Shown: in pieces, positions 1-64,000 of the stretch
Layout of the letters: each line of letters starts with the position of its first letter
Position numbering within the stretch: the stretch's first letter is position 1
Source of the DNA: Ktedonobacteria bacterium brp13
GTDB taxonomy: Bacteria; Chloroflexota; Ktedonobacteria; Ktedonobacterales; Ktedonobacteraceae
Length of the DNA: 64,000 bases
Reading direction: 5' to 3'
Assembly (NCBI GenBank): GCA_015099395.1
Contig: AP024096.1
Location: 558,001-622,000 of the forward strand
Notes under the pieces: generated by a model
Database searches by the model: none
What the model saw: only the letters and a program-made list of their open reading frames with translations
What the model was told of the DNA's origin: nothing
Program-made: the position numbers and the translations under genes

Positions 1-410
1 CAGTCTTTGAGAAGCGCAAGCAGCGTGAGCTCTCCATCGACGAGCTCAACGCACTGATGCTTGATGCGCAGAAGCAGACCTACGGTGATGGCATAGACGA
101 GAACGCACTGCACCCATACATGTGGGCTGTCAAAGGTCATTACTATAGCGCCGAACTGCCCTACTACAACTATCCATACATCTTTGGTCTGCTCTTCGGC
201 CTGGGTCTCTACGCCCGCTATCAGAAAAGCCCCGAAGAGTTCAAGCAGAGCTATGACGAACTGCTCTCCTCAACTGGTATGGCAGACGCAGCCACCCTCG
301 CAGCCCGCTTCGGTATCGACACACGCACCGAAGCCTTCTGGACCTCCAGCCTGGATATCCTCCGCGAAGACATCAAAACCTTCGAAAAGCTGGTCGACCA
401 ACTCTCATAA
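1..410 (+). CDS. M3-family oligoendopeptidase F, C-terminal part (cut by window edge)
   Basis: C-terminal end of a zinc metallopeptidase of the M3/oligoendopeptidase F type, cytoplasmic enzymes that cleave short peptides. It is open in frame from base 3 and ends at TAA 408-410, so about 135 residues are visible. The family's closing region is clear: HPYMWAVKGHYY, then a Tyr-rich stretch and YPYIFGLLFGLGLYARY, which line the substrate channel in this family. The HExxH zinc site lies upstream of the window, so catalytic integrity cannot be judged. A GC hairpin follows the stop codon. Family assignment is by recognised motif and is fairly firm. Confidence 0.86.
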   Translation, partial: VFEKRKQRELSIDELNALMLDAQKQTYGDGIDENALHPYMWAVKGHYYSAELPYYNYPYIFGLLFGLGLYARYQKSPEEFKQSYDELLSSTGMADAATLAARFGIDTRTEAFWTSSLDILREDIKTFEKLVDQLS

Positions 411-423
411 GCAGCTCCATTGC

Positions 424-449
424 GCGCCCATCTCTGGCTTGATGGGCGC
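424..449 (+). terminator. Hairpin after the peptidase gene
   Basis: Nine-base perfect arms GCGCCCATC (424-432) and GATGGGCGC (441-449) with an 8-base loop lie 14 bases after the peptidase stop. No T-run follows, so this is only a possible terminator or mRNA 3' stabiliser. Confidence 0.4.
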
Positions 450-689
450 ACAACCTACCCCCGAACTATTAGATAAGCACTCGTTTTCCTCTACGAACAG
501 CATACACACCTGCTCTCGTTCTCCCTCTTACGACGCAAAGAACGTTTCCACTGCCAGACACGCAGCAAAACATGCTTCCACAGAACGCTGCAAGAACGGT
601 CCCTATTCTATACTCTCCTCAGATGAACAACAACAACGTTTCCCAGCGCGCCAATAGCGCTTGGAGGGAATGATAGCAGGAGGAAGGGT

Positions 690-905
690 ATGAGTACAGA
701 TCGACCGCAGCTACATCCTCGTTCGCATCTGTTTACAGTTCGCGTCTGGGAAGAAGAGATTGGGGCCGGGCAGACCGAGTTGCGAGGCAAAGTTCAATTG
801 CTCACCACCAGAGAAGGGCGTTACTTTCGCGAATGGGCACAACTGGTGCCACTGCTTCTCACGATGCTGTCAGAATTGGATCCCACGTTAGAAACAGAAC
901 AATAA
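690..905 (+). CDS. Small hypothetical protein, 71 aa
   Basis: Unrecognised small soluble protein. The start is supported by an AGGAGGAAGGG ribosome site 2-3 bases before ATG 690. The sequence reads as a compact domain: HLFTVRVWEEEIG then a basic GKVQLLTTREGRYFREW and a hydrophobic helix VPLLLTMLSEL. There is no signal peptide and no membrane helix of full length. It lies 280 bases after the peptidase and 81 bases before the next gene on the same strand, so co-transcription with the hydrolase is possible. A role cannot be assigned. The RBS and the good amino-acid composition make it likely real. Confidence 0.6.
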   Translation: MSTDRPQLHPRSHLFTVRVWEEEIGAGQTELRGKVQLLTTREGRYFREWAQLVPLLLTMLSELDPTLETEQ

Positions 906-986
906 TACCAGATGCTTTCCGTACTTTCTATAACGCATACCTCTCATATAGTAAAGATATTCGCATATAAGGAATAAAAGACAATC

Positions 987-2624
987 ATGAGTACAGAAAC
1001 AGAAAAGACATTTACGGCAGACGAGACCGGCAGCCAGCCTCATTGGTTTAAACGCCAACTACGTGCTAGCGCCACGGAGCGTAGCAAGCGTGGTGCGCTA
1101 CTCTATTGGGCGGTTCTCCTCACGCTCAGCGCGGTCGTCATGCATGGCACCGCCATATTGAACCAGTTGCCGCCATCCACACTACTGGCGATTCTACTGG
1201 TTGGCTTCACGATAGTTCAGGCCCTTGTGGCTATCGCAGCCGTAACAATTCCAGCGCGTCGCTTTCTGCTCACTGCGGGAGTGGTCGAAGCAGTGGGAAT
1301 GCTGGTCTGGATAATAGCGCACGCGTTTGGGCTCCCTGATGGCTCCACGGTATGGCGACCGGAGACGCTGGCAGTGCCGGATCTCTACATACCTCTTGTT
1401 GAAGGACTCTCGGCGGTCTTTTTCCTCTGCCTGTGGGGGCGCACCTTGAACACGACGTCTAGAGTGTGGCGCATCACCTTTGCGATACTGCCTCGCCTGC
1501 TGCTGCTTGTTCTCCTGATAGGAGTAGTAGTGAAATCCATCACTCTTGTTGTCTTCTTCCTGGTGCCCGGAGTGTTCTCAAGCTTGCAGGACTTCTTCCT
1601 GCCAGTCGTTGGCTTGTTCGCAGTGTTCCTGATCCTGCGTCAGATCATCAAGCCACTACGAATAAAGACGCCGCGTGCCTGGCGCACGACGTTTATCTTA
1701 CTCCCGGCGTTCCTGGTGCTTGGCCTCCTGACCTGGGGCGGAGGCGTGAGCGCTATCGATACGGCATGGCTCCCCGCATCAACGTCAGTCAATGTTCCAG
1801 CCGGTCAGACTGCGACCCTTTCCTATTGTAATAGTTCCAACGGAAGTCCACTCGCCATGGACATCTCCGAACCTGCAACACAAACATCTCGTCCTGCGCC
1901 TATGGTTATATACATTCATGGGGGAGAGACACTTGTAGGTTCCCGCGTCCTGGAAGATGGGACGTTAGATGGGATGTACTTCGATCAGCTGCGCACAGAG
2001 CTGCTCAAACGCGGCTTCATCGTCGGCTCGCTTGATTACAGCCTTGTGCCAATCACCAGCTCAGGTGCGCAGGTAACGGAAGCAAAGTGCGCAGTGCGCT
2101 TCTTACGTGCCCACGCGAGCGCACTGGGCCTCGATCAGAACCGCATCGGCGTCTATGGTCCTAGCCAGGGTGGTTACATCAGCGCGATGCTCGGCACTAC
2201 CGGTCCTAACACAAGCTATGATGTCGGGCAATACCTGAATCAATCAAGCCGCGTACAGGCTGTGGTCGATATGTGGGGACCCACCGACCTGTCAAACTTC
2301 AGCGGTTCACCATGGTGGGCCTCCCTGCTCGCGGGAAATGCTACGACAGCACAGTTACGCAACGCGAGTCCTGCATACCATGTAGCACATAGCGATCCGC
2401 CTTTCCTGATCATGCATGGAACTGACGACTGGTTTATCGCGCCACATCACTCCCAGAACATGGCCAAGAAACTGCAAGCGGCAGGTGTCCCTGTCACCCT
2501 GGTGATGATCCAGCACGATAGTCATGGTCTAGCAGTGCCCACGGCCGGGCAGGTCGAACAGCCCGCCCCTTCTACACTCATCCAGATGATCGCCGACTTC
2601 TTCAGCAAAAACCTTGCAGCCTGA
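987..2624 (+). CDS. Membrane-anchored alpha/beta hydrolase (BD-FAE/esterase type)
   Basis: 545-residue protein in two parts. Residues about 35-265 hold six or seven hydrophobic helices. Residues about 275-545 form an alpha/beta hydrolase that should face outside if the last helix is exported. Visible catalytic elements: oxyanion strand VIYIHGG, nucleophile Ser in GPSQGG, acid Asp in HGTDDWF and His in HDSHGL, in the usual order. This matches esterases and prolyl-oligopeptidase-like enzymes acting on esters or peptides; the true substrate is unknown. The fusion to a multi-helix N-terminus resembles membrane esterases of Actinobacteria and Chloroflexi. An AAGGA lies 14 bases before the ATG. It is convergent with the next gene and shares a hairpin terminator with it. 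Confidence 0.85.
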   Translation: MSTETEKTFTADETGSQPHWFKRQLRASATERSKRGALLYWAVLLTLSAVVMHGTAILNQLPPSTLLAILLVGFTIVQALVAIAAVTIPARRFLLTAGVVEAVGMLVWIIAHAFGLPDGSTVWRPETLAVPDLYIPLVEGLSAVFFLCLWGRTLNTTSRVWRITFAILPRLLLLVLLIGVVVKSITLVVFFLVPGVFSSLQDFFLPVVGLFAVFLILRQIIKPLRIKTPRAWRTTFILLPAFLVLGLLTWGGGVSAIDTAWLPASTSVNVPAGQTATLSYCNSSNGSPLAMDISEPATQTSRPAPMVIYIHGGETLVGSRVLEDGTLDGMYFDQLRTELLKRGFIVGSLDYSLVPITSSGAQVTEAKCAVRFLRAHASALGLDQNRIGVYGPSQGGYISAMLGTTGPNTSYDVGQYLNQSSRVQAVVDMWGPTDLSNFSGSPWWASLLAGNATTAQLRNASPAYHVAHSDPPFLIMHGTDDWFIAPHHSQNMAKKLQAAGVPVTLVMIQHDSHGLAVPTAGQVEQPAPSTLIQMIADFFSKNLAA

Positions 2625-2637
2625 CGACCAAAAAAGT

Positions 2638-2678
2638 GTGTGGACCAAAGGGGGCAAACGTCCCTCTTTGGTCCACAC
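2638..2678 (-). terminator. Shared (bidirectional) intrinsic terminator
   Basis: Thirteen-base perfect inverted repeat GTGTGGACCAAAG (2638-2650) and CTTTGGTCCACAC (2666-2678) lies between the convergent stops at 2624 and 2685. Read on the minus strand the stem is followed at once by a run of T (the A-run at 2630-2635), so it is a classic terminator for the minus-strand regulator. It may also stop plus-strand transcripts. Confidence 0.85.
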
Positions 2679-2684
2679 TCCTCC

Positions 2685-5600
2685 TTACAGATAGCCCAAC
2701 TGCTTCGCAAGAGGCAGGGTCTGGTGAAGCAACTCACGAGCCTCATCCTCCTCTCCAGCATCCCACGTATGCAATACGGCAGCAAGAAGCGTGTTCAGGG
2801 GTTCACGCGGAGATTGCTGGGTTGGATCAAAGAGTAGACGCACGTCATTGATAGCCGCCAGGGTCTGCCCCTGCGCCAATGCCACCCCAATAAGCGGCCA
2901 TCTTCCCGTCCAGAGAAACGGATTGGGTCTGAACTGCCGGAATTGCTCCTCTTGTACTGACTCGCGACCATACATTTCAGCCAGAGTCAGATCACCATCG
3001 CGCCAGGCCAGCCAGGCTGCATGACCTGAGAGAATATGGTTGTGCTCTGTGAACCCGACGGACCGAGCTTGAGTGATAATCCGGCACGTCTCCTCTACCT
3101 GTCCACGTTGCCTGAAGATAAATGGCAGAAACCTGAAACAATTGTTTTGCACCCAGACATTCCCTGTCCGCTCCCCCAGCTGTAACGCCTGGCGTAGCTG
3201 CTCCTCAGCCTCATCGAACTGAGCGGCACATAACAGACCAATGCCAAGCATGGCAAGGTCAAAGCCTCTCTGAGCTTCGTTTTCTGCCGGACCCATCGCT
3301 GCCATGACCGTACGCCAGATGGAGACCCGTTCTGGGGAGATGACATAGTGATCGCGCCAGGCATTATGCATACCCTGTGCCTGTGCAAGGAGCTTGCGTT
3401 GTTCCTGCGTTCCCTGCTGCTCAACGATAGGCCGAGCTTTTTCAATGGCCTCTGCAATATCGCCCACAGTGCCCTTCCCTTGCCAGACTCGCGTAAGCTG
3501 CAGTGCAATCCATGCGTCGCGCCAGTCCAGGCTTGCTGAGTCTGCATCCTGTGTTAAGATACGTTCCGCTACCTCAAACTCCTGGCAACCATTGACGTAA
3601 AAGGCATCATGACGCTGCGTGGAAGCAGACATCCAGGTAGTCGCTATCTTCCAGTGCAGACGTGCCTGCCAGAGGTGTTCCTGCTCTGGAATATGAGTCA
3701 TGGCGCGATGATACGCTTGCCTCGCATCTTCATAGGAGCCCCTGTCTGTTAAGACATCGCCAAGCGAGATATACACCTGGACAGCAGTCTTCCATGGCAC
3801 ACGCTGCATGGCCTGGCCCGGCAGGCGCGTTTCCAGGAGACTCGCGGCTTGCTTAAATGCGTGTAAGGCCGCTGCGTGCGCATAGATCCGGCTGGCAGCT
3901 TCTCCTGCACGTTGATAAAAAGGCAGAGCCTGGATGGGCATGCTTGCCTGCTCATAGTGAGCGGCAATCTGTTCACAGACGGCATCCAGATCTTCACTGA
4001 ACACAGCTTTAAAGGCCTCCGCAATACGTTGATGCAAGAGACGACGGTGCGCAGGACTCAGAGAAATAGTGATCTGTACGCGGAGTTTGTCATGGCAAAA
4101 GTCATAAGCATCTGACATTCCCGCAGCGTGTTCGCGCACAATATGCCGCTGCCACAATTCATCCATCCCCTGTACAATTGTCTCTTCATTCTCTGTACTG
4201 GCATGTGCAAGCACAGAGAATGAAAACTCGCGCCCAATGACAGCAGCGACCCGGGCAACAGCAAGAGCCCGGGTAGAGAGCTGTGCCAGTCGTGTCGCCA
4301 GCACTGTCTGTACTGATGGCGGAAGTGGAGAAGCAGCCTGAGTAAAGAGCGGGAGCGGGCCCTGAGGAGTCGCATGAACGCTTTCACCTTTACTCAACGT
4401 GTCTGCCTGTAGCATCTCGACCACGAAAAAAGGATTGCCTTCGGTCTCTTTATAGAGTGTGTTACTCATAGCTGGATCGAGCTGGCTACCCAGCATGTAT
4501 TCAGCCAGGGAAGTTGTCTCTGTGAGTGTGAGCGGACCAAGCGGAATCTCGGTGACCAGTCCATCGCGTTGCAGCGCACTCAGAAAGGCAACGAGTGGAT
4601 GCTCAGACGAGATTTCCTCAGCACGTACAGTTCCCACAAAAAGCAAACGTGCATCCGACCCACTATGAAGCAGGTAGAGCAGCCACTCCAGCGTCTCTTG
4701 ATCGCACCAGTGAAGGTCATCGAGCAAAAGCAGCAATGGCTGACGAGCGGAGAGCATAGCGCGTGTCAGGGCAGCAAAGAAGACCTGGCGTTGCCAACCC
4801 TCTGTCATTGCAGCAGGAGGGGATAAGCGCGGATGTGTGACGAGTATCTCTGGCACGAGCCGTGAGATCTCCGTAAGTGAAGTCGGATCAAGGGTTGAGA
4901 GGCCTGTCTGAAACGAATCGCTACGGAGCCAGGAAGCGACAGGAGCGTAGGCCAGATGTCCAAGTGTCGCATAACAACGTGCACTCGCGGTGGTCATGCC
5001 GAGCCTGCCGACCCAGTCCTCAAGTTCCTGCGCCAGTCGGGTCTTACCAATACCCGCCTCTCCGGTAAAAATCACGACCCGTGGACTCCCGCTCTGGAGG
5101 CCCGCTATCCCACCCGTAGCAGTATTCCAGGCCTTCTGGAGGAGTCGCCACTCCGCGTTACGGCCCAGCAGTGGTGCTCTTGTGAGCTGTTTTGGCGGCG
5201 GACTGCTAGGAGTCTGAGGAGCATGGCCCGACTGCATGAGCGATGTATAGAGTGCCTGCGTGATTTCGCTCGGCTTCGCTCCAAGTTCACGCTCCAGCAG
5301 CTGAGCACAGGTATGGTAGGTTCGCAGTGCCGCAGCGCGATTACCACACAGTGCATACAAGCGAATGATCTGGCGATGGGTTGCTTCATCGAGGGGATCA
5401 AAGTGCAGGAGACGCTGCGCAGTGGTAATCGCAGCCCCATAGTCCTGTTCCTGCTCGGTCAATGCAATCAAGCGTTCGGCAGCCTGGAGAAACTGCTGGC
5501 GCAAGCGATCGCGCTCTGGTAAGATCCACTCCTCGTAGCAATCAGGTAACAGGTCCCCACGGTACAGGTGCAGCACCTGTTCAAGTGCCTTCCGTAGCGC

Positions 5601-5981
5601 AGGAGTATTCTGGGCATGTTCCGCGTGGTCAGCCTGGATGAGTGCCTGCTCCATCTCCTGGATATCCAGGATAAACATAGCATTGGCGTTCGCTGGCAAC
5701 CATTGCAGACTCTGTTTGTCGACACAGAGAAACTGGTCAGCATACGGGAGGGATTGCCGCAAGCGATGCAGCAACTGGCGCAGATTTGTATGGGCCTGCC
5801 CTTCCGTCGAATCGGGCCACAGGAGGAAGGCCAGATGAGAGCGATTTTGGGGCGCACCTCGATGCAGCACAAGATAGGCGAGCAAAGATTGAACACGGGG
5901 AACCGTAATCGATGTCACTGGTGTCTCGCCCGACACCAGCAAGAAGTCACCCAACAAGGAGATGTGCAGGGGTGGAAGCAT
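2685..5981 (-). CDS. BTAD/SARP-like transcriptional regulator with AAA ATPase and TPR domains
   Basis: About 1,098 residues from ATG 5981, which has AAAGGA seven bases before it; an upstream in-frame start at 6050 lacks this. Residues about 1-95 form a winged-helix DNA-binding domain (SVPR-type RVQSLLAYLVLHRG, then LLWPDS). Residues 95-250 form a bacterial transcriptional activation domain made of helical repeats. A STAND-type ATPase follows, with Walker A GEAGIGKTRLAQEL and Walker B LLLLLDDLHWCD. The C-terminal half is TPR-like helical repeats (for example AGEAASRIYAHAAALHAF). Such proteins (AfsR/MalT-like) sense a ligand with the ATPase/TPR part and activate target promoters. The target is not evident; the divergent neighbour is a ROK regulator 770 bases away. 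Confidence 0.88.
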   Translation of the reverse strand: MLPPLHISLLGDFLLVSGETPVTSITVPRVQSLLAYLVLHRGAPQNRSHLAFLLWPDSTEGQAHTNLRQLLHRLRQSLPYADQFLCVDKQSLQWLPANANAMFILDIQEMEQALIQADHAEHAQNTPALRKALEQVLHLYRGDLLPDCYEEWILPERDRLRQQFLQAAERLIALTEQEQDYGAAITTAQRLLHFDPLDEATHRQIIRLYALCGNRAAALRTYHTCAQLLERELGAKPSEITQALYTSLMQSGHAPQTPSSPPPKQLTRAPLLGRNAEWRLLQKAWNTATGGIAGLQSGSPRVVIFTGEAGIGKTRLAQELEDWVGRLGMTTASARCYATLGHLAYAPVASWLRSDSFQTGLSTLDPTSLTEISRLVPEILVTHPRLSPPAAMTEGWQRQVFFAALTRAMLSARQPLLLLLDDLHWCDQETLEWLLYLLHSGSDARLLFVGTVRAEEISSEHPLVAFLSALQRDGLVTEIPLGPLTLTETTSLAEYMLGSQLDPAMSNTLYKETEGNPFFVVEMLQADTLSKGESVHATPQGPLPLFTQAASPLPPSVQTVLATRLAQLSTRALAVARVAAVIGREFSFSVLAHASTENEETIVQGMDELWQRHIVREHAAGMSDAYDFCHDKLRVQITISLSPAHRRLLHQRIAEAFKAVFSEDLDAVCEQIAAHYEQASMPIQALPFYQRAGEAASRIYAHAAALHAFKQAASLLETRLPGQAMQRVPWKTAVQVYISLGDVLTDRGSYEDARQAYHRAMTHIPEQEHLWQARLHWKIATTWMSASTQRHDAFYVNGCQEFEVAERILTQDADSASLDWRDAWIALQLTRVWQGKGTVGDIAEAIEKARPIVEQQGTQEQRKLLAQAQGMHNAWRDHYVISPERVSIWRTVMAAMGPAENEAQRGFDLAMLGIGLLCAAQFDEAEEQLRQALQLGERTGNVWVQNNCFRFLPFIFRQRGQVEETCRIITQARSVGFTEHNHILSGHAAWLAWRDGDLTLAEMYGRESVQEEQFRQFRPNPFLWTGRWPLIGVALAQGQTLAAINDVRLLFDPTQQSPREPLNTLLAAVLHTWDAGEEDEARELLHQTLPLAKQLGYL

Positions 5982-6748
5982 CGAGAGTTCCTTTCTCAGA
6001 TCTAATAGACAGCTACTAAACAGGTTCACTGTTGCGCTGAAATGTCTCATCTACTATATTAGCAGAAATGCATGCAAAGTTACAGATTACTAACAGAATA
6101 AGTAGAAAGAGAAAATATTGTAGTCTATACTATTTTAACGTAATGCACACAAACCCTCTGTATTGCATCAAACGATAGTCTCATTACTTGTCTCCAATAT
6201 AGATGCTCTTGCACTCTTTATGATATACTTTTTCTGATAATTTTGTACCACATAATTTACATGTATTTGTAGTGTATGGCAAGCACAGCAGCACCAACAT
6301 GAGCAGGTCCAATGCTTTTCGTACGCGCTTGCGCTACCTACCAGTCAGCGAGAGCGGACTTACCGGTAAACCAGGTTCATTCATCATCCTCGACAAAGTG
6401 GTTCAGGGCCTGCATGTAGTCCATATCCCAGTTTTAGGCTGTGGTCACACTGTATAGTTTAGATTCGGGCATATCAATATTTTAACGACGATAGTTAAAA
6501 AAATAGCAATAGCTACTCCAGTATCTTTTTATTCTATTTAGTTGTTATAAGAAATATTGTATAGTATTCCTATGCACAACAGGAACACAAAAAGATGTTT
6601 GACAGCAGTAGGTACACTTAGTTAATAACGTTTCCTATTAGCTTGATAGTTAGTATACTTTCCTAATAGGCACCTGCTAAATATAATTGAGGTACGGCAC
6701 CACTTAAAATCGCGAAAGAGAAGATGTAATAATGAAAGGTCAAAAAAG
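5982..6748. other. AT-rich intergenic region between divergent regulators
   Basis: About 770 bases with no convincing gene. A 61-codon open frame at 6272-6457 has no ribosome site. On the minus strand a short frame ends MDYMQALNHFVEDDE near 6365, which may be a gene relic. An 8-base inverted repeat CCTATTAG (6634-6641) and CTAATAGG (6663-6670) lies about 80 bases before the ROK gene and encloses TATACT (6654-6659), so it could be an operator over a -10 box. Confidence 0.45.
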
Positions 6749-8023
6749 ATGTCACGTGATCAACAGGGAACGCCTCACCTCCTTCGTGAGATCAATGAAC
6801 GCCGTTTGCTTGAGTATTTATGGTATGATGGCTCCGCCTCAAGAGCGCAGCTTGCACGCACAACTGGCCTTTCTAAGCCGACAGTATCACAGGCGCTCGC
6901 CCATCTGGAGCAGGCCAGGCTTGTGAGACCGGTCGGGCAGGTCGGCTCTGGGGGTCGGACGGCAACGCTCTACGAACCTGATCCTACGGCAGGCTATGTG
7001 ATCGGTGTAGATATCGGTCGTAGCTGGATCCGTATAGCGATAGCCAATCTGAACGGTACTATTATTGAACGGCGCAACATGAGGAACCACGAGCGTAATG
7101 CAAGTGGGCTTGTCGATCTAACAGCGCAGCTGATCAATAGCGCTATGGTAGCGGCCAGACTAACACGAGCACAGATTACGCATACCGTCATTGGCTGTCC
7201 AGGCATCTTTGATCCACACAGCGGTCACCTGATCCTCGCGCCAAATCTGCCGGGCGGAGAGCAAGATACGTTCATAGACAAGCTACAAGCAGAATTTGGG
7301 CCGCACCTCATGATTGAGAATGACATCAATCTGGCAGTGCTGGGGGAGCATACTTATGGTTGTGGCAAAGAGATCGAAACGCTAGCTTTCCTCTCAGTCG
7401 GTACAGGTATCGGTATGGGCATCATCATCAATGGTAGACTCTATCGTGGAGCCCATGGAGCCGGAGGAGAGATCGGTTTCCTGCCATTCAACCTGGAAGA
7501 GCCGTTGCGTGGCCCAGCAATTCCAACGACACCGTTACTACACGCGGTCACAGCGAATTCAGAGTTGCCAGAAGTCAGCAATGTCAAGCCGGGGCAGCGC
7601 GGCAAACTGGAAGAGGCTGCTGCCGCCGATGGTATCGTACGTATCGCCCTCGCTCATGGTATGCGTGCGCCACTCTCAGCGAAACGTATCTTTGACGCAG
7701 CCCGTGATGGCGATCCACTCGCAAGGACAGTCATCGAACGCGAAGGACAACTCCTCGCACACGCCATCGCCTCGATTACAGCGATCCTCGATCCCCAGCT
7801 GATCGTACTGGGCGGAGGCATCGGGCTCAACATTGACCTGCTACTGGGACCAATTGAACGCAGCCTCCACACCATTACGCCGCTACGAGCACCACGGATC
7901 ATGGCGAGCGAGCTTGAGGTGGACGCGACACTGCTTGGTGCGATTACCACTGCGCTGGAGGCCGCACGCCAGCATATCTTTCAAAATTATATTGGGTCCT
8001 GTAATGAAATAGAAACAGACTAA
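6749..8023 (+). CDS. ROK-family transcriptional regulator (NagC/XylR type)
   Basis: 424 residues. An N-terminal winged helix-turn-helix (residues about 10-75; SRAQLARTTGLSKPTVSQAL is the recognition segment) is joined to a ROK sugar-kinase-like domain. ATP/phosphate motif VIGVDIGRSWIRIAI (about 87-101), the sugar-binding ENDINLA and the second phosphate loop SVGTGIGMGIII are all visible. ROK repressors bind a sugar or sugar phosphate and leave their operators. The usual zinc motif CxCGxxGCxE after the GHxxGE helix is absent here: GAHGAGGEIGFLP is followed by a Cys-free stretch, so zinc is probably not bound. AAAGG lies about ten bases before ATG 6749. The regulated genes are not obvious in the window. 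Confidence 0.9.
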   Translation: MSRDQQGTPHLLREINERRLLEYLWYDGSASRAQLARTTGLSKPTVSQALAHLEQARLVRPVGQVGSGGRTATLYEPDPTAGYVIGVDIGRSWIRIAIANLNGTIIERRNMRNHERNASGLVDLTAQLINSAMVAARLTRAQITHTVIGCPGIFDPHSGHLILAPNLPGGEQDTFIDKLQAEFGPHLMIENDINLAVLGEHTYGCGKEIETLAFLSVGTGIGMGIIINGRLYRGAHGAGGEIGFLPFNLEEPLRGPAIPTTPLLHAVTANSELPEVSNVKPGQRGKLEEAAAADGIVRIALAHGMRAPLSAKRIFDAARDGDPLARTVIEREGQLLAHAIASITAILDPQLIVLGGGIGLNIDLLLGPIERSLHTITPLRAPRIMASELEVDATLLGAITTALEAARQHIFQNYIGSCNEIETD

Positions 8024-8233
8024 GGACGTATGCACCCTGACCGTTTTCTCCTTATCTAACAGACTAAAAAAGAGTAGAAGCATGGACTCTCCATAAAGGC
8101 AAAATTGTATCATGGTGGGATTTACCGCATTGTCCTGGTGCGCTGTGCAATACAACCCTGAGGGGTGCGACTCGTAATTAATGATGATCGATTTTAGCTA
8201 GCACAATTACAAATAAAGGGGAAGAATAGCAGA

Positions 8234-8548
8234 ATGGAACAAGAAATGCAAAACCAAGCCCAGCCTTCTTATGGCTATGAAGGCGAGCAAAGGCAAAGTC
8301 CTCCTGGTTATCAGATGTATGGACAAAAGCTCTCTGAGCCGGTAAGGGGCCGTGCACCTACTCCCGGTCAGCGTTTAGCACTGGCTATTGTTTCTCTTGT
8401 TATGCTCATCATTCTCATCTTTGGCCTGACAAGCTTTGCGGTTGCATCCAGCGCACCCAACTGGGCTGTAATTCCTATCATTTTCATCTTCATCTTATTC
8501 TCAGCTGTTGCAATTGCAATTAATCTCCTATTCAATCGTAGCGTTTAG
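8234..8548 (+). CDS. Small Pro/Gln-rich two-helix membrane protein, 104 aa
   Basis: Start ATG 8234 follows AAAGGGG at eight to ten bases. Residues 1-48 are hydrophilic and rich in Gln, Tyr, Pro and Gly (QNQAQPSYGYEGEQRQ). Two hydrophobic helices follow at about 50-72 (LALAIVSLVMLIILIFGL) and 79-98 (VIPIIFIFILFSAVAIAI), with a short loop and a C-terminal FNRSV. The arrangement is that of small membrane proteins with a cytoplasmic disordered tail seen often in Chloroflexota. No enzymatic motif is visible and function is unknown. It is followed by a hairpin and T-run. Confidence 0.65.
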   Translation: MEQEMQNQAQPSYGYEGEQRQSPPGYQMYGQKLSEPVRGRAPTPGQRLALAIVSLVMLIILIFGLTSFAVASSAPNWAVIPIIFIFILFSAVAIAINLLFNRSV

Positions 8549-8601
8549 CAGTCATCATCTGTCTATTTCATGAAACAGGTCGACAATGGCAGCGTGAAAA
8601 A

Positions 8602-8661
8602 GAAGACCTCCGTCACTATTGCGATGGAGGCCTTCTGTGATCTGCTGACGGTTCCTTTTTT
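8602..8661 (+). terminator. Probable terminator after the small membrane protein
   Basis: Imperfect 13-base arms GAAGACCTCCGTC (8602-8614) and GATGGAGGCCTTC (8623-8635) form a stem-loop. A seven-T run comes at about 8655-8661, 20 bases after the stem. The spacing is loose, so function is moderately supported. Confidence 0.5.
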
Positions 8662-8753
8662 TAGGCGACGGTAGAGAAGGATTACCGTTGCTAAAAGGCT
8701 ACAGGCAATGTGTCAAGGCCATGCACGAGGATGCCAGGACGCCACTGCTCAAT

Positions 8754-9344
8754 CTAGAACTTTCCGGCGTAGTTCTCAGCCATTTCAAGGTACCAATCCA
8801 ATTTATTTGTAGCTGTCCATATAGCTGCCAGCGTCATCTTGTCCTCAGTATTCGCCAGATCAAAGATTCGCACTTCCTCTAATTCATTGCTTCCAGGGCT
8901 GGTAGGGAACTGCTGTTGTATCTGCCCGTACTGCGTGATTGTCCTGTGCTCGATAGCGGCTACGACATTCTTCGCTGCCGCCAGGGATTGGAGTGCATGC
9001 TGATAGACAGCGTTAAACTCTTTCTCCACAAGCGTAAAAATGGTTGCATCATAGTTTTTATATTTTTTGCTTTTGACATTGTTAAAGGCATCCTTTTCCT
9101 TCAACTGAAACCCGGTCTCCTCCCAGAATTCTCGGATCGCGCCAGCTACCGCACTGCTGTCCTCTTTCTCCTGGCCTCCTCCTGGAAAGACCCATTGACC
9201 AGCTCCACTCTCTGCCTTAATCGCGCCTCCCTCTGAAATGATCACGCCAGAAGCACCTTTGTTAAAGAAGTAGCCATGTGTTCGCTTTTTGAAAACGAGA
9301 ACTTTCCCAGTGCCTTCTTGCGCAACCAGTGCATAGTACTGCAT
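8754..9344 (-). CDS. NUDIX hydrolase
   Basis: 196 residues from ATG 9344, chosen because GAAAGGA lies seven bases before it (an in-frame ATG at 9365 lacks this). NUDIX enzymes hydrolyse nucleoside diphosphates linked to another group, using Mg ions. The Nudix box is seen as GGGQEKEDSSAVAGAIRE followed by FWEETGF. The catalytic REFWEE is intact, but the first conserved Glu of the box (after G-x5) is Ser, a tolerated structural change. The C-terminal half (NEL, DLANTEDKMTLAAIW) does not point to a substrate. It stands alone, divergent from rph, so a house-cleaning role is only a guess. Confidence 0.87.
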   Translation of the reverse strand: MQYYALVAQEGTGKVLVFKKRTHGYFFNKGASGVIISEGGAIKAESGAGQWVFPGGGQEKEDSSAVAGAIREFWEETGFQLKEKDAFNNVKSKKYKNYDATIFTLVEKEFNAVYQHALQSLAAAKNVVAAIEHRTITQYGQIQQQFPTSPGSNELEEVRIFDLANTEDKMTLAAIWTATNKLDWYLEMAENYAGKF

Positions 9345-9534
9345 TAATGTATCCTTTCTCTTCACATGAAATATATTCTTTTATACATCTTACAAGAATT
9401 GATGTACCTACATACTAAACGCCCACAAGTGGATTTTTTGCATCTTCAATTCTATTTAGTATGCCAGGATGAAATATCATGAAAAGATGCTATCTACTTT
9501 TGAAAATCTTCCTGATGGCTCATCTTCTTACATA

Positions 9535-9677
9535 AAATCCCAACTTTAAAATGGACAGATCTGTCTATTCATTTTGTTGGTTCTCTATGCTTATTGAGTA
9601 GCTTCATAAGCCAAAGTAACAGGAAATACTTTCACCAGAATAGTTATGTCAGAACGGCTAGCTTAAAGTTGGGATTT
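9535..9677. mobile_element. 143-bp MITE-like element with 5-bp target duplication
   Basis: Perfect 15-base terminal inverted repeats, AAATCCCAACTTTAA (9535-9549) and TTAAAGTTGGGATTT (9663-9677), are flanked on both sides by the direct repeat ACATA (9530-9534 and 9678-9682). The interior has no gene. This is the structure of a non-autonomous transposable element; the parent transposase is not in the window. Confidence 0.7.
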
Positions 9678-9895
9678 ACATATGGAAGACGAAAACGACT
9701 GTCAAACATTCGTAACGCGTTCTGGTCGTTACTCAAGCAGATCCCTCTCCAAGTGGACCACAATACCCTGATCCAGCGCTGGTAGTATTTCTTTGAGGGA
9801 AACATTGGATGTATCGGGATTTTGAAACAGTGGCTGGTGCGGTCATTGTACCGGGCGTTGCGGGAAGAAAGTAGGTGCGCGACGCGTCGGCGTCT

Positions 9896-12782
<2,887 letters not shown>

Positions 12783-12785
12783 GAT

Positions 12786-12847
12786 CTTATTCCGAAACCC
12801 AACGCGACTGGCGTCGCTAGTGCTCTGCACTCAGGTTTTCGGATAAG
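12786..12847 (+). repeat. 62-bp cloverleaf-like palindromic repeat, copy 1
   Basis: Outer arms CTTATTCCGAAA and TTTTCGGATAAG enclose two inner hairpins: GCGAC-TGGC-GTCGC and AGTGC-TCT-GCACT. The homology with copy 2 (21628-21688, opposite strand) starts at the TAA stop of rph (12780). It may act as the rph terminator or be a REP-like element. Confidence 0.75.
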
Positions 12848-12855
12848 TAGTAAGA

Positions 12856-13057
12856 GGTCACCATATTAAACGGGATAAAACATACGCTAAGCTATGAATA
12901 CGCTTCTCAGGAGGTTTCACTTGAAGGGATGAAAGGGCTCTGATGCTTTGATCGGAATGCCAGTAAGCCGCTTTTCTCCCTTCTTGCAGCAAAAGCCACC
13001 ATCGTAAACCAACTTCACGGCATTAGCGTATCTTTTGCCTCGTTTAATATGGTGACC
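12856..13057. mobile_element. 202-bp inverted-repeat element, copy 1
   Basis: Starts GGTCACCATATTAAACG and ends with its exact complement CGTTTAATATGGTGACC; with a few mismatches the arms reach about 35 bases. By eye it is identical over all 202 bases to the copy at 13998-14199. On the minus strand a 46-codon open frame runs from the right end (13057) to a TGA at 12917 and includes AVKLVYDGGFCCKKGEKR; it could be a relic of a transposase or passenger peptide. No target duplication is seen. Confidence 0.8.
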
Positions 13058-13146
13058 CCTGAATGATCAAATGTCGCCCTGGTCTCTCCCCTACCCACAG
13101 GTGAAGTGTCGTGGAAGAGAAACAAACATTCGTTGGAACATCAATC

Positions 13147-13944
13147 CTACACTTCCTGCTTTTTCTGACGCCATTTTTTGAATGCTTCGTCTGACCATAT
13201 TTCTAGCTTTTGATATCTGTCTTTAAGCGTTGGGTCCTCGTGAAAATACCGATACCGTGGATACTCATATCCGGCTCGCTTACCAAGGATGACCGCAACC
13301 ATTTCATGGTCGTTGTCCGTCTGGGGGCCTCGGATCCCTTCATGGCTCTCATTGCGGAGGGAGTTTGGATCGTCACCGTCACTCATAAGGACTTGTGTTG
13401 CAAATTCGACCAGTTCTTCGTTATATGCTTCGTGGCCGATTCGATCAGCTCGTATTTCTCGATTAGATGTGCTCGCTCTTCTTGCCTCTAATTCCCGTAT
13501 TATGCGATCTCCTAGACTCTCATATCCCGGTTGCGCTCTTATTTCCTCTTTTTCCCGTCTTATGCGATCCATGATAGCGTCATATCCCGGCTGCGCCCTT
13601 CTTTCCTCTCTTTCCCGTCTTATCTGAGCATCTGGACTCTCATATCCCGGTTGCGCTCCTCTTGCCTCTAATTCCCGTATTATGCGATCTCCTGGACTCT
13701 CACATCCCGGTTGCGCCCTTATTTCCTCTCTTTCCCGTCTTATGCGATCCATGATAGCGTCATATCCCGGCTGCACCCTTCTTTCCTCTCTTTCCCGTCT
13801 TATCTGAGCATCTGGACTCTCATATCCCGGTTGCGCATACAAAGATCGTTCAAATTCCGATCTACCAGATGAAGGTGAGGCATTGTTAGTAGGCAAATCA
13901 GATCCATCTGGATTATTTCCGATCTCTCTCCATGGCACACTCAT
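13147..13944 (-). CDS. Hypothetical protein with 60-residue tandem repeats
   Basis: 265 residues from ATG 13944; a TTG at 13983 next to GGGGGTAGG is the alternative start. Function is not recognised. Residues about 30-155 are a tandem array built from 20-residue modules of the type AQPGYESPDAQIRREREERR, which alternate in three versions (ESPDAQIRRE, DAIMDRIRRE, ESPGDRIIRE), so the DNA repeats with an exact period of 180 bases (13481-13660 and 13661-13840). The modules are highly charged and should form helices broken by QPGY. The C-terminal 110 residues are non-repetitive (EELVEFATQVLM, HEMVAVILGKRAGYEYPRYRY) and may be the functional domain. The gene sits exactly between two identical 202-bp elements, with only short margins, which suggests it was mobilised with them. 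Confidence 0.7.
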   Translation of the reverse strand: MSVPWREIGNNPDGSDLPTNNASPSSGRSEFERSLYAQPGYESPDAQIRREREERRVQPGYDAIMDRIRREREEIRAQPGCESPGDRIIRELEARGAQPGYESPDAQIRREREERRAQPGYDAIMDRIRREKEEIRAQPGYESLGDRIIRELEARRASTSNREIRADRIGHEAYNEELVEFATQVLMSDGDDPNSLRNESHEGIRGPQTDNDHEMVAVILGKRAGYEYPRYRYFHEDPTLKDRYQKLEIWSDEAFKKWRQKKQEV

Positions 13945-13997
13945 AATCCTTTCATCACCATATGTGTGATCAATTAAAAGCAACCTACCCCCATAGG

Positions 13998-14199
13998 GGT
14001 CACCATATTAAACGGGATAAAACATACGCTAAGCTATGAATACGCTTCTCAGGAGGTTTCACTTGAAGGGATGAAAGGGCTCTGATGCTTTGATCGGAAT
14101 GCCAGTAAGCCGCTTTTCTCCCTTCTTGCAGCAAAAGCCACCATCGTAAACCAACTTCACGGCATTAGCGTATCTTTTGCCTCGTTTAATATGGTGACC
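13998..14199. mobile_element. 202-bp inverted-repeat element, copy 2
   Basis: Same orientation and sequence as 12856-13057. Flanking bases extend the terminal repeat by three bases here (AGG at 13995-13997 and CCT at 14200-14202). Together the copies bracket one gene, like the ends of a composite transposon. Confidence 0.8.
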
Positions 14200-14299
14200 C
14201 CTTTCTGCATAGTGCTACAGCGTGCCGCCTCTCCAGAAGCGACACGCCTTTTCGCGCCGTCTCAATCGTTTGCATCAGACGGCGACCTTACATAGCTCA

Positions 14300-15595
14300 T
14301 CAATGGACATAGGGGGCCATAGTAGCTGCAAGGTTGTGGAAACCCTGGTAGCGCAGGAGCCAGCCGCCGTAGTGCATGCCACCACCAGCGGCAGGGAGGA
14401 CGATACATTGTCCTGGTTGCAGGCGTCCCAGACGTAGCTCTTCAACAATCGCCATTCCGATGCTGGCGTTGGAGAGGTTGCCGTAATGGAAAAAGTGATT
14501 GACCATCTTTGCGCCAGTATCCGCCGGCCAGCCATAGTCACGGATCAAAATATCACCAATGCGGGCAATGATACGGGAGTTTGGCTGATGCGGGATGATC
14601 CACGAAATCATACGAGTATCGAAGCCAGCGTGCCGGCAGAGCGCATCCACACATTCGGCCATCGCACGGGGAGCTTCGCGATAGACCTCTTTCCCGTTCA
14701 TACGCGTATAGCCAATCAGGTGTTGCGAGAGGAGCGCGTTCGCCTCTTCCGCACGACCCTCTTGATAGAACTGCGCTATCTGGCGATCAGTCTCCGCCAT
14801 GAGAGCCGCATCGCGCCGTACGGGGGTCTGACAGTAGAGGGCAGCCGCCTGGCTCGCATCATAGCCACTGATCGCATACGCCTCATCCTCGGCAGACTCG
14901 CCACGTTCCAGCAAGAAAGCAGCCGCCCCCTCGCCAAAAAGCGAGCTTGTCTTCCAATCCAAAATATGCGTGATATTAGAGATAAACGCCTCAGACGCCA
15001 CAACGAGCACGCGGCGAGCGTTACTGGACAGCAACATCTCCATCGCGGATTGGAACGCCTCGGTATCACAGGCGCAGGCACCCTTCAGAGTAATCGCTCG
15101 TACGCGTCGACAGCCCAAACGGTGCTGGATCAAACCTGCCAGTGTAGGAAAGAGATAGTTATCTGAAGAGGAGGCCGCAACGATAGCGTCAATCTCCTCT
15201 GGTTGACGTCCCGCACTCTCTAGCGCACGCCTGGCTGCGATAACCGCCATATCCACAACAGTATCAGTATCGATCGCATCTGCAATCCCTGTAGTAGTAT
15301 GCTCCTCTAGCTGCTGCCCGGCAATCAAGCCAGGCGCATCTGATCCAGCCAGACGCCGACACAGATCCAGTGTACTGGCGCAGACATGGCGTGTCTGAAG
15401 ACCAGTCACACGCTCGATATCTTCTGCGCTACGTGGGCTTCCCAGACGGGTTGCCACATAAGCGAAAAACTCATTTGTAATTATACTTGAAGGGATATAC
15501 GTACCGAGACCGGTAAAACGTACTCGCCCGTGTGTGTAATTAGAAGCGTCAATATATGTATAATCGGGCCATTCGTTAGAATACTCGCGAGACAT
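14300..15595 (-). CDS. 3-oxoacyl-ACP synthase III family protein (KAS III/FabH-like)
   Basis: 431 residues. KAS III enzymes condense an acyl-CoA starter with malonyl-ACP. The catalytic set is visible: the Cys in GACACDTEAFQSAMEML (about residue 190), the His in WIIPHQPNSRIIARIGDIL and the Asn in HYGNLSNASIGMAI, followed by the family's closing GGGMHYGGWLLRY. It is longer than FabH (about 320) owing to an insertion around residues 270-320 (DRQIAQFYQEGRAEEANALL) and an N-terminal extension. That fits the KAS III-like enzymes of secondary or branched-lipid metabolism rather than the housekeeping FabH. GAGAGGAT lies upstream of ATG 15595. It stands alone, with no acyl carrier protein nearby, so the pathway is unknown. 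Confidence 0.88.
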   Translation of the reverse strand: MSREYSNEWPDYTYIDASNYTHGRVRFTGLGTYIPSSIITNEFFAYVATRLGSPRSAEDIERVTGLQTRHVCASTLDLCRRLAGSDAPGLIAGQQLEEHTTTGIADAIDTDTVVDMAVIAARRALESAGRQPEEIDAIVAASSSDNYLFPTLAGLIQHRLGCRRVRAITLKGACACDTEAFQSAMEMLLSSNARRVLVVASEAFISNITHILDWKTSSLFGEGAAAFLLERGESAEDEAYAISGYDASQAAALYCQTPVRRDAALMAETDRQIAQFYQEGRAEEANALLSQHLIGYTRMNGKEVYREAPRAMAECVDALCRHAGFDTRMISWIIPHQPNSRIIARIGDILIRDYGWPADTGAKMVNHFFHYGNLSNASIGMAIVEELRLGRLQPGQCIVLPAAGGGMHYGGWLLRYQGFHNLAATMAPYVH

Positions 15596-15716
15596 TAGAT
15601 TACAAATCCTCTCCGCACTTCATAACACAAGCTTTATGCTACCATCAAGTATAACATATTTTACGTTACAAACTATTATCTACCGATACGTTAAACACGA
15701 CCACAACACCGGATAG

Positions 15717-16595
15717 TTAATGCTGAGTCTTACCTTCCAGAGAGGTACCAATCGAGGCCGTGATAACAAAGACAATCGCCACCATTGAACGGATGCCGAT
15801 CGTCTGACCCAATATGAGAAAGCCTATGATCGTGGCGACCGCTGGCTCGGCGCTCATAAGGATACCAAAGACGCGTGATGGGAGACGACGGAGCGCCTCC
15901 AGTTCGAGCGAGAATGGGATAACGGTCGAGAGGATCGAGACAACGAGTCCCAGTAGGAGCGCATGGGGGTCAAAAATAGCTGGTCCAGCAGTACCAAGAC
16001 CAAAGGGCGCAATAACCAGGGCAGCGACCAGTATAGATAAAGAGAGTCCAGTGCCACCGCTGAAGGCTTGCCCGATCTGGACATTAAATATAATATAGAG
16101 TCCCCAGAAGACCCCGGCTAGCAGCGCTAAAATTGCCCCGACAAGATCGATATGTGTAGCACCAATGGGAGTCAGCAAGATAATACCAAAAGCGGCACAG
16201 GCGGCCCAGACGAGATCTTTCAGACGACGAGATTGCAGGAGAGCAACGCCCAGGGGTCCCACAAATTCCAGGGTGACAGCTATCCCCAGCGGAATACGTA
16301 CGATGGCCAGATAGAATAAACCATTCATTGCAGCCACAGTCACCCCAAATAACAGGATCGTCATACAGTTCCGTCGCGTCAGTTCCCGCACACTGGGACG
16401 CCAGATAAGTAAGAGGAGGAGAGCAGCAAATCCCAGGCGCAGGAACGTTGTGCCGAGTGGACCGATACTGCCAGATAGACGTTCTCCAATAGATGCGCCA
16501 GTTTGCACCGAGATCATTGCAAGCAACGCAAAGACCTGCGGTGGAATCTTTTGAGTCAGAGGCAGCGATGGTTTCGATGATGTAACTTGTGACAT
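15717..16595 (-). CDS. DMT/EamA-family exporter (RhtA-like)
   Basis: 292 residues from ATG 16595 (AGGA about 11 bases upstream); a start at 16658 is possible. It is a ten-helix inner-membrane protein with two EamA halves. The second-helix pair MNGLFYLAIVRIPLGIAVTL and EFVGPLGVALL, and the late segment ALRRLPSRVFGILMSAEPAV, are hallmarks of the RhtA/YbiF subgroup that exports threonine and homoserine. A metabolite or amino-acid export role is therefore likely, but the substrate is inferred. It is a monocistronic gene; its 5' region abuts a 190-bp palindromic repeat. Confidence 0.85.
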   Translation of the reverse strand: MSQVTSSKPSLPLTQKIPPQVFALLAMISVQTGASIGERLSGSIGPLGTTFLRLGFAALLLLLIWRPSVRELTRRNCMTILLFGVTVAAMNGLFYLAIVRIPLGIAVTLEFVGPLGVALLQSRRLKDLVWAACAAFGIILLTPIGATHIDLVGAILALLAGVFWGLYIIFNVQIGQAFSGGTGLSLSILVAALVIAPFGLGTAGPAIFDPHALLLGLVVSILSTVIPFSLELEALRRLPSRVFGILMSAEPAVATIIGFLILGQTIGIRSMVAIVFVITASIGTSLEGKTQH

Positions 16596-16706
16596 AGATA
16601 ATCCATTCCTAAATATACTAAAACTAAGATATCGCCTGAAATATCGTTTTTTAACCATTAAAACAATAAGATGCTCGCTATCACCTGTAAATATGATAAT
16701 ACCCCT

Positions 16707-16896
16707 GCCTCCCTCTTTGAGGGGGGATGTCGCCGCAGCGAAAGGGGGGAGTAAATCCTCGAACTACGTTATTAACCTCGATTATATACTATTTATCACT
16801 CTTATCTTCATAGTTGGTAATCGAGGATTATAGGGAATTGCTAGCTTCTACTCCCCCCTGCCGCTATCGCGGCTTTCCCCCCTCAAAGAGGGAGGC
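16707..16896. repeat. Palindromic repeat family 1, copy A (about 190 bp)
   Basis: Arms of about 47 bases start GCCTCCCTCTTTGAGGGGGG and end with the inverse. Each arm is itself two hairpins: CCCTCTTTGAGGGGGG, then a Ser-like GC foldback, then GGGGGGAGTA. The interior reads AATCCTCGAAC and TAATCGAGGATTA. Other copies of the family lie at 28047-28276, 28326-28494, 55732-56056 and 56196-56428. It fills the gap between the exporter and the kinase gene. Confidence 0.85.
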
Positions 16897-16967
16897 TTTA
16901 GCGTCATTTCCTGTATAGCATGCATCACCGCTATTGAAGGTGGTGACTACTAATCGTAGAAATTTCA

Positions 16968-17732
16968 TCACAGGATCTGGTCAGCCAGTGAGCGTGAGGC
17001 TTCGATGATATCGGCATTCGGGAGATCACTCTCTTCTACCTTGCTGATAGCCTGCTCTTCAGTACGACCAATGCCCATATGGCGTTTCACGAGTCTGGCC
17101 TTGATAATGTCTCTGGGCGTATCAAGATACCAAACTTGATCGAGGATAGTTCGAACGTGTTGCCAGGGAGGGGTAGTCAACAAAAGATAATTGCCTTCAA
17201 CGATTACCATCCGCGTTGAGTGCTCAACCGCGACAACTCCTTCGACACGATCATACGGCTCGCGCTTGAAGACAGGACACCAGACCATCTCCGGCGTGTC
17301 TGCTCGCAGTTGGTGCAAGAGATCGACGAAGCCTTGCGCATCAAATGTATGCGGAGCACCCTTTAATGCATAGGAACCACGCGCCTTCAGCTCTTCATCG
17401 GGCAGATGAAAGCCATCCATCGAAATAGTAACTGCGAACGCGTCTCCCATGCGGTCATTCATAATGGTAGCCAGCAGAGACGCAAAGGTACTCTTACCCG
17501 TCGCAGGTGGACCAGTGATCCCTAATAAGAAACGCGGTCGCTCTCCGTTGGCAACATTATCCAGGAGCGCCGTTAAGTGCTGCGCAATAACTGCTTCAAC
17601 GTATTTTCTGCTAATACGATTTTTAGATGGTAAAGATGGTAAAGATGGTACGCTCACACATTCGCTCCATTCCTGGCTACCTGCCTTATGCGCCGCTGCA
17701 CAATTAGCATCGTTGGGATAGTAGTAGTACAT
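16968..17732 (-). CDS. P-loop nucleoside/pantothenate kinase-like protein
   Basis: About 254 residues from ATG 17732. GTG 17657 (then about 229 aa) has the better ribosome site (GGAG seven bases upstream) and may be the true start. Walker A is GITGPPATGKSTFASLL. SMDGFHLPDEEL follows, as in the uridine kinase/pantothenate kinase/phosphoribulokinase superfamily and in fructose or nucleoside kinases of the YggC/FrcK type. Later come HTFDAQGFVDLLHQL, VIVEGNYLLL (Walker B-like) and the lid WYLDTPRDIIKARLVKRH. It phosphorylates a small metabolite with ATP; the substrate cannot be told. The N-terminus contains a short SLPSLPS repeat coded by a 9-base DNA repeat. Confidence 0.82.
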   Translation of the reverse strand: MYYYYPNDANCAAAHKAGSQEWSECVSVPSLPSLPSKNRISRKYVEAVIAQHLTALLDNVANGERPRFLLGITGPPATGKSTFASLLATIMNDRMGDAFAVTISMDGFHLPDEELKARGSYALKGAPHTFDAQGFVDLLHQLRADTPEMVWCPVFKREPYDRVEGVVAVEHSTRMVIVEGNYLLLTTPPWQHVRTILDQVWYLDTPRDIIKARLVKRHMGIGRTEEQAISKVEESDLPNADIIEASRSLADQIL

Positions 17733-17754
17733 AGTATAAAAGATACCAGACAAA

Positions 17755-17836
17755 AAGATACCCGACACAGTGACCAGTCAACGCCATTGGAAATCGCTCG
17801 TAGCGTTTGCTTTACAGTCTACCTGTCGGGTATCTT
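17755..17836. promoter_or_regulatory. 13-bp inverted repeat upstream of the kinase gene
   Basis: AAGATACCCGACA (17755-17767) and TGTCGGGTATCTT (17824-17836) are perfect inverses, 56 bases apart, between the kinase gene and the end of the helicase gene. A degenerate tandem copy of the left arm (AAAGATACCAGACA) lies at 17739-17752. It could be an operator pair or a small mobile relic. Confidence 0.5.
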
Positions 17837-17885
17837 ACCTGTCACTAGTATGAGCAGCGATGCACTATCTTGCTAGAGAGTGCAA

Positions 17886-19565
17886 CTAGCGACCAACATA
17901 GGGTCTTGAAAGAGCGATCGCTCGTCGTCCTTTTGGCACCCTGGTCGTCTTTTTGAAGCCAGGGCGCTCGCCCGACTCCAGGGTTACAGCAGCGGAAGCA
18001 GGGGCATTATAGCGACCTGAGCTTCTACCACCACCATTGACTGGTCCGCGACGATCATCGCGTGTCTTACCAGAGCCAGCGTATGGACGTTTGCGCTCTG
18101 GCATCTGAGCCTCTTCATCCTGCCAGACAGGTACACGTTCCGGTTTAGCTCTCGTACTTTCAACGCGCTCGGCACGCTCGAAGCGGTCCGGACGCTCGCT
18201 GCGATTCAGACGCTCACTGCGCTCGAAGCGCTCTGAGCGATCAGCCTGGCCGCGCTGCAAGTCAGGGGCTGCATAAAGATCACTCTTTGCGCGAGTAAAT
18301 CTGCCACGATCCTGACGAGGCATCTCACGACCGCGACCACGTCCTGGTCGGCCCGCAGGTCCAAACTGGCGATCTCCGCGCTGCTCGAAAGAGGGCTCTG
18401 GCATCGGCGCAATCTCTGGCTCAGCCAATGGACGCTCAATCATCGCATCTGCGTTAATAGTAAGCTTCTGTAAGGAGACAGGTTGTCCCAGAGTGCGCGA
18501 CATACGTTTGAACTTGCCGATATCGGATGGTACCAGCAAAGTAATGGCTTTGCCCTGTTTGCCCATACGACCGGTACGGCCAATACGATGGGTAAAGAGC
18601 TCGCTCGACTCAGGCAACTCATAGTTGATAACCTGATAGATGTCCTGAATATCCAGACCACGTGCGGCAACGTTTGTCGCCAGCAGGGTCTGCACGCGTC
18701 CATGACGGAAGGCGGTCAAGACTTCTTCACGAGCGCGCTGGCTCTTATTACTATGCAAAGTGCCTACCGCATAGCCAAGCTTGCTCAGCTGTTTGCCAAG
18801 CTTCTCAACACCATATTTGGTCTTACCAAAGATCAGGCTACTCTCGCCTTCAGAGGAGAGCAAGAGAGTGCAAAGTGCAGCCATCTTCTGATCATGAGGG
18901 ACCTGGTAAGCGATCTGTTCGATAGTGCTCTCAGCACCAGCGACAGGAATGATCTCGACTTTAACGGGATCTTTGAGGAAATTCTCTTGAAGTTTAACAA
19001 TCCATTCCGGCATAGTTGCAGAGAAGAGTGCCATCTGTCGATTTTCGGGAGTGGTTGACAGGATCTTCTCGATCTCTGGTCCAAAGCCACTATCCAGCAT
19101 CTGGTCAGCTTCATCAAGCACACAGATGCGTAAATTGTTCAGAGATAACGTCCCGCGCTCCAGATGATCTTTAACACGACCGGGAGTACCAACGACAATC
19201 TGAGAACCATAACGCAGAGCAGACATCTGACTACCATAAGGGCGTCCACCCACCAGCAGCGCCGTTGTCAGCCGCTTCGCTTTTGCCAATTGACTCAAAA
19301 CAGTGTTAACCTGAACAGCCAGTTCGCGTGTTGGTACAAGTACCAGTGCCTGCACAGCACGTCTATCGCGAGCCAGGCGCTCTACCAACGGAATACTATA
19401 GGCAAGAGTTTTACCGGAGCCAGTTGCAGATTGCCCCATCAGGTCTCGACCAGCAAGTAAGGCAGGAATCGCCTCAGCCTGAATGGGTGACGGCTCAGAA
19501 ATACCCATATCCGCCAGAACAGCACGAGTTGCAGGTGACAAAGTAAAGTCATTAAATGAGGGCAT
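17886..19565 (-). CDS. DEAD-box RNA helicase
   Basis: 559 residues from ATG 19565 (AAAGGA seven bases upstream; the longer frame to 19673 lacks a site). ATP-dependent RNA helicase for RNA unwinding in ribosome assembly or mRNA turnover. All core motifs are in order: Q motif FNDFTLSP and PSPIQAEAIP, I SATGSGKT, Ia PTRELAVQ, Ib TPGRVKDHL, II DEADQM, III SAT, V TNVAARGLD, VI HRIGRTGR. After residue about 410 comes a low-complexity Arg/Asp/Glu/Ser tail of about 150 residues (RGRGREMPRQDRGR, repeated SERFERSERLNRSER) that likely binds RNA, as in CshA/RhlE-like proteins. Upstream lies copy 1 of a 92-bp repeat, perhaps its promoter region. Cold induction is typical of the family but not shown here. 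Confidence 0.93.
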   Translation of the reverse strand: MPSFNDFTLSPATRAVLADMGISEPSPIQAEAIPALLAGRDLMGQSATGSGKTLAYSIPLVERLARDRRAVQALVLVPTRELAVQVNTVLSQLAKAKRLTTALLVGGRPYGSQMSALRYGSQIVVGTPGRVKDHLERGTLSLNNLRICVLDEADQMLDSGFGPEIEKILSTTPENRQMALFSATMPEWIVKLQENFLKDPVKVEIIPVAGAESTIEQIAYQVPHDQKMAALCTLLLSSEGESSLIFGKTKYGVEKLGKQLSKLGYAVGTLHSNKSQRAREEVLTAFRHGRVQTLLATNVAARGLDIQDIYQVINYELPESSELFTHRIGRTGRMGKQGKAITLLVPSDIGKFKRMSRTLGQPVSLQKLTINADAMIERPLAEPEIAPMPEPSFEQRGDRQFGPAGRPGRGRGREMPRQDRGRFTRAKSDLYAAPDLQRGQADRSERFERSERLNRSERPDRFERAERVESTRAKPERVPVWQDEEAQMPERKRPYAGSGKTRDDRRGPVNGGGRSSGRYNAPASAAVTLESGERPGFKKTTRVPKGRRAIALSRPYVGR

Positions 19566-19940
19566 GAAAAATCCTTTCGGCCAATGCGCCTTTTGCGGGC
19601 GCGATCCAGCTTCCTGAAGGCACAATGCCAGCAGGGCGTACCAGGAGCAGGCCGTAGGGGAATACGGGAGCAATGCTGCTAGCTGATATCAGGTACGAAC
19701 TTGAGTGCAGGAAGAGAGTATTCTACAGAAGAGGATTGCTCAGAGCTCTTTAGTGTCTTTAACGGGAACAGGATATGCTAGCAGCCTGCTCCATGCCTTG
19801 CAAACAGTCATAACTCCTAGAGTATACTTGATTCAGCATTAATAGTCAAGTATATATATTCCCTTGATTCCCTCATTCCCCCGGCAGAGTTGACCGCTTC
19901 GCAAAGATAATAGATTGTCGCATGCGCACTCCTTGCTTCT

Positions 19941-20032
19941 CTCTACAACAATGTCCGACACATTGTCGGACGTTGTCCAAATACTATTTATATTACTGTA
20001 CCATATCTTTTCTCACGTTTAAAGCAGACGAG
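19941..20032 (+). repeat. 92-bp direct repeat, copy 1 (with GTCCGAC palindrome)
   Basis: Similar to 22592-22684 in the same orientation (CTCT-TACAACAA, then GTCCGACA/GTCGGAC dyad, then ATACTATTT, TTTTCTCAC, AAAG-AGA-GAG). It contains GTCCGAC (19953-19959) inverted as GTCGGAC (19965-19971). The pair brackets the low-complexity protein locus. The stretch 19566-20176 holds only this and an inverted repeat. Confidence 0.75.
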
Positions 20033-20063
20033 CAAACGTCCCAGGCTTTCCAATGCGCAGAGA

Positions 20064-20116
20064 AGAGTTTTCCATAAAGAATACAAAAAAACAGACCACC
20101 TTCTAAGGAAAACTCT
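20064..20116 (-). terminator. 10-bp inverted repeat after the Ala-rich gene
   Basis: AGAGTTTTCC (20064-20073) and GGAAAACTCT (20107-20116) are perfect inverses; on the minus strand the loop holds a T-run. It lies downstream of the gene ending at 20177 and may end its transcript, though the T-run is in the loop rather than after the stem. Confidence 0.4.
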
Positions 20117-20176
20117 TACAGGTGACTGAAGGCGCTATCCATTAATCCACATGTCTTATGATTGTTCGTCTCACTT

Positions 20177-20539
20177 TTATTTATCTGTATCCTTATCCTT
20201 TTTAGAAACTGCCTCCTGGTCAGTTTTCTTAGCAGAAATGATAGTATCCAGAGCCTTCACAAGTGCGGGTACAAGAGCTTCAGCAAGCGCAGGCGCAAGA
20301 GCTTCAGCAAGCGCAGGCGCAAGAGCTTCGGCAAGTATCGCTGTTTCAACCGATGAAACCTGTGATGCAGGGCGTTTTGAAGGAAGCAGTGATGCCATTA
20401 ACTCTTCGGTCAATGCTACCCTGATAGCATCCTTCGCTGTTTTCGGATGCGGCGGATTGTCAAGCAACTCTTTAATAAGTGCCTCAACCATAGGGTCCAT
20501 ATTACCTCTAGTTTTTGCTTGTTCAGGATTAGTAGTCAT
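20177..20539 (-). CDS. Ala/Leu-repeat helical protein, 120 aa (unknown)
   Basis: Start ATG 20539 has GAAAGGA ten bases upstream. No known family was recognised. Residues 1-70 look like a normal helical domain (MVEALIKELLDN, AKDAIRVALTEELMASLL). Residues about 75-103 are an eight-residue tandem repeat, AEALAPAL repeated about three and a half times, predicting an amphipathic, possibly membrane- or surface-associated helix. The tail is Lys/Asp-rich (KKTDQEAVSKKDKDTDK). The underlying DNA repeats with a 24-base period. It lies 250 bases downstream of the P-LLLAMMM repeat gene on the same strand, with a terminator-like hairpin between them. Because both proteins combine charged and hydrophobic repeats, a shared role is possible but unproven. 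Confidence 0.6.
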   Translation of the reverse strand: MTTNPEQAKTRGNMDPMVEALIKELLDNPPHPKTAKDAIRVALTEELMASLLPSKRPASQVSSVETAILAEALAPALAEALAPALAEALVPALVKALDTIISAKKTDQEAVSKKDKDTDK

Positions 20540-20658
20540 GATGATGTTTCCTTTCTCCCTACGAGAAAACGTTTCATATGCCCTTAACTCCGTTCTGCCA
20601 GGGTAGGCCCTCTTTAGTAAGAGCAACACTACGATGCAATTGAAATTTTTGATTTTAA

Positions 20659-20708
20659 TAGAGGTTCTCGTAGCGAACATCTCGAGGACTTTCGTAGCGA
20701 AAACCTCA
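20659..20708. repeat. Imperfect inverted repeat with duplicated TCGTAGCGA
   Basis: GAGGTTCTCG (20659-20668) is inverse to CGAAAACCTC with one mismatch, and TCGTAGCGAA occurs twice inside. It lies in the intergenic space upstream of the Ala-rich gene and may be a regulatory foldback. Confidence 0.4.
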
Positions 20709-20764
20709 TTATTTACCTACAAGGCGTGAAGCTCCTCATTTTTCATGAGTGCCAGAGGAAGGTA

Positions 20765-20795
20765 GATAAAAAAGAAGTTAGCACTTTGACGTGCT
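20765..20795 (-). terminator. Intrinsic terminator of the P-LLLAMMM repeat gene
   Basis: On the minus strand the TAG stop (20794-20796) runs into AGCAC-GTCAAA-GTGCT (20780-20795), followed six bases later by TTTTTT (20767-20772 complement). This supports the minus strand as the coding strand of the repeat gene. Confidence 0.65.
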
Positions 20796-21528
20796 ATACT
20801 GTCTCTTTTTCGCGCTCCTCACGGCGAGACATCATGGTAGCTAACAGCAGTGGGCTGATACCCTCGCTGCGCTCCTCATGTCCTTCACGGCGAGCCATCA
20901 TCATAGCTAACAGCAGTGGGCTGATACCCTCGCTGCGCTCCTCACCCTCCTCATGCTCTTTACGGCGAGCCATCATCATAGCTAACAGCATTGGATTGAT
21001 TCCTTCGCCGCGCTCCCCGCGTTCTTCACGACGAGACATCATCATAGCTAACAGCAGTGGATTGATTCCTTCACCGCGCTCCTCACGGCGAGCCATCATC
21101 ATAGCTAACAGCAGTGGGCTGATACCCTCGCCGCGCTCCTCGCGCTCTTCACGACGAGACATCATCATAGCTAACAGCATTGGATTGATACCTTCGCCGC
21201 GCTCCTCACCCTCACCCTCCTCATGCTCTCTACGGCGAGCCATCATCATAGCTAACAGCATTGGATTGATACCTTCGCCGCGCTCCCTGCGCTCTTCGCG
21301 GCGAGCCATCATCATAGCTAACAGCATTGGATTGATACCTTTGCCGCGCTCTTCACGACGGCCCATCATGGTTGCCAGCAGAAGAGGGCTGATACCCTCG
21401 CCGCGCTCCTCGCGCTCTTCACGGCGGCCCATCAGAGCGGCTACCAGGAGCGGCATTTCTTCGACGACACCTTCAGCGCCCTCGCGTTCTCGGGCTTCAC
21501 TCATGCGCTCACGTACAGCAGTTGGCAT
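20794..21528 (-). CDS. Ten-copy P-LLLAMMM / Arg-Glu tandem repeat protein (unknown)
   Basis: 244 residues; start ATG 21528 with GAGAGGAGA five bases upstream. No known family was recognised. After about 25 residues (MPTAVRERMSEARERE) the whole protein is a tandem array of about ten units of 18-27 residues. Each has a hydrophobic core P-(L/M)-LLA-(M/T)-MM and a variable linker rich in Arg and Glu ending in GEGI-(N/S). Cores are almost invariant, while linkers vary in length by whole codons (RREERGKGI to RRREHEEGEGEERGEGI). Hydrophobic Met-rich patches spaced by salt-bridged helices suggest self-assembly, membrane or metal contact, but this is speculation. The opposite strand is also open across the repeat, but it has no ribosome site, whereas this strand has both a ribosome site and a terminator. 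Confidence 0.65.
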   Translation of the reverse strand: MPTAVRERMSEAREREGAEGVVEEMPLLVAALMGRREEREERGEGISPLLLATMMGRREERGKGINPMLLAMMMARREERRERGEGINPMLLAMMMARRREHEEGEGEERGEGINPMLLAMMMSRREEREERGEGISPLLLAMMMARREERGEGINPLLLAMMMSRREERGERGEGINPMLLAMMMARRKEHEEGEERSEGISPLLLAMMMARREGHEERSEGISPLLLATMMSRREEREKETV

Positions 21529-22244
21529 AAAAATCTCCTCTCGGAATATCTTTTACACATATCAGGATTCTCCCTATGAATAGAGAGAACAATGTGGAAT
21601 ACAGAAGAATTTGAGCATTATTTACTGCTTATCCGAAAACTTGAGTGATAGCACTAGCGACACCAGTCGCGTTGGTTTTCGGAATAAGATCTTAGAAGAT
21701 GCAAAGACCTTCAAAATATCTGTATTTCCTTCGTCATTATAGAAGCCGTCTAAATAGAAACCTCTTAAATATAGCGTTTTTTCAATCGGACAATCGGACC
21801 TTTGGGAAACACATTTCATAGCCTATGCATAAGCGTGCATTTTGGAGAAGAAATAAGTAGGAAGAGGTCGCAGCCATTAGAACGAGTTCATCTTTTTAGT
21901 ATAGAAGATCTAAAGCAGTGGTTTCTACAGAAAATTTCTTGTATACTATATGGAACTTACTAGATTGCCACTACATATCTTTCGGCAGTGATGGTAGAAA
22001 ATATTAGTAATGGTAGAAAAGGTTCAGCTTCTCACCATTGCCATCATGATTCGCTCTCTGTAGAGACATAAATCTATGTATGCATATGTTATATATTTTG
22101 TTCCCCTTACTCAAAGATTTACTATTTTCTTACTCAAGAACCCAGGTCGTGATGCAGACTACACGATTTTTCGAGCGAGAATTCCATAGTTACAGTGAGC
22201 TTTTTGATGAAGGGAGACGTACAATTTGCCCAGGAGAAAGAGCA
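21529..22244. other. Gene-poor spacer
   Basis: About 715 bases with no supported gene. It holds copy 2 of the cloverleaf-like repeat (21628-21688). An open frame running from 22080 into the next gene lacks a ribosome site, so those bases are treated as untranslated. AT-rich stretches near 21940-21960 may contain promoters but no consensus pair was certain. Confidence 0.5.
21628..21688 (-). repeat. 61-bp cloverleaf-like palindromic repeat, copy 2
   Basis: Inverted relative to copy 1 at 12786-12847. Read on the minus strand it has outer arms CTTATTCCGAAAAC and GTTTTCGGATAAG and inner hairpins GCGAC-TGGT-GTCGC and AGTG-CTAT-CACT. Homology extends through TAAGATCTTATT up to 21694. Sequence differences from copy 1 fall in loops or keep the pairing. 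Confidence 0.75.
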
Positions 22245-22556
22245 ATGCAAGACAAAAGTTTTTCGCAAGCCGTGCAAGACTTGCAGGATAGAGTATCCAG
22301 CAATTTCCAGGAATCAATAAACTATATGCTCCTCTATCGCACGACAGCGACCGATGCTACTCTGGCTATCGAGGATGAAAAAGTGCGAGCAGTAGTTACT
22401 AACGAGCTGATTACTGATCAGTTAATCGCCTTGCTCACCCTGATGAAAGATTTGCGCATGCTCGACAAGGAGCAGTACGATGAGTTCATAGCCTATCTTC
22501 TGCGTGCTCTTGCTTCTCAGCATAGCGAAGTTACAACATGGAACAACTCCAGGTAA
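22245..22556 (+). CDS. Small helical hypothetical protein, 103 aa
   Basis: Start ATG 22245 chosen for GGAGAAAGAG eight bases upstream; the same frame is open back to 22080 without a site. Unrecognised. The sequence is all-helical in appearance: FSQAVQDLQDRVSSNFQESI, then KVRAVVTNELITDQLIALL and DKEQYDEFIAYLLRALA. No signal peptide, membrane helix or catalytic motif. It lies between the repeat-protein locus and the sigma factor, and copy 2 of the 92-bp repeat begins 36 bases after its stop. A role cannot be inferred. Confidence 0.55.
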   Translation: MQDKSFSQAVQDLQDRVSSNFQESINYMLLYRTTATDATLAIEDEKVRAVVTNELITDQLIALLTLMKDLRMLDKEQYDEFIAYLLRALASQHSEVTTWNNSR

Positions 22557-22591
22557 CCCCTTCCAGCTCATGCTCCGGCAGACCTTAACCT

Positions 22592-22684
22592 CTCTTTACA
22601 ACAACGTCCGACAATGTGTCGGACGTTGATCCAATACTATTTGCATTCTGTAGCACCTCTTTTCTCACTTTCAAAGTAGATGAG
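22592..22684 (+). repeat. 92-bp direct repeat, copy 2 (with GTCCGACA palindrome)
   Basis: Same orientation as 19941-20032. GTCCGACA (22606-22613) and TGTCGGAC (22617-22624) form a near-perfect 19-base dyad. It is found about 350-440 bases before the sigma factor gene. Confidence 0.75.
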
Positions 22685-22799
22685 TATAGGAACACACGCA
22701 AATTTCTTCTACTATGTGCTCCGTTGAAGCCGTTTATAAGAATCCTGGTATAAGACAAATACAAGTTTTTCACTTATCCTTTGAGAAAAGTTTGTGCGA

Positions 22800-22864
22800 A
22801 GCTGGCCGGGGATACCTGTTTTGAGGTTGTGCATACCGCTAACAGGTACTTCCCCGGCTATTTT
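22800..22864 (+). terminator. Strong hairpin upstream of the sigma gene
   Basis: CCGGGG-AT-ACCTGTT (22806-22820) pairs with AACAGGT-ACTT-CCCCGG (22841-22857, offset bulge), flanked by AGC and GCT and followed by ATTTT. It is a likely terminator or attenuator in the region 22557-23031. Just after it GCTGTTTGGCG-type words repeat (22878-22912). Confidence 0.6.
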
Positions 22865-23031
22865 GCGCTATTTGAAACTGTTTGGCGAGATTTGGTGCTG
22901 TTTGGCGCTGTGAAGCAATTGTCTTTTGGGTTTTAGTAGGAAGTTTTTGAGGAGTTGTCAGGAAGCTTCGCCACGTATACTCATTCTCACAGAGGCCGTT
23001 CAGTACCCAATATTTTCTTGGAGGAGTCGAG

Positions 23032-24039
23032 ATGAAAGAGAATACACTCGTCAACGATATACCACAACACGTTCCTACGCAGGACTTACACATTCAGGCC
23101 GATCCAGAGATTCTGGGTCTGAATGATTCCAGTCGCTTCTATCGCTATGAGATTGGTCAGGTTGATCTGCTTTCATCCGATGAGGTGACGCAGCTGGCTG
23201 AGCGCATCGAGCGCGCACGAGCTCTAACCGGTCGCCGACGCGGCCTGAAACGTTCGCCAACACTGGTCAGTAAAAATGTGCCAGATGTTGAGATGGCTCG
23301 CGCCGCTGAAGATGCGAAGCGTCAGCTGATCGAAGGCAATCTACGCCTGGTCATGCATATCGCTCGCAAATATAAAGGCTTCGGCGTTGATCTGATGGAT
23401 CTCGTCCAGGAAGGCAATATTGGGCTGATGCACGCGGTAGAGAAGTTTGATTACCGCAAGGGCTATCGCTTCAGTACATACGCGACCTGGTGGATCCGCC
23501 AATATGTTACACGCGCACTGGTCGAGCAGGCACATATGATTCGCGTCCCACTCTATAAAGTTGAAGAGATCAAACGGCTCGGTCGTGTGCGCCGCCGCAT
23601 GCAAGAAGATCAGGGTGTTGATAACGAACCAACACTTGAAGAGCTGGCCAATCAGATGGAGGTCAGCGTACAACAGGTCATTGCACTCCTCTCCACGAAG
23701 CAGGAGACGGTAAGCCTCGATATGCCACGCAAAGGAGGTGATGATGAGATCTCCCTGAGCGAGATCCTGGAAGATGATCCTGTCTATTCGCCGGAACGCA
23801 TCGTAATCTCTGAAACATTGAAGGAACACATCCACGATCTACTTGAGTCTTTGTCGCTAAGGGAAAAACGAGTTCTACAACTACGCTATGGCCTGAATGG
23901 TCTGGGGGAACATAGTCTATCTGAAACCGGTAAAAAAATGGGCCTGAGCCACGAGGCGGTTCGCCAGGTTGAGTTTCGTGCACTACGTAAGCTTGATCCG
24001 CCCAGCCGCAGCAAGATGCTTCAGGATTTCTTGGGGTAA
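23032..24039 (+). CDS. Sigma-70 family RNA polymerase sigma factor (group 1/2, SigA-like)
   Basis: 335 residues; start ATG 23032 with GGAGGAG seven bases upstream. It directs RNA polymerase to promoters. Region 1.2 (RFYRYEIGQVDLLS), region 2 (NLRLVMHIARKYKGFGVDLM, GNIGLMHAVEKFDYRKGYRF, STYATWWIRQYVTRAL), region 3 and region 4 with its helix-turn-helix (SLSETGKKMGLSHEAVRQVE) are intact. Region 1.1 is missing, so it may be an alternative or second principal-type factor. Region 2.4 as written should read a -10 of the TATAAT class. After the TAA stop the frame stays open for 17 codons ending FDDEEQELEDLE, a possible lost acidic tail. A hairpin terminator follows at 24142. Confidence 0.93.
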   Translation: MKENTLVNDIPQHVPTQDLHIQADPEILGLNDSSRFYRYEIGQVDLLSSDEVTQLAERIERARALTGRRRGLKRSPTLVSKNVPDVEMARAAEDAKRQLIEGNLRLVMHIARKYKGFGVDLMDLVQEGNIGLMHAVEKFDYRKGYRFSTYATWWIRQYVTRALVEQAHMIRVPLYKVEEIKRLGRVRRRMQEDQGVDNEPTLEELANQMEVSVQQVIALLSTKQETVSLDMPRKGGDDEISLSEILEDDPVYSPERIVISETLKEHIHDLLESLSLREKRVLQLRYGLNGLGEHSLSETGKKMGLSHEAVRQVEFRALRKLDPPSRSKMLQDFLG

Positions 24040-24141
24040 AAAAGATTGAGCCATTTCGATGATGAGGAACAGGAACTGGAAGATCTAGAGTAATACATAC
24101 GACCACAACACGACGACCACACACATATAGATCTTCCCTCA

Positions 24142-24191
24142 GGTTGAGCCATACAACGCTCGCCAGGCGCTTTCCGGCTCAACCACTTTTA
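24142..24191 (+). terminator. Intrinsic terminator after the sigma gene
   Basis: GGTTGAGCC (24142-24150) and GGCTCAACC (24176-24184) are perfect inverses followed by ACTTTTACTG. Confidence 0.7.
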
Positions 24192-24229
24192 CTGTAACAC
24201 GCATATTCACGCGACACTTGTAAAGCAAC

Positions 24230-24306
24230 GATGCCTGATAAGAGCCCATGTATTCACGTCACATGGCCTGTTCTTTGCCAGAGAACAATTCCTCTTATCA
24301 GGCATC
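24230..24306 (-). terminator. Large 15-bp foldback between convergent genes
   Basis: GATGCCTGATAAGAG (24230-24244) and CTCTTATCAGGCATC (24292-24306) are perfect inverses enclosing two smaller hairpins (CATGT/CACATG and TGTTCT/AGAGAACA). It lies 3' to the glycoside hydrolase gene; it may protect or end that transcript. The rest of 24040-24389 shows no gene. Confidence 0.5.
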
Positions 24307-24389
24307 TCTCGATGATGAGTACTCTTATTGTAACATGGCATACTGTGTTTTACCTATAAATATCTCATAAAAATAACGTCATTCAGCAA

Positions 24390-26252
24390 TCATGACAACA
24401 GCGTCCCATTTAACGCTCGATCCATGTTGTAGCACGCGCTAATCAAAGCGAGATGCGTAAAGGCCTGAGGAAAGTTGCCAAGCGACTCTCCGGTCGGGCC
24501 AATCTCTTCGGCATAGAGTCCGACGTGATTCGCGTAACTTAACATCTTCTCCAGTATTAAGCGTGCCTCCGTTAAGCGTCCAGCACGTGCGAGCGCCTCC
24601 ACCAACCAGAAGCTACAGGGGCTGAATGAGCCTTCGACACTACCCAGACCATCGGAGGCGGCATGTTTTGGATCGTAGCGGAAGACAAGTGAGTCGCTAG
24701 TAAGTTCTTGCAGGATACGGTCGATCGTTTGCAGTATCTGCGGATCAGTCGGGCCACAGAAGCGCATCAGGACCATAAGCAGCGAGCTAGCGTCGATGAC
24801 GTCGCTGTGATAGTACTGCACAAAGGATTGCATCTTCTCATTCCAACCGCCCTCCATGACCTGATCGTAGATCGCACTACTCGTATGAATCCAGTCATCT
24901 AGCGGCGCGGGCAGACCACGATGGCGAGCAATGCGTATCGCCCGATCAAAGGCGACCCAGCTCATCACACGCGAATGTACAAAATGTCTGGCCCCACCAC
25001 GGACCTCCCAGATCCCTTCATCCGGCTCCAACCAGTGCGCATCCAACCAGTTCAACAGGCGACGCAGATTCTTCCAGAGATCATACGAGATATCCTGGTG
25101 TTTATTAAAGATGTAGATGGAATCCATCAACTCACCATAGATATCCAGTTGATTCTGCGTGTATGCGCCGTTGCCGATACGCACAGGCGCACTCCCTTTA
25201 TAGCCCTCAAGGTGATCCAGCGTGTACTCCTTGAGCTCCCATTCACCCGTAATACCGTACATAGGCTGCAAGGTTCCGTCATCATTCAGCTCATGACAGC
25301 GATCATCCAGCCAGCCCATGAACGCCTGCGCCTCATCGTCAAAACCGAGCGTCAAGAGGCCGTAGAGAGTGAATCCAGCATCACGCATCCAGGTAAAACG
25401 ATAGTCCCAATTGCGCGTACCACCCATCGTCTCAGGCAGACTGGTAGTCGGGGCTGCCACGATCGCGCCCGACGGAGCATAGGTCAGTAACTTCAGTGCG
25501 AGAGCCGAACGCTGTACCATCTCGCGCCAACGGCCCTGGTACGTACACTTTGCAAGCCAATGCTGCCAGTAGTCCATCGTATCTTGAAAGATCTCCTGGT
25601 AACTCTCAGCATTGAGTGGCGTTAGATCGCCGTCCTGCTCGCCACCACAGGTACACGTTTCGTCGGCACAGGTGCACATAAAGTAGACCTGCTGCTTTTC
25701 CTGAAGCGTAAATGCCGCCTTTACACCACCTTCATCATCATCTTGCAATGGGACCGACGAACTAAAACCAAATGAGAAATCCTTGCTGCGAAAGATAGCT
25801 CCATGATCGAGTATATGTTTCGTGTGCTCGTCGCGGGCATAGTTAAAAGCAGGCAGACAGTGCATATTAAAGGCCAAAGAACCGCGTACTACGGTGACCA
25901 TACGAATGAGACGTAACGGATGAGAGCTCTCGTCCTTCTCCTTGATCGGCATAAAATCAACAATCTCGCCGACACCATCTGCGGCTAAGAAACGCGTAAT
26001 CAGGATATTGGTCTCTGGGAAATACATCTGCCTCCCTCGCAGACCATTGCAGCACTCCTCAGATGGCGAGATGCGGAAATAGCCCCCCTTCTTCGCGTCT
26101 AACAACGCACCGAAGACACTGGGTGAATCGAAACGCGGCACACAACACCAATCGATCGAACCATTGACGCCCACCAGCGCAACCGTATGCAGGTCACCAA
26201 TGATGGCGTAATCCTCAATCGGAAGATAAGCAGAAGCATTCGTCGTAGCCAT
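24390..26252 (-). CDS. Glycoside hydrolase family 15 protein (glucoamylase/trehalase-like)
   Basis: 620 residues from ATG 26252, which has GAGGAGGG six bases upstream. GH15 enzymes release glucose from the ends of alpha-glucans, or split trehalose in some bacterial and archaeal members. The opening LPIEDYAIIGDLHTVALVG and GSIDWCCVPRFDSPSVFGALLD form the typical N-terminal beta domain. The catalytic (alpha/alpha)6 barrel starts near residue 260 with TRNWDYRFTWMRDAGFT. The general acid is expected in GIWEVRGG and the base in YAEEIGPTGESLGNFPQAF, both present. There is no signal peptide, so it acts in the cytoplasm. Unusual for the family is a short Cys-rich insert (CTCADETCTCGG) near residue 225. 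It is a single gene. Confidence 0.92.
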   Translation of the reverse strand: MATTNASAYLPIEDYAIIGDLHTVALVGVNGSIDWCCVPRFDSPSVFGALLDAKKGGYFRISPSEECCNGLRGRQMYFPETNILITRFLAADGVGEIVDFMPIKEKDESSHPLRLIRMVTVVRGSLAFNMHCLPAFNYARDEHTKHILDHGAIFRSKDFSFGFSSSVPLQDDDEGGVKAAFTLQEKQQVYFMCTCADETCTCGGEQDGDLTPLNAESYQEIFQDTMDYWQHWLAKCTYQGRWREMVQRSALALKLLTYAPSGAIVAAPTTSLPETMGGTRNWDYRFTWMRDAGFTLYGLLTLGFDDEAQAFMGWLDDRCHELNDDGTLQPMYGITGEWELKEYTLDHLEGYKGSAPVRIGNGAYTQNQLDIYGELMDSIYIFNKHQDISYDLWKNLRRLLNWLDAHWLEPDEGIWEVRGGARHFVHSRVMSWVAFDRAIRIARHRGLPAPLDDWIHTSSAIYDQVMEGGWNEKMQSFVQYYHSDVIDASSLLMVLMRFCGPTDPQILQTIDRILQELTSDSLVFRYDPKHAASDGLGSVEGSFSPCSFWLVEALARAGRLTEARLILEKMLSYANHVGLYAEEIGPTGESLGNFPQAFTHLALISACYNMDRALNGTLLS

Positions 26253-26585
26253 AACACCCTCCTCAGCAATAGCACAACGTGACCCGCACCACACATATCA
26301 CAGCAAGGTCACAAGACGCCCTGACATAAAGAGAGTAAGCAAGCAAAGAACGGGTACATTTTTAGCGCAGCCGCTAGCAATAGACGGTCATGGCACACAT
26401 GTCCTGGCACAGCAAATTGGAGACAGGCAGAGCTAAAGCGTCAATATCTTATATTGTAATAAATATCTGAATATGTGCGAGTGTATGTGTAAGCGTATGA
26501 GAGTGTATGTGTGGGTGTATGGATATGAGACCTCGAAAAGCTCTATCGTTGCAGTCCCATATTAGATGAAAAGGATGCGAGAATC
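26253..26585. other. Intergenic region with GT-rich low-complexity tract
   Basis: Divergent promoter region without a gene. From about 26474 to 26524 the plus strand is an alternating TATGTGTG-type tract, which as alternating purine/pyrimidine could adopt unusual DNA structure. No clear operator was found. Confidence 0.45.
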
Positions 26586-27824
26586 GTGAGCAAAGCACCT
26601 CTCCACGTTCTGATTATAGGCGGCGGCCTTGGTGGTCTCTGCCTCGCCCAGGGACTGCGGCAGGCAGGTATCAGAGTCGCGCTCTATGAACGTGATAGTA
26701 CATCCGTCTTCAGGCGACAGGGCTATCGTATCCATATCGATGCTCGTGGAGCTACTAGCCTGCATGCCTGCCTGCCACCACATTTATTTGATCTCTTCAT
26801 GGCAACCACTTCACAACCGAGTACGCAGGTCACCGTGATCAACAAACAGCTCAAGAAACTGAAGGTCATCGGCACAGCAGGGATAGAGTCGGATGATCCG
26901 GCAAAATTGAGTACGGCGGTAGATCGGCTGACGTTGCGCGAGATCCTGCTGGCCGATCTGGATAACGTGGTCCGTTTTGGTAAAGAGTTCAGCCATTATC
27001 AGCAGCAGGCGGATGGCAGCATACAGGCCTACTTCACCGATGGTACGATAGCGCAGGGAGATCTGCTTGTAGCCGCCGATGGTATCAACTCACGTATCCG
27101 CCAGCAATTTCTACCCCATCTCGCGATCACCGATACAGATATGCGCTGTATTTATGGCAAGACACTACTAACAGAGGCGACACAAGCACTGATCCCCAAT
27201 TTTCTCCATCGCGGCTTTAGCGTAGTAGTCGACCTGCAGCAGGTAAGCATGGCACTGGGTCTGGTTGAATTTCGCCAGACCCCCGCTGAAGCTGCCGCCA
27301 ACCTCGCACCCCATGTCAGCTTTTATACAAAGGGTAGCTATCTCATGTGGTCCCTGAACGCGCCACGCGCATACTTTGCGGAATCTGACCAGGAACTTTT
27401 TCATCTCAACGGTCTTCAACTCCAGACATTAACCTTGAAAAAGATCAAACACTGGCATCCTGATCTACGCAAACTGGTTGTAGCCGGTGATCCAGTGGAG
27501 ATCTTTCCGATCGCCGTCCGCGTCTCAGTCCCTTGCGAGCCATGGCAGAGTACCAATATTACCTTGCTGGGTGACGCCATTCATGCGATGAGTCCTGCAG
27601 GCGGTTCCGGTGCAAACATGGCCTTACTCGATGCATATCGACTCTGCCAGGCATTGATCACAGTTGCCAGCGCAGAGAAGACACAACTACAGGCAATCCA
27701 TGACTATGAGACACGCATGCTCAAAGAAGGCTTCGATGCCGTCCGTTTCTCTGCCCGAGGCGGGATCTTTCAGACAGAGACACCAGACAAAAGATCCCAA
27801 TGGCAGAAGTTATTCCGCCACTAA
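26586..27824 (+). CDS. FAD-dependent monooxygenase (UbiH/PHBH-like)
   Basis: 412 residues, GTG start at 26586 with AAAGGA ten bases upstream. Class A flavin monooxygenase that hydroxylates an aromatic or polyketide substrate with NAD(P)H and oxygen. The Rossmann motif VLIIGGGLGGLCLAQGLRQ (residues 8-26) with the FAD-ribose acid YERD, the DG motif VAADGINSR (about 160) and the GD motif TLLGDAIHAMSPAGGSGANM (about 315) are all intact. These are the three markers of the family. The middle domain that selects the substrate is not recognisable. No biosynthetic partners are adjacent. It is followed by a perfect 22-bp palindrome. Confidence 0.9.
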   Translation: MSKAPLHVLIIGGGLGGLCLAQGLRQAGIRVALYERDSTSVFRRQGYRIHIDARGATSLHACLPPHLFDLFMATTSQPSTQVTVINKQLKKLKVIGTAGIESDDPAKLSTAVDRLTLREILLADLDNVVRFGKEFSHYQQQADGSIQAYFTDGTIAQGDLLVAADGINSRIRQQFLPHLAITDTDMRCIYGKTLLTEATQALIPNFLHRGFSVVVDLQQVSMALGLVEFRQTPAEAAANLAPHVSFYTKGSYLMWSLNAPRAYFAESDQELFHLNGLQLQTLTLKKIKHWHPDLRKLVVAGDPVEIFPIAVRVSVPCEPWQSTNITLLGDAIHAMSPAGGSGANMALLDAYRLCQALITVASAEKTQLQAIHDYETRMLKEGFDAVRFSARGGIFQTETPDKRSQWQKLFRH

Positions 27825-27905
27825 AGAAACGACAATAAACTTTATTAGCATTAGAAATATTGCATGCTATACAGGAAATGAAGCTGGCGCTCCTTAAGCC
27901 CTCCT

Positions 27906-27957
27906 CGTTGAGTCTCACCGGGATAGGTTTTTTGGCCTATCCCGGTGAGACTCAACG
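27906..27957 (+). terminator. Perfect 22-bp inverted repeat with T6 loop
   Basis: Arms of 22 bases, from CGTTGAGTCTCACCGGGATA to its inverse, enclose the loop TTTTTTGG. It lies 80 bases after the monooxygenase and probably ends its transcript. Related TAGGTTTTTTGG-type foldbacks occur at 56051-56090 and 56523-56559, so it may be one member of a repeat family. Confidence 0.65.
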
Positions 27958-28046
27958 AATGAGATACATACTACTATCCATTTACTATACATATCGCATA
28001 GAGTAAATGGATATATCACTATCAACTGAAAACTACCCAAAAACTC

Positions 28047-28276
28047 GTCCCCCTCTTTGAGGGGGGAGATAGCTTTAGCTATCGGGGGGAGCCATCCTCG
28101 CCTTATGCTCTCGATGACTCTTCTACGCCAGCTATCTCTTTCATACTGAGATTTCGTCAGCGAGAATGACAGACTATAAAGGCAGAATCGACATATAGAG
28201 TTTAATGAGAGATTACAACGTAATTCGAGGATTTATTACCCCCGATAGCTAAAGCTATCTCCTCCCTTAAAGATGG
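28047..28276 (+). repeat. Palindromic repeat family 1, copy B (about 230 bp)
   Basis: Left arm GTCCCCCTCTTTGAGGGGGG then GATAGCTTTAGCTATC; right arm GATAGCTAAAGCTATC then a decayed CTCCTCCCTTAAAGA. Interior words GAGCCATCCTCGCCTTATGC and GAGAGATTACAACG are shared, inverted, with copy D at 56196-56428. Confidence 0.85.
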
Positions 28277-28325
28277 TGATAAGAGTTTTATGATACTTTA
28301 CAGGCTACAATTAATATCATGGTAT

Positions 28326-28494
28326 GACAGAAGCGTTAGCAGCAGGGTGAGTGAAACGCTAGCAATACCCTGTAATCATCGATTATAGACTATAGAGACT
28401 AAATTAATATTTAGAGTATAATGATAGTGAGCAGCATAAGTGAAGGATAGCTCCCCCCGATAGCTAAAGCTATCTCCCCCCTCAAAGAGGGGGA
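28326..28494 (-). repeat. Palindromic repeat family 1, copy C (about 170 bp)
   Basis: A perfect arm at 28450-28494 (CTCCCCCCGATAGCTAAAGC to GAGGGGGAC) and a decayed arm at 28326-28370 (GACAGAAGCGTTAGCAGCAG). Inside is the family word TGTAATCATCGATTATAG. Only about 50 bases separate it from copy B. Together they fill most of the gene-free stretch 27825-28637. Confidence 0.75.
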
Positions 28495-28637
28495 CAAGGG
28501 TTTTGACATCGCTACAGGTGATAGTGATCATTATATAATATAAAGGAAGGGATTGGATACGATCCCTTCCTTTATATTGCTCAATAGTGCTCAATAGTGC
28601 TCACCGATTTATCCCTACCAAACTCGCGCTATGCTAT

Positions 28638-29909
28638 TCACACCTGCACGAGAACGGCGCTGATATTGTCTTCGCCGCCGCTATTCAATGCGGATTGGAG
28701 CAGACGCTCACAGAGCAAGGTTGGATTCTGGCTACTGCGCATGACGTGCTCCATGGCGGGATCGCGTACCATCTCCCAGAGGCCGTCTGAACAGAGCAGA
28801 AGGCTGTCATGGTTGAGGACGTCGATACAGAAGGAGTCGACCTTGACGTTCTCTTCGTGCCCCAGGCTGCGATAGACTTTGTTACGCTCAGGATGCGTGT
28901 AAACTTCGTCGGGTGTAATATCCCCATAAGCCACCAACGAAGCTACCAGCGAATGGTCGTGGGTGATCTGGATCAGTCCGGCGCTGTCCCTGAAGAGGTA
29001 GGTACGACTATCACCAACGTTGACGATGTAGGCCTTCTTCTGAATGACCAGGGCCGCAGTCAGGGTCGTCCCCATCTCAATACCCTCGGACTGCGCCTTC
29101 TGGCAGATTACTCGATTGGCGCATTCAACACCACCAATCAACATATCTAGAAAAAACTCGTTGCTCACCTCACTGCCCGTCATGATACTTTGCAGGACCG
29201 TCTGGCTCATATGCTGGACGGCAAGACGGCTCGCCTCCAGTCCACATGCGTGACCACCCATCCCATCGGCCACGATAAAGAGGGCAAAGGGTAACAACTC
29301 GCCCTGATAGATGCAAGTCCCCTGAAACATACCCAGGCTATCCTCGTTCGGCCGCGTACTACGCGCAAGACCCGGATGCCATGCTACCCCCACTCGTAGC
29401 GGTTGAACAGCAGATAGACTCATCAATGAACTGTCAGGCGACAGAGGAGCCGTCCTACGTGAGCGGTCAGCAGGACCAGCAAGACCGGCTAAAGGCGTAA
29501 AGGAGGCCGGGCGTGTAGGAACCTCTTCCCAGAGCGCACGGGTATGATCAGCCGCTGGATAACGCATAGGTGCCGTCACACCAGAGGTGGGTGCACGCTG
29601 TGGAAGACGCAGGCGAGGGATAGTCAACCCTAACCAGCTATGTGACGGAGGCCCACTTGTAGCGGGCGTGGGCAAAGATAGTTGTTGCGTGGACATCCAG
29701 GAAACCTCCTCCGGCTGATTGCGATGCTGCTCCTGACGCTTAAGAGCGACAGACCCGACAGGCGCGAGAGATACAAGAGATATATGGCGCTGCAGCCAAT
29801 AACGATAACAAAACCAGACAAGTAATACGATCAGGCAGACCAGACCCAACCAGGCTAGAGCGTATAACCAGCGATGGCTATCATCTAGCATCCAAAACTC
29901 TGCAAACAT
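28638..29909 (-). CDS. Membrane-anchored PP2C-family Ser/Thr phosphatase
   Basis: 423 residues from ATG 29909 (AGAGGA seven bases upstream). One membrane helix near the N-terminus (LYALAWLGLVCLIVLLVWFC) is followed by a Pro/Ser/Gln-rich linker to residue about 180 and then a PP2C domain. Metal-binding and catalytic motifs are present: the first Asp region WHPGLARSTRPNEDSLGMF, ADGMGGHACG, GTTLTAALV, VGDSRTYLFRD, LLLCSDGLWEMV and the closing GGEDNISAVLVQV. Such phosphatases usually oppose Hanks-type protein kinases; none is seen in the window. The small gene at 30053-30286 lies just upstream on the same strand and may share its transcript. Confidence 0.91.
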   Translation of the reverse strand: MFAEFWMLDDSHRWLYALAWLGLVCLIVLLVWFCYRYWLQRHISLVSLAPVGSVALKRQEQHRNQPEEVSWMSTQQLSLPTPATSGPPSHSWLGLTIPRLRLPQRAPTSGVTAPMRYPAADHTRALWEEVPTRPASFTPLAGLAGPADRSRRTAPLSPDSSLMSLSAVQPLRVGVAWHPGLARSTRPNEDSLGMFQGTCIYQGELLPFALFIVADGMGGHACGLEASRLAVQHMSQTVLQSIMTGSEVSNEFFLDMLIGGVECANRVICQKAQSEGIEMGTTLTAALVIQKKAYIVNVGDSRTYLFRDSAGLIQITHDHSLVASLVAYGDITPDEVYTHPERNKVYRSLGHEENVKVDSFCIDVLNHDSLLLCSDGLWEMVRDPAMEHVMRSSQNPTLLCERLLQSALNSGGEDNISAVLVQV

Positions 29910-30052
29910 GCCACATTCCTCTGTACTGCACGACACTAGAAACAAGCTACATACGGAACGGACCACTGAGAGACACTACAATGACAATGAGCTATCCTTG
30001 CACTGGCAGACGCAATACATGGAGTAATTTCACATAAAACATGCAGCAACCG

Positions 30053-30286
30053 CTACTCATCGGTCCCATCGCTCGCCATCGTCTGTTCGTATAACTGGCA
30101 GACGACAAAGAGTGCATCCTGTTCACCAAGATGATGGGCCAGGGTATCCTGACAAACACCTACCCGATCCATGCGTGCATGGATAAATGCATGCCGAGCG
30201 TAACCGGCAGCGATTTCGTGCAGACCACGATGCATAGCAGTCAGCTCTAGTTCGATTTGCTGACGCAGCAGAGCAACCTCACTCAT
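30053..30286 (-). CDS. Small hypothetical protein, 77 aa
   Basis: Start ATG 30286 follows a strong AAGGAGG about ten bases upstream. Unrecognised; the sequence is helical and His-rich (LRQQIELELTAMHRGLHEIA, then ARHAFIHARMDRVG and LAHHLGEQDALFVVCQLYEQ). No membrane helix. The gap of 143 bases to the phosphatase on the same strand suggests a two-gene unit. A signalling partner of the phosphatase is possible but not shown. Confidence 0.62.
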   Translation of the reverse strand: MSEVALLRQQIELELTAMHRGLHEIAAGYARHAFIHARMDRVGVCQDTLAHHLGEQDALFVVCQLYEQTMASDGTDE

Positions 30287-30624
30287 AGAAAGGGAACCTC
30301 CTTGTAGTTGATCGTTTATTACTTGTCATGTATAAAGTATAGAGAAACTATCTTTAAGCCTACTCCGCTCATCCTTCTCAGCAGAAGGACCAATAAAACA
30401 CTATGCCCATCAAATAACGAGAAAAACAACTAATTCTGGCTATACTTATTGACTTTTTCGTAATAAGCATGGATACTTATAAAAAGAGCAAAAAAAAGAG
30501 ACCATCGTCTAAAACATTGTGTGCGTAACGTTCCTGGCTATCAGGGTAAAGATGGAACATAGAGCAGACGACACCGTTTACACCGCTTGTAAAAATCTCC
30601 TCACAATCTTATACAGCTAGCACA

Positions 30625-30652
30625 TTGTCTTATACTAGCTGTCTTCTATAAT
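30625..30652 (+). promoter_or_regulatory. Candidate sigma-70 promoter for an RNA upstream of the DUF5107 gene
   Basis: -35 TTGTCT (30625-30630), 16-base spacer, perfect -10 TATAAT (30647-30652); predicted start near 30659. A second weaker pair, TTGACT about 30448 with GATACT after 17 bases, lies further upstream. Confidence 0.55.
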
Positions 30653-30658
30653 TGACTT

Positions 30659-30795
30659 CTAGAAAATATTTTTCACGGGCAGACTCTGCATTAAAGAGTC
30701 CTGCTACAGCGACCGATACTATTAGTATGTAGCCATACATGTACATAGGAGACGCTATCTTCGCACAAAAGTGCCGGGGGTAGCGTCTTTTTATG
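30659..30795 (+). ncRNA. Candidate structured RNA or attenuator leader ending in an intrinsic terminator
   Basis: The interval from the TATAAT promoter to the terminator is about 135 nt. It contains a stem GCAG-ACTCT / AGAGT-C-CTGC (about 30682-30706), a small hairpin ATACT-ATT-AGTAT (30717-30729) and a final stem GACGCTA (30751-30757) / TAGCGTC (30781-30787) followed by TTTTTA. No known riboswitch or sRNA class was recognised. It may be a free sRNA or a leader controlling the gene at 30951. The rest of 30287-30950 shows no protein gene. Confidence 0.5.
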
Positions 30796-30950
30796 TAATC
30801 CCAAAAAGATAATTTTGTCCATCATAAAAACGTAATAAGCGATTGTTTACCTGTACGGTTAACGATAAGCTGGAAGCAGCAGGATCAGTCTCGTGCCAGC
30901 GCTCTATACCAGCGCTATAAATAATCAGATCAGGAAGGGGCTTAGAGTCG

Positions 30951-33900
30951 ATGAAGAAGAGCCACGTCCGTGTATGGGAAGAGGATGTTGTGATCCCGAC
31001 GTATGGGATCGGCGAGCCGGATAAAAATCCGATGTTTCTAGAGAAGCGTGTCTACCAGGGCAGCTCCGGTAAGGTCTATCCACATCCAGTAATCGACAGG
31101 ATCGACGATGAGAAACAGGATCAGAGCTATCATCTTGTCTTCCTGGAAAACGACTATCTGCATATCGCTATTATGCCAGAGCTTGGCGGTCGCATCTATC
31201 GCGCCCTCGACAAGACAAACGGCTACGATTTTGTCTATTATAATCATGTCATCAAACCAGCGCTCGTCGGGCTGACTGGTCCCTGGATCTCCGGCGGCAT
31301 CGAATTCAACTGGCCGCAGCATCATCGTCCAAATACCTTTGGACCAGTGGAACATACCATCATGCAACAGGATGATGGCAGCGCGACGGTCTGGGTCAGC
31401 GAGATCGATCGCATGTATGGCACAAAGATGACAGCTGGCTTTACACTCTATCCCGGTAAAGCCTATGTAGAGATTCAAGTGCAACTCTACAACCGTACAC
31501 CACAGGCACAGACGTTCTTATGGTGGGCCAATCCGGCGGTCGCCGTCAATGAGCAGACGCAGTCGATCTTCCCACCCGATGTACATGCCGTCTTTGATCA
31601 CGGAAAACGCGACGTCTCCAGCTTCCCCATCGCCACCGGAACCTATTATAAGGTGGATTACTCCGCCGGCGTCGATATATCACGGTATAAGAATATTCCG
31701 GTACCCACATCGTATATGGCGTACCACTCGGACTATGATTTCGTCGGCGGCTACGACTACGGTGCGCAGGCTGGCATTCTGCATATCGCCAATCACCATA
31801 TCTCGCCCGGTAAGAAGCAATGGACATGGGGCAACGGCGACTTCGGACAAGCCTGGGATCGCAACCTGACCGATAGCGATGGCCCCTATATTGAACTGAT
31901 GACCGGCGTCTACACCGACAACCAGCCAGATTTCTCCTGGCTGCAACCGTACGAAGAGAAGGCATTCAAGCAGTATTTCATGCCGTATAAACAGATCGGT
32001 GTTGTTAAAAATGCCTCCATCGATGCCGCACTCCACCTCAGTGTTGACGAGTCCACACGCTCGGTAACCCTGCAGGTCTACGCCACCACTGAGTTTCCTG
32101 CTGCCAGTATTACACTCAAAGGCAAGCAGCATAGCTATCTTGACGAGGTTGCTACGCTCTCGCCGACCCGGATCTTTACCAGAACGCTACCGCTGGAGGC
32201 TGAGGAACAGGAGTATGCTCTATCCGCTACAGTTACTGCCGCCGATGGACATATACTCACAGCCTATGCTCCTGAACGACCAACAACAGAGATACCAGCA
32301 GCAGCCAGGCCTTTGTCAGAGCCAGCAATGCTCAAAAGTAACGAAGCACTCTATCTTGCGGGCCTGCACCTCGAACAATATCGCCATGCCACCTTTGAGC
32401 CAGAGCACTACTATCTAGAGGGACTCAAGCGCGACTCCAGCGATATCCGTATCAACATTGCATATGGAGTTCTACTCCTGCGCCGTGGGGTATTTAAAGA
32501 GGCCGAAACCCATTTTCGTGCGGCGATTGCGAGCCAGACACGCCATAATCCTAACCCCTATGATAGTGAGGCCTACTACCAGTTAGGGCTCGCACTCCAA
32601 CTACAAGGAGAGCTCGACGCTGCATTTGCCGCCTTCTATAAAGCAAGCTGGTCAGCCGCGTGGCAAGCCCTGAGCTATTTTGCCCTGGCACAGATCGCGA
32701 GTACCAGACAGGAGTACCAGGAAGCCCTCACACTGGTCGAGCGCGCATTGATCCTCAATACCCATAATTATAAAGCCAGAGCGCTACAGGCTGCCCTGCT
32801 CCGTAGATCGGGTTGCCTGCAAGCTGCCAGAGAGGTCGTCGATGCTACACTCAAGTTGGATATTACCGACTTTGGGGCACGCAATGAGCTCTACCTGATT
32901 ACGCTTGCGCAAGGTGAAATCGAGCAGGCAGAGACAGTCAAAGCAGAGCTGGCACGTTTCATGCGCAACGATGTCCATACGACGATCGCGCTCGCCAGCG
33001 ATTACATCAGCTGTGGCCTGCATGAAGAGGGGAGTGCTGTATTGCAACGTCTGCTGCCGTCTGCAGCGACTGGAGATACAGCAGCAGGTCAGACAGTCTA
33101 TCCAATGCTTTACTACTACCTCGGCTATTGCGCCCGGCAAGCTGGTCACGCAGAGCTAGCACAGGGCTATGAGCAGGCAGGCAGCAACGCACAGGCAGAC
33201 TACTGTTTCCCTAATAGTCTCTATGATCTACTTGTACTGGAGAGCGCCAGCGCACATAACCCGACTGATGCCATGGCCCACTATTATCTGGGCAACCTGC
33301 TGTATGACAAAAAACGCTCAGTAGAGGCGATCCAGCACTGGGAGACCGCGCGTGACCTGCTACCACTCTCACACCCGGCGTCGGCAATCATACGACGTAA
33401 CCTGGCACTGGCATACTATAACAAAGCAGGCAAGCCAGAGCTAGCACTCAGCGCACTCGAAGCGGCCTTCGCATGTAATAATCAGGATGCCAGGGTCCTC
33501 TTTGAACTGGACCAACTCTATAAAAAGCTGAACTACGCACCGGCACAACGGCGAGCAACCCTGGAACAATATCAGGCATTAGTCGCAAAGCGCGATGATC
33601 TCTTTATAGAATATCTGGAGATCCTGAATACACTTGGGCAGTATGAACACGTCATTCAATTGATTGCTGGTCGCATCTTTCATCCCTGGGAAGGAGGCGA
33701 AGGCAAGGTCGTCCGACAGTATATTACGGCGCATGTTGAACTGGGAAAAGTCTTGCTTGCCGCAGGACGCTATCAGGAGGCCATCGCTGCCTTAGAGCCA
33801 GCTCACACCTATCCAGATAACCTGGGTGAGGGAAAACTACAGGGTGCGCAGGAGAACAATATCAACTATTACCTCGGCTGTGCCTATGCAGAGACAGGCC

Positions 33901-34316
33901 AGACCGAACTGGCAGACGACTATTTCCAGTTAGCTGCGCAGGGGCTCTCCGAACCGACCAGTGCAATGTTCTACAATGATCAGCCACCCGACATGATCTT
34001 CTATCAGGGTCTGGCATGGCTCAAACGCAATAATAGCGCTGAGGCCAATCAAAGATTCCACACCCTGATCAGTTATGGAGAGAGCCATCTAGCAGAGCAG
34101 GTAAAGATCAACTATTTTGCGGTCTCGCTACCCGACTTTGCCGTCTTCGAGGATAATCTCCAGCGGCGCAACGAGCTACACTGTTCCTATATGATCGGAC
34201 TGGGTAAGCTTGGATTGCAAGAGAAAAAGCAGGCGCGCAGCCACTTCGAGCACGTACTTCAACTAGATCCAAGCCACCAGGGGGCGACCATCCATCTGAA
34301 GATGTGCGCTGAGTAA
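30951..34316 (+). CDS. DUF5107 domain protein with C-terminal TPR repeats
   Basis: 1,121 residues; AGGAAGGGG lies 12 bases before ATG 30951. Residues about 25-340 match DUF5107, a beta-rich domain of the galactose-mutarotase-like superfamily that probably binds carbohydrate. Typical phrases are MPELGGRIYRALDKTNGYDF, GGIEFNWPQHHRPNTF and WTWGNGDFGQAWDRN. A short beta domain follows. From residue about 480 to the end come TPR-like helical pairs (for example YYQLGLALQLQGELDAAFAA and AMAHYYLGNLLYDKKRSVEA). There is no signal peptide, so it should be cytoplasmic. The function is likely sugar recognition or modification within a complex; no activity is known to me with certainty. It may be controlled by the leader RNA upstream. 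A relic of a second copy lies at 36151-36252. Confidence 0.87.
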   Translation: MKKSHVRVWEEDVVIPTYGIGEPDKNPMFLEKRVYQGSSGKVYPHPVIDRIDDEKQDQSYHLVFLENDYLHIAIMPELGGRIYRALDKTNGYDFVYYNHVIKPALVGLTGPWISGGIEFNWPQHHRPNTFGPVEHTIMQQDDGSATVWVSEIDRMYGTKMTAGFTLYPGKAYVEIQVQLYNRTPQAQTFLWWANPAVAVNEQTQSIFPPDVHAVFDHGKRDVSSFPIATGTYYKVDYSAGVDISRYKNIPVPTSYMAYHSDYDFVGGYDYGAQAGILHIANHHISPGKKQWTWGNGDFGQAWDRNLTDSDGPYIELMTGVYTDNQPDFSWLQPYEEKAFKQYFMPYKQIGVVKNASIDAALHLSVDESTRSVTLQVYATTEFPAASITLKGKQHSYLDEVATLSPTRIFTRTLPLEAEEQEYALSATVTAADGHILTAYAPERPTTEIPAAARPLSEPAMLKSNEALYLAGLHLEQYRHATFEPEHYYLEGLKRDSSDIRINIAYGVLLLRRGVFKEAETHFRAAIASQTRHNPNPYDSEAYYQLGLALQLQGELDAAFAAFYKASWSAAWQALSYFALAQIASTRQEYQEALTLVERALILNTHNYKARALQAALLRRSGCLQAAREVVDATLKLDITDFGARNELYLITLAQGEIEQAETVKAELARFMRNDVHTTIALASDYISCGLHEEGSAVLQRLLPSAATGDTAAGQTVYPMLYYYLGYCARQAGHAELAQGYEQAGSNAQADYCFPNSLYDLLVLESASAHNPTDAMAHYYLGNLLYDKKRSVEAIQHWETARDLLPLSHPASAIIRRNLALAYYNKAGKPELALSALEAAFACNNQDARVLFELDQLYKKLNYAPAQRRATLEQYQALVAKRDDLFIEYLEILNTLGQYEHVIQLIAGRIFHPWEGGEGKVVRQYITAHVELGKVLLAAGRYQEAIAALEPAHTYPDNLGEGKLQGAQENNINYYLGCAYAETGQTELADDYFQLAAQGLSEPTSAMFYNDQPPDMIFYQGLAWLKRNNSAEANQRFHTLISYGESHLAEQVKINYFAVSLPDFAVFEDNLQRRNELHCSYMIGLGKLGLQEKKQARSHFEHVLQLDPSHQGATIHLKMCAE

Positions 34317-34324
34317 TAAATAAG

Positions 34325-34359
34325 CGCAGGAAGCTCAGCGTCGAGCCTCCTACGCGCAA
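34325..34359 (+). terminator. Hairpin between convergent genes
   Basis: GCGCAGGAAGCTC and GAGCCTCCTACGCGC form an imperfect stem just after the DUF5107 stop. No T-run follows, so termination is only possible. Confidence 0.35.
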
Positions 34360-34404
34360 AGCATGCTCACCTGACTTGCGGCAGGTTCTCATCTGTCCAG
34401 GTTA

Positions 34405-35205
34405 TCATTTATCAAGGAATGGATAAAGAACTGGGAGGAGGAGATCAGCTCGAAACACAATATTGTAATGGGTGGCACCAGGCAAGATGGCGAGTTGGGA
34501 AGAGATGAGGTGTGCACCATCCCAGCCAGCATCCTTCGCTCCACCGCCAAAGAGGCTGAAAAACTCTACCGCATGGGACGGTGGCAAACCATCGGCATCC
34601 CCAGCAATAATCAGCGTGGGAACTCGCAAAGCGGAAACTTGCTCTGCCCAATCATAGTCCTGACCCATGGCTTCACTCATGGAGGCGACAAAGCGAGAGA
34701 AATCTTCCGGTTTTGGCGCAATACGCACATAGGCATCATAGATGGGAGTGTTCATAAAGAACTCAGGGCTGATGGTTGTCATGCCTACTTGCATTTCGGG
34801 ATGCCAACCAGCACGTTTGAAAGGTGTGGAGATCAACACGAGTTGGTTGATACGTTCTGGATGGCGAATGGCGGTCTGTAGGGCCACAGCACCACCAAGC
34901 GAGTAGCCCAGCAGGTCGACTTTTTCGAGCCCGAGATGTTGGATGAGGCCAGCAATATCGTCAGCCATGGACTCCATACGGACGGGGCGATCCGTGAGGG
35001 CGGTGCGTCCATGCCCATAAAGATCGACACCAATGACCTGATACTTTGCAGCCAGCGCGGGAGAAAGAGCATCGAACATCTCAAAGCTCCCAAAACCACC
35101 ATGCAGCATGATCAAAGGCTTGCCAGTGCCATGGATCTCATAGTACAGGTTGATCCCATTGATAGAAGCGTATTTTCCGGCTGGATTGTTCGTATTGGTT
35201 GTCAT
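34405..35205 (-). CDS. Alpha/beta hydrolase
   Basis: 266 residues from ATG 35205 (AAGGAG nine bases upstream). Typical small cytoplasmic alpha/beta hydrolase: oxyanion motif HGGFGSFEMFDAL, nucleophile elbow GYSLGG (about residue 100), acid Asp in IAGDADGLPP and His in LPGATHYNIV complete the triad. The order and length match the esterase/haloperoxidase-like group, so an ester, lactone or similar small molecule is the probable substrate. A single gene, convergent with the DUF5107 gene; the preferred substrate cannot be told from sequence. Confidence 0.9.
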   Translation of the reverse strand: MTTNTNNPAGKYASINGINLYYEIHGTGKPLIMLHGGFGSFEMFDALSPALAAKYQVIGVDLYGHGRTALTDRPVRMESMADDIAGLIQHLGLEKVDLLGYSLGGAVALQTAIRHPERINQLVLISTPFKRAGWHPEMQVGMTTISPEFFMNTPIYDAYVRIAPKPEDFSRFVASMSEAMGQDYDWAEQVSALRVPTLIIAGDADGLPPSHAVEFFSLFGGGAKDAGWDGAHLISSQLAILPGATHYNIVFRADLLLPVLYPFLDK

Positions 35206-35350
35206 GAACAACGACTCCTTACATCGTAAATGTTTTAAATTTACTTAAAATCTTCATTTACACGCAAATATCCTGTAAAATGCAAGTAACTTAGCTATAA
35301 ATATATTCTGATTGCGCACCGCAAAACCGGAAAGGCAGTAAAAAAAACAA

Positions 35351-35590
35351 ATGTCGGAGGAGATGTTGCTTAATTTTATGGGACAGCCGAATCAGATCTG
35401 GGGGACGCTAGCAATGTTAGGGACGCTCATACTACATCGCCGAGCAATGCAGGCCAGCATGTATTAGCTATTAGCACGACTTACATCGCGCATGGCCTAC
35501 ATCGTCGGCTTAATCATGGCAACGACGATACTACGCATACTCTCATTCATCATACTGTATTCTTACTCGAGGGCTCCCTTACTGCCGTGA
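35351..35590 (+). pseudogene. Possible broken small membrane protein
   Basis: From ATG 35351 an open frame of 38 codons (MSEEMLLNFMGQPNQIWG) meets TAG. It continues in the same frame for 41 more codons with a membrane-like stretch (RMAYIVGLIMATTILRILSF), ending at TGA 35588-35590 inside the next gene's 3' end. Both halves look protein-like, so one gene broken by an amber stop is possible. No ribosome site at usual spacing was seen and chance cannot be excluded. Confidence 0.3.
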
Positions 35591-36011
35591 TCTTAAAGAC
35601 CGGGTGTCGCGGTGCCTCACTCTCAAAAGCCTCCGGGGACGCATCTTTCGTGACATCGAAGTAAGGTCGAACCACACGGACCTGCAAGAGATACTGCTTG
35701 AGGATTGGAGCAGCCTCTTGTGCTGGCAGTTCGGTCACAGAGATAGCTTCAGAATGGCGACCACGGGTGAGCGTTGCCGTTCCTGCCGCCCGGATGTTGC
35801 GTACCCACTGCACGGTGCCGTAAGGCGCGACCAGCCAACGTTGGTCGCCCTGCTCAACCAGATTTACAGGAACCGTATGCGACTGACCACTTTTGCGTCC
35901 ACGCACGGTGAGCAGCGACACCGTCCCTATTTTGACGCCGGTATGCAGAAGCGTCGTAACCAGTGCATTTCCTACGTGATCAGCGAAACTGATCTGACGC
36001 GTTTTAGCCAT
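35550..36011 (-). CDS. Nitroreductase/deazaflavin-dependent (F420) oxidoreductase
   Basis: 153 residues; AAGGGA seven to nine bases before ATG 36011. It belongs to the split-barrel deazaflavin-dependent nitroreductase (Ddn-like) family, which uses coenzyme F420 to reduce quinones or other substrates. The family core is clear: VSLLTVRGRKSGQSHTVPVN, then QRWLVAPYGTVQWVRNIRAA with the conserved W-xxN, and AAPILKQYLLQ. The length is typical. Its presence suggests the host makes F420, as many Chloroflexota and Actinobacteria do. It is monocistronic; the substrate is not known. Confidence 0.88.
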   Translation of the reverse strand: MAKTRQISFADHVGNALVTTLLHTGVKIGTVSLLTVRGRKSGQSHTVPVNLVEQGDQRWLVAPYGTVQWVRNIRAAGTATLTRGRHSEAISVTELPAQEAAPILKQYLLQVRVVRPYFDVTKDASPEAFESEAPRHPVFKITAVREPSSKNTV

Positions 36012-36150
36012 GAACGTGTCCCTTCTTTCTTTTCATTGTCACAGACCTGATCGTAAAAAGAGCATCGCCTATATATGTGGTATCTACCATACTATTTATT
36101 CTTATGAGCTTCACTATAGATACGCCTTCACTACTGAATAGTATATCATA

Positions 36151-36252
36151 TTGCAGTAGAAAAGGCAGGTGTACAGCCACTTCGAGTATATACTTCAGCT
36201 AGATGCGAGTCATCAGGGGGCGACCATTCATCTGAAGATGTGCAATGCGTAA
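36151..36252 (+). pseudogene. Relic of a second DUF5107-TPR gene (C-terminal 33 codons)
   Basis: The bases match the last hundred bases of the gene at 30951-34316. Reading in frame gives LQ-stop-KRQVYSHFEYILQL and then DASHQGATIHLKMCNA-stop, against LQEKKQARSHFEHVLQLD and PSHQGATIHLKMCAE. An internal TAG and loss of everything upstream mark it as debris from a duplicated gene, 1.8 kb after the intact copy. Confidence 0.8.
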
Positions 36253-36277
36253 TGAAGAGGCCAAATGGGCATGACTA

Positions 36278-36306
36278 TTGCGTTTTAACAGCTATTCTGC
36301 TAATAT
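36278..36306 (+). promoter_or_regulatory. Candidate promoter of the jet operon
   Basis: -35-like TTGCGT (36278-36283), 17-base spacer, -10 TAATAT (36301-36306), about 105 bases before jetA. It is the best match in 36253-36412, but the -35 box is weak. Confidence 0.4.
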
Positions 36307-36412
36307 CTTCTCTATTATACAGCAGTAAAGCTATATTGCAGGGTAAAATACCCGCTCATTTCATCCTTACGCGCTCTATTTTCCATGCACTGAAAGAGAC
36401 AAAGCTATCACA

Positions 36413-37969
36413 ATGATCGAAGAGAATACAGTACCCCAGGATCAACAGGCGGCTTCGCTCCCGGCGGCGACCATCTTCAAACAGTTTGGCCCGATTACGC
36501 TCTTTAACTATCTGACGCCGATTACTGGTCGGATCGATTATTATCGGGCTATTATGCGCACGTTCTTTCAGCGCAGTCGGGCCTATCGCTATCAATTGAT
36601 GGCGCAACAGGTACTTGAGGCCGTGCAGGCCGAGTTGCCACAGGAGGAGTATCATCTTGAAGCCTGCAAATCCGATCTGGAGAGTCTGGTAAAGTGGGGC
36701 AATCTCTCTACGCTCTATGATGTGGGCCGGGTCGCAACGATCGCTGATTTTCGTTCGCCGGTCCTGCGCTACCAGGCAACGGCTGAGGCGTTAGAGATTG
36801 AGGCATTTTTAGAGAGCCATGCACATATTGGAGCAAGCGAAGGTGGACTCTATCAGGAGGATCTACCGCGTCTCTCTAAACTGCTTCAGCAGTTGAATGC
36901 ATGGCTACAAGAGGACCGTAGCAGCTATACACCCGAGCGACGCCAGGAGATCGCAGAGCATTGGCGGCAAAGCTTTATGATCTGGGGACAGGTAACCAAC
37001 GATGCGGCACAATATCTGGGTAGCATGAGCCAGAATGAACAGCAGTCGCTCAATCTTACATCCTTCGTCGATTATAAGAACGTCGTTATCAACTATATAC
37101 AGAGCTTCGCCCAGCAACTCGTCTACCATAGCAATACAATCCGTATGCTGCTCGCAGATTGGCCGATTACTGGGAAGACGGATCTCCTGCTAAAGATTGT
37201 GACATCGACACCCCCACCCAAGCAGACGCTGGTAGAGAATAGCGATCTCTGGCGCGAGGATGTCTACCAGCAGATCAGCGCGCTAACCGATTGGTTCGCG
37301 CAGGAGAGCAATGTCGGTCTCTTCACCGACGCAGCAATTGATGCCGTCAATAAAGTCGTACATCGTGCGCATACGCTGGCAACATCACTGGGACCACGCA
37401 CTGACTACGTCACGATGCTCCACGAGTTAGCGGCGAACTTCCAGATGCTTGAAACAATAGAGGAGTCGCGTCTCCTCTATGCGGCAGCCTTCGCTTGCTC
37501 GACACCGATCCATATCGCAGAGGGCTTCGCTGGTACCCCGGCTATCGATGAAGAGCTGGATGCTGAGACGGCCTGGGAACGGCCTGCTACCGTTGTACGT
37601 ACACTACGCCCCATCAACAGAGGCGGTACCGAACGGATCAATGAACCAGCCATGAAGAGCTCACTCGAAAAGCTCTATCAGGTCAAACAGATGCATGATG
37701 AAGAGAGTGCGCGCCAACGGCAACGCTTTAAGCTGCTCTTCTCAGACGCGTTCCTGGATCTGGGAACCATGGCAGAGATCTCACCTGAACAACGACGAGC
37801 GCTCACTGAAGTCATCGACGGTTGCCTATGTAGCCCCATGCGCGAGTATCATCTCCCCGATGGCTCCCATGTGACCCTGCTCAACCGCAACGAGTCCCAG
37901 TATGTCAGACTGCGCTCACAGGATGGGATTCTGCTCCTGCCACGCTATCGCTTGCAGCGGCAACTCTAA
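36413..37969 (+). CDS. jetA: Wadjet protein JetA (DUF2397)
   Basis: 518 residues. First gene of a four-gene Wadjet/MksBEFG-like cassette, an SMC complex that recognises and cuts closed circular plasmid DNA. JetA is the kleisin-like linker. DUF2397 features: the opening FNYLTPITGRIDYYRAIMRT, then LESLVKWGNLSTLYDVGRVA with the winged-helix end FRSPVLRYQATAEALEIEAF, a long helical middle, and a conserved C-terminal part with DGSHVTLLN. The ribosome site before ATG 36413 is weak (GAAAGAGACAAAG). Seventy-seven bases separate it from jetB. Which Wadjet type this is rests on the DUF2397/2398/2399 set, most consistent with type II. Confidence 0.85.
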   Translation: MIEENTVPQDQQAASLPAATIFKQFGPITLFNYLTPITGRIDYYRAIMRTFFQRSRAYRYQLMAQQVLEAVQAELPQEEYHLEACKSDLESLVKWGNLSTLYDVGRVATIADFRSPVLRYQATAEALEIEAFLESHAHIGASEGGLYQEDLPRLSKLLQQLNAWLQEDRSSYTPERRQEIAEHWRQSFMIWGQVTNDAAQYLGSMSQNEQQSLNLTSFVDYKNVVINYIQSFAQQLVYHSNTIRMLLADWPITGKTDLLLKIVTSTPPPKQTLVENSDLWREDVYQQISALTDWFAQESNVGLFTDAAIDAVNKVVHRAHTLATSLGPRTDYVTMLHELAANFQMLETIEESRLLYAAAFACSTPIHIAEGFAGTPAIDEELDAETAWERPATVVRTLRPINRGGTERINEPAMKSSLEKLYQVKQMHDEESARQRQRFKLLFSDAFLDLGTMAEISPEQRRALTEVIDGCLCSPMREYHLPDGSHVTLLNRNESQYVRLRSQDGILLLPRYRLQRQL

Positions 37970-38046
37970 CTCTAGACATGGCAAAGGGTGAGGCGGCATG
38001 TAGGCCGCGTACAGACAGCGTGTATAAAGTGAAGAAGGAGGTCGCG

Positions 38047-39510
38047 ATGAGTATGGATAATGATGGAGAAGAGCGCTATGCTGAGGAGTCGTTGCTACTA
38101 GAGCAGGCCGTGGATCTGGATGATGAAGAGAGTGCAGTGGTCTATACGCAGGCTGAAGAGCTACCGGAGCATACCCTGCCCTTTGCAACGTCACGTGATC
38201 TCTTCCTGGCGCATGCTGCGCTGCTCGACAATACGATTGTCTCCTTGCGTGAGGATGCTGATACGTACCGACTGGTACGGACACACTTCGCAGCATTACA
38301 GCAATGGCATGAGCACTATACTGGCTGGCGCATTCAACGTCACTCGGCCTTCTTCCGGCTGGAGCGCAGTCTGCATGCGGCGATACCGGTCTTTCTGGAT
38401 GATAAGTTGAAGCGGGCTCGTGATTTCACCTGTCTGGCCTGGCTGCTCTGGTTCGCGGAAAAACGCTATCTGGCAGGAGGCGGTCGCAATCAGCAGTTTC
38501 TGCTTTCGCAGCTCGTCGAGGATGTACAGAGTCAGTCGCAAGAGGTAGCCGGCGAGATCGGACCTGCCCTCGATTTCCGCAGCCAGCAGGATCGCTATAG
38601 TATGTGGCGCGCCCTGGACTACTTGATGCGTTTGAGCGGCTTGAGTACCATGGAGGGCGAGGTCAAACGTTGGGCGGAAGAAGAAGGCCAGCCGGATAGC
38701 GAGGTACTCTTTGAGTTTACGCCAATTGCACATTCGTTAATCGAGGCCTTCAATGAACAACATGTCGAGATGATCATGTCTGCACAGCGTTCTACTGCGA
38801 CAAGTACGCCGGAGCAAGGGATAGGGGTAGATGGGGTATATAAAGAGGGGCATAGTGTAGCCGGTCAGCAGCCGCCAGGACTGGTGCGTGCATGGCGCAC
38901 GCTCCTGTTGGGTCCGGCCTTCTTTCGTATGGATGATCCGCCGGCCTTCGCTGCCCTCAAGGCCAATGTCGAGCAGGTCAGTGAAGAGTTGAGTCGCTCG
39001 TTTGGCTGGCTGCTCGAACTCAATAGAGACTATGCCTGTATTATCCGTGGCGGGACACTTTCAGCGGGTAGTGGTCCGACGTTTATGCTCAATAGTGCCT
39101 ATGATCAGATGGTGTTGTTGCTGTGTAGCGCGTTTAGAGACCAGGTCGAACAGCAGATCTGGTCGCCTGATAGCTACGGCTGTCTGCATGTTGCGAGTCG
39201 GGATATCCTGCCGCTCTTCCATGAAGTACGTCAGCGTTACGGGTCACATTGGGGCACAACGGTCAAGGGTAGTGCCACGGACAGCCTGCTCAACGATATC
39301 TTTGAACGTATGCGGCAATATGGGATCTTGCGCGGTCCCGATGCTGAAGATACGATCCTTATCTTACCGACGGCAGCACGCTATAGCGTCGGTTATGAAC
39401 AACAGGCGGCCTCTGCAGCGGCGAAAGCTACACCCAGCAAGACAGCGACACGTAGCAAGAAGATAGTCCGCACCAGTAAAGCAGGCCCGCAAGAGGCATT
39501 TGACTGGTAA
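38047..39510 (+). CDS. jetB: Wadjet protein JetB (DUF2398)
   Basis: 487 residues from ATG 38047, chosen for AAGGAGG six bases upstream; an in-frame ATG at 37978 has none. JetB is the KITE-type winged-helix dimer subunit of the SMC complex. DUF2398 markers: YRLVRTHFAALQQWHEHYTG and then WRIQRHSAFFRLERSL, DFTCLAWLLWFAEKRY, and DRYSMWRALDYLMRLSGLST ahead of an acidic stretch. The C-terminal part has a further winged-helix (RMRQYGILRGPDAEDTILIL) and ends in a Lys/Thr/Ala tail (TPSKTATRSKKIVRTSK). It sits between jetA and jetC on one strand; a 76-base gap follows. Confidence 0.85.
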   Translation: MSMDNDGEERYAEESLLLEQAVDLDDEESAVVYTQAEELPEHTLPFATSRDLFLAHAALLDNTIVSLREDADTYRLVRTHFAALQQWHEHYTGWRIQRHSAFFRLERSLHAAIPVFLDDKLKRARDFTCLAWLLWFAEKRYLAGGGRNQQFLLSQLVEDVQSQSQEVAGEIGPALDFRSQQDRYSMWRALDYLMRLSGLSTMEGEVKRWAEEEGQPDSEVLFEFTPIAHSLIEAFNEQHVEMIMSAQRSTATSTPEQGIGVDGVYKEGHSVAGQQPPGLVRAWRTLLLGPAFFRMDDPPAFAALKANVEQVSEELSRSFGWLLELNRDYACIIRGGTLSAGSGPTFMLNSAYDQMVLLLCSAFRDQVEQQIWSPDSYGCLHVASRDILPLFHEVRQRYGSHWGTTVKGSATDSLLNDIFERMRQYGILRGPDAEDTILILPTAARYSVGYEQQAASAAAKATPSKTATRSKKIVRTSKAGPQEAFDW

Positions 39511-39586
39511 GTGATCTATGGATAGAATACAAAAAATAGCATAGTATAGGCAGGCTTGAAGTATAGTCAATTTGAGGGGAGAGGGT

Positions 39587-42500
39587 ATGGCATCAATTAT
39601 CGAGAAGCCCACACTCTGGGATGAGTCAGGGACGCAGAGTGCACAGATACAGGCTGAATTGCTACAACAGGTGAAGGGGGGACCGCTCGGGTATCGTCTG
39701 CGCCGTGTTATTCTCACGAACTTCTGGCTCTATGAGCATCAGGTTATTGAGATCCCCCACGGTCGCCTCTTCCTGGCCGGCGACAATCAGTCAGGAAAAT
39801 CGACCGTCCTGATCGCAGCTATCACACTGGCCCTCGATGGCGATACTCATCCTGAGCGCATCGATACCTTCGGCAAACGCGAGAAGCGCATCGACTACTA
39901 TGTTATTGGTAGCAACGAGTCCAACACACCATTTCTGCGCGACCAACGCACCAGCTATATCGCATTAGAATTTGAATGGTGCTCGCCAGAGCTCCCTCCA
40001 TTTTCGTCTGAAGCCCGCGCATACTGGGAACGCGGAGAGCTCGATAAGGCCCGCTTCCTGACCATCGGACTGGCCCTCTACGGGAATCGCAACAACGCGA
40101 CACCGATCTCTATTAGCCGCTTCCTGATCACCGATGGTGCCCGACTCGAAAAGGATATTCATACCATCCATACACAGGGCGATACCAGCCGCGCCACCGA
40201 CCTGCGCACCTTCAAAAAGATTATCAACGAGCATGGCATCGTCTGCGACACACAACGCGAATACGAACAGAAGGTCTCACAGTACCTTTTTAACTTTGCT
40301 AATGTCGAGGATTTCCATCGCCTGATCCGGCTACTGCTCTATCTACGGCAGCCGAATCTCAATAGTGTTCTTTCGTTAGAGACGATTCGCAGCTATCTAG
40401 ACCAATCACTGCCCGCGCTCCCTGGCGATCTGATCCAGAATGCCGCGACCACTATCGAACTGATGGACGCACTACAGGCCGAGATCGAGCGCCGCAAGAA
40501 GGCCTATAGCGCCGTTGAACGTCTACACCAGGCCCAACAGATCGTTACAATGGGCCACTCGCGCATAGCAGCCTATCAGTATCTACAGGATCAACTCAAG
40601 AGCAGCGAGGCACAGCGCGAAGTACAACGCCTGAAGCGTACTATCACGCGTGCAGAGAACGAGCTACGCCAGCAACAGACCAGGCTAGAAGAGCTACGCA
40701 GAGAGCAGCAAGAGGTCACTGGTCAGGTCGCAGCCCTGCAAGAGAGCGCGGAGCTGCGGACAGCACAGAGCCTGGCTGAAGCACGACAGAGCGTCGCCGA
40801 GCAAGAGAAAGATTTTCAGGAGAAGGTCCTGCTCTTAGAGGATACGATTGGACGCCGTGAGCAGACCGAACAGGAACAGGAGACGCAACATAAACTCTTT
40901 CAGGAGCTGCGTCAGCTCTGCACAGAACAGTTGCAGGATCTGCAACGCCTGGCACAGCAAGAGGCGCATTGGGAGCTCGTAGCCGATCAGCTGAGCGCAC
41001 TCTATCAGCAGGTCAAGCAATTCACATTAGAGGCCGAGACCCCACCCTTCTCAACACAGATCAGCTCGCTACAAACGTTCTCAGTCGAAGAACGACTCCG
41101 CTGGCTACGTACGCTTAAGGATCTGCATCATGAGATAGAGACAACGACGATTCAGCTCCAGGTCCTCCAAAAGCAGGAGACCGCAGCGTATCAGGCCTTC
41201 GATCAGGCCAGCCGGACCTTTGATAGCCAGCGCGAACAATGCATCGACGCACAGCAAACCTTCGCGGACAATCTTGAGCTCCTCTTTGCAGGTAATGAAA
41301 CATGGCGTGCTCCACTGACAGAGCTCAACGAACGCGCCGCGTTGATCTGGAACGAGACAGCCGGAGTAGAGGAGATCGTCGCCCACCTGGGAGCGCTGGT
41401 CAACGACTATAATGAGCTCTATAACACACTGCAAGAGGCACTCAGACGCACGCGTGAACAGATCCAGCAGGCACTACAGCAGGCACTCAGCGAACAAGGT
41501 GCGAAACGTGAGCTTGTCATTCAAGCGCAGCAGGCCTACGAGCAGAAGCGCCAGGAGCCTGAATACACGCCTCCACGCTCAGCCCATCGCCAGCAGGCAC
41601 GTCGCTATCTGGCAGAGCATGGGATCGCCGCACAGCCCTTCTATACACTGGTCGACTTCACCGCAGAGATCGATAGCCAGAGTCCCTTCGCCGGCGGTAT
41701 CGAGCAAGCGCTAGAGGATGCCGGTCTACTCGATGCCCTCGTCGTCGCTCCGGCAGATAGCGCAAAAGCCAGCGCACTACTGGCCTCCGCTGGTCTGAGC
41801 GATTGCTATCTGGACAGCACACAATTCACCCAACCTGCCAGCGTGACAACAACCAGCCTCCTCCGCATCGATCCAGCGCTACAAGAGGTCCCGGCTGACT
41901 ACGAACGCTATGCAGCCAGCTGTCAGGCAATCATCCAGACACTGGAGAGCAGTATCTATCCCAAACTTGTCAGCAGTCAAGATACCATCAGTGGCGCAAC
42001 GTGGCAGCACGGCCTGCTCAGCGGCACGACAGGACAGGGAACGGCGCGCAGTATCGGTAAGGCTAACCGTATACGCGAGCAGCAGCAGGTCATTGAGACG
42101 CTCTATCAGCGCTGGCAAGCACTCAACAGCGAACTCGCCACGATCGAAGAGCATATTCAGGATCTTACACAGCAACAGCAAGAGCAGGAGACGCTACTCA
42201 ACCGGCTCGATAGCGCCCATCAAGAGAGCGTCATGGAGAGCCAGTGGCGCGAGCTACAAAGTGCACAACGCAACAGGAGCGAAGCTGACGCCGCCTACCA
42301 GCGGCTACGCAGCGAGGCACAGACCCTGCGGATACAGGTCAATACGCTGAAAACACGACTCGTGCGTGAAGCTGAAGAGGTCCCGCTCTTTGCCAACTCC
42401 ACACAACCTGTCGAGCAAGCCTACGAGGTAACGCAGCGGCTCGCCAGCGAATACAAAAACATCCATAATAATCTGGATAGATTTCGCAGCAGTTTTTCTG

Positions 42501-44050
42501 ACTATAAAAAGATCGAGCAGCGACTGGCACAGGACAAAGGGACAGAGTGGCGTCTGGCGTTGCTGAAACAGAAAGACGAAGAGGAGTTAGTACAGGGCCG
42601 TGCGCACTTACAGATTCTGGAGCAGTATGCTCAACAGACGACGCAGGCCGATATAGCCGCACTCGCCCGCCAACTAGAATACCTGCTCACGCGCCAGAAT
42701 GATCTTCCTGAAGAGTTACAGCACGCCAGGACACGTATAGAGGTCCTGCAAGGCTCAACAGAGACACAGCAAGAGAGCTACCAGACAGCACAAAGTAACT
42801 ATACACAGCTCCAGCATGTGAGCGACGAAAGCTATCAGTATCTGTTGACACGTATGGAGATGTATCCAGTGGAGATGCTCAATGCGATCAAGCAAGAGAT
42901 GGCACTGAAGACACCACCTGAAATCGCACAGAGCGTCCTGGCAGAACCCCTGGCAGCACCTGAAGAATCCTATACGCAGCAGAACAAGCTAGAAGGCAAT
43001 CGTAACAAAGCGCAAAACGCGCTGTACCAGATTACCAGCGAGGTCAATAATCTGCTGCATGACTACGGTCCACGCTACGACGAGCAAGGCATCATCCACT
43101 TCGTCAATGTCGACGACGCTAACTCACTTGAGCTCCTGATGCGGCTCGGCGAAGAGATCAAACAACATGAGCAACTACTGGACATACGTGAGCGCGAACT
43201 CTTCCAGAACTTCCTGCTACAAGAGATGGCCGACACGGTCGGCAAGCATATTATCGCGGCAGAACAATGGGTCAAACGCATGAACGAGATATTCAGTCAG
43301 ACAGAGTTTGTAGGAAGCTACTACCAGCTCAAATGGAGTATCAAGAAGCAGGAACAGATACAGAGCGGCAGCCGGCTCTCACACTACCATGAGCTCCTAC
43401 GTCGCCAGGTGCAGACCTTCAAACAAGAAGAGATCGATGCCCTGGTCTATGCCTTCCGCCAGGAGATCAATCAATTGCGTGCTCAGGCGCAAACGCAGTC
43501 GCCATCCGCCAACAGTAGTAGTACGTTTACAGAAACGCTCGCCACCATCTTTGATTATCGCAACTGGTTCCAGTTCGAGATCTCAATGTCCAGACCAGAC
43601 GGCACGTGGCAGCATCTGACCAACCGCTTTATGAAGAAGGGCAGTGGCGCGGAACAATATGTCGCCCTCTATATCCCCTTCTTCGCCGCACTCTCAGCGC
43701 TCTACGAAAGCGCAGGCCAGGGTGCGCCCCGGCTCATAGCACTCGACGAAGCCTTCGACAAAGTCAGCGAGCGCAACACCAGAAACCTGCTCCAATTCCT
43801 GGCAGCCCAACAGTTCCAATGGATTATGACAGGTCCCCACGTCACTGGTGAAGGAGCGCAGATCAGCGCATGCGTCAAATACACGATGTTTAGCCAGAAA
43901 GAGGCCGAGATCGCAGCCGGCTTCCCCTCATTCTGGAGTACCGACCTCTCGCTCAAAACGCCTGAGGAATATGAAGAGCGCGAAGAGTCCGGGGAGCTCG
44001 GCGAGCCTGGCAACCTTGCTGATCGTGAGAGTGAGGTCTACGAAGCATAA
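39587..44050 (+). CDS. jetC: Wadjet protein JetC (SMC-like ATPase)
   Basis: 1,487 residues from ATG 39587 (GAGGGGAGAGGG upstream; a TTG at 39572 is less likely). It is the SMC ATPase motor that extrudes DNA loops. The N-terminal Walker A is LAGDNQSGKSTVLIAAI (about residue 65). Long Gln/Glu-rich coiled coils at about 300-640 and 850-1180 flank a hinge domain (QPFYTLVDFTAEIDSQSPFA). The C-terminal head has the signature-like KKGSGAEQYVALYIPFFAAL and Walker B PRLIALDEAFDKVSERN. Length and order fit the TIGR02680 SbcC-like group of Wadjet systems. Its stop overlaps the jetD start (TAATG). Confidence 0.9.
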   Translation: MASIIEKPTLWDESGTQSAQIQAELLQQVKGGPLGYRLRRVILTNFWLYEHQVIEIPHGRLFLAGDNQSGKSTVLIAAITLALDGDTHPERIDTFGKREKRIDYYVIGSNESNTPFLRDQRTSYIALEFEWCSPELPPFSSEARAYWERGELDKARFLTIGLALYGNRNNATPISISRFLITDGARLEKDIHTIHTQGDTSRATDLRTFKKIINEHGIVCDTQREYEQKVSQYLFNFANVEDFHRLIRLLLYLRQPNLNSVLSLETIRSYLDQSLPALPGDLIQNAATTIELMDALQAEIERRKKAYSAVERLHQAQQIVTMGHSRIAAYQYLQDQLKSSEAQREVQRLKRTITRAENELRQQQTRLEELRREQQEVTGQVAALQESAELRTAQSLAEARQSVAEQEKDFQEKVLLLEDTIGRREQTEQEQETQHKLFQELRQLCTEQLQDLQRLAQQEAHWELVADQLSALYQQVKQFTLEAETPPFSTQISSLQTFSVEERLRWLRTLKDLHHEIETTTIQLQVLQKQETAAYQAFDQASRTFDSQREQCIDAQQTFADNLELLFAGNETWRAPLTELNERAALIWNETAGVEEIVAHLGALVNDYNELYNTLQEALRRTREQIQQALQQALSEQGAKRELVIQAQQAYEQKRQEPEYTPPRSAHRQQARRYLAEHGIAAQPFYTLVDFTAEIDSQSPFAGGIEQALEDAGLLDALVVAPADSAKASALLASAGLSDCYLDSTQFTQPASVTTTSLLRIDPALQEVPADYERYAASCQAIIQTLESSIYPKLVSSQDTISGATWQHGLLSGTTGQGTARSIGKANRIREQQQVIETLYQRWQALNSELATIEEHIQDLTQQQQEQETLLNRLDSAHQESVMESQWRELQSAQRNRSEADAAYQRLRSEAQTLRIQVNTLKTRLVREAEEVPLFANSTQPVEQAYEVTQRLASEYKNIHNNLDRFRSSFSDYKKIEQRLAQDKGTEWRLALLKQKDEEELVQGRAHLQILEQYAQQTTQADIAALARQLEYLLTRQNDLPEELQHARTRIEVLQGSTETQQESYQTAQSNYTQLQHVSDESYQYLLTRMEMYPVEMLNAIKQEMALKTPPEIAQSVLAEPLAAPEESYTQQNKLEGNRNKAQNALYQITSEVNNLLHDYGPRYDEQGIIHFVNVDDANSLELLMRLGEEIKQHEQLLDIRERELFQNFLLQEMADTVGKHIIAAEQWVKRMNEIFSQTEFVGSYYQLKWSIKKQEQIQSGSRLSHYHELLRRQVQTFKQEEIDALVYAFRQEINQLRAQAQTQSPSANSSSTFTETLATIFDYRNWFQFEISMSRPDGTWQHLTNRFMKKGSGAEQYVALYIPFFAALSALYESAGQGAPRLIALDEAFDKVSERNTRNLLQFLAAQQFQWIMTGPHVTGEGAQISACVKYTMFSQKEAEIAAGFPSFWSTDLSLKTPEEYEEREESGELGEPGNLADRESEVYEA

Positions 44051-45564
44051 TGAGTGAGCAAAGCAGCGAGCAGCCGAGTAATGTAGAGCGAGCAGTCGCC
44101 TTTTTCAAACAGCCCGTCTGGCAACGGCTCCTTGAAACGCTCTACCATAAATATATCGCCCAGGGCCGCGTCGGCGGACAGGTGACACTACTCGCGTGTA
44201 CAGCAGACGAGCAGCGTGAGATTGTACGCTTCCTTGGTAAACGCGTACCAACAGGAGCAGCGATCACCGTACGCCTGAGCGAGTTTCAAGACGCACTCAA
44301 CGCCAGCGGCTTCAACTGTAGCCTGCCAGAGCTCCTCGCGACACGCTTCCCAGAGCGTCCACAACGCACTAGACCAGAACAAAGAGAGCAGCACGTTCAG
44401 GCCCAGCAGCGCTTCTATACGGCCCTCTCAGAGCTAAGCGAGACACTTGCACCAGACTCCCGCGCAGCCCAATGGTTGCAACACGGTCCTCACGGCAAAG
44501 AGGCTCTCTTCCAACGCTATAAAAATAGAGCAACCGAGCAACAGAAAAATCTACTGCATATCGTCAGTACCATCGCACAGGGTCTCAACCGGCTCCCAAT
44601 ACCACCACACTACGAACGCTTGAGCCTCTTCGCACAGCGCATCAGCGGCGATCCACACTTTCTCGATACCAATACAAGCAGCGGTCGCCTCTTCTTGCAG
44701 GCACTCAGTGATACCAGCCTGCACACAGAAGACACTGACGACGCTGCCAACGAAGATCCCGACACCGAACCCCAGGATAAAGAAGTCCAGGATAAAGAAA
44801 CAGCAAACCCACAGGCATCTTCACCAACAGCCGAGCAGGATCAGCAAAGACTGTACCGCTACTACGAAGCCGGTCTGCTGATCGACACCATCTCATCCAC
44901 CGTAGCAGTCTACAACCTTGCCGCCGCCTACGACCATACAGACCAGCTCGACCCACTTATCCACCATGCCGGGCAGCGCATCCTGATCTTACCGCTACGC
45001 CAGCTATTAGCCTGGGAAAGAATCAGCGCCACCACACAGGATATCTACCTCTTCGAGAATCCGCAGGTCTTTGAACGCATCGTCGATGCACTCAACGCAA
45101 TTAACACGCCCAAGGCACTCAACACACTACAAGGCCACCCTGCAAGCGCTAGCCACCCGCTATCAACACTCATCTGCACAGCAGGCTGGCCCAGCGTAGC
45201 AACCATGCGGCTGCTTACCTTGCTCACCGAGAGCCAGCCTACCCTGACACTGCATTACAGCGGCGACTTCGACATCCAGGGCCTCCGCATAGCCGCCTAC
45301 CTCTGCGCGCACTACCAACAATGCAGCCCATGGCACTTCGATCCCGCCAGCTATCACGTCGCCCTGCATAGCGAAACAGCCCAACTCGACCCCAAAGAGC
45401 TCGCAACACTCTCCTCATCCACCTCGCTCTCAAACCGGGCCAGCCTACCCACAGCCTTCACGCCACTTATCCAGACTATAAGCACAACCAAACGTAAAGC
45501 CTATCAAGAGGGCATCACAGAGCTCTTGCTGCACGACATCATCGCAAAAACGGCAGCAAGATGA
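44050..45564 (+). CDS. jetD: Wadjet nuclease JetD (DUF3323/DUF2399, TOPRIM-like)
   Basis: 504 residues, ATG 44050 overlapping the jetC stop by one base, so translation is coupled. JetD is the Topo VI-like nuclease that cuts plasmid DNA once the SMC motor stalls. The N-terminal DUF3323 part (about 1-170) is helical. An acidic low-complexity linker lies at about 235-260 (DDAANEDPDTEPQDKEVQDK). The DUF2399 TOPRIM domain holds LICTAGWPSVATMRLLTLL and HYSGDFDIQGLRIAAYL; the Asp pair of GDFD should bind the metal. All expected residues are present, so the cassette appears intact and functional. Confidence 0.87.
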   Translation: MSEQSSEQPSNVERAVAFFKQPVWQRLLETLYHKYIAQGRVGGQVTLLACTADEQREIVRFLGKRVPTGAAITVRLSEFQDALNASGFNCSLPELLATRFPERPQRTRPEQREQHVQAQQRFYTALSELSETLAPDSRAAQWLQHGPHGKEALFQRYKNRATEQQKNLLHIVSTIAQGLNRLPIPPHYERLSLFAQRISGDPHFLDTNTSSGRLFLQALSDTSLHTEDTDDAANEDPDTEPQDKEVQDKETANPQASSPTAEQDQQRLYRYYEAGLLIDTISSTVAVYNLAAAYDHTDQLDPLIHHAGQRILILPLRQLLAWERISATTQDIYLFENPQVFERIVDALNAINTPKALNTLQGHPASASHPLSTLICTAGWPSVATMRLLTLLTESQPTLTLHYSGDFDIQGLRIAAYLCAHYQQCSPWHFDPASYHVALHSETAQLDPKELATLSSSTSLSNRASLPTAFTPLIQTISTTKRKAYQEGITELLLHDIIAKTAAR

Positions 45565-45586
45565 CATCGCACAAGCTCTCATGACA

Positions 45587-45820
45587 CTACATAGCAGTAC
45601 GCTCAGCCGTATTCCACGAGAACGGTCTGACGACCCGTATACGCGTATAGCGACCCTGCGCATCAGGGTTCTCAAAACGCACCTCGATATCTCTGTCCCT
45701 GGCAAAGAAGAAGCTCTCCTCACCATTATACGCGAGTTCGTGCTGCGTGCCCCATTCATCCGGCTTTACCGTAGAACGCATAAGCTTATCGATACTTGCA
45801 CTCACATCAGTACTGATCAT
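45587..45820 (-). CDS. Small hypothetical protein, 77 aa
   Basis: Start ATG 45820 with GAGGAG eight bases upstream. Unrecognised. It has a helical beginning (MISTDVSASIDKLMRSTV) and then strand-like segments (HELAYNGEESFFFARDRDIE, RYTRIRVVRPFSW). No membrane helix or known motif. It is convergent with jetD, whose stop is only 22 bases away; part of the defence island or an unrelated gene are both possible. Confidence 0.6.
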   Translation of the reverse strand: MISTDVSASIDKLMRSTVKPDEWGTQHELAYNGEESFFFARDRDIEVRFENPDAQGRYTRIRVVRPFSWNTAERTAM

Positions 45821-45876
45821 TGTTATCTCCTCAATTCTTGCATTTCAATAATCAAAAGACGTTTGTGCAGATTGTG

Positions 45877-45964
45877 ACATCTCCCCACGGATGAATCCGG
45901 GGGCTTCTCATCCTCACGGACTTGAGAGGTTCCTGCTTCATTGGGGGGGTTGCCTGAGGGGCTT
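45877..45964 (-). other. IS200/IS605 right-end / omega-RNA-like remnant
   Basis: On the minus strand, after the tnpB stop, the DNA reads through a Pro-rich shifted frame to GAAGCCCCCGGATTCATCCG, then TGGGGAGATGTCAC. The CCCCCGGAT/ATCCGTGGGG hairpin is the typical subterminal foldback of IS605-type right ends and overlaps the omega-RNA in TnpB systems. The bases just outside (AATCTGCACAAACG, minus strand) would be the guide if it were intact. Confidence 0.55.
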
Positions 45965-46249
45965 CTACCCGCACATGCATACACTTCCTCCACAGGCCGA
46001 CACTGAGAGTCCCTCAGCCAGAATATTGCACGCAGCATTGATATCGCGATCATGCCAGGCTCCGCACGCTGGACAGGTCCATTCACGTACATCCAGCGGC
46101 AGATCGTCCACAACCTGTTTGCACGCAGAACAGGTTTTGCTCGATGGATACCATTGATCGATTTTGACCAGGGTCCGTCCAGACCACTGAGCATACCTGA
46201 GATCTACACAAGGAAGCGGTTTGTATCCCCATGGCTCAAGCCAGAGGTT
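45965..46249 (-). pseudogene. tnpB: TnpB (IS200/IS605) C-terminal fragment
   Basis: An open frame of 95 codons on the minus strand, without start, carries the end of an RNA-guided TnpB nuclease. RYAQWSGRTLVKIDQWYPSS is followed by the zinc ribbon KTCSACK (CxxC) and EWTCPACGAWHDRDINAACN (CxxC with the RuvC III DRD-N-A motif), and then LAEGLSVSACGG to the stop. The N-terminal and RuvC I/II parts and tnpA are missing, so it cannot be active. It marks an old IS605-type insertion between the Wadjet cassette and the iteron array. Confidence 0.8.
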
Positions 46250-46815
46250 TTACGCCGCAACCAGATAACCGATAAGACAGACCCTGTAGAGCGATATCCT
46301 TTTTGCAATGCTCAGGTGGCTCGTGGAAACCGTTCGTGACATTCTGCACGTTCCAAACCAGTTGCGTCTCCCGAGTACAGTCTCTCCTCAGGTATCGCCA
46401 TCCGGTCCAGCTCATAGCAGCTTCCAGACGAGTACATTTTCTCCTCGCCAGTGACCCGAAGACAAGGCCGCAATCTCATCTTCATGGGCGGTGCCATCTC
46501 CGCCAACTTACTGCGAACGTTTTCGCGCCGACGTTCTCTGCCAGCATGTTTTCCTGATCACCACTCAAAAAACCATTGCTTGCTCAAGTTTTTCAGCTCT
46601 TCAACAACAAATACGTAAAAAACAGCCAACTGGATCTCTTTTTTCAGACCAGTTTCCCGGAAAGTGTTGAAATCGCCAAAAACTCATTCAGGGCATGCTT
46701 GTTGTCATGATGCTGCAAGAAGGCAGCGCCATCGTTAACGTATCTAATCTCTCTTAGAGAAAATATTATAATATAATATATATAACGTTTAACGATAGGG
46801 ACCCCCAAAAACATG
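46250..46815. other. Gene-free stretch with AT-rich block
   Basis: No supported gene. A minus-strand 64-codon frame at 46312-46506 has no ribosome site and may be IS debris. Bases 46756-46790 are almost only A and T (AAATATTATAATATAATATA), a low-melting stretch just before the 21-bp repeat array. Confidence 0.55.
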
Positions 46816-46816
46816 A

Positions 46817-47107
46817 AAAGTCTACCAGATTCCACGTAAATTTCTATATTTGAGCTTATTTTGCTGCTTTGCGGTCTACCAAACTTACATTGCGGTCTAC
46901 CACAATTACTTTGCGGTCTACCAAAAATATTCAGCGGTCTGCCAAATTTATTTTGCGGTCTACCAAAAATATTCAGCGGTCTGCCAAATTTATTTTGCGG
47001 TCTACCACTTTTGCGATGGTAATCTTCTACAACACCCACGATGCTTGCCTGCTTAGCGCTAGCGGTCTACCACTTTTCAGCAAAAGTCTACCACTTTAGA
47101 CCGCATG
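46817..47107. repeat. 21-bp iteron array (core GCGGTCTACCA)
   Basis: Seven head-to-tail units of exactly 21 bases start at 46871, 46892, 46913, 46934, 46955, 46976 and 46997. The core is GCGGTCT(A/G)CCA with an AT-rich second half. Two more units in the same 21-base register start at 47062 and 47083 (the latter AAAGTCTACCA), a lone AAAGTCTACCA sits at 46817, and an inverted half-site TAGACCGC ends the block at 47097-47104. Twenty-one bases is two helical turns, so a protein could bind all units on one face. With the AT-rich block it looks like a replication or partition origin or a regulator binding array. Confidence 0.8.
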
Positions 47108-47113
47108 GAGTTG

Positions 47114-48400
47114 TTATTCAGCAGGTTGCACGACAACAGAGGATTCTGCTTGCTCGGTTTTTTTAGGCAGGTATCGTTCTGCATGTCCGATTGGGCTGAG
47201 CGAAAAACCGAGCGGAATAAGGAAGGTCAGGATGCCGATAATCGTATACACCAGGCCTACATTCCCTGTCGCAGTGATCAGCCAGCCACCCAGTAGCGAT
47301 CCTATGGGGATGACGGACCAGGCCAATACGGCGGCAATCGACATGACACGTCCAAGCATATGGTTGGGTACGATTGCCTGACGTAAACTACCGGTATTTA
47401 TATTGAAAAGTATACCACAACCGGATGAGATAGCAACACAGAGTAGAGCCAACCAGTACCAGTGTGTAAGCGAACTAATAAGTATAAAGATACCGTCCAG
47501 CATCAGTGCACTCAGGGCGACTCTACTGAAACTCCAGCGTTTCCTGAGAACGCCTGCCAGCAAGGAGAGCACAACGATGCCAATACTACTGAATGTATAG
47601 AACAGGCTGGCCTGAAAGTCCGTGGCGTGAAAGCGATCCTTGGCAAAGAGAATCAGTTGAGTCATCGCAGTTGTGGCTACAAAGTTGACCAGCGCCATCA
47701 TGAGCGAGATGTTGCGCAAGACAGGATGCCCCAGGACATAGCGTAACCCTTCGACAACGTCGGCCAGAATACGCTTGCGCTCACGTGTTTCATCCGCGGC
47801 ACCATTGAAGCTGATCGTGACCAGTGCCAGACTGATGGCGGATAGTATAAATGAAAGAGCATCCAGTAACATCATTGCTGAGAGCGGCAACCTGATCACT
47901 AACACACCGGCCAGCGCTGGCCCCAGGATAGCTGCCGCTGAGTAACTGGCCTGGATACGTCCATTCGCCGTGACCAGATCGTCCTGACCAACCAGATTCG
48001 GGATGGCGGCAAATTCACCCGACTCAAAACAGATGTTCAGCGTCGCATTGATAAAACCAACACCATAGATCCACCAGACAGAGAGCCAACCAAGCATAGC
48101 AGCCAGGGGGATGGTCGCAATTACCAGGGCACGCAAAATATCTACAGAGATCATCAGCCGTTTACGATTGACACGATCCATGACAGCTCCCAACAACAGA
48201 CCAAAGAGGAGATAGGGGAGCATATTCGCGGCCATTGAGATACCCAGATTGAGTGCGGATCCGGTCAGCTTATACACCAACAACGGCAAGGCGAAAAGAG
48301 TAATCGAACTACCAAGATTGGAGATCGTCTGACCAAACCAGTACTTCCAATAGTTACTGCTCAGTCTCCGATCTCCATGCTGTCCTTGCTGTATAGCCAT
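47114..48400 (-). CDS. MFS efflux transporter (MFS_3/MefA type)
   Basis: 428 residues, AGGAGG eleven bases before ATG 48400. It is a twelve-helix inner-membrane proton antiporter. The opening NYWKYWFGQTISNLGSSITL and LPLLVYKLTGSALNLGI, and the loop-2 motif GAVMDRVNRKRLM, are typical of the macrolide/siderophore exporter group. The second-half counterpart LLAGVLRKRWSFSRVA is also seen. The C-terminal tail is short (TEQAESSVVVQPAE). It lies 55 bases after a winged-helix regulator on the same strand, so it is probably an inducible drug or metabolite exporter controlled by that regulator. The substrate is unknown. Confidence 0.88.
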   Translation of the reverse strand: MAIQQGQHGDRRLSSNYWKYWFGQTISNLGSSITLFALPLLVYKLTGSALNLGISMAANMLPYLLFGLLLGAVMDRVNRKRLMISVDILRALVIATIPLAAMLGWLSVWWIYGVGFINATLNICFESGEFAAIPNLVGQDDLVTANGRIQASYSAAAILGPALAGVLVIRLPLSAMMLLDALSFILSAISLALVTISFNGAADETRERKRILADVVEGLRYVLGHPVLRNISLMMALVNFVATTAMTQLILFAKDRFHATDFQASLFYTFSSIGIVVLSLLAGVLRKRWSFSRVALSALMLDGIFILISSLTHWYWLALLCVAISSGCGILFNINTGSLRQAIVPNHMLGRVMSIAAVLAWSVIPIGSLLGGWLITATGNVGLVYTIIGILTFLIPLGFSLSPIGHAERYLPKKTEQAESSVVVQPAE

Positions 48401-48455
48401 ATTATTACTATCCTCCTATGTAGATAGCTCTATGGGGTTTCAATTATCGCTGGCT

Positions 48456-49172
48456 CTATGGAGTTTCACTATGTGCGCTATCATCATCAACTGCATCCTC
48501 AGATGCAGGCGTTGCCGACGATACATGGGAACTTTGTAGATAAGAAGGAGAGAGAAAAAGTGCATTACAGAAACCATAGACCTCGCCGTTAGGATCTGGT
48601 GGCTCGGTCGCGAATTCGTACGTGAGTGCATAGAGGCGCTTTGAATATTCTTCAGCACGCTCTTTAGAGAGCCGCGCATGCGGGAAGCCGATGTTACACA
48701 CATCTTTGGAGATGTCGGCAATAGTACCATGCTCAGTTAAGGTATCTGCCAGTTCATCACGTGCACTGATAAAATAGCTGAGCTCCCTTTCAGCCGCAGG
48801 TCCAACCTCCGGCGGAAAATCAAAGATAAAGAGGAGCGCGGTACGTGTATAATACTTCGCAACGATACCGTGAATCAGGCGGCGTGCACAGATCTGGGCC
48901 AGGCCAGCCGCCTCCAATACCTGGAGATGGTGACCTATCGTGCTGGCAGGGATCTTCAACCGCTCACCAAGCTGCTTGGCAGTTGAAGGCTCATGCTTGA
49001 TGATCTGCAATATCAGGGAACGCGTGGCATCTCCGATGGCTTTAAATTGCTGCGCGCTACTGACACGTAACATCGGAGGTAACTCTGGCAAGGAGACAGG
49101 GACACTATCAGGCAAGATCGGCACTCTATCAACTTCTGCCGACCTCTGCTCTGCATGCTCTTCTTCTGACAT
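48456..49172 (-). CDS. ArsR-like winged-helix transcriptional regulator
   Basis: 238 residues; AGGAG eight bases before ATG 49172. The DNA-binding domain (residues about 38-100) reads SSAQQFKAIGDATRSLILQI, then TAKQLGERLKIPASTIGHHL and QVLEAAGLAQI, a typical ArsR-type helix-turn-helix. The C-terminal half (LLFIFDFPPEVGPAAERELS to a Ser/Asp tail) is like the ligand domains of ArsR proteins that control MFS transporters. The absence of the CxC metal motif argues for an organic ligand. It is probably co-transcribed with the MFS gene behind it, and two operator-like repeats lie just upstream. Confidence 0.85.
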   Translation of the reverse strand: MSEEEHAEQRSAEVDRVPILPDSVPVSLPELPPMLRVSSAQQFKAIGDATRSLILQIIKHEPSTAKQLGERLKIPASTIGHHLQVLEAAGLAQICARRLIHGIVAKYYTRTALLFIFDFPPEVGPAAERELSYFISARDELADTLTEHGTIADISKDVCNIGFPHARLSKERAEEYSKRLYALTYEFATEPPDPNGEVYGFCNALFLSPSYLQSSHVSSATPASEDAVDDDSAHSETP

Positions 49173-49203
49173 ACACGGTACTCCTGTTATTCGATAATTC
49201 GCT

Positions 49204-49341
49204 ATCGTGCGACAAAAACAGTACGTGGGATAATATTAACCTGTTCTACACATAAAGTCAAGTGCATAGTGAGATACGTTCCATTTCAATCATCCCATAA
49301 ATTATTATCGTACGATTAAAACAGTACGTATGACAATAATA
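49204..49341. promoter_or_regulatory. Paired 35-bp operator-like direct repeats upstream of the ArsR/MFS unit
   Basis: ATCGTGCGACAAAAACAGTA at 49204 and ATCGTACGATTAAAACAGTA at 49307 are near-identical, and both continue into CGT-G-ATAAT-like words. They are 103 bases apart, about ten helical turns, in the same orientation. The second contains the palindrome ATCGTACGAT. They are likely binding sites of the adjacent regulator. The rest of 49173-49597 has no gene. Confidence 0.6.
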
Positions 49342-49597
49342 GTGTGTTCTCTCTATAAAGATAATCTATGAGTAAAGTGCAAACTGATAAATCTTGCTGT
49401 GAGATCCACCCTATTTACTAACGTAGTATTTAATAGATACTATCGATGATCTTAATGGTTGGCCGTTACATACATGGTAGTAACTATCTCTATACATCAG
49501 TATAGAGGCAATCGACACTTTTTGATGAGTAGCTATCTACTATTTGGTACTCTCGCTCATCTTTTCTAATCTCCTCGTACTTCTTAAGGAGGATGAA

Positions 49598-51310
49598 ATG
49601 CCCAGGAAATCCCGACGCATAATTGTATCAACACTGTCCTTACTGTGTATCCTGGCCGTTATGCTCGCAGCTTGCGGACCTACCGGAACAGGTTCAACGT
49701 CAAACGGCACGCCAACGAGCACCGGCAAACCAGTGCAAGGTGGCACGTGGGTTGATGCCATCTATGAAGATCCCAACTCTCTGATCCCGAACGGTTCAGT
49801 TGAAACCTTCGCTTATCTTGTAGATCAAGCTATCTGGGCCCCACTCTTCACTGGTACACCTTCAGGTGCAATCACACCTGGGCTCGCCTCCGAAGTTCCG
49901 ACACTGCAAAATGGCGATATCTCGACTGATCAAAAATCGATCACCATCAAATTACGTCCTAATCTGAAATGGTCCGATGGGCAGCCGCTAACTGCCAAAG
50001 ATATTGACTTTACCTGGAAGCTCTGGGTTAATCCGGCTTTTGGTGCGCAGAACTCGGTCGGTTATCCACTGATCAAATCAACAGATATTACACATAATAA
50101 TCAGTGGATTACCTTCCACCTGGCATCCCCATTCGAGCCTTTCCTGGCACAATGGACTGATGGCTTGCTAGCTCCTATGCCTGAGCATATCTTCGGGAGC
50201 ATGAAACCAGGCGACATTCTGAAGTCGAAACTGAACCTGGATCCTACGGTGAGCAGCGGACCTTTCACGATGTCAGAGAGCAAACCAGGTACATCGTATA
50301 CGGTTGTCCGCAACCCGAACTACTACCAGGCGGCACAGGGTCTGCCTCATCTAGATAAGATCGTCTTCAGTTATGTTAGTGACCAGGATACCATCCTCAA
50401 AGATGTTCAGGCTGGTAGTGTCAACTCCTCCTGGTTCCTTGATGTGACAAAGACATCCAGCTACAAAGCTCTGAGCAATTACTCGGTGGTGACAGCCCCT
50501 TCGGCTGCCAACTTCGAAGCCCTCTCCTTCAACTTGCATAATCCCGTTTTGCAAGATGTCAACATCCGCAAAGCGATCGCGATGGCCATTGATCATCAGA
50601 CACTGATTACAACCGCTCGTCATGGTGAGGCAACTGCGCTCTGTACTGATCATCCGAGTGCCTTTAATCCTGGCTATCAGGCTAACGCACCCTGCCCAGC
50701 CTACGATCCCGCTGGCGCTAAAAAGCTACTGGAGCAGGATGGTTACAAGCTCGATGCGAATGGCATCTACGCCAAAAATGGTAAAGAGCTGAGCTTTAAC
50801 TATTCAACCACCTCGAACAATCCATGGCGTGCAGAGGACGAGGTTATCCTGCAACAGGACTTTAAGGCTATCGGTATTCAGATCAAGATTTCGAACTATC
50901 CTGGCAGTACCTTCTTTGGTACGTTCTTGCCACAGGGCAAATCTAATTACGATCTGGGCGAGTTCGAAAATTCTTTCACCTATGATGCAGATGACGCCAC
51001 ATTGGGAGCTTGCAGTCAGATCCCGACAGCCGCCAATAACTACTCTGGTCAGAACTTCTCGTTCTACTGCAACAGACAATTGGATCAACTGTACACGCAG
51101 GAGCAAGGTTCCTTCGATGCAGCTACACGTCAGCAAGCGTTCAATCAGATCCATCAGATCTATCTGACACAGTTCCCGTTCGTTTTTCTGTACGCGCCAG
51201 TTGATATCGCAGTCGTTAAGAGCACAGGCCATAACTACAATATCGGTTCTGAGGGCTCTTCAGAGACTGTCAATGTCATGAACTGGTGGTGCACGGCCGG
51301 CAAGTGTTAA
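49598..51310 (+). CDS. Peptide/nickel ABC transporter substrate-binding lipoprotein (SBP_bac_5)
   Basis: 570 residues from ATG 49598 with AAGGAGG six bases upstream. Lipoprotein signal RRIIVSTLSLLCILAVMLAA with lipobox LAAC (Cys about residue 27), then a Gly/Thr/Ser linker. The body is the family-5 binding fold: GGTWVDAIYEDPNSLIPNGS, ITIKLRPNLKWSDGQPLTAK and KDIDFTWKLW, FTMSESKPGTSYTVVRNPNY, and DVNIRKAIAMAIDHQTLI near the hinge. It captures oligopeptides or related solutes outside the cell and hands them to the permeases encoded 218 bases downstream. A stable hairpin in that gap may keep this gene at higher expression. Confidence 0.94.
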   Translation: MPRKSRRIIVSTLSLLCILAVMLAACGPTGTGSTSNGTPTSTGKPVQGGTWVDAIYEDPNSLIPNGSVETFAYLVDQAIWAPLFTGTPSGAITPGLASEVPTLQNGDISTDQKSITIKLRPNLKWSDGQPLTAKDIDFTWKLWVNPAFGAQNSVGYPLIKSTDITHNNQWITFHLASPFEPFLAQWTDGLLAPMPEHIFGSMKPGDILKSKLNLDPTVSSGPFTMSESKPGTSYTVVRNPNYYQAAQGLPHLDKIVFSYVSDQDTILKDVQAGSVNSSWFLDVTKTSSYKALSNYSVVTAPSAANFEALSFNLHNPVLQDVNIRKAIAMAIDHQTLITTARHGEATALCTDHPSAFNPGYQANAPCPAYDPAGAKKLLEQDGYKLDANGIYAKNGKELSFNYSTTSNNPWRAEDEVILQQDFKAIGIQIKISNYPGSTFFGTFLPQGKSNYDLGEFENSFTYDADDATLGACSQIPTAANNYSGQNFSFYCNRQLDQLYTQEQGSFDAATRQQAFNQIHQIYLTQFPFVFLYAPVDIAVVKSTGHNYNIGSEGSSETVNVMNWWCTAGKC

Positions 51311-51390
51311 CAGGTAAAGCGCAAACATCACTGTCAATGAATAGCGTACTGCCTGTATAGGCTGGTTCGCTTATCCCACAGTATGTTGTA

Positions 51391-51429
51391 AAGCCTCTGG
51401 AGGAGTACCCCAAACTCCCCCAGAGGCTT
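51391..51429 (+). terminator. Stem-loop between binding-protein and permease genes
   Basis: AAGCCTCTGGAGGAGT (51391-51406) and ACTCCCCCAGAGGCTT (51414-51429) pair with one mismatch. There is no good T-run after it. Such hairpins in ABC operons stabilise the upstream mRNA and reduce read-through. Confidence 0.65.
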
Positions 51430-51528
51430 GCTTCTCTAAAAGAGCCTGCTATACTATACTCTAGCTGTTCCGTCCCCCCACTTACCTACCATTGATTAAC
51501 TGTATGTTTTACACAGGGAGGACCGCTG

Positions 51529-52491
51529 ATGGGAAGATATATCATCAGACGAGTAATACAAGCCATCCCGTTGCTGTTCCTGGTCTCGATCGCGATGTTC
51601 GGATTGATTCATCTGATGCCTGGTGGACCGGTCGGGGTTTTCCTCAATCCACATCTGAGCGCGGAAGGGCGAGCTGCAATTAATGCACGCTTTGGCTTAA
51701 ACCAGCCGCTGCCGGTACAGTACGTAAAATGGCTGTTGAATGCATTCCAGGGAGACTTCGGTTTCTCATTCGTTACCAACCAATCGGTTACCGAGGTGTT
51801 AGGTGAACACTTTCCACCTACCCTTGAGCTCTTCTCGAGTGCCCTGCTCCTGGCGTTGATCGTTGCTGTCTTTTTAGGCACCATCTCAGGAGTTCGTCAG
51901 GGCAGCGCTTTAGACTACTCGGTCACGACGCTCTCGTATTTCGGTATCTCAATGCCAATCTTCTTTCTTGGGCTGCTGGCACAAGAATTCTTTGGCATCT
52001 GGCTGCGTGCGCTCCCGATCTCCGGGCAAAGCACACCTGGTATCGTCTTTGATCCATTCAATGCGGCCTGGGATCAGTTTAATCATCTGATTCTACCAAC
52101 GCTTATCCTCTCTATCACATTCATTGCTGGCTGGAGCCGCTATATGCGTTCCAGTATGATAGAAGTCAGGAAACAAGACTACATTCGTACAGCACGCGCC
52201 AAGGGTGCAAGCACCTCTTCGGTGCTTATTCACCATGCCCTACGCAATGCGCTCATTCCGCTGATTACCGTTGTCGCTATCGACTTCGGCAGTATCGCGG
52301 GTGGTGCCGCGATCACTGAAACAGTCTTCGCGTGGCCTGGTATGGGGCAACTCTTCATTGCCTCATTGGAGGCCAGGGATTATCCTGTCTTGCTCTCGAT
52401 GCTCATCCTGGGTGCTGTCTTCGTCATTATTGCGAATTTGCTCGCCGATATTCTGTACGCCGTCATAGATCCGCGTATTCGCTACTCATAA
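51529..52491 (+). CDS. Peptide ABC transporter permease (DppB/OppB family)
   Basis: 320 residues; GGGAGGA seven bases before ATG 51529. Six-helix inner-membrane permease starting GRYIIRRVIQAIPLLFLVSI, with the typical first periplasmic loop (PGGPVGVFLNPHL to FGLNQPLPVQYVKWL). The EAA loop that docks the ATPases is YIRTARAKGASTSSVLIHHA followed by LRNALIPLI. It forms a heterodimer with the next gene's product. Only 12 bases separate them, in a four-gene block with the ATPases. Confidence 0.94.
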   Translation: MGRYIIRRVIQAIPLLFLVSIAMFGLIHLMPGGPVGVFLNPHLSAEGRAAINARFGLNQPLPVQYVKWLLNAFQGDFGFSFVTNQSVTEVLGEHFPPTLELFSSALLLALIVAVFLGTISGVRQGSALDYSVTTLSYFGISMPIFFLGLLAQEFFGIWLRALPISGQSTPGIVFDPFNAAWDQFNHLILPTLILSITFIAGWSRYMRSSMIEVRKQDYIRTARAKGASTSSVLIHHALRNALIPLITVVAIDFGSIAGGAAITETVFAWPGMGQLFIASLEARDYPVLLSMLILGAVFVIIANLLADILYAVIDPRIRYS

Positions 52492-52503
52492 AGGAGATGT
52501 TGT

Positions 52504-53448
52504 ATGGATTCATCGGAGCAATTAAACACGACAATTTTTGATGATGAAGAACCGATTATTGAGCTTACGCCCGCTCTAGTCCAGAAACGTCGTAGCCAGG
52601 GACGCATCATCTTCGATCGCTTCCTCTCGAATCGCACTGCTATGGTTGGCGCTATCTTCTTGATCCTGATGATTTTGATATGCTTTCTTGGTCCAACCAT
52701 TACAGGCCACAACAATCCCGATTTCCTGCATCTGGCCGATGGTGGTGGCACCTTCTCTCCTCCTTCCTTAAGATTCCCACTGGGAACCGACGATGTTGGA
52801 CGTGACCAATTCGCACGCGCGATGGATGGCGGTCAGGTCTCGTTGATCATTGGGCTCGGTTCGATGGCCATCTCGATCGTGCTAGGCGTAGCTATCGGTG
52901 CACTCGCTGGCTACTTTGGTGGCATCATCGATAATATTCTCATGCGCCTGACCGACGTTGTCCTCTCTGTGCCGCTCTACCTGCTCCTCTTCGTCTTATC
53001 AACGGCCCTCACCGATCACTCGCCCAGAAGCGTGATTCTACTGATCTCCATCTTTGGCTGGACGACGATGGCGCGCCTGGTGCGTAGTGAGTTCATCGCG
53101 CAGAAGGAGCGTGAATATGTGATGGCGGCACGCACGATCGGTGCAAAGAATTTTCGCTTGATGTTCAGGCACATCTTACCGAATGCGGCTGGCCCTATCA
53201 TTGTAAATGCAACCTTACTGATCGGTAACAATATCATCCTGGAATCTGTGCTCAGTTTCTTTGGCTTTGGTATTCAACCACCATATGCAACCTGGGGTAA
53301 TATGATCGCCTATGGACAGGGATTTATGGATACAGATCCCTTGCTGGTGATTATTCCTGGCTTACTCATTTTCTTGACGGTGCTCAGCTTTAATCTGGTC
53401 GGCGATGGTTTGCGTGATGCGCTTGATCCCTATATGACCGAGCGGTAG
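52504..53448 (+). CDS. Peptide ABC transporter permease (DppC/OppC family)
   Basis: 314 residues, start ATG 52504 with AAGGAG nine bases upstream. N-terminal soluble part of about 40 residues, then six membrane helices beginning RTAMVGAIFLILMILICFLG. LGTDDVGRDQFARAMDGGQV is the family marker, and the EAA loop is YVMAARTIGAKNFRLMFRHI followed by LPNAAGPIIV. The length and topology are complete. It is the second permease subunit of the importer; the ATPase gene starts 25 bases later. Confidence 0.94.
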   Translation: MDSSEQLNTTIFDDEEPIIELTPALVQKRRSQGRIIFDRFLSNRTAMVGAIFLILMILICFLGPTITGHNNPDFLHLADGGGTFSPPSLRFPLGTDDVGRDQFARAMDGGQVSLIIGLGSMAISIVLGVAIGALAGYFGGIIDNILMRLTDVVLSVPLYLLLFVLSTALTDHSPRSVILLISIFGWTTMARLVRSEFIAQKEREYVMAARTIGAKNFRLMFRHILPNAAGPIIVNATLLIGNNIILESVLSFFGFGIQPPYATWGNMIAYGQGFMDTDPLLVIIPGLLIFLTVLSFNLVGDGLRDALDPYMTER

Positions 53449-53473
53449 CTTGAACAGTGAAGGAGTATATACG

Positions 53474-54550
53474 TTGAATGAAAATCTTTTAGAAGTTCAA
53501 GATCTCAAGGTCTACTTTAAAGTACGCGCAGGTCATGTACACGCGGTCGATGGCGTTACCTTTGCTGTGAAGCCAGGCGAGAAGGTTGCGATTGTCGGTG
53601 AGAGCGGCTGTGGCAAGAGTGTTACGGCCCTCTCGATTATGCGTCTGGTTGCGCAACCTCCTGGCGTCTATGCCGGCGGCAACATCTTCTTCGAGAATGA
53701 AGATCTCCTGACCCTGTCGGAACGCCGTATGCAGAAGATTCGTGGTGGTCAGATCGGCATCATCTTCCAGGACCCTATGTCCTGCCTCAATCCGACGATG
53801 ACTGTTGGCGACCAGATCGCCGAGGGTCTGCGCATCCATCGTAAGATCGATAAGAAAGAGGCTCGTGCACGTGCAACGACGCTGCTGGAGGAGGTTGGTA
53901 TCCCGGCAGCGAAAGAGCGCTACGATTCCTATCCCCACCAGTTCAGTGGTGGTATGCGGCAACGTGTAATGATCGCGGTCGCGCTGGCCTGTAACCCCAA
54001 GCTGCTGATCGCTGACGAACCGACAACGGCTCTTGATGTGACGGTGCAGGCTCAGATTCTGGAACAGATCAGTAGCATCTGTAAGGAGTTTGGGACCGCG
54101 CTAATCTTGATTACGCACGATCTGGGTGTCGTTGCAGGCCTCTCGGACCGCGTTATTGTGATGTATGCAGGCAAGGTCATCGAAGAGGGAGAGACGAATG
54201 AGATCTTCAGCAATCCGCGCCATCCTTACACGCTCGGTCTGCTAAACTCGGTACCACGTCTGAACGAAGAGCGGCAGTCAGAGCTGAATACGATCGAGGG
54301 TGCACCACCTGATCTGGTCAAACCACCGACCGGTTGTCCTTTTATGGCTCGTTGCTATTTCGCGAAAAAGATCTGTAATGAGATGCCGTCATTTGATCCG
54401 GTCGAGGGTCAGCCGACCCATCGTAAAGCTTGCTGGGTAGATGTCACTGATCCAAACGTACAGGCGTACGCTGAACGCCGCCGACAAGCCCGGCGCGCAG
54501 CACAGGTTGAAGCTATCGACGAAGCCGCCAACGTCCTGCAAGGAGAATAG
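53474..54550 (+). CDS. Peptide ABC transporter ATPase (DppD/OppD family)
   Basis: 358 residues from TTG 53474, chosen for AAGGAG eight bases upstream; TTG 53450 is a weaker alternative. Walker [16 protein letters not shown]-loop [20 protein letters not shown], signature [15 protein letters not shown], Walker [13 protein letters not shown] and H-loop LITHDLGVV are all present. The C-terminal oligopeptide-transporter extension has its four Cys ([15 protein letters not shown] and KACW) that bind an iron-sulfur cluster in characterised homologues. The short spacer to the next ATPase carries its ribosome site. Confidence 0.94.
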
Positions 54551-54551
54551 T

Positions 54552-55586
54552 ATGGCCGAAACTGTAAATGCGACACCTACGGCGGTCGCCAAAAATACAT
54601 TGCTTGATGTGCGCAACTTAAAGATGTATTTCCCCCTCACCCAGGGCATCATCTTCCAACATGTGGTTGGTCAGGTACGCGCAGTCGATGGCATCAGCTT
54701 TAGCATTGAGCGCGGCAAGACGCTAGGCCTCGTCGGCGAGAGCGGCTCTGGCAAAACAACCATTGGACGTACGCTCATCCGGCTCTATAAACCAACCGAG
54801 GGCGAGATCCTCTTTCATGATCAGGATCTCTCCAAACTGGGTGGCGAAGACCTGCGCCAGTTACGTCGCCAGATTCAGATGGTCTTTCAAGATCCCTATG
54901 CATCGCTCAACCCACGCTTCACCATTGGCTCACAGATCGCCGAACCGATGGCGATCTACAAGACCGGCAATAGCAAGCAGATCCGCGAACGTACTGAAGA
55001 GCTACTGAGCGTCGTCGGTCTGCGTCCTGAATTCATCGATCGCTATCCGCACGAATTCAGTGGTGGACAGCGACAGCGTATCGTCGTCGCCCGTGCACTC
55101 TCTATCAACCCGGAACTGGTGATCGCCGACGAACCCGTCTCCGCACTCGACGTTTCCATCCGTGCCCAGGTCCTGAATCTACTGCAGCGGCTTCAGAAAC
55201 AATTCAACCTGACCTATCTCTTCGTCTCGCACGACCTGAGCGTTGTACGGCACGTCGCCGACCGCATCGCCGTCATGTACCTGGGCAAGATCGTCGAGAT
55301 AGCCGACCGAGACGAGCTCTACAAAAACCCGCAACATCCCTACACCAGAGCCCTGCTCTCAGCCGTCCCGATCCCCGATCCCAAGATCGAGCGCCAGCGC
55401 AAACGCATCATTCTCTCGGGTGACCTGCCCAGCCCCATCAACATCCCAAAGGGTTGCCGCTTCCACACCCGCTGCCCCATGGCGCAACAAATCTGTCAGG
55501 AGATCGAACCTGCTTTCGAAGCCAAAGTCGGACACGAACACTTCGCCGCCTGCCATTTCTCCGACAAAGTCACCACCAGCATGTAA
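54552..55586 (+). CDS. Peptide ABC transporter ATPase (DppF/OppF family)
   Basis: 344 residues from ATG 54552, one base after the previous stop, with AAGGAG in the end of that gene; translation is probably coupled. Walker [16 protein letters not shown]-loop [20 protein letters not shown], signature [15 protein letters not shown], Walker [14 protein letters not shown]-loop FVSHDLSVV. The C-terminal Cys set ([15 protein letters not shown] and AACHF) matches its partner. With the four genes before it this makes a complete importer. Repeats and a hairpin end the operon. Confidence 0.94.
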
Positions 55587-55622
55587 AGCATGTAACAGGC
55601 ACGCGAAAAAACAAGAGCCAAT

Positions 55623-55642
55623 CCCTCCTCTCGCGAGGAGGG
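55623..55642 (+). terminator. Operon-end hairpin, related to repeat family 1 arms
   Basis: CCCTCCTC-TCGC-GAGGAGGG is a perfect 8-base stem 37 bases after the ABC operon. It is followed by AAGACGCTTTAGC..TTACCTG, which is the inverted flank found beside the family 1 palindromes, so it may be a decayed arm reused as a terminator. Confidence 0.55.
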
Positions 55643-55731
55643 AAGACGCTTTAGCAACATTACCTGCACAGCTCCCCATACCTCCAGTATAGTTAAAGTT
55701 CACCATCGCCAGTAAAGTCGCTAAAACCCCT

Positions 55732-56056
55732 GCCTCCCTCTTTGAGGACTCTGTTGGCGAATGACACAAAGGATAGAATTGAGCTCAAAGACTTGGAAGA
55801 GACACCACTTGATTTGAGCTCAAGCCTCCGAGTGAACTCCGTTGAATTTCACTCCCAATGTCATTCGCCAACAGAGTCTTTGAGGGGGGATGTCGCCGCA
55901 GCGACAGGGAGGAGTAGATTCTCGAACTACGCTATTAACCTCGATTACATACTATCTTCACTCTTATCTTTATAATCTACAATCGAAGATTACAGGTATT
56001 TTCCAACGTTTTACTCCCTCTTGCCGCTAAGCGCGGCTGTCCTCCCTCGCAGAGGC
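55732..56056 (+). repeat. Palindromic repeat family 1, copy E, split by an insertion
   Basis: Arms begin GCCTCCCTCTTTGAGG and end CTCCCTCGCAGAGGC. The interior (CTCGAACTACGCTATTAACC to TAATCTACAATCGAAGATTA) is very close to copy A at 16707-16896. Bases 55748-55885 are an extra 130-bp element plus its duplicated target, so the original copy was about 187 bp, the size of copy A. Confidence 0.85.
55748..55877. mobile_element. 130-bp MITE-like element nested in copy E, with 8-bp target duplication
   Basis: Perfect 19-base terminal inverted repeats ACTCTGTTGGCGAATGACA (55748-55766) and TGTCATTCGCCAACAGAGT (55859-55877). The 8 bases CTTTGAGG occur directly before (55740-55747) and after (55878-55885). 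Removing the element and one CTTTGAGG restores the arm of copy A exactly. The inside holds no gene, only a TTGAGCTCAA-type inverted word. Confidence 0.88.
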
Positions 56057-56090
56057 TCACCAGTGTAGGTTTTTTGGGGAATAGGCAATG
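56051..56090 (+). repeat. T6-loop foldback family, half copy
   Basis: AGAGGCTCACCAGTGTAGG followed by TTTTTTGG matches the inverse of 56548-56575, but the right half is decayed. Between here and 56196 there is only a small GCCTC/GAGGC foldback. Confidence 0.55.
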
Positions 56091-56195
56091 AAACCGCCTC
56101 TCAGGCCGGTGGAGGCAGGTGGAATGCCATGACGAAAGCACCCCGTCGCCTGTCAATAAAGTTCACTATCGCCTATAAAGATGCTAAAATCCCTT

Positions 56196-56428
56196 GTCCC
56201 TCTCTTTGAGGGGGGAGATAGCTTTAGCTATCGGGGGGAGTAAATCCTCGAATTCCGTTGTAATCTCTCATTAAACGCTCTTTATCACTCTTGCCTTCAT
56301 CGTCTGTTATCCTCGATGACGAAATCCACGTCCGGAAGAAAGAGCTGGCGTAGAATAGTCATCGAGAGCATAAGGCGAGGATGGCTCCCCCCGATAGCTG
56401 CGGCTATCTTCCCTCTCAGAGAGGGGGA
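56196..56428 (-). repeat. Palindromic repeat family 1, copy D (about 230 bp)
   Basis: Arms GTCCCTCTCTTTGAGGGGGG with GATAGCTTTAGCTATC and the inverse CCCGATAGCTGCGGCTATC to GAGGGGGAC. The interior is shared with copy B in opposite orientation (GAATTCCGTTGTAATCTCTC, then GTCATCGAGAGCATAAGGCG). One arm shows paired changes (TTTA to TGCG loop) that keep the inner hairpin. Confidence 0.85.
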
Positions 56429-56522
56429 CAAGTTTTTGGGTATTTTTCAGTCGATAATGGTATATACAGTTAATCTATGTGATATGTGTAGTAATGGATA
56501 GTAATATGTACTTCCTTCTTTG

Positions 56523-56559
56523 AGGATCACCTGGATAGGCAAAAAAACCTACACTGGTG
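56523..56559 (-). repeat. T6-loop foldback, full copy near the MFS gene 3' end
   Basis: GAGGATCACCTGGATAGG, loop CAAAAAAA, then CCTACACTGGTGAGCCTC: 14 of 18 arm bases pair. On the minus strand it lies after the MFS stop (56584) and includes a T7 loop, so it may end that transcript. Related to 27906-27957. Confidence 0.55.
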
Positions 56560-56583
56560 AGCCTCGCAGAGGGAGGCCGGGCT

Positions 56584-57816
56584 TCATTCCACCGTGCTAC
56601 GCCGTTCAAAGAGCGTCCTCAAGCCTGGCAGTGATAGGGATACGATCAGCGTTGCCAGATACAGCATCCCCTCCGCTAAAAATGGCAGTCCCGGTGTCCT
56701 CAGATACAGCAGACCAGAGCCAACCGAGCCTAACAGACTTCCAGCCGTACCGGCAGCATTGTACGTTGCCTGAACCTTCCCTTTCTGGTCAGGGGGCATC
56801 ACATCAGCCAGGAAACCATCAACACCTGCACCAACGATGGCTAAGGATGATCCTTCCAATATGGAGATCATGATAATCCAGAGTGGGTTGAGCGGCAGGT
56901 AATAGAGCGTGAAGGTTATCGAGCAGAGCAGCAGCCCAACAATGATTGGTCGATAGCGTCCAAAGCGATCCGACAATCGTCCAGCAAAAGGCGCAAGAAA
57001 GATAATAGGTAAGGCAAAGGTCGTATAGGAGATGCCGATCATCGTCAGCGATGCACCGCGATCCAGCATATAGAGACTCCAGATCGATGCCGCCACACCA
57101 TTAGCGATATAGAGCAAAAACTTGAATAGATAGGCAATGTTCAATGAATGAGTGAAGAGTCCTTGTAGCGCACTCCCGCGCAGCGTAATGACCGAGGTAG
57201 TCGCCACCTTTGTAGCGTAATCGCCCTGCTGACTATTCATATTTGGCAACAGGATCAATGTGACGATCACCCCAATCCCCAACGGAATGGCAGCCAACAG
57301 AAACGATAATGTATAGCCAGTACGGCTGGCAAGGAACGCACCAACGGCAGGACCGATCAAAATACCACCGGTCTGCGCGGCACTGATCAGGCCGAGCGCC
57401 TCGCCCTGCCGTGTCCGTGGCGCAATCGTGTTCATCAGCGCGCGCGCTGGCGGTAGCACACCAGCGGCGGCGACCCCTTCGATAGCGCGTAAAGCAATCA
57501 GGAACCACGGGTTCTGCGCGTAGATATACGCCATCGTCGTGAGCGTATGAATGAGCAGTCCGACCGCCAGGATCGTGCGATAACTAAAGCGGTCGGTTGC
57601 CCAGCCGATCAGAGGAGTCGCGAGAAAGCCAGCCAGCAGGAAAGACGAAGCCATCGCACTGATCTCCACGCTCGACGCCCCTATCTCACGACCATACAGA
57701 GCACGCAAGGGCATCACAAAACCAAGACCTAAATAAGAGATCGCCACGATAAAAATAAGTGAAATCGTCACTGGCGTATAAAGTGTCGCAGTTGGCCCAT
57801 TTCTCAGTCTTCTCAC
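56584..57816 (-). CDS. MFS transporter
   Basis: About 410 residues from GTG 57816, which has AAGGAAGG nine bases upstream; a TTG at 57849 would add 11 residues. Twelve-helix major facilitator with loop-2 motif GWATDRFSYRTILAVG and its second-half repeat GRLSDRFGRYRPI. The motif-C-like helix is LGLISAAQTGGILIGPAVGA, which marks antiporters, so it is most likely a drug or metabolite exporter. A long loop joins helices 6 and 7 (NMNSQQGDYATKVATTSVIT). It is a single gene whose 3' end abuts a dense cluster of palindromic repeats. Confidence 0.88.
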   Translation of the reverse strand: MRRLRNGPTATLYTPVTISLIFIVAISYLGLGFVMPLRALYGREIGASSVEISAMASSFLLAGFLATPLIGWATDRFSYRTILAVGLLIHTLTTMAYIYAQNPWFLIALRAIEGVAAAGVLPPARALMNTIAPRTRQGEALGLISAAQTGGILIGPAVGAFLASRTGYTLSFLLAAIPLGIGVIVTLILLPNMNSQQGDYATKVATTSVITLRGSALQGLFTHSLNIAYLFKFLLYIANGVAASIWSLYMLDRGASLTMIGISYTTFALPIIFLAPFAGRLSDRFGRYRPIIVGLLLCSITFTLYYLPLNPLWIIMISILEGSSLAIVGAGVDGFLADVMPPDQKGKVQATYNAAGTAGSLLGSVGSGLLYLRTPGLPFLAEGMLYLATLIVSLSLPGLRTLFERRSTVE

Positions 57817-57951
57817 AAACCTCAAACCTTCCTTTTTAACCGCTGACAAAATATTATTCAGTTGCTATACTTATAAATACAACCATACACGGACTATCGA
57901 AAAACTCGAATAGACAGCACAGGCGCAGCCAAATGAACCCGAGACGACACC

Positions 57952-58731
57952 ATGAGAACAACACCTGCCATTTTTAGCAGACGCAAAAAACGCATACAGA
58001 GTATGAAGAAGACCGTCATAGTCAATGGTCAGTTAGTGCATTACTACTGTACAGGACAGGGTGAAGCAGTTATTTTGATTCACGGTCTCTGCGGTTCTTC
58101 GCTCTGGTGGGATAGAAATGTCGCGACTATAGCTGAGCACTATCAAGTATATATGATCGACCTGCCCGGTTTTGGCAATATGCGTCATGCGCGCAAACAA
58201 TTCACTATCCACAACTGTAGCGCATACATACATGCCTGGATGCAAGCCATCGGACTCGCAGCAGCGCATCTCGTCGGACATTCGATGGGTGGCTATATCT
58301 GTATGACGTTAGCATTGCAGCATCCTGAACAAGTAAGAAGTCTGGTGCTGATCGACACGATCGGTATCCCGCTGCACCGCAGCGTCATACAGATGCTATG
58401 GCCCTTAGTCAAAGACGCAGTGAGAACCGCGCCAACCTTCTGGCCCATCCTCTGCTATGATGCACTGCGCGCCGGCCCAATCACGCTATGGCGGGCAGCA
58501 CAAGAGATCGTTGCACTCGACGCCACCACAACCATCACCTCCATCAAGACCTCGCTCCTATTACTATGGGGAAAGAATGATAACCTCGTTCCATTAACGA
58601 GTGGAGAGAAGATCCATACCATGATCGAGGGAGCATCCCTCGTAATCTTGCCCAAAGCCAATCACATCAGCATGTACGAAGAAGCACAGACCTTTAACGA
58701 AGAACTGCTCTCGTTCCTACGCAAAGCATAG
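57952..58731 (+). CDS. Alpha/beta hydrolase
   Basis: 259 residues from ATG 57952; ATG 58003 (MKKTVIVNGQLVHYY) is equally possible because neither has a clear ribosome site. A typical alpha/beta hydrolase: oxyanion HGLCGSSLWWDRN, nucleophile elbow GHSMGG (about residue 110), acid Asp in LLWGKNDNLVP and His in ANHISMYEEAQTFN. It resembles the lyase/esterase set of small cytoplasmic enzymes. The substrate is not evident. It is divergent from the MFS gene, sharing a 135-base promoter region. Confidence 0.88.
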   Translation: MRTTPAIFSRRKKRIQSMKKTVIVNGQLVHYYCTGQGEAVILIHGLCGSSLWWDRNVATIAEHYQVYMIDLPGFGNMRHARKQFTIHNCSAYIHAWMQAIGLAAAHLVGHSMGGYICMTLALQHPEQVRSLVLIDTIGIPLHRSVIQMLWPLVKDAVRTAPTFWPILCYDALRAGPITLWRAAQEIVALDATTTITSIKTSLLLLWGKNDNLVPLTSGEKIHTMIEGASLVILPKANHISMYEEAQTFNEELLSFLRKA

Positions 58732-58843
58732 CAACGCAAATGAGCATTTCATCTTGGCATATCTCCCAATAACTGCTATACTCCTCAATGTCTATTGTAA
58801 AAGAAAAAGAGTTTTATATGAGTGAAATTCGAAGGAGCGTGAT

Positions 58844-59743
58844 ATGGAGGATGAGGATCAGATCATTACTCAACAACCACAACATAGTTCCCCATTTGAT
58901 GCCATTCGGCAAGTAGATGAGCATGGGCATGAATACTGGAGCGCACGAAAACTCTCAAAAATTCTCACCTATGATGATTATCGCAATTTTCAAAAGGTGA
59001 TGAGCAAGGCAATCAGATCGTGTGAAAGCGCAGGAGAAGAGGCTTCAGATCATTTCGTTGAAGTCACCAACATGATCACTGTTGGGAAGGGAGCCAAACG
59101 TCCACGTACAGATTTCCATCTTACCAGGCATGCTTGTTACTTAGTTGTTGAGAATGCCGATCCTGAAAAACCAGTTGTTGCTTTAGGTCAGGCATATTTT
59201 GCCTATCAGACACGAAGACAAGAACTTTCAGATGAAGATGCATTGGCCGGACTCACCGAAGATCAGCGGCGCCTCCTCATTCGTGGTCAACTATCTCTTC
59301 ATAATCGTCAGTTAGCGGAGACAGCGCATAGTGCTGGTGTCGTTACATCGAGGGATTTTGCGATCTTTCAAGATTTCGGCTACAAGGGGCTCTATGGAGG
59401 TCTTTCTGCTCAAGATATTCACTCCCGAAAAGTACTTCACAAAGGACAAAAAATCCTTGACCATATGGGAAGCACTGAATTAGCTGCCAACCTCTTCCGT
59501 TCTACACAGGCAGAAGAACAGATACGTCTTCAGAAGATCCAAGAAAAAGAACAGGCCAATATAGTCCACCACCATGTAGGGGAAAAAGTTCGACAGACTA
59601 TTCAGGAATTGGGAGGTACGATGCCAGAGAATCTCCCAACTCCCAAGAAGAGTATCCAACAACTTCAACGGGAAGAGCAAAAACGTTTAAAACAAGGAAC
59701 GCAAGAATCCTTATTTCCCTTAGATGAGTTATCTCAGGAATGA
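58844..59743 (+). CDS. dinD: DinD-like DNA-damage-inducible protein
   Basis: 299 residues; AAGGAG six to seven bases before ATG 58844. DinD proteins inhibit RecA filament growth on DNA in E. coli. The N-terminal Bro/antirepressor-like fold shows FDAIRQVDEHGHEYWSARKL then LTYDDYRNFQKVMSKAI, and DFHLTRHACYLVVENADPEK. The conserved middle has FQDFGYKGLYGGLSAQDI and SRKVLHKGQKILDHMGSTEL, then AANLFRSTQAE, which are the family's strongest signatures. No LexA box of the GAAC-N4-GTTC kind was found just upstream. Its stop overlaps the start of a GNAT gene (ATGA), so they are translationally coupled. Confidence 0.9.
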   Translation: MEDEDQIITQQPQHSSPFDAIRQVDEHGHEYWSARKLSKILTYDDYRNFQKVMSKAIRSCESAGEEASDHFVEVTNMITVGKGAKRPRTDFHLTRHACYLVVENADPEKPVVALGQAYFAYQTRRQELSDEDALAGLTEDQRRLLIRGQLSLHNRQLAETAHSAGVVTSRDFAIFQDFGYKGLYGGLSAQDIHSRKVLHKGQKILDHMGSTELAANLFRSTQAEEQIRLQKIQEKEQANIVHHHVGEKVRQTIQELGGTMPENLPTPKKSIQQLQREEQKRLKQGTQESLFPLDELSQE

Positions 59744-60264
59744 GTTTACAAACTCGAAAGGAAGTAACACTATCAGAAGACTATCAAGTCAGTTACATTG
59801 AGGCTCTTCAGGAATATCAAGCGGAAGGCCGGGGGAGAGGACCTTCGCCTGAAGAGGTAGCGACCGACTTTGGCAACTTCGTGCAACACCTGCGCGATCA
59901 AGCTGATAAGAACAGGATCAAGCCTGGACACGTTCCCTCTTCAGAGTTCTGGCTCATCGATGACAACGACTATATCGGAAGGATTTTCTTACGCTCTACA
60001 TTAAACGAAACACTGCTGCAAAAAGGTGGACATATGGGATACACCATTCGCCCATCACGCCGAAAGCAGGGCTATGGAAAGCTCATCCTCAAGTATGGTC
60101 TTGAGCACGCGAAAGCTTGCGGTTTTGAGCGCGTCCTTTTGACGTGCGACGAGGACAATACTAGCTCGCGAGCCATCATCGAATCCAATGGAGGAGCTTT
60201 AGAGAATATCATTCAGGTCGCAGGATGGCCTGCGATGGTGTACCGCTACTGGATTCAATTGTAG
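59740..60264 (+). CDS. GNAT-family N-acetyltransferase
   Basis: 174 residues; ATG 59740 overlaps the dinD stop by four bases. GNAT enzymes move an acetyl group from acetyl-CoA to an amine. The acetyl-CoA loop is YTIRPSRRKQGYGKLILKYG (motif A), followed by VLLTCDEDNTSSRAIIESNG (motif B). The N-terminal SEFWLIDDNDYIGRIFLR fits the strands before it. The substrate, small molecule or protein, is unknown. Coupling with dinD is uncommon to my knowledge and may indicate a shared damage-related role. Confidence 0.9.
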   Translation: MSLQTRKEVTLSEDYQVSYIEALQEYQAEGRGRGPSPEEVATDFGNFVQHLRDQADKNRIKPGHVPSSEFWLIDDNDYIGRIFLRSTLNETLLQKGGHMGYTIRPSRRKQGYGKLILKYGLEHAKACGFERVLLTCDEDNTSSRAIIESNGGALENIIQVAGWPAMVYRYWIQL

Positions 60265-60365
60265 GCGACCAGGATGGAGATGAGACCTCCCTTTTCACCG
60301 ATGTTATGAAAGCTGTCCGCTTGTTGTGTTTTCAACAGCTTCTCTGTATCCTAAGCCTCCCTCTC

Positions 60366-60929
60366 CTACCTGGGTAAAGTTGAGCGATGTGTTGACCTAC
60401 CAAAAAAGGCGGGCACATGCAGTAGCAGCAACACTGGTAAGGCCACGTCAGCAATGAGACTATAGATCAAAGTTTTGGTGCTGTAGTGGGCAATAGCAAA
60501 CGTGTAGGTCAGGTTCGCGAGCATGGGAACCCAGCAGGCCCACCAGGCCCAGCGCATACGTCGTCGAAAGGGGATTACGACAATGATGAGAAAAAGCAGT
60601 CCAAAGACGAGTTCATGAACGGCGTATGTTACCTCTAACAGGGTCACGTAGCGCGTGATCTGAGGCGATGCCTGCTGAGCACTGACCCAACTCATACCGG
60701 TAATGGCATGGAAGGCATCCAGATGGTCCGAGGGAAGACCCGCTCCGGCGTCGGCTACAAGGTCGGAGACTGGTGCAAAGAGAAAGAATGCTCCGAGCAG
60801 CAGGAGAAGTATCCAGGCTACCAACAAGTAACCAGGCTGTTTAGGAGTAATGGAGTTCTGGGTCATCTGCTCTGAAGATGCGTGGTGAGCCATATCTTCA
60901 GCTGCACTCTTATCTGATCCATGCTTCAT
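60366..60929 (-). CDS. Four-helix membrane protein, 187 aa
   Basis: Start ATG 60929 with AAAGGA six bases upstream. A hydrophilic His/Ser-rich N-terminus of about 35 residues is followed by four membrane helices (LLVAWILLLLLGAFFLFAPV, VHELVFGLLFLIIVVIPF, AWWACWVPMLANLTYTFAIA, LIADVALPVLLLLHVPAFF). The sequence resembles small uncharacterised membrane proteins; no enzymatic site is visible. It starts 13 bases after the cation exchanger gene ends, so the two are almost certainly co-transcribed and it may be an accessory of that exchanger. Confidence 0.7.
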   Translation of the reverse strand: MKHGSDKSAAEDMAHHASSEQMTQNSITPKQPGYLLVAWILLLLLGAFFLFAPVSDLVADAGAGLPSDHLDAFHAITGMSWVSAQQASPQITRYVTLLEVTYAVHELVFGLLFLIIVVIPFRRRMRWAWWACWVPMLANLTYTFAIAHYSTKTLIYSLIADVALPVLLLLHVPAFFGRSTHRSTLPR

Positions 60930-60941
60930 AACGATTCCTTT

Positions 60942-61907
60942 CTAAATCAGCACAACGGCGATAAGATAGAGAATATAGATGCCAACGAGCAAGCCGCCCA
61001 TCACACGAGGGATCTTCCCATACCAGATGAACGCCAAAAGGAACAGGTGCACAACGACCATCATTGGTAAGGCGATCAGGGTCACATGGGAGTCCACTGG
61101 AAGAGCGTGAATAGTGGCGGCCAGTCCAAGCGTGACGAGGAGATTGTAGGCAAAAGAACCAAGGATACCACCCACCAGAATATCAGAGCGTCTCTTACGG
61201 GCCGCACTCACACCCAGAGCAATCATCTCAGCTCCAGTACCTAGCGAGACTACTGTTGCCCCAACCGCTCCCTGACCGAGCCCAATACTGCCTGCCAGGC
61301 GCAACGCACCTTCCACAATAGCCGGCCCTCCCACAGCCATTGCAGCCAGGCCACCAAAGGTTAACAACACAACTTTCCAATGCAAATGCGGACGCTGACC
61401 ACTATCATCATCGTCATCGTCATCGTCATCTCTCTCAGCCTCGGCCATACGCTTTACCGCAACCCGATCTGTTCGGAACAAGAAGAAGGTATAGCCGACA
61501 AATACCACCAGTAAGAGTACCCCTTCAAGTTGTGTGACGATCCCCAGCAGGAGCAACACGACCGGTAAAATAGAGACCAGAGTCGCAACGATAGCCTGTC
61601 GTCGCACGCTCCGGTCGATGACCATAGGAAAGATGAGGGCGGAGAGTCCCAACGCCGCCGTGACGATAGTCACATTGGTACCAACAACATTGCCCACAGC
61701 AAGAGTAGGAGCGCCACGCGCCGAAGCAATAGCAGCGGTAAGCATCTCCTCCGGCTCCAGTCCAGCCAGAAGTACCCCTACAACAAGAGCACTCACACCC
61801 AGCGCACGCGCCAGATCCCCTGCCCCATCAAGAAACCAATCAGCACCAACGACGAGTAGACCCATCCCGAGCAGCAGCAGCACAAATGCGAAGAGCAGTG
61901 GGAACAT
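60942..61907 (-). CDS. Cation exchanger of the Na+/Ca2+ antiporter (CaCA) family
   Basis: 321 residues; AAAGGACAGGGG just before ATG 61907. A ten-helix membrane antiporter with two alpha-repeats, the cation-binding sites: LAGLEPEEMLTAAIASARGA with VGNVVGTNVT in the first half and VSLGTGAEMIALGVSAARKR with GGILGSFAYNL in the second. The usual P(E/S)xxT motif is changed in part (LEPEEM), so ion choice (Ca, K or other) is unclear. The central cytoplasmic loop carries nine Asp in a row (about residues 161-169), a possible cation sensor. Operon with the next membrane gene. Confidence 0.88.
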   Translation of the reverse strand: MFPLLFAFVLLLLGMGLLVVGADWFLDGAGDLARALGVSALVVGVLLAGLEPEEMLTAAIASARGAPTLAVGNVVGTNVTIVTAALGLSALIFPMVIDRSVRRQAIVATLVSILPVVLLLLGIVTQLEGVLLLVVFVGYTFFLFRTDRVAVKRMAEAERDDDDDDDDDSGQRPHLHWKVVLLTFGGLAAMAVGGPAIVEGALRLAGSIGLGQGAVGATVVSLGTGAEMIALGVSAARKRRSDILVGGILGSFAYNLLVTLGLAATIHALPVDSHVTLIALPMMVVVHLFLLAFIWYGKIPRVMGGLLVGIYILYLIAVVLI

Positions 61908-62162
61908 CCCCTGTCCTTTCTCAAAACATCAACCTGTCAATCTGATCCATCCCTCAATTGTACCTCATCAGCGTTTTTCCCTACAATCTTTCTTCCCTGA
62001 GGAGAAACGTTTTTTGAATATATAAAAAGATTTTGGAGCATCAAGTATAATAAGAAGTAGCAACATATACTATGCAAAACTCTTACATAGCAGCGCAGGG
62101 AGCTTGAAGCTGCGTCGCATGTACGCAGTCAGTACATAGGAATAGAGAAATGAGAATATATC

Positions 62163-62753
62163 ATGATGCAAAGAATGCAACATTGGCACGAAATTGCGGT
62201 AGAATTTATGCATGTCACGGATGCACGGGGATGCAATATCGATCCAGGCATCTTTGAGACGGTTGTGGCATTGAACGCCCTTGGTATCCATACATCCGCA
62301 TCTTGTGAAGGGCATCTCGATCACGGTATCGCCGCCCCCTGGATCGATATTGAAAACTTGCAAGCGTATCCTTTTGCCAGAATGGCCAATCAAAACATGT
62401 ATCAATCACAGCAGGGGCCGCTCCTGGTACGTAAGGCGGTTCTAGCAGAAGCTGAGCAGAAACGCTTGACGGCAAAACGTCTCCATACACTAGAAAGACA
62501 AAAACTGGTACCCTATCTGGATCGCTTCTATGCGCGCAGAAGTACCAGCTATGAAGATCGTCTGACTATTAATCAGGCAGAATGGTGCGGCACGCTGCGC
62601 CTTGAAAGTCAGGGAGCCGATTGCCAGGATGTCCTTACTGAAGAGGAGCGCAGTCAAAAGCTTGTAGATTACCAACGAGAGATGCACATGTTTCAGCTCT
62701 TCCTCCAGGGAGAGTACTTCAAAGAAAAGCACATACCGTTGAACACTCAATAA
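62163..62753 (+). CDS. Hypothetical protein with ASCEGHLDHG motif, 196 aa
   Basis: Soluble protein of unknown function, ATG 62163 with only a weak purine stretch upstream (an adjacent second Met is possible). A conserved-looking core, GIHTSASCEGHLDHGIAAPW followed by DIEN, has Cys, Glu and two His that could bind a metal. The C-terminal half is helical and charged (LEREKLVPYLD-like ERQKLVPYLDRFYARR, EEERSQKLVDYQREMHMFQL). I have seen this motif type only in uncharacterised proteins. It ends 46 bases before the ArsR gene on the same strand; because ArsR has its own promoter, joint function is not implied. Confidence 0.6.
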   Translation: MMQRMQHWHEIAVEFMHVTDARGCNIDPGIFETVVALNALGIHTSASCEGHLDHGIAAPWIDIENLQAYPFARMANQNMYQSQQGPLLVRKAVLAEAEQKRLTAKRLHTLERQKLVPYLDRFYARRSTSYEDRLTINQAEWCGTLRLESQGADCQDVLTEEERSQKLVDYQREMHMFQLFLQGEYFKEKHIPLNTQ

Positions 62754-62764
62754 CAGCAAGGACC

Positions 62765-62813
62765 TTGACAGCAGCAGAAATATCAGCTATTATCTGAGCA
62801 TGTACTCAGATAA
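62765..62813 (+). promoter_or_regulatory. Consensus promoter with overlapping operator; leaderless ArsR start
   Basis: -35 TTGACA (62765-62770), 17-base spacer, -10 TATTAT (62788-62793). The predicted transcription start is six to seven bases later, at the ATG (62800), so the mRNA is probably leaderless. A perfect 9-base inverted repeat TTATCTGAG (62790-62798) / CTCAGATAA (62805-62813) with a 6-base centre covers the -10 box and start codon, as operators of ArsR/SmtB sensors do. Confidence 0.8.
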
Positions 62814-63207
62814 AGAAGCACTACAGACAGAGCCAGGCAAGAATCTCACCGCGATTGATCCAGAGGCTGTAAAGGAATTACAAGCAACGGCTCCGGCAGA
62901 CGAGTTAATCACCGTCCTTGCGGAGATGTTTCATGTGCTGGGCGACCCCACACGCTTGAAGATCCTCTACCTCTTGCGCAGGCACCAGTGTTGTGTGAGA
63001 GATCTTGCCATCCTTGTTGGCGTTTCCGAGTCTGCCATCTCGCATCAACTCCGCTTGCTGAAGGATCGCCACCTGGTCAAGTCTCGGCGTGAAGGAACCA
63101 TCATCTACTACGCTCTCAGCGACCACCATCTCGGTCCCCTCTTTCAAGAGGCAGAGTACCACGCAGACCATGTGTATCATGATCTGCCCGATCATCCTTA
63201 TCCGTAG
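62800..63207 (+). CDS. ArsR/SmtB-family metal-sensing repressor
   Basis: 135 residues. Winged helix-turn-helix (about 40-110): LAEMFHVLGDPTRLKILYLL, CCVRDLAILVGVSESAISHQ (recognition helix), LRLLKDRHLVKSRREGTIIY. The CCVRDL segment matches the alpha-3N/alpha-3 Cys position of metal sensors (ELCVCDL in classic members). The last helix, SDHHLGPLFQEAEYHADHVY, has the Asp/His-x-His-His/Glu set of the alpha-5 zinc/nickel site. The C-terminus is His-rich. It represses its own promoter through the palindrome over the start codon and probably controls the transporter gene that begins 112 bases later. Confidence 0.9.
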   Translation: MYSDKEALQTEPGKNLTAIDPEAVKELQATAPADELITVLAEMFHVLGDPTRLKILYLLRRHQCCVRDLAILVGVSESAISHQLRLLKDRHLVKSRREGTIIYYALSDHHLGPLFQEAEYHADHVYHDLPDHPYP

Positions 63208-63318
63208 CAAAGAAATATTTCTAGACTCGCAGCCATTTTACTTTTACATATATATCTGAATGATTGATCAAGTACACATATAACGATCCGTTTATTACGA
63301 CACAAGAAGGGGAGACCA

Positions 63319-64000
63319 ATGCATCCATCTTCGCTCTTACTTTTATTGGGGGCAGCCGCAGTGGTTGCCATCCTACACGCAATCTTGCCCGATCACTGGG
63401 TACCTCTGGCAGTTGTCGCACGAACTCAGCGCTGGAGCCTGCTGCGCGTAGGACGTGTCACCTTTCTGGCATCTCTTGGGCATGTTATCACGTCGCTTGT
63501 GCTCGCTGGCATCATCGCAATCATCGGCCTACAGTTTCAGAAAGAGTTTGAAACGCAACAAGGGCATATTGTCGGCGCTGTGCTTGTGCTCACCGGTATC
63601 ATCTTTCTCATCTGGGGGCTGCTTGGTAATGGAGCCCATGGGCATCATCATGGAGAAGGTCATACTCATACTCATGGATTTGAGGATGGTCACGAACATA
63701 CACACGACCATGACCACGAACATACTCACGACCATGATCACACACATACTCACGATCACCCTCACGACCATGATCACACACATACTCACGATCACCCTTC
63801 CATAAAGGAGCGCTCCATAGCAAGACGGCTGGCGGCCATTGCTATACCCTTTGGAGTTGCAGCATCGCCTGATCTCACCATTCTGCCTGTTGCGTTAGCT
63901 GCCAGTGCTGTGGGAACGGGAGCCATCGTTAGCGTCCTGGGCATATTTACTGCATTCACCATCGTCACCTTCATCGGCCTGACCATCATTGCCACGCTAG
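63319..64000 (+). CDS. His-rich metal (Ni/Co/Zn-type) exporter, cut by window edge
   Basis: At least 227 residues, ATG 63319 with AGGGGAG six bases upstream, open to the right edge. A membrane protein with LLLLLGAAAVVAILHAILPD and DHWVPLAVVARTQRWSLLRV. The HAxxPDH motif in the first helix recalls the HxxxxDH metal site of NicO/NiCoT-like transporters. Helices follow at about 45-65 and 76-98. Residues about 102-160 are a metal-binding linker of alternating His with Asp, Thr and Glu, coded by a tandem DNA repeat (63712-63797). A second membrane half begins near residue 165. With the ArsR sensor before it this looks like a metal-efflux unit; ion identity is inferred. Confidence 0.82.
   Translation, partial: MHPSSLLLLLGAAAVVAILHAILPDHWVPLAVVARTQRWSLLRVGRVTFLASLGHVITSLVLAGIIAIIGLQFQKEFETQQGHIVGAVLVLTGIIFLIWGLLGNGAHGHHHGEGHTHTHGFEDGHEHTHDHDHEHTHDHDHTHTHDHPHDHDHTHTHDHPSIKERSIARRLAAIAIPFGVAASPDLTILPVALAASAVGTGAIVSVLGIFTAFTIVTFIGLTIIATL

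Follow-up and report, generated by a model that had tools for sequence, protein, structure and literature searches.

Several known systems come close to the protein analysed here. The pyrenoid Rubisco linkers EPYC1 and CsLinker carry structured elements spaced 20-120 residues apart (PMC11570498), and the surfactant-like peptides A6D, V6K and L6K2 are free, designed molecules in which inter-strand hydrogen bonds help to build ribbons and tubes (PMC4237179). Phasins and PHA-granule proteins have Ala/Leu-rich helices, and the ankyrin repeat is a 33-residue helix-turn-helix-loop.

The tandem-repeat protein that we describe is encoded within a 64-kb stretch of DNA (the whole of which is called the window), and on paper it resembles the first two systems in layout. 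It has in common with the pyrenoid linkers its predicted short helices repeated on a chain, the lack of a predicted tertiary fold, a layout that would cross-link partners, and homologues in close relatives only (PMC11570498). In contrast to these linkers, the protein is bacterial, its helices are surfactant-like, and its spacing of 17-27 residues straddles the lower edge of the 20-120 range; the resemblance is one of layout, and no sequence relation is claimed. With A6D, V6K and L6K2 it shares a short neutral or hydrophobic tail joined to a charged head, and like them it would be expected to self-associate (PMC4237179), whereas it is natural, predicted to be helical, carries ten units on a chain and has both charges in the head. 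No description of the repeat family was found in the open-access literature.

The repeat gene and its coding strand

Comparison among genomes indicates that the tandem-repeat gene (Table 1) is a real, conserved and undescribed gene whose minus strand is settled. The minus-sense frame was open in all eight genomes that carry the gene, and the stops in relatives that the initial annotation had named as grounds for refutation were absent. When ten species pairs were compared, third codon positions held most of the differences, and dN/dS was 0.10-0.22 in the eight pairs that allowed an estimate; synonymous sites were saturated in the remaining two. These comparisons indicate that purifying selection acts on the minus frame. 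Together with the conserved ribosome site, the open frames and the dN/dS values bear out the minus-strand coding proposed in the initial annotation.

Table 1. Positions of the repeat gene, its neighbours and its signals in the window.
Feature	Position	Strand	Remarks
Tandem-repeat gene	20794..21528	-	244 aa from ATG; orthologues in seven other genomes
Partner gene, 120 aa	20177..20539	-	Same strand, just downstream of repeat gene
Divergent small gene (MQDKSFSQAVQDLQ), 103 aa counted from ATG	22245..22556	+	Upstream; optional third member
Ribosome-binding site region CCGAGAGGAGATTTTT	21529..21545	-	Directly before ATG; AAAGGAGATTTTT-like in relatives
Probable -10 box, conserved TATAATGACGA	21731..21741	-	207 nt from start codon; long 5' leader
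Possible terminator hairpin TAGCAC-GTCAAA-GTGCTA + T run	20779..20796	-	Overlaps stop codon; weak
Antisense ORF, 285 aa	20726..21583	+	Spans array; judged not a gene

The 244-aa protein starts with an N-terminal cap (aa 1-25), followed by ten units of 19-27 aa. In the source genome the units follow the pattern P-(L/M)LLA-MMM-(A/S/G)RR-E/K/R..., which can also be read as P-(L/M)LLA-MMM-(A/S)RREE..GEGI(N/S); GEGI(N/S) closes each unit ahead of the next proline, and the final unit ends in RREEREKETV. The core motif P..[LV]A..[ML].RR was counted ten times, which is not chance, as none arose in 20,000 residue shuffles, and the DNA array was also picked up by Tandem Repeats Finder. The unit-to-unit distances were 22, 19, 22, 27, 22, 19, 22, 25 and 22 residues. 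Both the ten-copy repeat claimed at first and the change of linker length by whole codons were thus confirmed. The net charge of the protein is slightly negative (43 K+R vs 51 D+E). A single, sub-threshold Rfam snoRNA match inside the array was taken as chance.

The ribosome site, the start and a 3' terminator had all been said to fit this strand, which stood for the first two and is weak for the third. AGGAG lies six bases upstream of the ATG, and the ribosome site is conserved in the relatives. The hairpin at the 3' end exists, but three terminator-like sites were found in the region against 2.3 expected, which is the chance level, and the hairpin is therefore weak evidence. Further upstream, the TATAAT box and the ACGA after it were invariant in four Dictyobacter; no good -35 and no consensus sigma-70 promoter close to the repeat gene were called. 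The leader of about 200 nt (21529-21741, minus strand) was partly conserved in Dictyobacter, and an Rfam search with it returned no family.

Other repeats were observed elsewhere in the window. A second tandem-repeat gene (13147-13983, minus strand) has 20-residue units such as AQPGYESPDAQIRREREERR, encoded by a 60-bp repeat in about six copies, and gave no match in a Pfam search. A 21-bp tandem array of TTTGCGGTCTACCAAAATTAT (46867-47007, 6.7 copies) lies just past the 3' end of an MFS-like gene (47114-48400, minus strand), and a repeat of the CACGAxCATxxx type (63691-63798) gives a His-rich stretch in one frame.

Family history and the partner gene

A profile search covered 47 genomes of the order Ktedonobacterales, and an evenly drawn sample of 301 genomes represented the phylum. 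The repeat gene was present in eight of the 47: the source genome, Dictyobacter vulcani, D. kobayashii, D. aurantiacus, two Ktedonobacterales metagenome-assembled genomes (MAGs; both of one other genus), a genome of the same family (G013) and one MAG in which a contig end truncates the copy. None of the repeat, partner and divergent small genes showed up in G001, a 260-contig genome from the same genus. The phylum sample gave chance matches only, including one antisense to a WLRDL repeat gene (G130) and one at a site with no repeat array of this kind (L058 in G098). Weak matches in G067 (antisense to a leucine-rich repeat gene) and in G030, G044, G014 and a second G003 site (no such repeat array) were discarded; none of these was recovered by the profile search. 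The family therefore appears limited, within what was searched, to one family of the order Ktedonobacterales. Its carriers are soil bacteria around the genus Dictyobacter, and it is a lineage-restricted orphan family.

The searches for known relatives agreed with the first impression that the protein belongs to no recognised family. No entry in Pfam, NCBIfam, PHROG or PDB fits the repeat protein, the partner or the divergent small protein, and the PHROG matches of the repeat protein were only sums of weak pieces. Searches of phages, plasmids and viral contigs gave no match, although low-complexity filters may hide weak ones, and a phage or plasmid protein was rejected since no homologue was found in these collections. 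When the repeat protein was compared with genome contigs and with viral contigs, nothing was confirmed by tblastn; low-complexity filtering probably explains part of this result.

Over 65 units, the consensus core reads P-L-L-L-A-(A/T)-L-M-(S/A)-R-R-E. The description of the core as Met-rich and nearly invariant is accurate inside the source genome, to which the MMM core is special, but not in the seven relatives, where A/T predominates at position 6, followed by L at position 7 and M, L or A at position 8. This variant looks like the product of some local homogenisation. The core was conserved across genera while unit spacing ranged from 17 to 27 residues, in line with the suggestion that selection acts on the hydrophobic core and leaves the linkers freer. 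As for copy number, exactly ten units were present in four genomes of two genera, and eight or six in the others. The ten units of the source genome recur in D. vulcani in unchanged order (diagonal score 77.4 vs 61.7 off-diagonal; 0 of 5000 permutations as high), and the two genomes have a common spacing series of 22-19-22-25/27-22-19-22. Because the units match position by position and the spacing is common, we conclude from these alignments that the array is older than the split of these species, and the recent repeat expansion offered earlier as an explanation is not borne out.

The partner gene was found in exactly the eight genomes with the repeat gene, adjacent and on the same strand in all eight, and in the other 39 of the 47 genomes neither gene was found. 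Identical presence sets would arise by chance with a probability of about 3e-9 if the genomes were independent, but they are not. As a query of genome contigs, the partner protein matched six loci. Its N-terminal helix (DPMVEALIKELL) is conserved, and in its C-terminal helix Pro recurs every eight and Leu every four residues (ALAEALAP); AlphaFold2 predicted a long C-terminal helix at residues 63-117 with low confidence (pLDDT 62). In the relatives, no other gene of the window was found in a matching place within roughly 10 kb to each side, and the sigma-factor gene that adjoins the source locus maps to a different contig or replicon in three Dictyobacter. Since the flanks differ everywhere and this gene lies elsewhere, the repeat gene and its partner stay together while their surroundings change. 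The constant placement of the two genes side by side suggests that their products jointly help to build some intracellular assembly. This linkage, which is absent from the initial annotation, is the clearest lead to function.

The divergent small gene is adjacent in five of the eight carriers. A distant paralogue in the source genome (L059, 3893-4192, minus strand) and a relative in another genome (G012; L061, 1998-2363, plus strand) each stand in divergent orientation next to a SARP/BTAD-like regulator, and a large MalT-like protein is encoded close by, as assigned by eye. The divergent gene may be a separate matter, because its relatives stand beside another kind of regulator.

Predicted helices and a possible assembly

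AlphaFold2 predicted one helix per unit, spanning most of the unit, with no confident packing or tertiary fold (pLDDT 46, pTM 0.18; eight sequences); this low-confidence model leaves room for a solenoid, a bundle or an oligomer. The helical hydrophobic moment of the source units was 0.06, compared to 0.23 in shuffled units, and in all seven sequences measured the mean moment (0.06-0.17) was lower than in the shuffled controls (0.22-0.24), because hydrophobic and charged residues separate along the helix axis. The charged fraction was 0.23-0.39. The highest mean hydrophobicity over 19 residues was 1.29 (Kyte-Doolittle), too low for a membrane span, which appears unlikely in this protein, and inspection by eye revealed no signal peptide.

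On the grounds of the layout analogy and the linkage to the partner, we tentatively propose that the product of the repeat gene is a multivalent scaffold in the cytoplasm, which is made of surfactant-like helices, assembles with itself and works with the partner, a reading we hold at somewhat less than an even chance. Each unit would be a short helix begun by an N-cap and proline (N/S/H-P), with a body of about eight hydrophobic residues and then RREE(R/E), and a glycine-containing turn (GEGI) would end the unit. With the hydrophobic and charged parts split along the axis and not around it, each unit may behave as a small surfactant. A chain would thus present about ten stickers with charged spacers of variable length between them, and the stickers could bind one another and also the partner's Pro-spaced Leu/Ala helix, giving a granule, a fibre or a coat. 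We infer that the protein is helical in the cell, self-associates, binds the partner and is cytoplasmic.

A hydrophobic block followed by RR, the lack of a long membrane span and an Ala/Leu-rich partner would also suit a peripheral membrane, lipid-droplet or polymer-granule coat, with the hydrophobic 8-mers inserted into a single leaflet, the RR residues at the head groups and ten copies providing avidity. We consider such a coat unlikely. The units are without the lateral amphipathicity of lipid-droplet or phasin helices, and lipid-surface helix repeats of the perilipin or phasin type were rejected as the high moment they require is absent. Ala/Leu-rich helices are common to phasins and the partner protein, but PhaC_N (PHA synthase) was detected in four of the eight carriers, none of them Dictyobacter, and was not found in five genomes of the genus Dictyobacter, four pair carriers among them; a PHA-granule coat is therefore unlikely in Dictyobacter. 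Pfam gave neither protein a match to PHA-granule proteins. A link to encapsulin was not supported (0 of 8 carriers), nor was one to gas vesicles (GvpA in only 4 of 8 carriers and not found in the source genome).

The regular units raise the question of an ordered helical-repeat solenoid or fibre that serves as a defined binding surface, for example of the ankyrin type, and the source protein scored 27 bits against Ank_3 (Pfam PF13606; cut-off 22.3) from GISPLLLATMMGRRE-like stretches. Both have G-x-(T/S/N)-P-L-x-L-A at the helix start. However, Ank_3 matched one of the eight orthologues, by summed weak pieces of which no single stretch passes, and one helix per unit of 17-27 residues with no confident tertiary model makes a solenoid of this kind quite improbable. 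The ankyrin repeat itself was ruled out: Ank_3 was absent from seven orthologues, and the second helix and the loop are missing from the one-helix units.

Small proteins with a conserved long leader, together with the divergent gene's distant paralogue, which in two genomes adjoins a transcriptional regulator, could instead indicate a regulatory or ribonucleoprotein factor with a stress or development role, whose Arg/Glu spacers bind RNA or protein and whose helices dimerise. We regard this as doubtful, given that no nucleic-acid-binding family was matched and the charge is slightly negative. Near-identical short cores with charged flanks are the layout of multi-core precursors, so that a RiPP- or bacteriocin-type precursor, with hydrophobic cores cut out at RR/EG sites, was also weighed; it is very unlikely, as the neighbourhoods have no modification enzyme, protease or exporter in common and only the partner genes recur. 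Finally, the notion that the locus is repeat DNA and not a gene, or that the plus-strand ORF is the real one, draws on a plus frame open across the entire array in the source genome, but 2-6 stops interrupt this frame in every one of the seven relatives (in one of them another antisense frame is open by chance), and the plus-strand ORF is judged not to be a gene; the minus frame is open and under purifying selection, and the notion is largely refuted and scarcely credible.

Taken further, the scaffold reading would make the pair an undescribed two-component protein assembly in mycelial Ktedonobacteria whose building blocks are axially amphiphilic helices, in place of coiled coils or helices that are amphipathic laterally, a bolder claim that we consider unlikely. 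If the scaffold reading is right, bacteria of one family would produce natural counterparts of the designed surfactant-like peptides, carried on one chain and with a dedicated partner coded alongside, which would represent a new principle for building bacterial assemblies in a small, easily tested two-gene system. If it is wrong, there would still be a genuine orphan family of two genes whose strand, start and partner are fixed, and the pair can be used for annotating these large, poorly understood genomes.
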